A stretch of 34,510 bases of DNA, from contig JAVHLK010000051.1 of assembly GCA_031082285.1 (NCBI GenBank), forward strand, positions 1 through 34,510, given 5' to 3'. The translations under genes and the position numbers were made by a program. This DNA is from Desulfomonilaceae bacterium. GTDB lineage: Bacteria > Desulfobacterota > Desulfomonilia > Desulfomonilales > Desulfomonilaceae. Numbering within the stretch: the first letter of the stretch is position 1; each line of letters opens with the position of its first letter. The notes below the pieces were generated by a model. The model did not search any database. It saw only the letters and a list, made by a program, of their open reading frames with translations, and was not told where the DNA came from. Below are positions 1-34,510 of this stretch, piece by piece.

Positions 1-100
1 CCATGGCTATTCATAGTATGCCCTTTCAGGGCATGAGAACGGTGCCGGCGACCCAGGATATGGGTAATGCTCAGGGCGGAGCCTGGGAACGAGGAGGACA
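1..100. repeat. REP-like dispersed palindromic sequence
   Basis: This stretch lies downstream of the histidine kinase stop. It contains a perfect 7-bp hairpin (ATGCCCT at 18-24, AGGGCAT at 28-34). Around 74-92 there is a block whose reverse complement (CTCGTTCCCAGGCTCC followed by NGCCC) recurs at 11319-11340 on the other strand. Intergenic, palindromic and present in two orientations, it fits a dispersed REP-type element. Short reading frames across it look like noise. Confidence 0.5.
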
Positions 101-152
101 CTCGCATTCGCCTTACGCGTGCCGCGTACTCATCCCAGTGTCCGGCTGTGTG

Positions 153-2054
153 TCATTCTTTAGGAAGTTCAAACAGAAAGTTGACCCACTCCCCGGGCTT
201 GGACTCGCACCAGATTCTCCCCCCATGGCCTTCGACGATTCGTCGGATATTGTAGAGCCCTAAACCGGTACCCCGCTTGTCGCGGGTGGTCTCATCCAAC
301 ACACGATAAAACTTGAGAAATATCTTTTCCACTTGGTCGCTCTTGACGCCCGGTCCAGCGTTCCACACGTTGAAAAGATACCTGTCTCCCCTGTCAAGCA
401 CTCCATAGGCGATCTTGCCGCCTTCATAGCGATACTTCAATGCATTTCCGAACAAATTCCGGTACACGATCTCCAGAAGTCCCCGATTTCCCATGAGACG
501 TACCCCGCCGACACCGCCCATACTTTCGTCGTAGCTTTGAAACGAATCGGGATAGCGTTCCTTGAGACCTATCATGGCCGGCAGTATCACATCCTTATAG
601 AAATCTTCGATCATTTCCTTACGTATCTGGAACTCGCCGTGCTCCAATTCAGCCATGACCAGAAAATCTCGGCTCATCGCTTCGAGGAATTTCGCGTGAT
701 GATAGACGATTTCAAGCTTCTCTGTCCGGGAGGGGTCGGTCTCCGACTTCAGCAGTCGCCGAACAAATCCTGCAATCACGATGAGGGAATTCTTGGTCTC
801 GTGACTGATAAAGTGTATGGTCTCACGGTAGTTTCGGTTGAGCAGTTCGAGTTCTCGTCTTATCGCATTGTCTCGACTGACGTCCTTGCTCACCCCCACG
901 GTTCCCAATACGCGCCCCTCCGGGTCCTTCAAGAGGGACAGCGTCAGAGAAATCTCTCGAACCTCTCCGGATTTTGCGCGCAAGCGGGTCTTGTAATTCC
1001 GAACTCCACCCGTCCTTCTTACTTCTTCCATGATGTGTTCACGTTCGGCCGCATCTTCCCACAGGACCGAGACCGGACGCCCCTGGATCTCCTCGGACGA
1101 ATACCCGAGTGTCTCCACCGCAGCCGGGTTGAACTCGACAATTCTGCTTTCGAGGTCCGTTGTTATGATCATGTCGTCGGACGAGCGGAGAATGCCCTCG
1201 AGGTGACCGGTCTCCTTGGCCAGCGCTTCGGTGCGGCTCCACATCTCTTGCTGGAGGTTGCTTGCCAGCCTCCTGTACCGTTCTTCGGACCGTCTGAGCA
1301 TGGCTTCAAGATCGGAGACGGCGAGTTGCCTGCCAATCAAGTCGGCAGTCTCCTGGAGGAAGTATTCGTCTTCAGGGAAGATCCGGTCACTCGCAGTGAA
1401 GTTCACCACAAGTCTCCCCCGTATCTCGCCTTCCGCCTGAATATCGTGAACCGACAGAGCCCCTTTCACTTCCTTGGAGGGCGAACCGTAGACCTCGCTT
1501 CCCAACTCAAGCCATCCCACCGCATTGGAGGGATCGGAAAGCGAGTCTCTCATGTGTTGCAGAACGTTGGCTATTCGCTCATGAAAAGCCCCGGCAGCCA
1601 TGAGATCGCGGCTGATGGAAAGCAGCCCGGACAACTTGGTCAGAAGCCTCGGCATCATGTCCCGGCTCTCTTGTCTCAAGTCCGGGTTTGTTTCCTCGTC
1701 GGAAAAGTATCGAACGGTTTCAAGGATGGCTCCGGATTCACCAATTTCCCGAAAGAAGCGGAGATTGACGCGACACGCCTGTCCGTGCCGCACCGCGCGC
1801 TGATCGAGGACGGCACCCGCCCCCCCCGATACAAGCTTCTCAAAGGGACAAAAGGGACAGATCTTGTCAAGACCCGCAAGGACCTCATAGCAAAGCCCTT
1901 CGCCGACGGTGCCCAGAACGGTCCTCATTCGACTGTTTGTCGCGGCAACGCGCCCATCGGGGAGCACAAGAGCGGCGGGGTCGGAATGGCTTTCGAGGAA
2001 GTTCTCAACGGAAGTCCCGATCAATTCCACGCGGGGTGTACTTGTCTGAAGCAT
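153..2054 (-). CDS. PAS-domain sensor histidine kinase (soluble)
   Basis: A 633-residue sensor kinase without membrane segments, so it probably senses a cytoplasmic signal. In order: an N-terminal PAS-like domain (about 20-118) with Cys55, Cys66 and Cys69 (C-x10-C-x2-C); a GAF-like region (about 140-245); a coiled coil (245-285); a second PAS domain (283-395); a dimerisation/phosphoacceptor segment with FISHETKN, His418 being the likely phosphorylation site; and an HATPase domain with the N box near Asn537 (NLFGNALKY) and G boxes WNAGPGV (564-570) and GTGLGLY (595-601). All kinase catalytic motifs are intact. The ATG at 2054 has a weak AGGA about 10 bases upstream. No response regulator lies beside it, so it is an orphan here; the receiver at 33642-34010 is too distant to pair by position. 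The Cys cluster suggests redox or metal sensing, which is inference. Confidence 0.9.
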   Translation of the reverse strand: MLQTSTPRVELIGTSVENFLESHSDPAALVLPDGRVAATNSRMRTVLGTVGEGLCYEVLAGLDKICPFCPFEKLVSGGAGAVLDQRAVRHGQACRVNLRFFREIGESGAILETVRYFSDEETNPDLRQESRDMMPRLLTKLSGLLSISRDLMAAGAFHERIANVLQHMRDSLSDPSNAVGWLELGSEVYGSPSKEVKGALSVHDIQAEGEIRGRLVVNFTASDRIFPEDEYFLQETADLIGRQLAVSDLEAMLRRSEERYRRLASNLQQEMWSRTEALAKETGHLEGILRSSDDMIITTDLESRIVEFNPAAVETLGYSSEEIQGRPVSVLWEDAAEREHIMEEVRRTGGVRNYKTRLRAKSGEVREISLTLSLLKDPEGRVLGTVGVSKDVSRDNAIRRELELLNRNYRETIHFISHETKNSLIVIAGFVRRLLKSETDPSRTEKLEIVYHHAKFLEAMSRDFLVMAELEHGEFQIRKEMIEDFYKDVILPAMIGLKERYPDSFQSYDESMGGVGGVRLMGNRGLLEIVYRNLFGNALKYRYEGGKIAYGVLDRGDRYLFNVWNAGPGVKSDQVEKIFLKFYRVLDETTRDKRGTGLGLYNIRRIVEGHGGRIWCESKPGEWVNFLFELPKE

Positions 2055-2583
2055 GTGCTTACGATCCTACACGATCTCGAATCAGCGTGCCCTGCCGGGA
2101 GGCGGTCAATCGGACTCCGGAAGATATGTTCGTTGAATGAGGAATACCTACGCCTTGGTTTGCGGCCGTCATCTCGGCATTGCACCGTCTTGGGGAATCC
2201 GACGGATGCAGACGCAAATGACTCAAGCCCTCATTATCTCAGTTTCCAAGCGAAGTCAATGGGAGCAGACGGTTCGTTGGCCGATTTCACTATAGTGAAC
2301 TATTTTTTTGATCCGTTTCCCGCGTTTTTTTGATATTATTACTCCGGCCGATGAGAAACGTATTGTCTCACCGGCATCTCAACGTTGCTGTTCAGTATGG
2401 AGATCGAAAGACCATATCCAAGTCGTCTCACCCGGTTTCGGTCGTTTATCCCTTGACGAGCCCCAGGCGCTTCAGGATAATCGACGATCCGTACCATTTA
2501 GTCAACAATGAGCACGAACCGTTGCTCCCATCGCTACATGATTTCACGACATTGGCGATGATCACTGCGTGGAGAATCAGGCA
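2055..2583. other. Divergent intergenic region, kinase / sodium pump
   Basis: This 529-base stretch separates the divergent kinase and oadB-like genes and must hold promoters for both. I see a perfect palindrome (2286-2299) and an AT-rich patch just after it (2300-2340), unusual in this GC-rich window. No convincing gene is visible; open frames crossing it lack a ribosome site and recognisable protein features. Confidence 0.5.
2286..2299. promoter_or_regulatory. 14-bp perfect palindrome, possible operator
   Basis: TTCACTATAGTGAA is a perfect 14-bp palindrome next to T-rich runs, about 290 bases upstream of the sodium-pump gene and 230 bases upstream of the kinase start. Its form suits a dimeric regulator or an AT-rich promoter. 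No regulator gene is adjacent, so the binding protein is unknown. Confidence 0.35.
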
Positions 2584-3729
2584 ATGACTGTCAATGAAAT
2601 TCTGAACATGTTCTATGGAATAATCTACAGCACCGGCATCTTCAGCATCGGATGGAAGATGGCGGTCATGTGGGCAATCGGAAGTACCTTCATTTACCTG
2701 GCCATCGTCAAACAATTCGAACCGTTGCTGTTGCTTCCCATTGGATTCGGCATCTTTATCGTCAATTTCCCTTTGGTCCCCCTCATGGGGTTTACTCCCG
2801 AGGGACGCCCCGAGCTGTTGCAGGTTTTTTACCGTTACGGACTCGAATGGGAGATCATTCCCTGCGTCATCTTTCTGGGACTGGGAGCAATGACCGACTT
2901 TGGGGCCTTGATTGCCAATCCGAAGGTTCTGCTCATTGGAGCGGGGGCCCAGCTCGGAGTCTTCGTAACGTTTGTCGGTACCATTCTTGCCGGGTTCACT
3001 TTGAAGGAAGCGGCATCGGTGAGCATCATCGGTGGAGCCGACGGTCCCACGACCATCTATCTCACTCAACATCTGGCGCCCCAACTGCTCGGAGCGAACG
3101 CGCTGGCCGCGTACTCGTACATGGCCATGGTTCCGCTCATTCAGCCTCCCATCATGAGGCTGTTGACTACGGCCAAGGAAAGAAAGATACGCATGAAGCA
3201 GTTGAGGCCCGTTTCCCAGACAGAGAAGATCATCTACCCGATTGTGACGGCCGGGATCATCGCAATACTGGTTCCGGCCGTTATGCCGCTTATGGGCATG
3301 TTCATGCTGGGCAACCTGATGAAGGAGAGCGGTGTTGTGGGCCGTCTCACCGAGACTGCCCAAGGCTCCCTGATGAACATCGTTACCATATTCCTTGGTT
3401 TGTCGGTGGGGGCCACCATGAACGCGGAGAAATTCCTGAGCGCCAAGCCGTTGTTCATCTTTGGATTGGGTCTCATCAGTTTCGCGATCTGCACGATTGG
3501 AGGAATCGTGACCGTAAAAGTCATGAACCTCTTTCTCAAGGACAAGATCAACCCGCTCATCGGTTCAGCCGGCGTTTCCGCGGTTCCCATGGCGGCCCGT
3601 GTGTCTCAGATGGTGGGCATGAAGTACGACAAGACCAACTACCTGCTCATGCATGCCATCGGACCGAACCTGGCCGGCGTCATCGGGTCCGCCGCGGCCG
3701 CGGGGATGTTGATCGCGATGTTTTCTTAA
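2584..3729 (+). CDS. oadB: Na+-translocating decarboxylase beta subunit
   Basis: A 381-residue polytopic membrane protein of the OadB/GcdB/MmdB family. This subunit decarboxylates carboxybiotin and exports Na+ across the inner membrane. Family signatures are clear: GAMTDFGALIANP (101-113), SIIGGADGPTTIY (147-159) with Asp153 in the place of the essential Na+-binding Asp, INPLIGSAGVSAVPMAARV, and GPNLAGVIGSA with Asn362 near the C terminus. Length is typical of GcdB/MmdB-type subunits. I chose ATG 2584 because GGAG at 2571-2574 sits 9 bases upstream; a GTG at 2569 in the same frame has no such site. No carboxyltransferase alpha or biotin-carrier gene lies in the window, so the substrate (oxaloacetate, glutaconyl-CoA, methylmalonyl-CoA) cannot be set and the symbol stands for the family. 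The next gene, on the same strand, encodes a small membrane protein. Confidence 0.92.
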   Translation: MTVNEILNMFYGIIYSTGIFSIGWKMAVMWAIGSTFIYLAIVKQFEPLLLLPIGFGIFIVNFPLVPLMGFTPEGRPELLQVFYRYGLEWEIIPCVIFLGLGAMTDFGALIANPKVLLIGAGAQLGVFVTFVGTILAGFTLKEAASVSIIGGADGPTTIYLTQHLAPQLLGANALAAYSYMAMVPLIQPPIMRLLTTAKERKIRMKQLRPVSQTEKIIYPIVTAGIIAILVPAVMPLMGMFMLGNLMKESGVVGRLTETAQGSLMNIVTIFLGLSVGATMNAEKFLSAKPLFIFGLGLISFAICTIGGIVTVKVMNLFLKDKINPLIGSAGVSAVPMAARVSQMVGMKYDKTNYLLMHAIGPNLAGVIGSAAAAGMLIAMFS

Positions 3730-3741
3730 CCGTGCACAGAG

Positions 3742-3764
3742 CCCCTCCTCCCAACATGGAGGGG
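3742..3764 (+). terminator. Hairpin after sodium-pump gene, weak terminator
   Basis: CCCCTCC (3742-3748) and GGAGGGG (3758-3764) form a perfect 7-bp stem with a 9-base loop, 12 bases after the oadB-like stop codon. No clear T-run follows, so it may be an attenuator or RNA-stabilising hairpin rather than a full terminator. Confidence 0.35.
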
Positions 3765-3879
3765 TGATTCTTCGAGCAGAAGACGAATGGTTGTTTTCGA
3801 TTCACTATGGGTAAGTGCATTTGCCGTACCGACTACAAACCCCCGTCCCCGGAGCGAGGCCGGGGGGTGGAGCAAAAAG

Positions 3880-4338
3880 ATGAGAATAGTCGTCATGCCT
3901 ATAATCCTTGCGTGTATTGTCTTTTCTTGGGCGGACTCATGGGGAAAGGATTTCCTCGGTGCTCCCGTGATGCCCGGAGGAAAGACGATCAGTTCCCAAG
4001 AGAGCCGTTTGGAAAAGATGTATGACATTGGTTATCAGGACGTGTTGAAATACTATCAGGACGCCTTCAAGGATCAGGAAAACGTCAAGTTCTGGGACAG
4101 GAAAAAGGAAACCTATATCGAAGACCACAACAGCCGAGACTGGCATTCAATCACCATAACCGATCATCCGGAGGGCACAAGAGTCGTCCTGATCGAAGAC
4201 AGTTGGACATGGATCATCAGCATGCTGTTCTTCCGGTTCATGGCCGTCTTTGCCGTTCTGCTCGCGCTGTACATAGCCATGTCCCTATCCGGTATGGTGC
4301 TTTCAAGGTTTGCAGCGAACGCGGCGGAAAAGAAGTGA
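3880..4338 (+). CDS. Small membrane protein downstream of oadB
   Basis: A 152-residue protein I do not recognise. It starts with a hydrophobic signal-like segment (about 3-19, ending near ADSWG), has a charged, probably extracytoplasmic middle rich in Lys, Asp, Glu and Tyr, then one strong transmembrane helix (about 110-140) and a short basic tail ending in AAEKK. The ATG at 3880 has GGAG 7 bases upstream, so it is preferred over in-frame starts up to 93 bases earlier that would add a Pro/Arg-rich leader. Position and size suggest an accessory subunit of the sodium pump, in the way small gamma subunits accompany OadB proteins, but the sequence does not show an OadG motif. A GC-rich hairpin (CCCCGG 3847-3852, CCGGGG 3860-3865) lies just before the ribosome site and could modulate translation. 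Confidence 0.65.
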   Translation: MRIVVMPIILACIVFSWADSWGKDFLGAPVMPGGKTISSQESRLEKMYDIGYQDVLKYYQDAFKDQENVKFWDRKKETYIEDHNSRDWHSITITDHPEGTRVVLIEDSWTWIISMLFFRFMAVFAVLLALYIAMSLSGMVLSRFAANAAEKK

Positions 4339-4414
4339 TCCGTCGGCGCCGCCCGGTGGTTGAGTGAGGAGCAGAATCATAGCCCCCAATTGCGACTGCG
4401 GGCAACAGAGTATG

Positions 4415-4491
4415 AATCTCCCCGGATTCTCGTGTCGAAGCAACGGGAAATCGCTTCGATCCTGTGGTCTTGACTGAACTCCGGGGAGATT
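4415..4491. repeat. Nested inverted repeats between convergent genes
   Basis: A perfect 12-bp inverted repeat (AATCTCCCCGGA at 4415-4426, its complement at 4480-4491) encloses a second perfect 7-bp repeat (TCGAAGC at 4435-4441, GCTTCGA at 4453-4459). The element sits between the convergent ends of the small membrane protein and the radical SAM gene. It could be a bidirectional transcription barrier, a structured RNA or a small mobile palindrome; no T-run marks it as a classical terminator. Confidence 0.5.
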
Positions 4492-4538
4492 GTCGGCCTC
4501 GACGGCCGCGCATCTCAACGTACGGACAGTGGGCGAGG

Positions 4539-5471
4539 TCAGAAGAACCGTAACCTGAACCCTGTTCTTTTGTCCAGCCTAGTGATTCCCTCTTCCCGAG
4601 CAGTCTCCAAGGCTTGGGCGTACTCGTGCCGAGTGACCGACCGTCCGATCTCCGGGTATTCGAACGCCCTCCCACAAGGTCTGTACTGGTCCATGATGTT
4701 CACGTATGTGTTACGTGAGATTTCCTTGGCCAGGAATCGCAAGTTCTCTCTCGTACCTGCCAAATCATTCGGCATCACCAGATGACGAACCAGAAGTCCT
4801 CTCACGGCAACACCGTTTTCATCGATCTGTAGGTCACCGACCTGTCTATGCATTTCCTTGATGGCCGCCCGTGAGACCTCCGGATAGTCCTCCGCGTGCA
4901 GGAGCCTCTCGCACACGGCGGGATCCGCAAATTTGAAATCCGGCATGTAAATGTCCACTACTCCTTCAAGCAACTTGAGCGTATCGAGGGAATCGTAGCC
5001 GCTGCAGTTGTAGACCATTGGGACCCGCAATCCCCTCTCAGCCGCCCATTCCAAGGCTGCGAGTATGTGGGGCGCCACATGAGACGGCGTGACCGTATTC
5101 ACGTTATGACATCCCATTTTCTGGAGAGAAAGCATCAAACTCCCGAGAGCCGGAGTGTCCAACACCTCTCCGTTCACGTGATGACTGATCTCGTAATTCT
5201 GGCAGAATACGCACCTGAGGTTGCAGGACGTGAAGAAAATCGTACCGGATCCGTTGCGCCCGACCAGACAGTCTTCCTCACCGAAGTGCGGGTTCGCGGC
5301 GTCAACTACCGCCTTATCTCCCAGGCCGCAAAACCCCGTTTCTCCCTCCAACCGATTCACTCTGCAATTCCTCGGGCACACGTCGCAATCCTCGAGCTTC
5401 TTCCATGCCTGAACGACCTTTTCACGAAGTTGCCCCGACCTCAAGGACTGCAGGTACAGCGGCTCGAACAT
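4539..5471 (-). CDS. Radical SAM protein, PflX-like activase
   Basis: A 310-residue radical SAM enzyme. An N-terminal Cys-rich segment (CDVCPRNC at 29-36, Cys48 in GFCG) precedes the CxxxCxxC triad CNLRCVFC (Cys83, Cys87, Cys90) that holds the [4Fe-4S] cluster cleaving S-adenosylmethionine. The whole chain resembles the PflX / pyruvate-formate-lyase-activase-like family; the true substrate of that family is not settled. ATG 5471 is preceded by AGGAGG with a 7-base spacer, a strong reason to reject an upstream extension of over 100 residues. It is the last of four same-strand genes (pdxS, pdxT, truA, this) with a 137-base gap after truA, so co-transcription is possible but not required. Confidence 0.85.
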   Translation of the reverse strand: MFEPLYLQSLRSGQLREKVVQAWKKLEDCDVCPRNCRVNRLEGETGFCGLGDKAVVDAANPHFGEEDCLVGRNGSGTIFFTSCNLRCVFCQNYEISHHVNGEVLDTPALGSLMLSLQKMGCHNVNTVTPSHVAPHILAALEWAAERGLRVPMVYNCSGYDSLDTLKLLEGVVDIYMPDFKFADPAVCERLLHAEDYPEVSRAAIKEMHRQVGDLQIDENGVAVRGLLVRHLVMPNDLAGTRENLRFLAKEISRNTYVNIMDQYRPCGRAFEYPEIGRSVTRHEYAQALETAREEGITRLDKRTGFRLRFF

Positions 5472-5608
5472 AGAGAAGCCTCCTTGGAGCGACGAGCCGA
5501 AACGGATTGTTCGCGGGCGTCGCGACTCATACGTGGTTTCATCGAGTATAGTCCGTTGAAACGGGCCGGTGCAAGAGGTGCGAGGCGGGTGTAGTCTTGT
5601 GCGGCCGA

Positions 5609-6370
5609 CTACCGGGTGCGTCGAGGATACGACTCGTAATGTACCGAGTGCAGGCAGAGGCCTCGAGCAGGCGCGGTAGGCCCTGCCTTGGAGCGGTCGC
5701 CGGATCGCAACACGCAAAGGAAATCGGACGGACGCATTTTCCCTTTCCCCACCTCGACGAGCGTCCCGACAAGAGACCTGACCATGTACCTCAGGAAGCC
5801 CGTTCCCGTTATCGTGAACACGAGCATGTCCGACGCACATGATTCAATGCGTGCTTCGATCATCGCTCTGACTGTGGAGGGGGTCCCGTCCGTTGGGGAA
5901 CCGAAGGCCGCGAAATCATGCCTTCCCGGCAAGTGGTTCGCGGCTTCCTGCATGAGGGCCGCGTCCAAGGCGTGGGGGACGTGCCACGTATAGAGCCGAT
6001 GCAAAGGCGAGGATATCTCGCGGTTCATGATGCTGTAGACATAAGTCTTGCTCCTGGCGGAGTGCCGGGCATGGAAGTCTTCGCACGTTTCATGGAGCCC
6101 ACGAACGGAGATGTCCGGCGGGAGCAGCGCATTGCAGGCACGGAGAAGCTTCTCGGGACCGTGCCGCCAGTCCGCGAGAAAGTGAGCGGTCTGACCCCGG
6201 GCGTGGACCCCCGCGTCCGTTCGACCCGCCCCATGAACCCTGGTCGGCACCCCCAGGATCCTTGCCAGAACGGACTCTATCGCCCCCTGCACCGTGGGAA
6301 GGTCCTTCTGCAACTGCCATCCATGGTAGTCGGTGCCGTCGTATTCCAATACCGCTTTATACTTTGGCAT
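5609..6370 (-). CDS. truA: tRNA pseudouridine(38-40) synthase TruA
   Basis: A 253-residue protein with the TruA signature GAGRTDAGVHARGQ (47-60); Asp52 is the catalytic nucleophile that isomerises U38-U40 in the anticodon arm of tRNAs. The N-terminal YKAVLEYDGTDYHGWQ and the C-terminal GTGFLRYMVRSLVGTLVEVG block are also typical, and length fits the family. I take ATG 6370 (MPKYKAV) as the start because homologous TruA proteins begin here; a GTG at 6412 would add 14 residues. Neither start has a good Shine-Dalgarno sequence. It lies 130 bases after pdxT on the same strand. Confidence 0.95.
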   Translation of the reverse strand: MPKYKAVLEYDGTDYHGWQLQKDLPTVQGAIESVLARILGVPTRVHGAGRTDAGVHARGQTAHFLADWRHGPEKLLRACNALLPPDISVRGLHETCEDFHARHSARSKTYVYSIMNREISSPLHRLYTWHVPHALDAALMQEAANHLPGRHDFAAFGSPTDGTPSTVRAMIEARIESCASDMLVFTITGTGFLRYMVRSLVGTLVEVGKGKMRPSDFLCVLRSGDRSKAGPTAPARGLCLHSVHYESYPRRTR

Positions 6371-6500
6371 GGGATGCCGGCCATTCGCCCGATTCCGGAA
6401 CTGCCGTGTCACATGAGTCAGAACTATGATTCTTTTGATTATTTGATTGCACGATTTCCGGGTTCGGACGACTTTCTACGGTCCAGCTGGGAAGGTCAGG

Positions 6501-7082
6501 TCACGACCTGTTCCCGTTTCCGGCCGCAAGCTCGAGAAAAAACCTGTGCAGGCGGTCATCCGCGGTGAGTTCCGGATGGAACGACGTGGCCATGAGCCGT
6601 CCCTGCCGCACGGCCACAATGCGTCCGTCTTTGAGTTTTCCAAGCACTTCCACGTCCGGTCCAACGCTCACGATAACCGGAGCCCTGATGAACACGCCGT
6701 GATACGGTTCTCCTCTCAGGCAGGCCATGTCGAGGTCTTCCTCGAAGCTGTCAACCTGTCGGCCGAACGCGTTTCTCTGAACCACCATGTCCACAATGGC
6801 GAGAATCGGCTGGTCCACCCCCACGTCCCGTGCCATAAAGACCAGGCCGCCGCAAGTACCCCACATGGCGATGGATCCGGCCATATCTCGTATGGGTTGC
6901 TCCAAGCCGTAGTCGTGAGCGAGCTTCCCTATGGTGGTACTCTCGCCGCCCGGCATGACGAGGCCGTCAATCCCATTCAGGTCCCTTGGAAGACGAACTT
7001 CCACGGTTTCAACCCCGAGGCGTGCGAGGACAACGCGGTGCTCCGCAAAATCTCCTTGAAGCGCGAGAACCCCGATTCTCAT
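6501..7082 (-). CDS. pdxT: PLP synthase glutaminase subunit PdxT
   Basis: A 193-residue class I glutamine amidotransferase that supplies ammonia to PdxS for pyridoxal 5'-phosphate synthesis. It shows the opening MRIGVLALQGDF, the PGGEST motif (44-49), the nucleophile Cys77 in GTCGGL, and the His169/Glu171 pair in FHPELT, so the triad is complete. ATG 7082 starts 7 bases after the pdxS stop, indicating a pdxST operon. An in-frame upstream ATG at 7109 would overlap the pdxS end and is less likely. Confidence 0.96.
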   Translation of the reverse strand: MRIGVLALQGDFAEHRVVLARLGVETVEVRLPRDLNGIDGLVMPGGESTTIGKLAHDYGLEQPIRDMAGSIAMWGTCGGLVFMARDVGVDQPILAIVDMVVQRNAFGRQVDSFEEDLDMACLRGEPYHGVFIRAPVIVSVGPDVEVLGKLKDGRIVAVRQGRLMATSFHPELTADDRLHRFFLELAAGNGNRS

Positions 7083-7089
7083 CTTTTCG

Positions 7090-7971
7090 TTACCACCCAC
7101 GACCGGCAAGTCTGGCGCCCTCCGGCAGTTCGGTGACGCCGATACCGACCATGGGCTCTCCGAGCCCTTGGCTGACTTCCGCGAGGATCTCGGGATCCTT
7201 GAAGTGTGTCACCGCCCTCACGATCGCCTTGCCCCGCGCCGCGGGATTCCCGCTCTTGAATATACCGGAACCGACAAACACGCCGTCCATTCCCAGTTGC
7301 ATCATCATCGCGGCGTCCGCGGGAGTCGCCAGCCCGCCGGCCGCGAAATTGACCACCGGAAGTCGACCCTTTTCAGCAGTTTCCATTACGAGTTGGTACG
7401 GAGCCCCGATCGATTTGGCATACGCCATGAGTTCGTCGGGTCTCATGGTAGCAAGCCGTCTGATTTCGCCCATCACCGCCCGTGCGTGCCTGACCGCTTC
7501 GACCACGTCCCCGGTACCGGCCTCGCCTTTGGTCCGGATCATTGCCGCGCCCTCGCCTATTCGTCGCAGCGCTTCCCCAAGGTCCCGGCATCCGCACACA
7601 AACGGCACGGTAAAATCATGCTTGTGGATGTGATGCTGCTCGTCCGCGGGAGTAAGTACTTCGCTTTCGTCTATATAGTCCACGCCAAGTGCTTGGAGAA
7701 TCTGGGCTTCCACGAAATGGCCTATTCTGCACTTGGCCATGACCGGAATAGTGACTGCATCCATAATCTCTCGGATGAGGCCGGGATCGCTCATCCGGGC
7801 CACGCCTCCGTGCGCCCGAATGTCTGCAGGCACTCTCTCGAGTGCCATCACCGCGCATGCCCCCGCTTCCTCGGCTATTCGCGCATGCTCCGGCGTTACC
7901 ACATCCATGATCACTCCGCCCTTAAGCATCTGGGCGTGGCCACGTTTTACGGTTTCAGTTCCTGTTTCCAT
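7090..7971 (-). CDS. pdxS: PLP synthase lyase subunit PdxS
   Basis: A 293-residue (beta/alpha)8 protein that makes pyridoxal 5'-phosphate from ribose 5-phosphate, glyceraldehyde 3-phosphate and ammonia (DXP-independent route). Conserved parts are KGGVIMDVV (17-25) with Asp23, [10 protein letters not shown] (43-52), [13 protein letters not shown] with the imine-forming Lys80, and [10 protein letters not shown] with the second active-site Lys148. It starts at ATG 7969-7971 (minus strand) with GGGAG 7 bases upstream and is followed directly by pdxT. An extended -10 promoter lies about 60 bases upstream. Confidence 0.97.
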
Positions 7972-8481
7972 CTGCTGTCTCCCGACTTTGAGTCCTGCGA
8001 GGACGCTCAGGCCGGCACGAGCGACCTCTCAGTACATTATACCACCTTGACCGCCGATACCAACTCCCGTCGCACGAAAGCCGAATCGAAGAACGACGGC
8101 CCTCCGCCGCCGAACCATATCATGCCTTCACCCTGTAGATAAGGAAGTAAGAACGCCGTGCCGGGACACGGCTCGGGTGCTCTCCCCGTTACCGACCGGG
8201 CAACCTGATATTTTTACAGGACCGAGCCGCCTTGCGTCAAGAAATTAGAAGCCTCACTCGACCGATCCGGCTGATAGGACGGCCTCGGATCCCCTCGCCT
8301 TGACCGGCCTGATCGAGGCCTTGCACCCGTCTCAGAGGGCTGACCGGAAGCGTAATCGCTACCGTCTTTCCACCTTGGAGCACTTGTTATTTGCACGAAC
8401 GAGCGCGCATCGGATCAACGAGTACTTGTGCGACGAAGTCAAACATCCTATGATTGCGATCATGGCACGGAGGTTTCACAC
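7972..8481. other. Divergent intergenic region upstream of pdxS
   Basis: This 510-base region carries the pdxS promoter (8036-8063). Further right there is an 8-bp inverted repeat (CGGCTCGG at 8169-8176, CCGAGCCG at 8222-8229) flanking a T-rich run, which could be structured leader RNA or a regulatory site. I see no convincing gene; frames starting at 8300 or 8428 lack coding features before ATG 8482. Confidence 0.45.
8036..8063 (-). promoter_or_regulatory. Sigma-70 type promoter of pdxST
   Basis: Read on the minus strand: TTGGTA (-35, 8058-8063), a 16-base spacer, then TATAAT (-10, 8036-8041), with TGG just before it making an extended -10 element. The predicted start of transcription near 8029 leaves a leader of about 58 bases before the pdxS ATG. 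Confidence 0.65.
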
Positions 8482-9129
8482 ATGAGTACCGCTATCGCGA
8501 CAAATCGGATGTTGACCGAAGCAATGAAACCCTCAACGGAGGTGTGCCTGACTTGGGCGGCCGACAAGCCGTCAGGCTTTCAATTGCTGCTGCAACAAGG
8601 TTTTGTCGTTCCCGTCACCGTCGGCAGCAACATCAGAGCCGTCTTGTGCGATCAACTGGGTGTGTCCCACGATTACCTGGACAATCGCATAAACACCATC
8701 TTTCTGGACGGCAAACCCGTTGATGACGTGGACAAGGCAACGGTAGCCGACGGATCGACACTCGCGCTCTCCGCTTCCATGCCGGGCCTTGTGGGAGCTG
8801 CAATGCGCAAGGGAGGCTTGATCGCACGCTTCAGGGGCGCCATTACTCACACGGATCAGGATTCCCCGGCCCAGGGCGGGCAGGGAACGATCACAGTGAA
8901 GCTGTACAACCTGGTTGTGGACGAACTGGGTCCGACGTTCCTCAAATCCGGCATCAGTCTCAGAGACGAGGACATGCAAGTTTTCCTCGAGAACCGGTCC
9001 GCGCTGTTCTGGACGGACTGTAAGAAAGCGGAACTCAACGGCCGGGAAGTAGACCCGGGCCGGCTCCTGGATGAGAAGCCGCCGGTGCCCGGCGGATTGG
9101 TGATGCTGAAGGTGGTCACCGCCGCATGA
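8482..9129 (+). CDS. Unknown protein with beta-grasp-like halves
   Basis: A 215-residue soluble protein. I do not know its function. Residues about 35-95 read like a ThiS/MoaD-type ubiquitin fold (VPVTVGSNIRAVL, then IFLDGKPVDD, then VADGSTLALSASMPG). The second half, with ITVKLYN, FLENRSALFW and ELNGREVD before GLVMLKVV, may be a second such domain. There is no C-terminal Gly-Gly, so it cannot be a normal sulfur carrier. Between the halves is GLVGAAMRKGGLIARFRG, rich in Gly and Arg. ATG 8482 is well supported by GGAGG 8 bases upstream. It precedes the serine-palmitoyltransferase-like gene by 265 bases on the same strand. Confidence 0.75.
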   Translation: MSTAIATNRMLTEAMKPSTEVCLTWAADKPSGFQLLLQQGFVVPVTVGSNIRAVLCDQLGVSHDYLDNRINTIFLDGKPVDDVDKATVADGSTLALSASMPGLVGAAMRKGGLIARFRGAITHTDQDSPAQGGQGTITVKLYNLVVDELGPTFLKSGISLRDEDMQVFLENRSALFWTDCKKAELNGREVDPGRLLDEKPPVPGGLVMLKVVTAA

Positions 9130-9394
9130 CCGCTACGGGGTTCATGAAAGATTCGGCTCTCCCGCGGAGAATAGCCGGGAAGAGTGATCCTGCAAGGCCG
9201 GAATACCCTTCGACATCACTCCAGATGCATGAGGGCGGTTTTGTGTCAGACGCGCACCCCCGACCTGCGTACTTGACGAGAGCCCGCTTGGGAGTGTAAG
9301 ATCGTCCGATTAATTCGGTGGCTTCCGCTCGCGACGCAGAAGGCGAGAGAGGTTCCGAGGAGTCACTAATACATTGAACGGGGACTTTTCCCTG

Positions 9395-10582
9395 ATGTCC
9401 GATCTGTTTGACAAGTGTTTTGCCTTCACCCGCGCCGAAGAAGCCAAAGCAATGGGCATGTACCCATTCTTTCAGGCCATCCAGAGATTGGACGGAACCC
9501 ATGTCACGGTCAACGGTCGTGAGATGATCATGGTGGGATCCAACAATTATCTGGGACTGACCACTCACCCCAAAGTGAAGGCCGCGGCCCTCAAGGCGCT
9601 TGAAGAATTCGGCACCAGTTGTTCCGGCTCAAGGTTCCTCAACGGCACCCTTGAATTGCATGAAGAACTGGAAGCCTCCCTGGCCGATTTCATGGGCAAG
9701 GAGGCTGCTCAGGTCTTTTCCACGGGCTTTCAGACCAATCAGGGAGTGATTGCGCCCCTTATCGGCCGAAGCGACACCGTTATCATTGACAGGCTGGTCC
9801 ATGCCAGTATCCTTGAGGGAGTACGGCTTGCGTTCGGTAAGGTAAGAAGATTCAGGCATAACGATGTCGAATCGCTCCGAAAGAACTTGGAGGCCGCGAG
9901 CGACTCCAATGGAATTCTGGTGATTGTCGACGGCGTGTACAGCATGGAGGGCAATCTGGCTGCGCTTCCGGAAATAGTGGCCGCGTCGAAGGAATTCGGG
10001 GCGCGCATCATGGTGGATGACGCGCACGGGATAGGAGTATTGGGCGCCAACGGCCGGGGAACCCTGGAGCATTTCGGCGTCACGGATTCGGTAGACCTGG
10101 TCATGGGGACGTTCAGCAAGTCCCTTGCCTCTCTGGGAGGGTTCATTGCCGGTGACGCCAAAGTGATCTCCTACATCAAGCATCATTCCCGGGCCCTCAT
10201 CTTTTCCGCGGCCATGCCGCCGGCCGCCATAGCTACGGTCCAGGCCGCACTTGAGGTTATCAAGACCGAACCCGAGATACGCGAACATCTGTGGGAGAAT
10301 ACCCGTTTCCTCTTGACCAGCGTGCGGGAACTTGGGTTTGAAACAGGACCCACGGAAACCCCCATCGTTCCGATCATCGTGGGCGACGACTTTCGCGCGG
10401 CCTTCTTGTGGAGAAGACTGTTCGACGAAGGTCTATTCACCAACTGTGTGATTTCTCCGGGTGTCATGCCGGGGCAGCAGCGAATCAGGATGTGCCTCAT
10501 GGCCACCCACCGGCGAGAGGATCTTGAGAAAGTTGTCGAGATCGTCGGCCGTGTCGGTCGAGAAACCGGCTTAATCGAGTAA
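9395..10582 (+). CDS. Alpha-oxoamine synthase, SPT-like
   Basis: A 395-residue PLP enzyme of the alpha-oxoamine synthase family, which condenses an amino acid with an acyl thioester with loss of CO2. Visible marks are GSNNYLGLTTHP (48-59), CSGSRFLNGTLELHEELE, the DDAHGIGVLG loop (Asp209 and His211 contact the cofactor), and TFSKSLASLGG with Lys242 binding PLP. The segment FSKSLASLGGFIAGD, followed by KHHSRALIFSAA, looks more like serine palmitoyltransferase than BioF or Kbl, so a role in sphingoid-base-like lipid synthesis is possible; no biotin or threonine genes are nearby to argue otherwise. ATG 9395 has GGGGA 10 bases upstream; a TTG at 9374 (seven more residues) is an alternative. The next gene starts 12 bases after its stop. 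Confidence 0.88.
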   Translation: MSDLFDKCFAFTRAEEAKAMGMYPFFQAIQRLDGTHVTVNGREMIMVGSNNYLGLTTHPKVKAAALKALEEFGTSCSGSRFLNGTLELHEELEASLADFMGKEAAQVFSTGFQTNQGVIAPLIGRSDTVIIDRLVHASILEGVRLAFGKVRRFRHNDVESLRKNLEAASDSNGILVIVDGVYSMEGNLAALPEIVAASKEFGARIMVDDAHGIGVLGANGRGTLEHFGVTDSVDLVMGTFSKSLASLGGFIAGDAKVISYIKHHSRALIFSAAMPPAAIATVQAALEVIKTEPEIREHLWENTRFLLTSVRELGFETGPTETPIVPIIVGDDFRAAFLWRRLFDEGLFTNCVISPGVMPGQQRIRMCLMATHRREDLEKVVEIVGRVGRETGLIE

Positions 10583-10594
10583 TGGAGCATCAAG

Positions 10595-11290
10595 ATGATT
10601 GATCCAAAGATGGTGCACAAAAGGAGCAGGGGAATCGTGCCGATAGTGGGAGCAATAGTGGTCTGTCTCGCTTTGGCGGCTGCGGTATGCTACGTGGTTT
10701 TGGCACCATTCCCCATTCACATGGCGCATGCCGTGACGGATCGCGTCAATTCCCCGATGGATTCCACCGCCGGCTCCCAGATCGGCCCCGATGCCGGCGG
10801 CACGGAGCAGTCGTCGGCAATGCGTGTCGAACGGTTGGAAGAGGTTCTTGCGTCGATTGAGACGCGGATGCATCTGCTTGAGGAGATCCTTCCGGCAATG
10901 AAGGCTACGGGGAAAATGGCTGAGGTACGTTCCTATGACAATAAGATGATGACGCGGGAACTGCTTCGTTACGTCAGGATCATGGTGATTGTTTTGATCG
11001 CGATTGCCGTCGGGTTCCCATTGATCATATGGCTGCTCAGTCGCAAACGAATTTTGGGTTTGTCGGGCCTCTCCTCGGAAGTTGCCGCGACCGTGCTCCT
11101 GGTGGAAGAACGTCAAGCCAAGCTCGCGAATATCTTGAAAGACATCCAAGGTGAGATAGATTACCTCCATACCATGTCGGTACCGGACCTCAAGGACCTC
11201 ATTCAAAAGGCGGAGAGCTATCTGAAACAGAACGAAAAAGACTTGGAAAAGGCGGGTATCGCCAGGAACAAGACACAGCCGCCCCAATGA
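10595..11290 (+). CDS. Coiled-coil protein with two membrane helices
   Basis: A 231-residue protein of unknown function. One hydrophobic helix lies at about 14-37, then a probably periplasmic region with a short coiled coil (about 76-105), a second helix (about 129-149), and a cytoplasmic tail with a strong heptad pattern (about 165-225: VEERQAKLANILKDIQGEID and on). GGAG sits 7 bases before ATG 10595, and the gene begins only 12 bases after the oxoamine synthase stop, so the two are probably co-transcribed. A structural or lipid-linked membrane role is possible but only by association. Confidence 0.7.
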   Translation: MIDPKMVHKRSRGIVPIVGAIVVCLALAAAVCYVVLAPFPIHMAHAVTDRVNSPMDSTAGSQIGPDAGGTEQSSAMRVERLEEVLASIETRMHLLEEILPAMKATGKMAEVRSYDNKMMTRELLRYVRIMVIVLIAIAVGFPLIIWLLSRKRILGLSGLSSEVAATVLLVEERQAKLANILKDIQGEIDYLHTMSVPDLKDLIQKAESYLKQNEKDLEKAGIARNKTQPPQ

Positions 11291-11318
11291 ACCGGTGACG
11301 TGAAAGGTGTAGTCTTCT

Positions 11319-11346
11319 CTCGTTCCCAGGCTCCTGCCCGGGAACG
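11319..11346 (+). repeat. REP-like hairpin, second copy
   Basis: CGTTCCCAGG (11321-11330) pairs with CCCGGGAACG (11337-11346) with one mismatch, around a 6-base loop. The block matches, inverted, the repeat near positions 74-92. It sits between the convergent ends of the coiled-coil protein and the L,D-transpeptidase and may act on RNA stability or termination. Confidence 0.5.
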
Positions 11347-11418
11347 CCCATCCCTCGGGCTCTGCCCGGTCTTGATCGTTGATTCTCCTTTCTTATCAAC
11401 TACTTGAGTTTGGCGCTC

Positions 11419-12015
11419 CTACGGCATGATGACGACCGGAGTTCCCACCGGTACCAGCGAGAACAGTTCCTCTATTTCAAAGTTCCACATTGCGACACAG
11501 CCGTCCGTCCAGTTATGGGGCTTGGGATACAGAAGCGCCACCCACCTTCTCGCGTTCTCATCAGTGGGGTAGCCGTGAATCCCTACCCAGCCTCCGAGCT
11601 TTGTGTTCCAGGGAGGCTTCTTGCCTTCTCGCAGGGTGCTCACAATGCTGTCGCGTTTGTCCAGCGATATGAGGCCGGTCTCAAATGCGGTGTGCGCATC
11701 CTCCTCTCCCGGATAGCTCAAACCCAAAAAGCGATGGAATTGGCTGTTGGCGCTCTTGTAACAGATGTAGTACGTGCCCTCGGGAGTCCTCTTGTCGCCC
11801 GTCACTCGCTTCGGGCCGTCAGGGTTCAACCCCAGGCAAATCCTGTACGATCGGATTCGTTCTCCGTTCCGGTACAGATCCAGAATCTGGCTGCTCTTGC
11901 GGATGAGGATATTGATACCGTTATGCGTCGGCTTCTCCGCACCCCATGAGACATCCTTTGAGAACAGAAGCAGCAAGAGAATAATGCCGACTCCGGACAG
12001 TCTACGAAGATTCAT
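11419..12015 (-). CDS. L,D-transpeptidase (YkuD domain), exported
   Basis: A 198-residue exported protein with an N-terminal signal segment (about 4-25, hydrophobic core IILLLLLF). The YkuD domain shows the His147 motif (IHGYP) and the catalytic Cys173 in WTDGCVAM, matching the H...[S/T]xGC pattern of L,D-transpeptidases, which cross-link peptidoglycan stems or anchor proteins to them in the periplasm. The Thr-Asp-Gly-Cys form replaces the commoner Ser-His/Arg-Gly-Cys. ATG 12015 is chosen because the signal peptide starts here; an upstream in-frame start adds an uncharacteristic leader. The Shine-Dalgarno site is weak. Confidence 0.88.
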   Translation of the reverse strand: MNLRRLSGVGIILLLLLFSKDVSWGAEKPTHNGINILIRKSSQILDLYRNGERIRSYRICLGLNPDGPKRVTGDKRTPEGTYYICYKSANSQFHRFLGLSYPGEEDAHTAFETGLISLDKRDSIVSTLREGKKPPWNTKLGGWVGIHGYPTDENARRWVALLYPKPHNWTDGCVAMWNFEIEELFSLVPVGTPVVIMP

Positions 12016-12146
12016 ATGAGAAGTCTCGAGTATTCGTCTTTGACTCGCCTCTCGCGAGTGAGATGAGCATTTCATACGTGTCCCTAATGCAGCGTTTCAG
12101 AAATACGGTGATTTACGTGGTTTCGTCTTCCCGGCGGAGCCCGGGA

Positions 12147-12836
12147 CTATGGCGTCGCCTCGTTCAGCGTCTCTATGAGAATGCGGCCGTTGTCCGACAA
12201 CGAACCCATGTCTTCGTAGAACACATCCTGCACGGTTATTCCTTTTCCATGATAGACGTCATTGGCCGGAGTGTCGGGCTGCAAGGAGGCTCCGGTAACG
12301 GCTATGCCTGCGAAAAGGCCCCTTGACCGGGAATAAGAAAGGATTCCCGCTTGAAACCTCAAGTTGGTTTCCGCAGACGCATCTCTCCCCACCGGCCCCG
12401 CGGCCACGGCAATGTCCGCTCCAAGAGTGAAACGATCTTCCAATAGCCCCTGGACGCCTTCCTCGCTCATCATCAGGAGAATGAGGTCAACGGACTGGGC
12501 TCCCACCTGAGCTCCCAGGCTGCCGCCCCGGATTCTGAAAAACGCCGGCTTAGACCATGTCCCCGTGTTCTCGTCCCTGCGGACAACCACTCCATTGCCA
12601 TAGCTCATTCCCAACACGACACTCACTTCAATGACTCCGGGAAAAACAGCCAGGCCACGACATCTCCGAAGGAGATCCCTCGGAATCCCCCGATCCGGCA
12701 TCGTGAGGACATTCTGCAACACCACCTTGCACTTGAGAATCCTTTGATCGAGATCTTCAAACGTATCGGCACAATACGCGTGCGGACAAAACAACACCGC
12801 GGACAGAATCGCCAAGGTCGCTACCGCTTTTGTCAT
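12147..12836 (-). CDS. Exported SYLF-domain lipid-binding protein
   Basis: A 229-residue protein with a signal peptide (1-22, ending HAYCA) followed by a SYLF (Ysc84) domain: AVFPGVIEVSVVLGMSYGNG, then GGSLGAQVGAQSVDLILLMM, then the FTLGADIAVAAGPVGRDA block and a C-terminal SRSRGLFAGIAVTGASLQPD motif. This domain binds phosphoinositides in eukaryotes; bacterial members are exported and their role is unclear. AGGA lies about 5 bases before the ATG. It follows the AICAR transformylase on the same strand by 63 bases and may share its transcript. Confidence 0.87.
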   Translation of the reverse strand: MTKAVATLAILSAVLFCPHAYCADTFEDLDQRILKCKVVLQNVLTMPDRGIPRDLLRRCRGLAVFPGVIEVSVVLGMSYGNGVVVRRDENTGTWSKPAFFRIRGGSLGAQVGAQSVDLILLMMSEEGVQGLLEDRFTLGADIAVAAGPVGRDASAETNLRFQAGILSYSRSRGLFAGIAVTGASLQPDTPANDVYHGKGITVQDVFYEDMGSLSDNGRILIETLNEATP

Positions 12837-12899
12837 CGTTCCTACATCGTCCCTTTCCCTAAAGCCCGTCTGTTCACTGTCCCGTGTGACGCGGCCCTC

Positions 12900-14165
12900 T
12901 TAATGTTTGAAGGCACGCTGATTGGTGAACATCATGGCCACCTTGGGATCCGCCTCGTTGCACGCCCGGATTGATTCAAAATCTCGCTCCGATCCTCCCG
13001 GATGCACGATCGCGGAAACACCCTCCCGGATCCCCACATCGACTCCGTCGCGGAACGGAAAGAACGCATCCGACACCATAACGGACCCGATGAGGCCGGC
13101 CTTGGTTCTCCGGACTTCGCTCTCGATTTCCTCCAGCACTTCCCTGTCGCGCACCTCATCCCACGACTTCCCGGTACGGTCGAAACAGAGTAAGTCACGT
13201 CGCTTTTCATACGCCTTCATGACGGCAATCTTGGCCACGCCGACGCGATCCTGCTCCCCCGTACCGATGCCCACCGTACATCCATCCTTCACATAGAGAA
13301 CCGAATTGGACGTCACGCCTTGCTCGACCGCCCAGCCGAATACCATATCCCCAAGTTCGCGTTCGGACGGTTGTCGTTCGATCACGTACTCCTTGCCGTT
13401 GCGCGTCGACCGCGCCGGTATAAGGTCCTCGGCGGATCGTATGGCGTTGATGGGCGACTGTTGGACGATTATGCCTCCGTCCATGAGTGACTTGAAATCC
13501 ACGAATCGCCATGTGAGATAGTCTTTCAGCCGGGCAATCCGTGGAATGGCCAAGATGCGGAGATTTTTCCGTCGGCGTAGTATGTCCACCGCGCCTTCTT
13601 CGTATTCAGGCGCGGCCACGACCTCAAGGTAGTTTTCTGAAATCATTGCCGCAGTCGTCTTGTCAAGGGATCGGTTGAAAACCGCAGCACCGCCGAATGC
13701 GGCTATCCGATCGGCATTGTCGGCTCTTCGGTACGCTTCGGACAAACTCTCGTCAATGGCCGCGCCGCTCGGATTGTTGTGCTTCATAATCGCGCACGCC
13801 GGGCTCTTCATGAGGTACTTCAATATATTGAGAGCATTGTCCACATCCGTGAGATTGGTCTTTCCCGGATGCTTTCCCGCTTGGATCATTTGGTCTTCCG
13901 TCAACGCACTGACCAGGCCGTTCCCCGGAGATATGAAGGAACACTCGGCAAGTCTTAAATTGCCCGACGTCAATTCGTAAAGTGCGGCCTCTTGTCCCGG
14001 GTTCTCTCCGTAACGAAGGCCCTTCTCAATCAGGTTTCCCGACGCGTCGGGTATCTTCCAGGATCGCTTCCGATATTCGAGCGTCTGATCCCCGAAGCTG
14101 ACGTTCATGACCTCGGGGAAATGATCGTCCATCACCGTCCGGTACTTCTGCTTTATGTCCTCCAT
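12900..14165 (-). CDS. purH: AICAR transformylase (PurH C-terminal domain only)
   Basis: A 421-residue protein matching only the AICAR formyltransferase half of PurH, the enzyme that formylates AICAR with 10-formyl-THF in purine synthesis. It shows RYGENPGQ (51-58), KTNLTDVDNALN, the catalytic pair Lys128-His129 in KHNNPSGAA, and a C-terminal DGVDVGIREGVSAIVHPGGS block. The N-terminal IMP cyclohydrolase (MGS-like) domain of the usual 510-530-residue PurH is absent, and upstream sequence does not encode it, so the cyclohydrolase step must be done elsewhere. ATG 14165 has GGAGG 7 bases upstream and is preferred to the ATG 18 bases earlier, which falls inside that site. Confidence 0.9.
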   Translation of the reverse strand: MEDIKQKYRTVMDDHFPEVMNVSFGDQTLEYRKRSWKIPDASGNLIEKGLRYGENPGQEAALYELTSGNLRLAECSFISPGNGLVSALTEDQMIQAGKHPGKTNLTDVDNALNILKYLMKSPACAIMKHNNPSGAAIDESLSEAYRRADNADRIAAFGGAAVFNRSLDKTTAAMISENYLEVVAAPEYEEGAVDILRRRKNLRILAIPRIARLKDYLTWRFVDFKSLMDGGIIVQQSPINAIRSAEDLIPARSTRNGKEYVIERQPSERELGDMVFGWAVEQGVTSNSVLYVKDGCTVGIGTGEQDRVGVAKIAVMKAYEKRRDLLCFDRTGKSWDEVRDREVLEEIESEVRRTKAGLIGSVMVSDAFFPFRDGVDVGIREGVSAIVHPGGSERDFESIRACNEADPKVAMMFTNQRAFKH

Positions 14166-14543
14166 CTCGGAGCCTCCTTCCAAAATCCGGGCATCCGCAC
14201 CCTAACCTATGAGATTAGCATGGATCCCGCCCCGCTGAGAAACGTTTCTTGGGGCAATGGGAGAGTTTTCCCTCCCATTCCGACGGTCGAACCTGGGAGC
14301 GCCGTTGGAAGAGTGACCTTCCACGGAAAGGTCCTCCGCCGGTTCGGGGATCACGGATATGGACGCCCTGCATAAGGTCCGGTCAACAGGTACGAGAGGC
14401 CGATGGCGGTGCCGCTCGGTCCCGGGCCTTTCTCTCTTCTTCACGATGCAAAGCGAATGTGAACGTCGTCCACCGCATCTATCTTCAATGAATGGATATA
14501 CTGTGCTACTCTGACGGCAAACTACCCGAATGGAGTCCGGTCA
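14166..14543. other. Divergent intergenic region, purH-like / TPR gene
   Basis: This 378-base region must hold promoters for both flanking genes. A TATACT hexamer at 14495-14500 could be the -10 of the TPR gene, but no good -35 box is present. The ribosome site for the TPR gene is GGAG at 14532-14535. I see no gene or strong RNA structure here. Confidence 0.4.
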
Positions 14544-15149
14544 TTGAAGAACTCTCGGTCCTTGATTTCGTTGACTGCATTGTTTGTTGCCGGTTTTCTC
14601 GCTGGAGTCGTCTTTTCCGCGTGGAAACTGGACTCCGTCGTTCCACAAACTCCCGACAAGAAGCCGCCTCCAAAGCAAACGAGCAAACGCGCCGAGATCG
14701 AGAAGAGAATCGCCGGCGTCAAGAAGATGCTCGCCGACGATCCCGGCAACCTCACCGCACTCGTGCAGTTGGGAAATGACTACTTCGACATAGGCAATTT
14801 TGAGGATGCGATTACGGCATACTCAGATGCCCTCAAGATCGATCCGAAGAATGCCGACGTCATAACCGACATGGGTATCGCGTACCGCAGGTTGCGGAAA
14901 CCTCAGGAGGCGGTCGACAGTTTCCGCAGAGCACTGGAAGCGAATCCCAACCATACCACCGCGCTGTTCAACCTGGGAATTGTCCTCAGGGACGATATCA
15001 AGGATTACGACGGCGCACTCAAGGCGTGGGAAACCTTCATGGAAAAGGCCAAGGACTCTCCGTTTTCCGTCATGGTCCGCCCATGGGTGCAGCAGCTTCG
15101 CGAGAAGGTAAAAACCGAACCCACCGCCGACGGCACAAAGAAAGAGTAG
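14544..15149 (+). CDS. Membrane-anchored TPR protein
   Basis: A 201-residue protein with an N-terminal membrane anchor (about 8-28, LTALFVAGFLAGVVFSAW), a Pro/Lys-rich linker, and three tetratricopeptide repeats from about residue 66 (GNLTALVQLGNDYFDIGNFE, then NADVITDMGIAYRRLRKPQE, then HTTALFNLGIVLRDDIKDYD). TPR repeats bind proteins; the partner is not evident. Translation starts at TTG 14544, supported by GGAG 8 bases upstream, and no ATG is available before the anchor. Confidence 0.85.
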   Translation: MKNSRSLISLTALFVAGFLAGVVFSAWKLDSVVPQTPDKKPPPKQTSKRAEIEKRIAGVKKMLADDPGNLTALVQLGNDYFDIGNFEDAITAYSDALKIDPKNADVITDMGIAYRRLRKPQEAVDSFRRALEANPNHTTALFNLGIVLRDDIKDYDGALKAWETFMEKAKDSPFSVMVRPWVQQLREKVKTEPTADGTKKE

Positions 15150-15263
15150 TCGTGATCGTAATCCGGTAAAGGGTCGATGGACGGCGACAATCCCGTAGGA
15201 CCCCGCGGAACGCGGCATGCTCGCCCTACCCTGGTACTGGTCCACTGCGGCACACGGTACCGC

Positions 15264-15941
15264 TCAAGGTGCATCCACCAACCTGTGTACGAGGAATTCA
15301 GTCAGCGCGGTCAATCCGTGGGTGGGCATGTAATTGCTCGCGGACACGTCGTACAGTATCTTGCCGGACGAGGGGAATTCATCGTCCCCGCGCCAGTGGA
15401 TGAGTGCAACGGGCAACCTGGGAAAGAACTTGAACAGAAAACCGTCGTCACCGATTCCCTCCAGCGGTTTTCCCCCCCATTTCATGGCTGAAGCAACCTG
15501 CCGTTCACGGGTCAGCGTGAAAAACCGTGCAAGCGCGTCGGTAGTCGACCGGGCGAAATGTGCGCCGAGCACCGCGCCGTGCTGAAGCGACCTGGAGTCG
15601 ATCCATTGTCCCATGACCCTGACCGCGGTCCCCTGGTTATCGGCCGCGGCCAGCATGTGATGCAGCACAAGGACTTTTAACGGCAGGGTGTCCAGGCCGG
15701 CGTGTTCCGCTCGCACTCGGTACGGAAGCAAATCCAGGACAAACCAGCTGTGCAGAAACTGAATCACCACTCGGGGCACGCCTTCTCCCTGGTAGGCTGC
15801 ATCAGCCGTCTCCACGATGGTCAAAGGATCTACTCGCTTGATCTTGCGAATGAGAGAATCATAGGACTTTTCCAGCTCTTCCACGTTCTTTCCGGTTCTC
15901 TCTCGCTCGCGCCACATGGCGTACTCATCGGGACGCATCAT
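15264..15941 (-). CDS. DUF3786 family protein
   Basis: A 225-residue soluble protein resembling the DUF3786 family common in anaerobic Desulfobacterota and methanogens; members are often encoded near corrinoid or Fe-S enzymes, but no activity is established. The typical C-terminal pattern is visible: FFPRLPVALIHWRGDDEFP, then KILYDVSASNYMPTHGL and a final LVHRLV. It has no Cys cluster, unlike members fused to an Fe-S domain. Two adjacent ATG codons follow GGAG by 5 and 8 bases; either could start. Confidence 0.75.
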   Translation of the reverse strand: MMRPDEYAMWRERERTGKNVEELEKSYDSLIRKIKRVDPLTIVETADAAYQGEGVPRVVIQFLHSWFVLDLLPYRVRAEHAGLDTLPLKVLVLHHMLAAADNQGTAVRVMGQWIDSRSLQHGAVLGAHFARSTTDALARFFTLTRERQVASAMKWGGKPLEGIGDDGFLFKFFPRLPVALIHWRGDDEFPSSGKILYDVSASNYMPTHGLTALTEFLVHRLVDAP

Positions 15942-16190
15942 TTGAGCTCCACACGTTCCAACTCATCGGCCATTGAAGGCTTTTCCCCTCCCGGGTCGAG
16001 ATTCCCGCCTGCTTGGCCGAGAGGAACCCGGGATCCGATTCCCAGGATATCATGAATCGACCCAACACGCGAGGGTGGGATAGGGTCACGAGGGAAAGGT
16101 TCTTGCCGCATCGGCGTTTGGATTCCTCACTGTAGCGCGTCCATCGTAGCATCCCGTAACAGATTCGTCAGACGGAGTGTACGTAAAAAA
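15942..16190. other. Intergenic stretch before DUF3786 gene
   Basis: Together with the terminator at 16191-16218 this makes a 306-base gap between two minus-strand genes. It must carry the promoter of the DUF3786 gene, but I find no good -35/-10 pair. A 75-residue frame (15925-16152, minus) overlaps the DUF3786 start, has no ribosome site and is probably not a gene. Confidence 0.35.
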
Positions 16191-16218
16191 ACGGGGAAGC
16201 ACCGTGGTGCATCCCCGT
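16191..16218 (-). terminator. Rho-independent terminator of first OMP gene
   Basis: On the minus strand a GC-rich stem (ACGGGG...CCCCGT around GGTGC/GCACC, one mismatch) is followed by seven T residues (16185-16191 on the plus strand are A). It lies 29 bases after the stop codon of the first outer-membrane-type gene. A nearly identical copy with a perfect stem follows the paralogous gene. Confidence 0.88.
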
Positions 16219-16247
16219 TCCATTTTCGATTCGTCTTGAAGAGGAGT

Positions 16248-17282
16248 CTAGAAACTAAAGGGCACGGGCAGTGCCAACGGAATATCCAGCTTGACGCCGG
16301 CAACCCAGGAATTCCTGTGCATGCTGATGCCCCAGTCGTCGCCGCCCAAATTGCCAAAGCCAACGGCATCCCAATCAAGGTTGAAATTCCCTTTAATGTG
16401 GTACTGGGTCCATTTGCCGAATACGCTCAGCGCAGCACCCATGTACGCCTTCTCTCTCAGGCCGTACTCTCCGAAGATCTCCCAGAAATACCCCTCACTG
16501 ACCTCGGCGGTCAGTCCGCCGATGCGTGCCGCGGCAGGCAGTGCGCCGCCGACGGTCTGCTCGTATTTTACGGAACCGTACAACTGAGGCCATCCGATCA
16601 TTCCGATCCTCAAGACCTTTGACGGGCCTCCCTGGTCCACCATCACGCCCACATACGGCTGATAGATGTTCGAGACCAAGACCGCCTCGTCTCCCGGAAG
16701 ACCTGCGACCCCTATCACGCCGCTGGGGTTGTTGAAGGTCGTTTCCAGATGGTTCCATCGGAAGCCGCCCACGAGCGCCGCGGTGCTGTACACATTGTAA
16801 AAGCCCATTCCGTCGAAGCAATAGGTGTCGTTCTTTGTGTTCCAATGCCTACTGCCCGCAAAGAAGATGGGGCCCTGCATTGCTTCATTGTAGTTTTCAG
16901 TGTCCTTGGAGCTGCCGGTGATCAGGATGTCGAAGGTGACTATGGCACCAAACCCCGTCCTTGACACGGCTTGCGCACCCAACCCCAGTTGCACTCCGTT
17001 GAAGCGGTACGTGTGCTTCATGGCCCCCAGATCAAAAATGCCGCCGCCACGCGTCCCGAGATCCAGATCAATGGTCTGGTAGTTCCAAGCCACGGTTCCA
17101 AAAAGGTTGAACGGACCGGGACAGGGGTCATCGCAGGGACCGCCGCCGCCGAAGAAGCCGCCGAAAGAAGGCATGCTCGGCATCGTGGGAAAGCCCCCTC
17201 CGAGGACTCCCTGGGCCGGGGCTACGGCCGGTGAAAAGGCAAGAACGAAAATGCTCACTAAGACGATAACGCCGTGTTTCAT
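16248..17282 (-). CDS. Outer-membrane beta-barrel-like protein, paralog 1
   Basis: A 344-residue exported protein with a signal peptide (1-24, cleavage near APA-QG), a Gly/Pro/Phe-rich linker (FGGFFGGGGPCDDPCPGPF), then alternating amphipathic strands rich in Tyr, Trp and Gly, ending in a terminal Phe (PLALPVPFSF) as beta-barrel proteins do. Function is unknown. It is about the same length as, and strongly similar to, the next gene upstream. ATG 17282 is chosen because GGAGG is 8 bases upstream; an ATG six bases earlier is too close to it. Promoter (17378-17406) and terminator (16191-16218) make it a single-gene unit. Two Cys in the linker could form a disulfide. Confidence 0.8.
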   Translation of the reverse strand: MKHGVIVLVSIFVLAFSPAVAPAQGVLGGGFPTMPSMPSFGGFFGGGGPCDDPCPGPFNLFGTVAWNYQTIDLDLGTRGGGIFDLGAMKHTYRFNGVQLGLGAQAVSRTGFGAIVTFDILITGSSKDTENYNEAMQGPIFFAGSRHWNTKNDTYCFDGMGFYNVYSTAALVGGFRWNHLETTFNNPSGVIGVAGLPGDEAVLVSNIYQPYVGVMVDQGGPSKVLRIGMIGWPQLYGSVKYEQTVGGALPAAARIGGLTAEVSEGYFWEIFGEYGLREKAYMGAALSVFGKWTQYHIKGNFNLDWDAVGFGNLGGDDWGISMHRNSWVAGVKLDIPLALPVPFSF

Positions 17283-17377
17283 TGCCATACCCTCCCTAAA
17301 TTACAGGAAAACCCTCCGCCTCGAAGGGCGAGGGGCAAGAAATCATCGCACCGTGAAAGCACTACCGGAATAGTAAA

Positions 17378-17406
17378 TATGTAGAACAAAAAAGTCCGAC
17401 TGTCAA
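17378..17406 (-). promoter_or_regulatory. Promoter of OMP paralog 1
   Basis: On the minus strand: TTGACA (17401-17406, perfect -35), a 17-base spacer and TACATA (17378-17383). The same arrangement and flanking bases recur upstream of paralog 2, which supports function. The leader would be about 90 bases long, with a small hairpin in it (CCTCG/CGAGG). Confidence 0.7.
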
Positions 17407-17536
17407 GAATTAACAATGAAACAGCCAAGATCGGGTGGTTGGGATCGTAGGTTTCCAGGCATGTTGCATACTGACGACGTGGGAATGGTTGCAGTTCCGT
17501 GACAGTGCAAGGAGGTCCGGTCGCGGCGCACAAAAA

Positions 17537-17564
17537 ACGGGGATGCACCGTGGTGCATCCCCGT
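17537..17564 (-). terminator. Rho-independent terminator of second OMP gene
   Basis: ACGGGGATGCACC pairs perfectly with GGTGCATCCCCGT, a 13-bp dyad with almost no loop, followed on the minus strand by six T residues. It is 29 bases after the paralog 2 stop codon and duplicates the terminator at 16191-16218. Confidence 0.9.
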
Positions 17565-17593
17565 TCCATTTTCGATTCGTCTTGAAGAGGAGT

Positions 17594-18628
17594 CTAGAAG
17601 CTAAAGGGCACGGGCAATGCCAACGGAATATCCAGCTTGACGCCCGCGACCCAGGAATTCCTGTGCATGCTGATGCCCCAGAAATCGTCGCCTACAGGAA
17701 TGCCTCCAACCAAAGTGGCGTCGATGTTGAACGTCCCCTTCACGTGATACTGGGTCCATTTGCCGAATACGCTCAGCGCTGCACCCATGTACGCCTGCTC
17801 TCGCAGCCCGTATTCTCCGAAGATCTCCCAGAAATAGCCCTCATTGACCCTCGCAGTCAACCCATCCAGGCGTAGTCCGGGGCCAGCGGCTCCGAGGGTC
17901 TGCTCGTATTTCACGGACCCGTACAGCTGAGGCCATCCGATCATTCCGATCCTTAATACCCGGGACGCGCCTCCTTGATCCACCATCACGCCGACATAAG
18001 GCTGATAGACGTTGGCGACCATGACCGCTTCGTCCCCGGCCGCACCAAATAGCCCACCAAACCCTGCCGCGCCGCTCGGGTTGTTGAAGGTCGTCTCCAG
18101 ATGGTTCCAGCGGAACCCGCCCACGAGCGCCGCGGTGCTGTACACATTGTAAAAGCCCATACCGTCGAAGGTGTAGGTGTCGTTCTTGGTGTTCCAGTGC
18201 CGGCTGCCGGGGACAAGGAATCCTTCATTGTAGTTTTCCGTATCCTTGACGCTGCCGACGATCAGATAATCGAAGCTCACCAAGGCGCCGAAGCCTGTCC
18301 TAGACACGGCTTTTGCACCCACCCCCAATTGCACGCCGTTGAATCGGTACGTATGCTTCAGTCCGCGGAGAATGAGGAAGTTGAAATTCTGCGTAGAGGC
18401 ATCCAGATCAATGGTCTGGTAGTTCCACGCCACGGTTCCAAAAAGGCTAAACGGACCGGGACAGGGGTCATCACAGGAACCGCCGCCGCCTCCGCCGAAG
18501 AAGCCGCCGAAGGAAGGCATGCTCGGCATCGGGGGAAGGGCTCCGCCGAGGAATCCCTGAGCCGGTGCTACGGCCGGTGACAAGGCAAGGACGAGAATAC
18601 CGAGAATAACAATAACGCCACGTTTCAT
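17594..18628 (-). CDS. Outer-membrane beta-barrel-like protein, paralog 2
   Basis: A 344-residue paralog of the protein at 16248-17282, with the same signal peptide (MKRGVIVILGILVLALS, cleavage near APA-QG), the same Gly-rich linker with a short Cys pair (GGGSCDDPCPGPF), shared blocks such as FDGMGFYNVYSTAALVGGF and ALPVPFSF at the end. Differences cluster in probable loops: the stretch after DLDASTQNFNF, the GGLFGAAGDEAV segment and the region before the last strand. ATG 18628 has GGAGG 8 bases upstream. Own promoter (18720-18748) and terminator (17537-17564). A porin- or adhesin-like surface role is plausible but not shown. Confidence 0.8.
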   Translation of the reverse strand: MKRGVIVILGILVLALSPAVAPAQGFLGGALPPMPSMPSFGGFFGGGGGGSCDDPCPGPFSLFGTVAWNYQTIDLDASTQNFNFLILRGLKHTYRFNGVQLGVGAKAVSRTGFGALVSFDYLIVGSVKDTENYNEGFLVPGSRHWNTKNDTYTFDGMGFYNVYSTAALVGGFRWNHLETTFNNPSGAAGFGGLFGAAGDEAVMVANVYQPYVGVMVDQGGASRVLRIGMIGWPQLYGSVKYEQTLGAAGPGLRLDGLTARVNEGYFWEIFGEYGLREQAYMGAALSVFGKWTQYHVKGTFNIDATLVGGIPVGDDFWGISMHRNSWVAGVKLDIPLALPVPFSF

Positions 18629-18719
18629 AACCATATCCTCCTACACCAAAAGGAAGACCACCCACCTCGCATGGGGGATACAGGCCTTCAGATTTAAGCG
18701 CAACTACTGGAATGGTAAA

Positions 18720-18748
18720 TCTGTAGAATAAAAAGATCCCCGTGTCAA
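18720..18748 (-). promoter_or_regulatory. Promoter of OMP paralog 2
   Basis: On the minus strand: TTGACA (18743-18748), 17 bases, TACAGA (18720-18725). Spacer length and much of the flanking sequence match the promoter of paralog 1, while the intervening leader has diverged. Confidence 0.7.
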
Positions 18749-19314
18749 GAAATAATCTCTGTTCGCCCAAAGCTAACCCGTTAGGATCATGATATTAACG
18801 CGATGGAGCATAAGGACACATGATGCATTATGGTTTGTTGGTAACTACCCTTAACTCCACGCGAAAGGTAGTGGTTTCGCACACGCGAACCTCGGCGGCC
18901 TGTTCGTCCCATGAGCAGGAAGTCCTTCCGCGGTTCCCCGCGCGGCCGTGTCGCGCGAGCTTTCGAATCTGCGTATGCCTTAGGAACCGAGGAATCAGCT
19001 TTGTGGGCCGGGGCGGTGTGCACTTTCTCCGTCTCCGGCGCGTGCGCGCAACCGACAATCCGGAAAGATCCCCAGAAACTGTTTTTCAAGAGTGAAGGCT
19101 TCGTGGCTGAGCGCGCTTGCAGGAGCGTTCTTCTACGGTTGCCCACGGAGAATCGACCGCGGCGTGCCCAAGAGACGGGAACCGTTCCAGCAAGGAAGTC
19201 GGAGCGCAGAGGGAATGCATACGGTCGCCGGAGGGGCCCCGTTTCCGCCGGTCGGCATGGTATAGGGCGCAGCGCGCCGATATTTTTGTGTGCCCCCCGA
19301 GGGGCGCGTGCCGA
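18749..19314. other. Long intergenic region without recognised gene
   Basis: About 565 bases lie between the OMP paralog 2 promoter and the FmdB stop. Frames here encode Arg/Ser-rich peptides without ribosome sites. Short hairpins are visible: ACTACC (18845-18850) with GGTAGT (18868-18873), and GGTTTCGC with GCGAACC just after it (18873-18891). A structured RNA is possible, but I recognise no tmRNA, 6S, SRP or RNase P core. Confidence 0.4.
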
Positions 19315-19674
19315 TCATCCGTCGCGGTCGACAAGGGAACCCACGTCATACCCGGCCTTCTGATAGTTCTCAAAAGCCCTGGTTTTCAGCTTCTCGTCCT
19401 TGGCCTTTTCCGCGTACGTGTCCGACAATTCGGCCGCGTGGCTCCACATTCCCTGCTTCTCAAACTCGGAGATTTTCGTTTCGACGCCGGCCCGGGCCGG
19501 CGAAGGCTCGACAATCACGGCCCGGCACCACGAGATGACCTTCACCACACGGCTGCCGCAGTCGGGACACGCGGAGAGGGGTTCGTCGTGAACTCCGTGA
19601 AGGACCTCGAATCGGCGCCGGCATACCCGGCAGCTCTGCTCGGGATCCACTGATTGGTACTCATAGATTGGCAT
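19315..19674 (-). CDS. FmdB-type zinc ribbon protein
   Basis: A 119-residue protein beginning MPIYEYQ with Cys15-x2-Cys18 and Cys36-x2-Cys39, the four-Cys zinc ribbon of the FmdB regulatory family. The C-terminal half (about 65-119) is charged and helical, ending DVGSLVDRDG. FmdB-type proteins were first linked to formamidase expression; for most members no function is known. It lies downstream of the B12-binding radical SAM gene on the same strand with a 113-base gap. The Shine-Dalgarno site is weak (AGGT). Confidence 0.82.
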   Translation of the reverse strand: MPIYEYQSVDPEQSCRVCRRRFEVLHGVHDEPLSACPDCGSRVVKVISWCRAVIVEPSPARAGVETKISEFEKQGMWSHAAELSDTYAEKAKDEKLKTRAFENYQKAGYDVGSLVDRDG

Positions 19675-19787
19675 GGCGACCTATTGTAATTACTCACGAA
19701 ATGCCGATATTCGCACAATGTTCTTGCAGTGAAAACAGAGCAATCTCACCTAACAGAAAGCAGCGACCCGACCTATGCAGCCGCTGC

Positions 19788-21365
19788 TCAGCTTCCCGAA
19801 ACCTCCGGTGCGGCCGGGACCGCGGAGGACGTCTCCGGATGGAGAGCACGATCTTCGGGACACCGCTCACGGTTGGAACGGTGGAAAAGCCTTACCACCG
19901 CGTCCGGCAAGACGCTCACGTCGTCCTTTCGCACGTGTTCGAGGGCACACCGTGCATGCCAGAGAAGCCTATTGATCGTAAAGAGAAACTTCGGCACCGT
20001 AAGATTCCCGGCGGATCTGTACAGTCCGAGCATCAACCTCGGCAACAGTTTGCTCTGAGAACATTGTATCAGGGTGAGGATGTAGTTCAAGAGGTTGTGG
20101 GAAAATTCCATGTAGGTGTCTTCAAAGCATTTTTTGTCCAGGCCGAGTTCTTCGGCTTTCCGATGGATCTCCGTTCCGGGGTAAACCCGTAATCCGTACA
20201 ATATGATGGAGAAGCGGCCTTTCAATCTCAAGAGAAACTCGATGGTCTCGAGCGCGTCTTTTTCCGGATCGAGGAACACGTTATCGGTAATGATATCATA
20301 GTAAGGGAACACCAGCCGATCGAATTTCTGAAGCATGTCGTTGCACTTTTCGTACTGGGCCGCATCGCCGGACCGCCGGTAAAAGCGAAGGGTCTCTTTG
20401 CACGCGGATTGAAACCCCAATCTGGTTCTTCTGAGACCGGCCGAAACGAGCAGTTCCAGCTTCCGTTCCGTGAGAAACGCAGGGATGATCCCCGTGGCAC
20501 TGAAGGGAAGATTGATGCGGCTCTTGAACTTCCGTGCGAATTCCTCGAGATGCTCTTCCTTCATGAAGATGAACCCGTCGTCTCGAAAATCGATGTATTC
20601 GATGTCGGCCGAGAGACCAAGTCCGTATTTTGCTTCCTCTATGATGTAATCCACGCTGTGCCGTCGAAAGCTCCCGTACCCTTTCCCTATTTTCGTGTAG
20701 TGATTGTTGATGCAGTAACTGCACGAAAAGGGGCAACCCAGGCTTGCAAACTGGTGGTACGTCCGAGAAAGGAATTTTCCGAGGATATCGTTATCCATCG
20801 GACGTATTGCGTTCCCCTGCAGCACCCAGTGATTGAGGGGACCGTAATCGGGGAACGGTAAGGTATCGATATCGTCGATCGCGGGGCGAATGGGATTGCG
20901 GATCACTCCATCGGCCGTCCTCGTCCAGAGGTTCTCAATGTCTTTTCGCAACGGTTCCAGGCACCACTCCAACAACGGCTGGAAGCCCTCCCCAACGATC
21001 ACGCGGTCCGCCAGTCGAATCGCATCTTCAGGGAAGACCGTAGGATGCACTCCGCCAAGAACGATCGGTATGCCCAATGGTTCCAGTTCGTGAATTAAGG
21101 CCCGTACTCTCGGCTTGTCCACGGTCATCATGGTTATGCCCACCGCGTCACAATCCGACACGATTGCACGCAGTGCTTTCCCCACCTCACTGCTGTAGGT
21201 TGCCGACGGCTTTTGCCTGAAAAAGAACTGCCACGTTTCCGTGTAACTCGGCAGAAATATCATCTTCGTTCGGATGCCGTTGGATTTCAGATATGCTGAA
21301 AGGGATCTCAGTCCGTGAGCCTCGAAACTATCGTACGGACTGATCAGTGCAATTGTTCGTATCAT
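19788..21365 (-). CDS. B12-binding-domain radical SAM protein
   Basis: A 525-residue enzyme. The N-terminal part (about 1-135) has the Rossmann-like pattern of a cobalamin-binding domain (IALISPYDSFEAHGLRSLSA, VGITMMTVDKP, IVLGGVHPTVFPEDA) but no clear DxHxxG motif, so base-off cobalamin binding is uncertain. The radical SAM domain has CPFSCSYC with Cys211, Cys215 and Cys218. A C-terminal extension of about 150 residues is unassigned. Relatives act in methylation, hopanoid, lipid or antibiotic modification; the substrate here is unknown. ATG 21365 follows GGAGG by 6 bases, so an upstream start at 21380 is rejected. It is divergent from hgcA, sharing a 355-base intergenic region. Confidence 0.85.
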   Translation of the reverse strand: MIRTIALISPYDSFEAHGLRSLSAYLKSNGIRTKMIFLPSYTETWQFFFRQKPSATYSSEVGKALRAIVSDCDAVGITMMTVDKPRVRALIHELEPLGIPIVLGGVHPTVFPEDAIRLADRVIVGEGFQPLLEWCLEPLRKDIENLWTRTADGVIRNPIRPAIDDIDTLPFPDYGPLNHWVLQGNAIRPMDNDILGKFLSRTYHQFASLGCPFSCSYCINNHYTKIGKGYGSFRRHSVDYIIEEAKYGLGLSADIEYIDFRDDGFIFMKEEHLEEFARKFKSRINLPFSATGIIPAFLTERKLELLVSAGLRRTRLGFQSACKETLRFYRRSGDAAQYEKCNDMLQKFDRLVFPYYDIITDNVFLDPEKDALETIEFLLRLKGRFSIILYGLRVYPGTEIHRKAEELGLDKKCFEDTYMEFSHNLLNYILTLIQCSQSKLLPRLMLGLYRSAGNLTVPKFLFTINRLLWHARCALEHVRKDDVSVLPDAVVRLFHRSNRERCPEDRALHPETSSAVPAAPEVSGS

Positions 21366-21607
21366 ACGTATCCTCCCCAAAAGGGTGCCGGTGCAATCAT
21401 ACCCGGCCGCGGGCCGACAACCGGGACTCGAAAATCAAAATGATGGATTTCAGATGGGGCGGACCATATCAAAGTGAAGACGGAAATCAAGACAAATCTC
21501 CACGTTGCTTATCATTGCTTACCTATCTCACGCGACTCACAGCGGCACTGCACGGTATTCTCAAAGGTTCCGGTCTTCATCCCGCACCGGAACCGCCGAC
21601 GAACCTC

Positions 21608-21635
21608 TTGACATTCGGAGTTCGCATGACATGAT
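21608..21635 (+). promoter_or_regulatory. Possible hgcAB promoter
   Basis: TTGACA (21608-21613) is followed after 16 bases by CATGAT (21630-21635), four of six matches to the -10 consensus. Transcription would start near 21642, within the 15-base palindrome listed next, leaving a leader of about 80 bases before ATG 21721. Confidence 0.45.
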
Positions 21636-21641
21636 GGAAAC

Positions 21642-21656
21642 ATGAGAAGTTCTCAT
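21642..21656. promoter_or_regulatory. 15-base palindrome, candidate operator of hgcA
   Basis: ATGAGAA-G-TTCTCAT is a perfect inverted repeat with a single central base. It overlaps the predicted transcription start of hgcA, a place where a repressor dimer would block initiation. ArsR-type regulators accompany hgcAB in some genomes, but none is encoded in this window. Confidence 0.4.
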
Positions 21657-21720
21657 ACGAATCCATGGTCCGCGTGAGAGCCATCTCCTTGATTTGAGAC
21701 TTTGAAACAAGGACGAACCG

Positions 21721-22905
21721 ATGATGAGTGAACAGAAGCACGCGGTCTCCGACCTTTCGGGACCTGCCGGGGAAGGGTGTTGTCCTCTCCCGGCCCCAAA
21801 ACCCGCCACGCCGAGCTGCTGAGCGCCGGCCTCCGAGGCTCGGGCGAGCCTCCCTCGACTCGATCAGCCGTTCATTGCGGGAACCGTTGACACGCCCGTG
21901 GGCAAAATCCCTCGAGCCGCGTCCGTGTTGAAGACTGCGGACTTGTGGGGAACCTTCAAAGCCCGGTGGGGAGTGGGGCGGATGTCCTACACCGTTGACC
22001 CGGGTCTGTACGCGGTCGGCCAACCGGACGCGGGTTCACCGGTACTCGTCACGGCAAACTACAAGATGAGCTTTGACCGGGTGCGACGTTCACTCGACGG
22101 TCGGAACGCTTGGCTCCTCGTTCTGGAGACTGATGGGATCAATGTATGGTGCGCGGCGGGCAAAGGGTCTTTCGGCACCAACGAGTTAGTCCTACGAATC
22201 GAGGGAGCCCGGTTGGAACAGATCGTGTCGCACCGTCGCGTCGTTGTCCCCCAATTGGGCGGACCGGGTGTCGCGGCACATGAAGTCAAGGCACGGTCCG
22301 GTTTCAGAGTGACGTTCGGTCCCGTTCGCTGCGAAGATCTGGGACGATTCATAGACGCGGGGTTTAAGGCCGCTCCGGAAATGCGTCGTAAGACCTTCGA
22401 CACCTGGGAGAGGTTGGTTCTCATTCCGGTCGAGCTGGTCGACGCTCTGAAGGTCGCAGCCGTCGCAGTGCCCCTTTTCTTCCTCCTTGGCGGATTAGGG
22501 GGGCCGGGGACCTTCTGGTCGAACGCACTCAACTACGGTCTGTTTGCGGTTGTGTGCTTAGTCGGTGCGATCGTGGCCGGGGCGGTGCTCACTCCGATAC
22601 TCTTGCCGTGGCTCCCGGGACGTGCTTTCTCTCTCAAAGGCCTGATCCCCGGAATCGCAATGGCAGTGGTACTCGTCGGTCTCAGGACTTCCGTGTGGGC
22701 GTCCCCGCCGGCGCCGCTGGAGATCCCGGCATGGCTCGTGCTGGTTCCGGCCCTCTCTACGTACCTTGCCATGAATTTCACCGGAGCATCCACCTTTACT
22801 TCGCTCTCCGGCGTGAAAAAGGAAATGCGAATCGCCGTACCCCTACAGATTCCGGCCGGTGTTGCAGGGGTCGCGCTGTGGATCGGGTCACGCTTTGCCT
22901 CATAA
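21721..22905 (+). CDS. hgcA: Mercury methylation corrinoid protein HgcA, in-frame TGA
   Basis: HgcA transfers a methyl group from its corrinoid cofactor to Hg(II). The hallmark cap-helix motif NVWCAAGKGSFGT is present (Cys144 counted from ATG 21721, the lower ligand of cobalt), as are VLVTANYKMSFDRVR, VVVPQLGGPGVAAHEV, FGPVRCEDL and about five membrane helices at the C terminus with TFTSLSGVKKEMR between them. ATG 21721 has AAGGA 7 bases upstream, but codon 34 is TGA (21820-21822), right after a Cys codon. The frame then stays open with no ATG, GTG, TTG or CTG until GTG 21898, which has no ribosome site. Downstream of the TGA the peptide LDQPFIAGTVDTPVGK looks like genuine protein. Either the TGA encodes selenocysteine, or it is a nonsense mutation or base error, or translation starts at GTG 21898 (335 residues). 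hgcB starts 12 bases after the stop. Confidence 0.93.
21818..21868 (+). promoter_or_regulatory. SECIS-like hairpin at the hgcA TGA codon
   Basis: GAGGCTC (21835-21841) and GAGCCTC (21846-21852) form a perfect 7-bp stem with loop GGGC. Counting the T of TGA as 1, the loop begins at position 23, where the E. coli fdhF SECIS places its critical loop G. An outer 5-bp pair, GCTGA (21818-21822, including the TGA) with TCAGC (21864-21868), closes the structure. Bacterial SECIS elements need a G in the first two loop bases and a loop 16-37 bases from the UGA; both hold. The bulged U17 and loop U24 of fdhF are missing. Confidence 0.4.
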
Positions 22906-22917
22906 GGAGCATGAGTC

Positions 22918-23253
22918 ATGAGGTTCCCCGTTTATCTTCACAATGTTGCAACCTTGGCGCTCGATGAGGACAAATGTACCGGTTGCGGCGCCTGCCTGGA
23001 TGTATGCCCCCACGCGGTGCTTGTACGGCACAACGGCCGAGTGCGTATCGACGACCGCGATGCGTGCATGGAATGCGGGGCATGCGCAACGAATTGCCCC
23101 GTCCAGGCCGTCACCGTCCAGAGCGGAGTGGGATGTGCAATGGCGGTAATCAACACTGCGCTGGGGAGGAGTTCCTCTTCATGCTGCTGTGTGATTGAAA
23201 CCTCCGAGCAGAAAGCGGCGAATTCATCCGGGTCCACGGCAACGCCCCGGTGA
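22918..23253 (+). CDS. hgcB: Mercury methylation ferredoxin HgcB
   Basis: A 111-residue ferredoxin that returns electrons to the HgcA corrinoid and probably handles Hg(II). It has two [4Fe-4S] motifs: Cys20-23-26-30 (CTGCGACLDVCP) and Cys50-53-56-60 with the HgcB signature CMECGAC. Cys73 in SGVGCA is the extra conserved Cys of HgcB. Near the C terminus are three consecutive Cys (89-91, SSSSCCCVIE), where HgcB normally has a pair, followed by an unusual 20-residue Ser/Ala-rich tail. ATG 22918 has GGAG 8 bases upstream; an ATG at 22911 is in another frame. It follows hgcA by 12 bases and precedes the metallo-beta-lactamase-fold gene by 30. Confidence 0.95.
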   Translation: MRFPVYLHNVATLALDEDKCTGCGACLDVCPHAVLVRHNGRVRIDDRDACMECGACATNCPVQAVTVQSGVGCAMAVINTALGRSSSSCCCVIETSEQKAANSSGSTATPR

Positions 23254-23283
23254 TGCCGAGGTTTTCGTTTAGGCACAGGATTT

Positions 23284-24282
23284 ATGACCACGATTCACCC
23301 CATCAAGGTTCCTCTTCCTTTTCCGGTCAAATGGATCAATTGCTTTTACGTACGGGATTCGGTTCCCACACTTATCGATACCGGCATCCATTCGGATGAC
23401 TGCCTTCAGGCAGTGCGATCCGCGATCGCGGCGACAGGCGACGCACTGGAAGATCTTCGAAGAGTGATCGTAACTCACGGTCACGTCGATCATATGGGCC
23501 TGGCCGGGGAAATAGCGCGCATCTGCGGTGCGGAAGTCTTCATTCACGCCTGGGACGAAAGCAAGACAACGGTCGTCGATCCCGAACACGTGTCCGAGAC
23601 TCGGAGGAAGTATGCGCTGTTCTTGCAGGAAGCGGGGGTACCGGATGCCACGGCCTCGGAACTGGTCGACTTGGTGGTCACGCGCCTCGAGAGCCTCTGC
23701 CGTCCCATGTCGCACGTCACCGCGCTTCATGGTGACGAGGTTTTCCGGTTCGACGACCTCGACCTGACAGTGGTGCACGCCCCGGGGCACACGCCCGGAT
23801 CGGTCTGTCTTTTCGATGCGCGGCGCGGGCATCTCTATTCGGGAGACAGCCTCATAGAAGAGTTGACGTTCAGCCCGGCAACGGATACCGACGGGACGGA
23901 CAACGGACGCGTGTACCAAAGCCTGACCGAGTGCAGGCACACATGGAACCGCTTGTCCGAGCTGAATGTGCGTAAGGTCTTTCCCGGTCACGGTCGTGCC
24001 TATTCGAACCTGCGAGAAAGGATCCAACACCTTCGGGCCTTCCACGAGCACCGCAGGTGCGAGATCCTGAGCGTCCTGGAGACGCGGCGATCCGCGCAAG
24101 GTTCTCAATCGGGGTTCACCAGACTTGAGTTGGCACGCCGGCTGTTTCCCACCATGAAGGAGATAGAGGTTTATTACCGAATAACAGCGGTGAGGGCGCA
24201 CCTGGAAGTACTGGAGGCCGAGGGATTGGTTTCGTCGACACCGGGAGATTCCGGCCTCGTGTACAGCCTGTGCCGGGGCTGA
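23284..24282 (+). CDS. Metallo-beta-lactamase-fold hydrolase with C-terminal helical domain
   Basis: A 332-residue soluble protein with the MBL metal motif THGHVDH (about 62-68, HxHxDH), the second His site in HAPGHTPGSVCLF, the Asp in YSGDSL and the final His in FPGHG, so a two-metal site is complete. After about residue 250 comes an extra domain (FTRLELARRLFPTMKEIEVY, then ITAVRAHLEVLEAEGLVS) that reads like the winged-helix C-terminal domain of LACTB2-like proteins. These hydrolyse thioesters, RNA or other substrates; none can be chosen here. It starts 30 bases after hgcB on the same strand and so may be part of the hgcAB transcript. The Shine-Dalgarno site is poor. Confidence 0.85.
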   Translation: MTTIHPIKVPLPFPVKWINCFYVRDSVPTLIDTGIHSDDCLQAVRSAIAATGDALEDLRRVIVTHGHVDHMGLAGEIARICGAEVFIHAWDESKTTVVDPEHVSETRRKYALFLQEAGVPDATASELVDLVVTRLESLCRPMSHVTALHGDEVFRFDDLDLTVVHAPGHTPGSVCLFDARRGHLYSGDSLIEELTFSPATDTDGTDNGRVYQSLTECRHTWNRLSELNVRKVFPGHGRAYSNLRERIQHLRAFHEHRRCEILSVLETRRSAQGSQSGFTRLELARRLFPTMKEIEVYYRITAVRAHLEVLEAEGLVSSTPGDSGLVYSLCRG

Positions 24283-24304
24283 CGACCGGTCGGCTGGGAC
24301 AGGA

Positions 24305-26254
24305 TCATTCGATTTCCGAATCATCCGTGCGCGTCTCAGTGTAATCCGGCTTCTCTCCCACAATTCCGGCCGCGTGGGCGACCCGCTTGCATTCGGGACA
24401 CAGGCTGCGTGCGAAGGCCTCTTCAGGTGCGCCGACACGTTTTGCCACGTGCTCGCGCAGGATCTTTGAAATGTAGTGGGAACCGCAACTTATGCACTTC
24501 TCCAACTTGATTCTGTTGATTTCCGTGCCGCACATGAGCAAGAGGCGCTCTCCGCCCTCGTCCTCCATTTGAAGAGCGCCCGTAGGACAGATGTTTACGC
24601 ATGAACCGCACCCAATGCAGTCGGGAAGGCCGTGGACGTAATCCTTTAGAATCAGCGAGTTTTCCCCTGCATGATAGAACCTTATAGCTGAGACGCCGAG
24701 TTCTTCCGCACATACCCTCACGCATTCACCGCAACGCTCGCACACATCGCAGCGCATGCAACGTTTGGCTTCTTCGCGTGCCGCAGAGGGGTCAAGACCG
24801 AGTTCCACCTGATCGAAGCTGCACATTCTCCGGTGCAGGCTGATGAGCGGAATTTCCTGCCTTTGCACGAAAGCCTTTTGTTCATAGGTGAGTCGCTGGG
24901 GAGCTATCATTGCCCGCGGCCGGACCAGCGGCGGGCGGGTCATCGGAAGACCGCGAAGAAATGAATGAATTGCCCAAGCGCATCGCTTACCCCCGCCTAT
25001 GGCCTCAACCACCGTGGCCGCCCCCGTCACCGCGTCCCCTGCGGCGAAGACGTCGGGAAAGTTGGTGCGTCCGGTGGTCGGATCGGCCTTGATGGTCTCT
25101 CGGCCGGACAATTGGATTTCCCGCAAACCCGGCAATGCCCCTATATGGGGTACTTGCCCAATGGCGGAGACCACGGTGTCCACCGGCATGCAGTACGATG
25201 AATCCGGAATGGGAACAGGACGTCTTCTCCCGCTCTCATCGGGTTCGCCGAGCGTTGCCATCATGCACTCCAGCGCCTCGACGTCTCCCCGGGAACCAAG
25301 TATCCTCACGGGAATCGTAAGCTGATGGAAATGGACGCCTTCTTCTGCCGCTTGAATGATCTCCTCGAAATGTGCCGGCATCTCCGACCGTGTCCGTCGG
25401 TACACGATGCTCACGGAACTGCACCCTAGTCTGACACAACTTCTCGCCGCATCGATGGCGGCATTGCCTCCTCCTATGATCGCCACCCGGTCGCCGGGTT
25501 TCTCCTTCTTTGCCAGTGCACCGTGGGCAAGCAGGCTCAAGGCTCCGAAAACCTGTGGGAAATCGTCCTCGCCTTCGATCCCCAGCCTGCTGCAGGCCCA
25601 CGCCCCGATACCGAGGAAGAATGCCTTATACCCATCTCGGCGGAGATGATCCAGGGTTAAGTGGGTCCCGACAGGGGTGCCGGTTCTGATTTCCACTCCC
25701 ATTTCCTGAATGGATGCAATCTCCCTGCGGACCACATCACGCGGGAGACGGTATTCCGGGATGCCGGTGGCCAACATGCCTCCCGCCTCCGGCAACGACT
25801 CGAAAACCGTTACGCGATAGCCCTCCAGTGCAAGAAAGTAAGCGCAGGTCAATCCGGCAGGCCCGGACCCGATAACCGCGATCTTTTCTTCGTACCGGTT
25901 TCTCGGCTCGGGTTTCTTGTATCCCCCGGAATCCATGGCCATCTTGGCGGCGGTCGCCTTGAGATCCTTGATACAAAGGGCTTTGTCCAGGTGGCGGCGC
26001 TGGCACCAAGATTCGCAGGGGTTCGGACAGATGAGCCCGCACACCCACGGAAATGGATTGTCCCGGCGAATCACTTCAACCGCTTCCGCGTACCTCCCAT
26101 GCCCTATGAGTGCGATGAAAGACGGGATGTCGATCCCTGCCGGGCAGTTAATCTGACAGGGGGCCGAACTCTCCCGCTTCAGGCCGTCCTTGTCGTAGAC
26201 GACCCGGCTCTTGTCCGCGCGCGGTCCAGGAGTGAACATCAGTTCAGACTTCAT
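24305..26254 (-). CDS. GltD-like FAD/NAD(P)H oxidoreductase with ferredoxin tail, copy 1
   Basis: A 649-residue iron-sulfur flavoprotein related to the glutamate synthase small subunit and NfnB-type proteins. An N-terminal Cys-rich Fe-S domain (Cys33, 37, 72, 76, 80, 84) precedes the FAD motif GSGPAGLTCAYFLALEGY (129-146), the NAD(P)H site IIGGGNAAIDAARSCVRLG, and AAGDAVTGAATVVEA near the FAD. The last 170 residues add CMRCDVCERCGECVRVC, a [4Fe-4S] motif CIGCGSCVNICP, and two CxxC pairs (CISCG, CPEC) resembling a zinc ribbon. It should pass electrons between NAD(P)H and ferredoxin or the neighbouring Mo enzyme. Start ATG 26254 follows GAGGA by 7 bases. It is the last gene of the minus-strand cluster and a paralog of the next gene upstream. 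Confidence 0.88.
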   Translation of the reverse strand: MKSELMFTPGPRADKSRVVYDKDGLKRESSAPCQINCPAGIDIPSFIALIGHGRYAEAVEVIRRDNPFPWVCGLICPNPCESWCQRRHLDKALCIKDLKATAAKMAMDSGGYKKPEPRNRYEEKIAVIGSGPAGLTCAYFLALEGYRVTVFESLPEAGGMLATGIPEYRLPRDVVRREIASIQEMGVEIRTGTPVGTHLTLDHLRRDGYKAFFLGIGAWACSRLGIEGEDDFPQVFGALSLLAHGALAKKEKPGDRVAIIGGGNAAIDAARSCVRLGCSSVSIVYRRTRSEMPAHFEEIIQAAEEGVHFHQLTIPVRILGSRGDVEALECMMATLGEPDESGRRRPVPIPDSSYCMPVDTVVSAIGQVPHIGALPGLREIQLSGRETIKADPTTGRTNFPDVFAAGDAVTGAATVVEAIGGGKRCAWAIHSFLRGLPMTRPPLVRPRAMIAPQRLTYEQKAFVQRQEIPLISLHRRMCSFDQVELGLDPSAAREEAKRCMRCDVCERCGECVRVCAEELGVSAIRFYHAGENSLILKDYVHGLPDCIGCGSCVNICPTGALQMEDEGGERLLLMCGTEINRIKLEKCISCGSHYISKILREHVAKRVGAPEEAFARSLCPECKRVAHAAGIVGEKPDYTETRTDDSEIE

Positions 26255-26340
26255 GACGGTATCCTCGGCAGAAGTGTGCTTCCCAATGGGGGCAGCCTAT
26301 CCGGTCCTCAGTACTCGTTGGCGTCAATACGGATCTGATT

Positions 26341-26396
26341 TGTAGGGGCACCCCCCCTGTGGGTGCCCAGGGCAGGCACAGGGGCCTGCCCCTACA
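26341..26396. repeat. 56-base near-perfect inverted repeat (MITE/REP-like)
   Basis: Ten-base perfect ends (TGTAGGGGCA 26341-26350, TGCCCCTACA 26387-26396) flank further pairing blocks CCCCTGTG (26354-26361) with CACAGGGG (26377-26384), and TGCCC with GGGCA at the centre. The element lies between the two GltD-like genes. Sequences of this TGTAGGGGCA type occur as dispersed intergenic repeats in many bacteria; no transposase is nearby. Confidence 0.7.
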
Positions 26397-26446
26397 CAAG
26401 CCGCGACGGTGAAGAAATGTGCGACCGTATTTACGCCACAGAGCCT

Positions 26447-28354
26447 TCAGTGCGGTGAGAATCGGGAGGCTCTCTCCACTCTGAGGCAATCCGGGCAGAG
26501 CCGCACTTTGTGGCTGACACCGGCCTTTCCCAATTCCTTCTCCGTATGCTTGGCCGCAGCCCTTGGAACGAAGTCGGTCCCGCAGCGCTCACACGAAATC
26601 ATCTTCAATCGGTTAATGACGGTTCCGCACATGAGGATTCGTCTCTCGCCGGCGACGTCCTCAACCTGAAGCGCGCCGGTGGGACAGATATTTGCGCAGG
26701 TCCCGCATCCGATGCAGAAAGGAAGGCCGTGCACGTAATCCTTGAGAATCAAAGAGCTTTCACCTGCGTGATAGAACTCGATGCCTGATTGGCCCAGTTT
26801 TTCCGCGCACACCTCGACGCACCTGCCACACCTCTCGCAGACATCGCACCGCATACAACGCTTGGCCTCGAACCGGCACGCAGTCTCGTCAAGAACGGAC
26901 TCGACCTGATCAAAGGATGTCATCCTTCGGTTCAGATCCGCCATGGAGATTTCTTGTCGTTGAACAAAAGCCTTTTCGTGATAGTCCATGCAAATGGGCT
27001 CCACCATGGCCCTTGGTCGGGGCTTGGTCTTTCGGGGCATCGGGAGACCGCGAAGGTACGCATGGATTGCCAATGCAGCCTTCTTGCCCGCAGCGACGGC
27101 CTCCACAACGGTCGCGGATCCGGTCACGGCATCACCGCCGGCGAATACGTCCGGCACGTTGGTGCGCTGCGACTCCCCTCTCACTCGGAGCATCCCGGCC
27201 TGCGACAGATCGATCTTAACCATCCCCGGGTCCGGCTCGAGTCCCGGCTTATGGCCGACGGAGTGAATCAGCATGCCCGCTTTCATTGTGAATTCGGTTC
27301 CCGGTATCGGCGAGGGGCTGCGCCGTCCGCTCCCGTCCGGAGGTCCCAAACGGGTCCGCACACACTGAACCGCGTCAATGCCGCCTTGTGTGCCGAGGAT
27401 CTCCGTCACCTCCGTGAGTTGGTGGAACTTCACGCCTTCCTCGGCGGCCTGAAGCACCTCCTCGATGTGAGCCGGGATCTCGCTGCGGGCACGCCGCGAA
27501 AGTATGTTCACACATTCGCTCCCAAGACGGATGCAGGTTCTTGCGGCGTCGACCGTCGCTCTGTCTCCGCCTACAATAACGATGGACTTCGGGAGTTCGG
27601 AGATTTGCCCGAAAGAGACTCCCTTGAGAAACGTCAAGACGTCGAAAACATCATCGCAATCCGCTTCACAGGGAAAATCCGGCCTCGACGGCATCCATGC
27701 GCCGACTCCGAGAAAAAACGCCTTGTAGCCTTCTTGTCTGAGTTGATCGAGGGTCAGGTCTCTGCCGATGGTGGTGTTGACGACAACATCCACTCCGAGA
27801 TCCAGTATCGCGGCGATTTCTTTCCGTACGACCTTTTGGGGAAGCCGGAATTCCGGTATGCCCGCAATCAGCAAACCGCCGGGTTCCGACATGGACTCGA
27901 AGACCGTCACCCTATATCCTTCCAGCGCGAGAAAATAGGCTGCCGTCATTCCTGCGGGACCGGAACCGACGACGGCAACTTTCTCCTCGTAGCGTGCGTT
28001 TGGAGAAAGTTTCGCATACCCTCCCGGTTGCTCCATCGCTGTTTTTGCGACGAATGCGTCGAGGTGCCGTATGGCGACTGCCTTGTCAAGATATCTGCGT
28101 TGGCACCAGTTTTCGCAGAATCCCGGACAGACAAGTCCGCACGTCCAAGGGAAAGGGTTGTCCCGGCGTATGATGTCGAGAGCCTCTTGAATACGACCGT
28201 GGCCTGCCAGTGTGACAAAGGACGGTATATCGGTGCCCGTGGGGCAATGGAGCTGACACGGTGCCGACGACTCACGTTTCAGGCCGTCCTCGTCGTAGGC
28301 AATATGTTTCGAGTCCGCACCCGGTCCCGGTTGGAAACAAGGTTTCGGGTTCAT
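26447..28354 (-). CDS. GltD-like FAD/NAD(P)H oxidoreductase with ferredoxin tail, copy 2
   Basis: A 635-residue paralog of the downstream protein with the same order of parts: Cys-rich N terminus (SSAPCQLHCPTGTDIPSF), FAD motif GSGPAGMTAAYFLALEGY, a nucleotide site reading VGGDRATVDAARTCIRLG, a second FAD contact (FAGGDAVTGSATVVEA), and a tail with CMRCDVCERCGRCVEVC, CIGCGTCANICP and two CxxC pairs. The nucleotide site has Asp-Arg where copy 1 has Gly-Asn (GGDRAT against GGGNAA), so its NAD(P)H binding may differ or be lost. ATG 28354 follows GGAGG by 6 bases, preferred to an ATG 18 bases earlier. The two copies probably form one complex or serve different partners. Confidence 0.87.
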   Translation of the reverse strand: MNPKPCFQPGPGADSKHIAYDEDGLKRESSAPCQLHCPTGTDIPSFVTLAGHGRIQEALDIIRRDNPFPWTCGLVCPGFCENWCQRRYLDKAVAIRHLDAFVAKTAMEQPGGYAKLSPNARYEEKVAVVGSGPAGMTAAYFLALEGYRVTVFESMSEPGGLLIAGIPEFRLPQKVVRKEIAAILDLGVDVVVNTTIGRDLTLDQLRQEGYKAFFLGVGAWMPSRPDFPCEADCDDVFDVLTFLKGVSFGQISELPKSIVIVGGDRATVDAARTCIRLGSECVNILSRRARSEIPAHIEEVLQAAEEGVKFHQLTEVTEILGTQGGIDAVQCVRTRLGPPDGSGRRSPSPIPGTEFTMKAGMLIHSVGHKPGLEPDPGMVKIDLSQAGMLRVRGESQRTNVPDVFAGGDAVTGSATVVEAVAAGKKAALAIHAYLRGLPMPRKTKPRPRAMVEPICMDYHEKAFVQRQEISMADLNRRMTSFDQVESVLDETACRFEAKRCMRCDVCERCGRCVEVCAEKLGQSGIEFYHAGESSLILKDYVHGLPFCIGCGTCANICPTGALQVEDVAGERRILMCGTVINRLKMISCERCGTDFVPRAAAKHTEKELGKAGVSHKVRLCPDCLRVERASRFSPH

Positions 28355-28396
28355 GGTCACCCTCCGTGACATGGAAATGGAACCCCCGATTGTCGG

Positions 28397-28849
28397 TCAT
28401 TCCGAGCGCTTTTGGTTGCTTACACGTACCCGGCTGAGATCAGGTTCATTTCCCGTCAGTGCCGCGGCCAGTGCGATGCGTTTGCACGCAGGACAGAGAT
28501 TCTTGTCGACTACGTCTCTCGGATAGTTCACCAATCCGGCCACCTGTTCCATCAACACGCGTGCGACGTGGTACTCTCCACAGCCTCTGCATTTCTCCAT
28601 GACGACTCTGACGACCACGTTGCCGTTGCGCAGGATCACGCGTTCATGTCCGCGATCCTGTACCTCTATGCCGGCCTGCGGACACAGTGTGGCGCATGCG
28701 CCGCAGCCGATGCAACCGGGTAAGGAGGCAACCAGTGATCCCCGGTCGATGTCCCCCGATCTGTGCAGTTGCAGGCACAGGTCGAAAATGCACGGGAGGC
28801 CGGACCATCGCGAGCGATCGGAATTTTGTGGGTCTATCGATCTCTTCAT
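28397..28849 (-). CDS. Short ferredoxin, homologous to GltD-like tails
   Basis: A 150-residue protein with one full [4Fe-4S] motif (CIGCGACATLCP) and downstream CxxC pairs (CRGCG and CPACKR). Its order, and phrases such as VVMEKCRGCGEYHVARVLME and LCPACKRIALAAALTGNEPD, match the C-terminal tail of both neighbouring GltD-like proteins, so it is a stand-alone version of that module. It may be an electron carrier between the Mo enzyme subunits and the flavoproteins. Start ATG 28849 has GGAGG just upstream. It lies 42 bases before copy 2. Confidence 0.8.
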   Translation of the reverse strand: MKRSIDPQNSDRSRWSGLPCIFDLCLQLHRSGDIDRGSLVASLPGCIGCGACATLCPQAGIEVQDRGHERVILRNGNVVVRVVMEKCRGCGEYHVARVLMEQVAGLVNYPRDVVDKNLCPACKRIALAAALTGNEPDLSRVRVSNQKRSE

Positions 28850-28978
28850 TTCTCCCCTCCGCGGGCATGCAACTCGGTCGCGGGTCCCTCATGGAGGTAA
28901 CCGCCGGAAATCACCACCTGCCGACGGCCTTCCTGAGGGATGCTTTCACCGTACGGAGAACGGAATTCCTCCTCGACG

Positions 28979-29488
28979 TCAACGAGGGGTCCCTTTGGCG
29001 ATCTTGCTCGCAAATCGTTCACGCCGGGAAATCGAAGACGCCCCCGGACTCACCCATGTCAGAGCCTTCGTGACACAACCCGTTACGCACGCGGGTTGAA
29101 GGCCTTTGTCAAGCCTGTCCTTGCAGTAGTCGCACTTGTACGCCTTACCCCTGTCCGCGTCCCACTGGCACGCGCCCCAGGGACACGCGGTGATGCACGC
29201 TTTGCAGCCTATGCACCGTGACTCCTCTATTGAGACAATGCCGTCTTTCTCACGTTTCGACATGGCGCCGGTGGGACACGCTGCCATACACCACGCCTCT
29301 TCACATTGGAAACAGGGCATGAACACGAATTCGATCCGCGGCACGCCCCGAACCTCTTTGGGTCCCACAGGAATGATCTTGCACAGAGCAGCACCGACCG
29401 GGACGTCCTTCTCCGTCTTGCAGTGTAGTTCGCAGGCCCTGCAACCTATGCATCTGAAACGATCCTGATATATGTAGTAGTCCGTCAT
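28979..29488 (-). CDS. Four-cluster ferredoxin subunit (PhsB/DmsB-like)
   Basis: A 169-residue iron-sulfur subunit of the type that pairs with molybdopterin enzymes. Four Cys groups are visible: CIGCRACELHC, CFQCEEAWCMAACP, CIGCKACITACPWG and CDYCKDRLDKGLQPACVTGC, enough for four [4Fe-4S] clusters. ATG 29488 follows GAGG by 6 bases and 23 bases separate it from the Mo enzyme's stop, so the pair is one unit. No NrfD/PsrC membrane anchor is encoded nearby, so electrons likely go to the soluble ferredoxin and flavoproteins downstream. Confidence 0.92.
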   Translation of the reverse strand: MTDYYIYQDRFRCIGCRACELHCKTEKDVPVGAALCKIIPVGPKEVRGVPRIEFVFMPCFQCEEAWCMAACPTGAMSKREKDGIVSIEESRCIGCKACITACPWGACQWDADRGKAYKCDYCKDRLDKGLQPACVTGCVTKALTWVSPGASSISRRERFASKIAKGTPR

Positions 29489-29511
29489 GTTGCACCTCTG
29501 CCGGAAAAAAA

Positions 29512-31605
29512 TTACGAAGCCGGTTCGACTTTCACGAAGCATTCCGTTATCGGACAGTTGCCTCCCACCGACACCTGAAGCAAACCCTTCATGAGCGTGT
29601 TGTCGCGCATGCCGCGGTGAGCGGCCCTTGTCTGCTCGGGAACGTCGCGGCCGAACCCGTGGAGGGTATAGACGGCCTCCGGATGAATATAGTCCGTCAC
29701 TGCCGCTTTTATGGTTTGGGTCACCCCGTTGGCCGAGACTTCCACCATGTCTCCGTCTTCGATCCCCAATTCCCACGCTTCCTTGGAGTTGATCCAGAGC
29801 TTATTTTCGGACTGGATCTCATTCAGATACGGATTGTTCAGCGTGGTCCCTTGCGTGTGGATCGCAATCTTTCCCGTGAGAAGACGATAGTGGCCTTTGG
29901 GAGGTTTCTTTGGACTTTCATACGGTGGAAACGAAGGAATCCCCGCCTCGGTGAGCATGCCTGAAACGAACTCGATCTTCTTTGAAGGCGTGTTGAACTT
30001 CAGCCCTTCATCGCGGTCCCACACGATCTGTTTCTTGGAAAGGGGGACATAGCCTTTCGCGTCGAAGTCGGACAGTGTTAAGCCCGTATCCTCGAGTTGC
30101 CAGGCTATGAGTTCCTCGATGGTGTTGTAGGGGAAATACTGCCCCACGCCAAGCCGCTCCGCCAATTGTTTGAATATCCACCATTTCGGTCTTGAGTCGT
30201 ATTTCGGTTCCACTGCCTGCCTTCTCAACCATAGTTCGGGCTTGGGACCCTTCTTGACCAGGACGGGGTCCGTGCGCTCCAGAAACGTTGCCTCAGGCAG
30301 CACCACGTCGGCCCATCGGGAAATCAAGCTATAGTTGACGTCAATGACTACGAGCAGGTCAAGTTTCTTGAGGCCTTCCACGTACGCGACCGGATCCGGG
30401 AATGAGGCCAAAGGATCGAACCGGTAACAGATGAATCCCTTTATGGGATACGGATCCCCCGACAGTATTGCTCCGGGAAGCTCCTGGGCAAGACCGTAGT
30501 CCGCGGAAAGATGGGGGTATTTCCAACCTACCCCGTCGAACCTCTTTTCCTCCACCTTGGGTGGGAGGGATGCGAGCATCTTGACGGGCTTGTACCCGGC
30601 GGCGGGTTCGCCCTTATTAAACAGAAGCCCCCCTTTTGCCTCGTATGCACCCATCAGGGCGTAGAGGATGTATATGGATCTCCTGAAATAGAAGTCATTC
30701 TCGGTCCACGCGGTCATCCATCCCTGATGAAAGATCACCGACGGTTTCGCCTCGGCCGCCTCGTGGGCTATTTCAGTGATTTCCTTGGCCGGAATGCCCG
30801 TCTCCTTCTCCGCCCACTGAGGCGTATAGGGCAATACGAAGTTCTCCAGTTCCTTGAATCCGACCACCCACCGGTCCACGAATTCCGCATCATAGAGGTT
30901 TTCCCTAATGATCACATTGATGAGTGCAAGATTGAAGGCATAATCCGTCCCCGGGGGCAACATCAGGAATTTGTGAGCCTTGGCTGCCGTATAGTTCCAC
31001 CGGGGATCGAGATGGACGAATTTCATGCCGGACTCGATGGCGTCCATGAAATCGCACGCCTCTTTGGTTCCTAAGGCCTCGAACAGGTTCCGGCCATAGA
31101 GAATGCAGTACTTGCAGTTCTTGTAGTCATAGGACACCGTGTTTCGCCTGTGGCCTGCAATGGAATTATGAGCGTTGTGAACGCTGCTGGAGCAAGAACC
31201 GTGATGGTTGAAGTAGTTCGGCGAGCCGAGTGACTTAATGAACGCCTTCTGAAGGTCGGTGAAGCCGCCTCCCCGGTCCCCGAGCACTATGCTCCGCCCT
31301 CCGTCCTCGTCCATGATCTTTTTCAGTCTTGCTGCGATAAAATCAAGCGCTTCCTCCCAGGAAACACTTCGCCATTGCCCTGCGCCTCTCTTCCCATCCC
31401 TGATCATCGGTTGCTGAAGGCGTTCGTCGTCGTTCTCGAAGACCTTACCGGCAGCACCACGAGGACACAAGAAGCGGCCTCCCAAGATGTGGGGGTTGCC
31501 CCAAATGTGCTTGATACGGTTGTTCTCCACTTCGATTTCGATGGGGCACCGTACCGTGCACATTGCGCATACGCTGTAAACTATCTGCTCTTGTGTTTCG
31601 GACAT
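29512..31605 (-). CDS. Molybdopterin oxidoreductase, PhsA/PsrA-like
   Basis: A 697-residue catalytic subunit of the complex iron-sulfur molybdoenzyme family. The N-terminal [4Fe-4S] site is complete (Cys13, 16, 20 and 47; CAMCTVRC...LCPRG). A probable Mo ligand is Cys138 in HHGSCSSSVHNAHNS. Later blocks WADVVLPEATFLERTD and HTQGTTLNNPYLNE belong to the cofactor-binding domains. It resembles thiosulfate/polysulfide reductases most in length and pattern, but without a Tat signal it should act in the cytoplasm; the substrate is unproven. The start ATG follows AGGAG by 5 bases. Upstream lie a membrane protein and a TauE/SafE transporter, which point to sulfur chemistry; downstream is its ferredoxin subunit. 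Confidence 0.87.
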   Translation of the reverse strand: MSETQEQIVYSVCAMCTVRCPIEIEVENNRIKHIWGNPHILGGRFLCPRGAAGKVFENDDERLQQPMIRDGKRGAGQWRSVSWEEALDFIAARLKKIMDEDGGRSIVLGDRGGGFTDLQKAFIKSLGSPNYFNHHGSCSSSVHNAHNSIAGHRRNTVSYDYKNCKYCILYGRNLFEALGTKEACDFMDAIESGMKFVHLDPRWNYTAAKAHKFLMLPPGTDYAFNLALINVIIRENLYDAEFVDRWVVGFKELENFVLPYTPQWAEKETGIPAKEITEIAHEAAEAKPSVIFHQGWMTAWTENDFYFRRSIYILYALMGAYEAKGGLLFNKGEPAAGYKPVKMLASLPPKVEEKRFDGVGWKYPHLSADYGLAQELPGAILSGDPYPIKGFICYRFDPLASFPDPVAYVEGLKKLDLLVVIDVNYSLISRWADVVLPEATFLERTDPVLVKKGPKPELWLRRQAVEPKYDSRPKWWIFKQLAERLGVGQYFPYNTIEELIAWQLEDTGLTLSDFDAKGYVPLSKKQIVWDRDEGLKFNTPSKKIEFVSGMLTEAGIPSFPPYESPKKPPKGHYRLLTGKIAIHTQGTTLNNPYLNEIQSENKLWINSKEAWELGIEDGDMVEVSANGVTQTIKAAVTDYIHPEAVYTLHGFGRDVPEQTRAAHRGMRDNTLMKGLLQVSVGGNCPITECFVKVEPAS

Positions 31606-31733
31606 GTGATCTCCTCTTGCACAGGTCGTCTCTGTTCTGAAACCTTATACTCTGAATACTCTGATGCCTTTTCCCATGACGAACCCTAATGCCGTGATAC
31701 GATACGTTTTCAGCCCTATTGCGGGCCTTGCGC

Positions 31734-32330
31734 TCAAGTCCTATGCCCTTCATGCTCTTGGGGCCGGCAAGTCGGAAGAGCCTCCGGCCGGGCTTCCTTG
31801 TCTTCGTAGGAACTCAGGATCGCCTTGATGCGGCTGAAATAGGGCAGCCGACCCTTTACGCGTTTAAAGATCATGTACGACGCTACGTAGAGCGGAATGA
31901 AAATGCAGGGATACCCAACCGTGTAATCCAGAGACAGAAAGGGAAAATCAACCTCGGCGAATCGGGTCTGCATCCACGCCAGTACTAAGAAGACCGGCCA
32001 GAGGAAGGCTGCGGACAAGCCGAACTGGAGGAAAAAGGACTTCCCGAAGGCGTCGTTGGCCAGCTTGTTGGCTGCATGATAGGCTTTGTTGTCCCCGGAA
32101 GCCATCGCATCCGCCGACAGATCCTGATAGCGCCGCGCATCGCGCGAAGTCGCGTCGATACGATCCTTCATCAACAAGAAGACCCCAGCGATAGTGAACT
32201 CTCCGATCACCAAGGCAATCCATGCAAGGACGGATGTCCCGATCAGGAAATCGACAAACGCGTAGCCCGTCAGTCGATAGGACCAGATCAGGTACGGATC
32301 GATAAGGATCCACAGCGGGTGCATTTCCAT
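31734..32330 (-). CDS. Three-helix membrane protein of unknown function
   Basis: A 198-residue protein with about three transmembrane helices (near 26-53, 98-120 and 136-158). A charged, helical stretch between the first and second (DRIDATSRDARRYQDLSADA and on) gives the topology of EMC3/TMCO1-type insertases, but I see no sequence motif to prove it. The tail is basic and Pro-rich. It stands between the TauE/SafE transporter (82 bases away) and the Mo enzyme on one strand, suggesting shared expression and perhaps partnership with the transporter. The ribosome site is weak (GGTGG). Confidence 0.7.
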   Translation of the reverse strand: MEMHPLWILIDPYLIWSYRLTGYAFVDFLIGTSVLAWIALVIGEFTIAGVFLLMKDRIDATSRDARRYQDLSADAMASGDNKAYHAANKLANDAFGKSFFLQFGLSAAFLWPVFLVLAWMQTRFAEVDFPFLSLDYTVGYPCIFIPLYVASYMIFKRVKGRLPYFSRIKAILSSYEDKEARPEALPTCRPQEHEGHRT

Positions 32331-32411
32331 AGACCACCACCGAACGTTTAATGGGGCCGGACCAAGCCGACCCCTTTGGTTAAGCCCCCGGCCCGGGCCG
32401 GACTACATTCC

Positions 32412-33575
32412 CTACATGCCGGGGAAAATGGAGTACCCGAGAAAACCTTTTGTAGTGTAGCCGACTCCCACGTAGACAGCGAGGACCACAAACAGCCTCT
32501 TGAGCCAAATGTCAGGAATGTACTTTGATGTGTAAGGTCCCAGTATCGATCCGATGAAGATGCCGACAAGTTCGACTCCGATAAAAAGGAAGTCGATCGG
32601 GGTCCCTTTGACAAACATGAACGTAAAAATCGACGTGATCATGCTGACGAACACGGCCATGGCCGAAGTCCCCGCGACGATGTACATCGGCAGCCCGGCG
32701 ATGGACGTGAGGAAGGGCACGTAGAGAAAACCGCCGCCCACTCCGATGAACGCGGAAATCGCGGCAATGACGAATCCGCCGGCAATGGGCCAGATCGGGG
32801 CAAAGGAAAATTCAACGCCATAAAAGGTAAAGGTGATCTTGGAAGCGCCCCACTGCTTCACTTCCACGCCGCGCGCCGCGTGTTCAGAATTGCCTTCCTG
32901 TCGTTTAATATGGTCCTTTTCGAACGCCGCCGCCGCGGCCTTAGCCGCCTTCTTGCTCGCCTGTCCCCTCTCTGTGGTCTCATAGAACAGAAAGCAGCCG
33001 ATCACCAGCACTATGATCCCGAAGAAGCCTATGTATTGACTGAGGTTGATCTTCCCGGCGGTGAGCACCGGAATCAGATACGCTCCTGCGATTCCTCCCA
33101 CGGCCAGGCAGATGCCCAGAGGCAGCACAAGACGACCCATTCGGTAGTAGGTCAAAGAGGATATGAGCGAGGATAGACCCACCAGATACTGATTGCTTGT
33201 ACGAATGGAGTCGGTCAGGAGTTTGTTGAGATCGGGGCTGGTGTCCTTGAACGTTCTTCCGTAATCCGCCAGCCCGAAGACGGTTATATGACCGACACCC
33301 GCCATGATTCCGCCGAAGGCCCCAACGGTAGAGAAGATCCACCCGACCCAAATCCCCCACAAGATGCCGTAAAACCAGAAAGGATGGGGTGCCCCGGGGA
33401 TACCCATGAATCCCGGCGCGGCGTTGGGATCGATCATTCCTTTCCCTGTCCCCTGGGGTGTCTTGGCAATGGCGTCCTCAAGTTTTCCTGCCGCCGCCGG
33501 CTCCGTCAACACGATCGCACACACCACAGCGACCGCGGTCAGAATGCCGATCACCATCCACTTCCTTTGCTTCAT
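32412..33575 (-). CDS. TauE/SafE family sulfite/sulfonate exporter
   Basis: A 387-residue transporter of the TauE/SafE family. An N-terminal signal-like helix (7-29) is followed by an extracytoplasmic stretch, then two helical halves typical of the family: ILWGIWVGWIFSTVGAFGG and GFVIAAISAFIGVGGGFLYV with the conserved Gly/Pro-rich VGGGFLYVPFL. A cytoplasmic loop of about 45 residues (TTERGQASKKAAKAAAAAFE and on) separates the halves. Relatives export sulfite, sulfonates or other organic anions. Its place ahead of a PhsA-like enzyme suggests it handles a sulfur oxyanion, which is inference. The ATG follows AGGAGG by 5 bases. Confidence 0.88.
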   Translation of the reverse strand: MKQRKWMVIGILTAVAVVCAIVLTEPAAAGKLEDAIAKTPQGTGKGMIDPNAAPGFMGIPGAPHPFWFYGILWGIWVGWIFSTVGAFGGIMAGVGHITVFGLADYGRTFKDTSPDLNKLLTDSIRTSNQYLVGLSSLISSLTYYRMGRLVLPLGICLAVGGIAGAYLIPVLTAGKINLSQYIGFFGIIVLVIGCFLFYETTERGQASKKAAKAAAAAFEKDHIKRQEGNSEHAARGVEVKQWGASKITFTFYGVEFSFAPIWPIAGGFVIAAISAFIGVGGGFLYVPFLTSIAGLPMYIVAGTSAMAVFVSMITSIFTFMFVKGTPIDFLFIGVELVGIFIGSILGPYTSKYIPDIWLKRLFVVLAVYVGVGYTTKGFLGYSIFPGM

Positions 33576-33641
33576 GTAAGCCTCCTGTTTGCAAATTTCG
33601 GTTTGAGCGCAACCGAATATCGTCGATTCCCGGTCCCCCCT

Positions 33642-34010
33642 TCACCGGCCGCTCGGCGGAGGAGATCGCAGCAGCTCACGGACCCTCGCTCCCACCGTCT
33701 CCATCTCCACCGGCCTTAAGAGGACTTCCTGCTCCGACATGATCTGTTTGCATTCGTCGTGGAGAAAATCCGTGATGACGAGGATTCTGAGACCTTTGTT
33801 CTCTGTCTTGAGCAGCTGTCCCACCGGCGTGGTGTTTCTTCGTCCCGTATCCGCGTTGACAATGGCCAGATCCACCTTATTTGTACCGGCCAGATCCAGA
33901 GCATGCCGCTGATCGTCACAGGCGATTACCGCGTACCCTTCTTGCTCGAGGAAACGCTTGAAAAGCAGCCGCGAATCCCTTTCGGCATCGAGAATCAGAA
34001 TGGTGGCCAC
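33642..34010 (-). CDS. Stand-alone atypical receiver domain protein
   Basis: A 122-residue protein formed by one CheY-like domain (ATILILDAERDSRLLFKRFL, then VDLAIVNAD, then LVITDF and LLRPV). In this alignment the usual phospho-acceptor Asp is Asn52 (Asp54 lies two residues later), the acidic pair is reduced to Asp8-Ala-Glu, and the conserved Lys before Pro is Arg99; Thr80 is kept. It is therefore probably not a normal phospho-switch. GTG 34010 has GGAG 6 bases upstream; longer in-frame starts add an Arg-rich leader. It lies upstream of the TauE/SafE gene by 66 bases and could regulate or scaffold the redox locus. Confidence 0.8.
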   Translation of the reverse strand: MATILILDAERDSRLLFKRFLEQEGYAVIACDDQRHALDLAGTNKVDLAIVNADTGRRNTTPVGQLLKTENKGLRILVITDFLHDECKQIMSEQEVLLRPVEMETVGARVRELLRSPPPSGR

Positions 34011-34510
34011 AGTCGTCTCCCGTCCGGCCCTTCTTACTCGGCCCTCTGTTGAATGATGAACCGAACCGAACTCCGCACCATGTTCATCCTGTTTGTATCT
34101 CCTGAAACTCGCCGAGAGCGGCGCGAGGTGCCGGCCCCAGAGGACTCTTTCACGATCTCTTATGAAGAGTCTCGAAAGCCCCCTTTGGGCTCGGGAATAA
34201 GAGCAGCAAGTAATGTGCCGAAACATCCCGCTCTTCTTACTGTTCTATAATGTGCATAACATCCGAGTGGTTACGCTCGGAGATCCACGCCGCGCACCCA
34301 TGGAAGCCATATGGATCGCCCCGCTCGATGCAATGGAATGACGGCACCGTAAGCGGGTGTTGTCGATTTGTCAGTATATGATTGGGGGCTTATCAGCGTT
34401 GGGTGAGAATCGGTGCACTGCAGTACAATTATTGCACCGATTAGCCAAGGGTTAAGAAAATTGTCTCAAAACTGAAATGTACGCCCAAGTCGTGGCACGC
34501 CGCGGTGTAG
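34011..34510. other. Intergenic region at the window's end
   Basis: These 500 bases upstream of the receiver gene should contain its promoter. I find no convincing gene on either strand. The main structure is the inverted repeat at 34408-34442, listed separately; the flanking stretch 34370-34470 is AT-richer than the window average. Confidence 0.4.
34408..34442. repeat. 10-bp inverted repeat with 15-base loop
   Basis: AATCGGTGCA (34408-34417) and TGCACCGATT (34433-34442) are perfect complements. The spacer holds CTGCAG and an AT-rich patch. No T-run follows, so a regulator site or RNA hairpin is more likely than a terminator. Its gene partner may lie beyond the window. Confidence 0.45.

Follow-up and report, generated by a model that had tools for sequence, protein, structure and literature searches.

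The hgcA gene of the window (the whole 34,510-nucleotide stretch of DNA from a Desulfomonilaceae bacterium that was analysed here) can be predicted with high confidence to encode a selenoprotein, selenocysteine (Sec) at the in-frame UGA at 21820-21822 being the best explanation of the sequence. HgcA is a corrinoid protein, and HgcAB makes toxic methylmercury. In the proposed reading, ribosomes would start at ATG 21721 (or 21724), and SelB together with Sec-tRNA(UCA), guided by a hairpin at 21835-21852, would insert Sec at the UGA; the product would be a 394-residue HgcA with a flexible N-terminal tail carrying Cys33-Sec34 and Cys20-Cys21. The features concerned, with the basis of each assignment in brackets, are:

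21709-21713, + strand: AAGGA, Shine-Dalgarno-like, 7 nt 5' of ATG 21721 (sequence)
21721-22905, + strand: hgcA, predicted Sec form, 394 codons plus stop (NF040863, PF03599, structure prediction)
21778-21783, + strand: Cys20-Cys21, a further vicinal pair within the tail (sequence)
21817-21822, + strand: Cys33 (TGC) and the putative Sec codon UGA (codon 34), forming a CU pair (homologue alignment, with TGA or CC)
21835-21852, + strand: SECIS-type hairpin GAGGCUC-GGGC-GAGCCUC, 7 bp (folding and comparison)
21874-21894, + strand: codons of residues 52-58, first beta-strand of the corrinoid domain (pLDDT about 97; conserved in relatives)
22150-22152, + strand: Cys144 of NVWC, the cap-helix cobalt ligand, equivalent to ND132 Cys93 (alignment; role from PMC7305189)
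22918-23253, + strand: hgcB, a dicluster ferredoxin in Cys form (GVGC) with a tail containing CCC (NF040864, 123 bits, E = 3.4e-36; translation)

Reading frame and predicted structure

Translated from ATG 21721, the frame reads MMSEQKHAVSDLSGPAGEGCCPLPAPKPATPSC-TGA-APASEARASLPRLDQPFIAGTVDTP-V (the V being GTG 21898) and onward, with a single in-frame TGA (21820-21822) directly after Ser-Cys (Cys33) and no further interruption up to 22905; the open reading frame called under table 11 covers GTG 21898-22905 alone (335 aa). In profile searches the product matched NF040863 (446.1 bits against a curated cut-off of 275, E = 6.7e-134) as well as PF03599, and the cap-helix motif N(V/I/W)WC is present as NVWC at residues 141-144, invariant across the 33 rows of the alignment. 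AlphaFold, run on this 33-row alignment (mean pLDDT 86.7), predicted residues 1-40 to be disordered, with a tail extending to about residue 45, and placed after the first strand a Rossmann-like corrinoid domain followed by five long C-terminal helices (228-393), which match the C-terminal transmembrane domain of five helices expected of HgcA.

That the TGA is a true stop, closing a 33-codon upstream open reading frame with HgcA then beginning at GTG 21898, appears very improbable, even though it agrees with the table 11 call and the NCBIfam model NF040863 covers the long form only from residue 63 on. GTG 21898 is residue 60 and the only alternative start, so initiation there would delete the confidently predicted strand at 52-58 (pLDDT about 97) together with the conserved LDQPF..G...TP stretch; this GTG also lacks a Shine-Dalgarno site, and a true stop leaves both the phylum-wide TGA or Cys at the same site and the SECIS unexplained. 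The earlier note had described much of this frame from the letters of the window, and its description held: the ATG with its AAGGA site, the Cys-TGA and the continuation into HgcA were confirmed from the sequence and the NF040863 match, and the vicinal Cys-Cys at codons 20-21 of the N-terminal extension from the translation. The sequence likewise bore out the absence of any in-frame ATG, GTG, TTG or CTG between the TGA and GTG 21898 and of a Shine-Dalgarno site at the latter. The stretch LDQPFIAGTVDTP, which had been taken for genuine protein, is supported as such by the predicted strand 52-58 and by conservation in relatives.

Homologues, hairpin and selenocysteine machinery

Homologues were obtained from a scan of GTDB genomes (56 loci) and a search within the window's own order, which gave matches in 14 of 18 genomes; an in-frame TGA was present in 11 of these 14, counting the source genome of the window. 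After removal of two duplicates and two fragments without the NVWC motif, 65 non-redundant HgcA homologues were compared. The distance from TGA to NVWC was 106 (n = 2), 107 (n = 33) or 108 (n = 5) codons, with the nearest other TGA at 122, a clustering upstream of NVWC far beyond chance. One TGA at 106 codons (locus L051) was rejected as a Sec codon, as it is a fortuitous stop ahead of a later ATG; with this locus left out, 39 of the 65 homologues have a TGA at 106-108 codons before NVWC, the motif being CU in 34, CGAGU in three and UC in two. A Cys-Cys pair occupies the Sec site in 5 of the 65, with flanks that otherwise match (e.g., PPCCGPPTSTGGG versus PPCUGPPTSAGGG), a sixth Cys homologue (L086) has its CC slightly displaced, and in 20 both the CU and an aligned CC are absent. 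When TGA is translated as Cys, the Sec column is invariant in 33 of 33 alignment rows, some of these rows being without a true CC and fitted by the aligner. At least one extra upstream Cys occurs in 31 of the 39 Sec homologues, and a CC at the position of Cys20-Cys21 in 4 of the 39. Upstream of the TGA, counts of synonymous and non-synonymous changes are dominated by the latter, and the tail is evolving fast, so that only the Cys positions and motifs speak for conservation in this stretch.

Two kinds of variant were observed among the loci. In L087 and L092, both from the window genome's family, the pair is reversed to Sec-Cys (STUC and SGUC), and in L034, L037 and L096 the adjacent CU is replaced by CGAGU (C-x-x-x-Sec), with the SECIS hairpin kept at a spacing of 22.

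A bacterial SECIS-type hairpin is, by folding and comparison, conserved in the TGA homologues and missing or broken in the Cys homologues. In the window it starts 12 nt past the TGA, with the apical loop 19 nt past the UGA and a G within the first two loop positions. Measured against the bSECIS criteria of PMC13188914 (loop of 3-9 nt, stem of 4-16 bp, G in the first two loop positions, 16-37 nt after the UGA, minimum free energy ≤ −7.5 kcal/mol), the window hairpin lies within every limit (7 bp, loop GGGC, spacing 19, −12.7 kcal/mol). For the window gene alone, 6 of 100 synonymous shuffles gave a hairpin as good, and the stability of the whole 59-nt hairpin region was not unusual against shuffles (z = 0.36), a value that is uninformative in such GC-rich DNA; position-specific and comparative tests were used instead. 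Across the 39 TGA homologues, the best hairpin under the rules averaged −11.0 kcal/mol, versus −5.6 kcal/mol for synonymous-codon shuffles; it reached −7.5 kcal/mol or lower in 36 of 39 and lay at or beyond the best 5% of its own shuffles in 22 of 39, Geobacter-type hairpins being less distinctive because the SAGGG codons favor a hairpin anyway. In the DQPF group, the seven helix pairs were 82% formed, versus 26-43% with one arm slid, and compensatory changes on both sides were found at several pairs (e.g., GC/AT and TA/CG). The Geobacter-type group has the hairpin in a register of its own, with 88% of pairs formed. A TGA placed one codon farther upstream mostly goes with a spacing of 22, and a TGA placed one codon downstream with a spacing of 16, suggesting that the place of the hairpin is fixed relative to the protein. 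None of the six Cys homologues has a hairpin in the 16-22 nt zone, and three of the six are without any under the rules.

The source genome (a 314-contig draft, 99.9% complete, 4.2% contamination) carries the machinery that Sec insertion would use: selA (contig C247, 598 bits), selB (contig C286, 394 bits), a tRNA-Sec with anticodon TCA (contig C166) and selD (L080, contig C177, 29715-30635, 366 bits). The selD gene has one in-frame TGA of its own, consistent with a Sec-containing SelD, which suggests that the genome uses Sec elsewhere too. Among 30 genomes checked for selA, it was present in 14 of 14 with a TGA-containing hgcA, and all five genomes without selA have an hgcA without TGA; this concordance is nominally significant only (one-sided Fisher P = 0.03, uncorrected for kinship). 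Since four Cys-form HgcA come from selA-bearing genomes, loss of Sec alone does not account for the Cys form.

Two further explanations of the TGA are already contradicted by these data, and both are extremely improbable. In a draft of 314 contigs, the TGA might be put down to faulty sequencing or assembly, or hgcA might be decayed, but many genomes assembled independently share this TGA, among them those of isolates or cultures (Geobacter sp. AOG1, Geomonas sp. Red32, Oryzomonas japonica and NaphS2), and the remaining hgcA reading frame is intact and followed by hgcB. Genome-wide reassignment of TGA, or its readthrough as another residue such as Trp, found no evidence in its favor among the genes searched in the genome: the others searched (e.g., selA, selB and both long CdhD matches) have no internal TGA, the best match that does is selD, a known selenoprotein, and the residue of relatives at the site is Cys rather than Trp. 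The Sec reading put forward in the earlier note is supported on each side on which it was examined, namely by TGA or Cys at the aligned position (39 TGA and 5 CC among the 65 homologues), by the presence of all four of selA, selB, selC and selD in the genome, by the conserved and structured protein between the TGA and GTG 21898, and by the SECIS-type hairpin.

Distribution and known forms of HgcA

In an even draw of the phylum, HgcA was found in 56 of 198 genomes, and 20 of these 56 genes (counted from matches, the window's own included) have exactly one in-frame TGA; those 20 matches all begin before query residue 34. On these genomic comparisons, Sec-HgcA is almost certainly genuine and occurs widely across the phylum. 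On the HgcA tree, the Sec label requires at least 9 changes (mean of 20.5 when shuffled), and the strongly supported branches force at least 4, which suggests that HgcA has switched repeatedly between Sec, Cys and absence of the pair.

A 2026 review (PMC13188914) lists HgcA in its Table 1 (NF040863, CU, 1 Sec), along with an HgcB with GVGU, in both cases citing Haft and Gwadz 2023 (J Bacteriol 205:e00259-22), which by the review's account predicted Sec-HgcA; PMC11588087 likewise cites Haft and Gwadz 2023 for selenoprotein HgcA/HgcB. For HgcA the review further points to a marine survey of 2008 (PMC2398784), in the text of which the names searched were absent. As Sec-HgcA has already been computationally predicted in print, the window gene is a further member and not the first of its kind. 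What is added here is the conservation of the SECIS, the UC and CGAGU variants, the repeated changes among the Sec, Cys and absent forms, and the frequency of 20 in 56.

The window gene resembles the Sec-form HgcA of NF040863 and PMC13188914 in family, in the CU motif within an N-terminal extension, in UGA as Sec and in the adjacent hgcB, but differs in having a further Cys-Cys pair 12 codons upstream. With HgcA of Pseudodesulfovibrio mercurii ND132 (PMC11588087, PMC7305189), an active enzyme that methylates Hg with SAM as methyl donor (PMC11588087), it shares the corrinoid domain with the NVWC cap Cys and the five-helix membrane domain, whereas the ND132 protein, judged by residue numbering (cap Cys 93 versus 144), is essentially tail-less and has no CU pair. 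The selenoprotein form of HgcB (NF040864, GVGU) is the partner protein of the same two-gene unit, but HgcB has Cys (GVGC) in the window and in the homologues where it was located.

Should Sec be present in a large share of environmental HgcA, the tail is being truncated by gene callers, and the biochemistry obtained so far with the ND132 enzyme may not show the Sec form. The question is also raised of whether selenium availability changes mercury methylation via HgcA itself.

Putative role of the Cys-Sec tail and neighboring loci

Selenium is a strong ligand of mercury. The Sec tail of HgcA probably serves in capture and hand-over of Hg(II). With its thiolate and selenolate, the mobile tail would work as a hand: it would pick up Hg(II) or methyl-Hg and, jointly with the Cys-rich HgcB tail, deliver it to the methyl-corrinoid center at Cys144 or fetch it from there. 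By analogy with the HgcB tail, its affinity in capturing Hg(II) or clearing the product would exceed that of a dithiol. HgcB has a similar disordered Cys-pair tail that is needed for activity (a double mutant loses 95%) and has been proposed to move Hg(II) or methyl-Hg (PMC7305189). The terminal Cys-pair tails of MerA, HgcB and SaoC (Cys-Cys-COOH or CU) are alike in their vicinal thiol/thiol-selenol, mobile chain end and Hg or organometal chemistry; the HgcA pair is unlike them in being N-terminal and inside a recoded frame, and the likeness is an analogy only. As ND132 HgcA is active yet seemingly tail-less, the tail would be an accessory rather than part of the core reaction, and the pair would not be essential in general.

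Alternatively, the Cys-Sec tail may serve redox chemistry rather than mercury: it could reduce the corrinoid or the cap Cys, or act on either as a redox switch. Many selenoproteins use CU and UC pairs as redox motifs, and HgcA depends on reduced cobalt of low potential (PMC11588087). The tail, however, is predicted to be disordered and lies at one end of the chain, as do the Hg-binding Cys tails of HgcB and MerA (PMC7305189), and the CU, UC and CGAGU variants are more in keeping with a loose chelate than with a fixed redox site. Neither of these points is decisive, and a redox role is the main rival reading, though less likely than not. Returning to mercury capture, a more specific version is tentatively offered as quite possible: the tail would be a dedicated selenolate arm capturing Hg(II) with the HgcB Cys tail, selenium supply would set methylmercury output in many Thermodesulfobacteriota, and the loose geometry (CU, UC, CGAGU) and repeated Sec/Cys/absent changes would reflect selection on metal affinity and not on a fixed fold.

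Several observations concern the surroundings of hgcA and other loci. A Sec at the end of the window HgcB (TGA 23251-23253, then TGC) was considered and rejected, no hairpin being seen downstream by eye. The ATG of an MBL-fold hydrolase gene (23284-24282) lies in frame 10 codons past this hgcB stop TGA, which was taken as an ordinary stop. In L086, where HgcA is of the Cys form, HgcB ends SSC-TGA-TAG, versus Cys-Cys before the stop in close relatives; a C-terminal Sec was considered here too, but no SECIS was found after the TGA, which makes an ordinary stop more likely. Ahead of hgcA, a perfect palindrome (ATGAGAA-G-TTCTCAT, 21642-21656) just after a sigma-70-like promoter (21608-21635) is a possible operator, and was not conserved in the relatives compared. 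A divergent gene for a B12-binding radical SAM protein (19788-21380, − strand) adjoins hgcA. On contig C88 of the genome, L003 (1465-2094, − strand) encodes a corrinoid protein of 209 aa that has a CFeSP-like Fe-S motif and whose C-terminal part is PF03599, and its neighbors are look-alikes of a UroD/MtbA-type corrinoid methyltransferase (by eye) and a sigma-54 regulator; this locus is a separate methyl-transfer unit and not HgcA.
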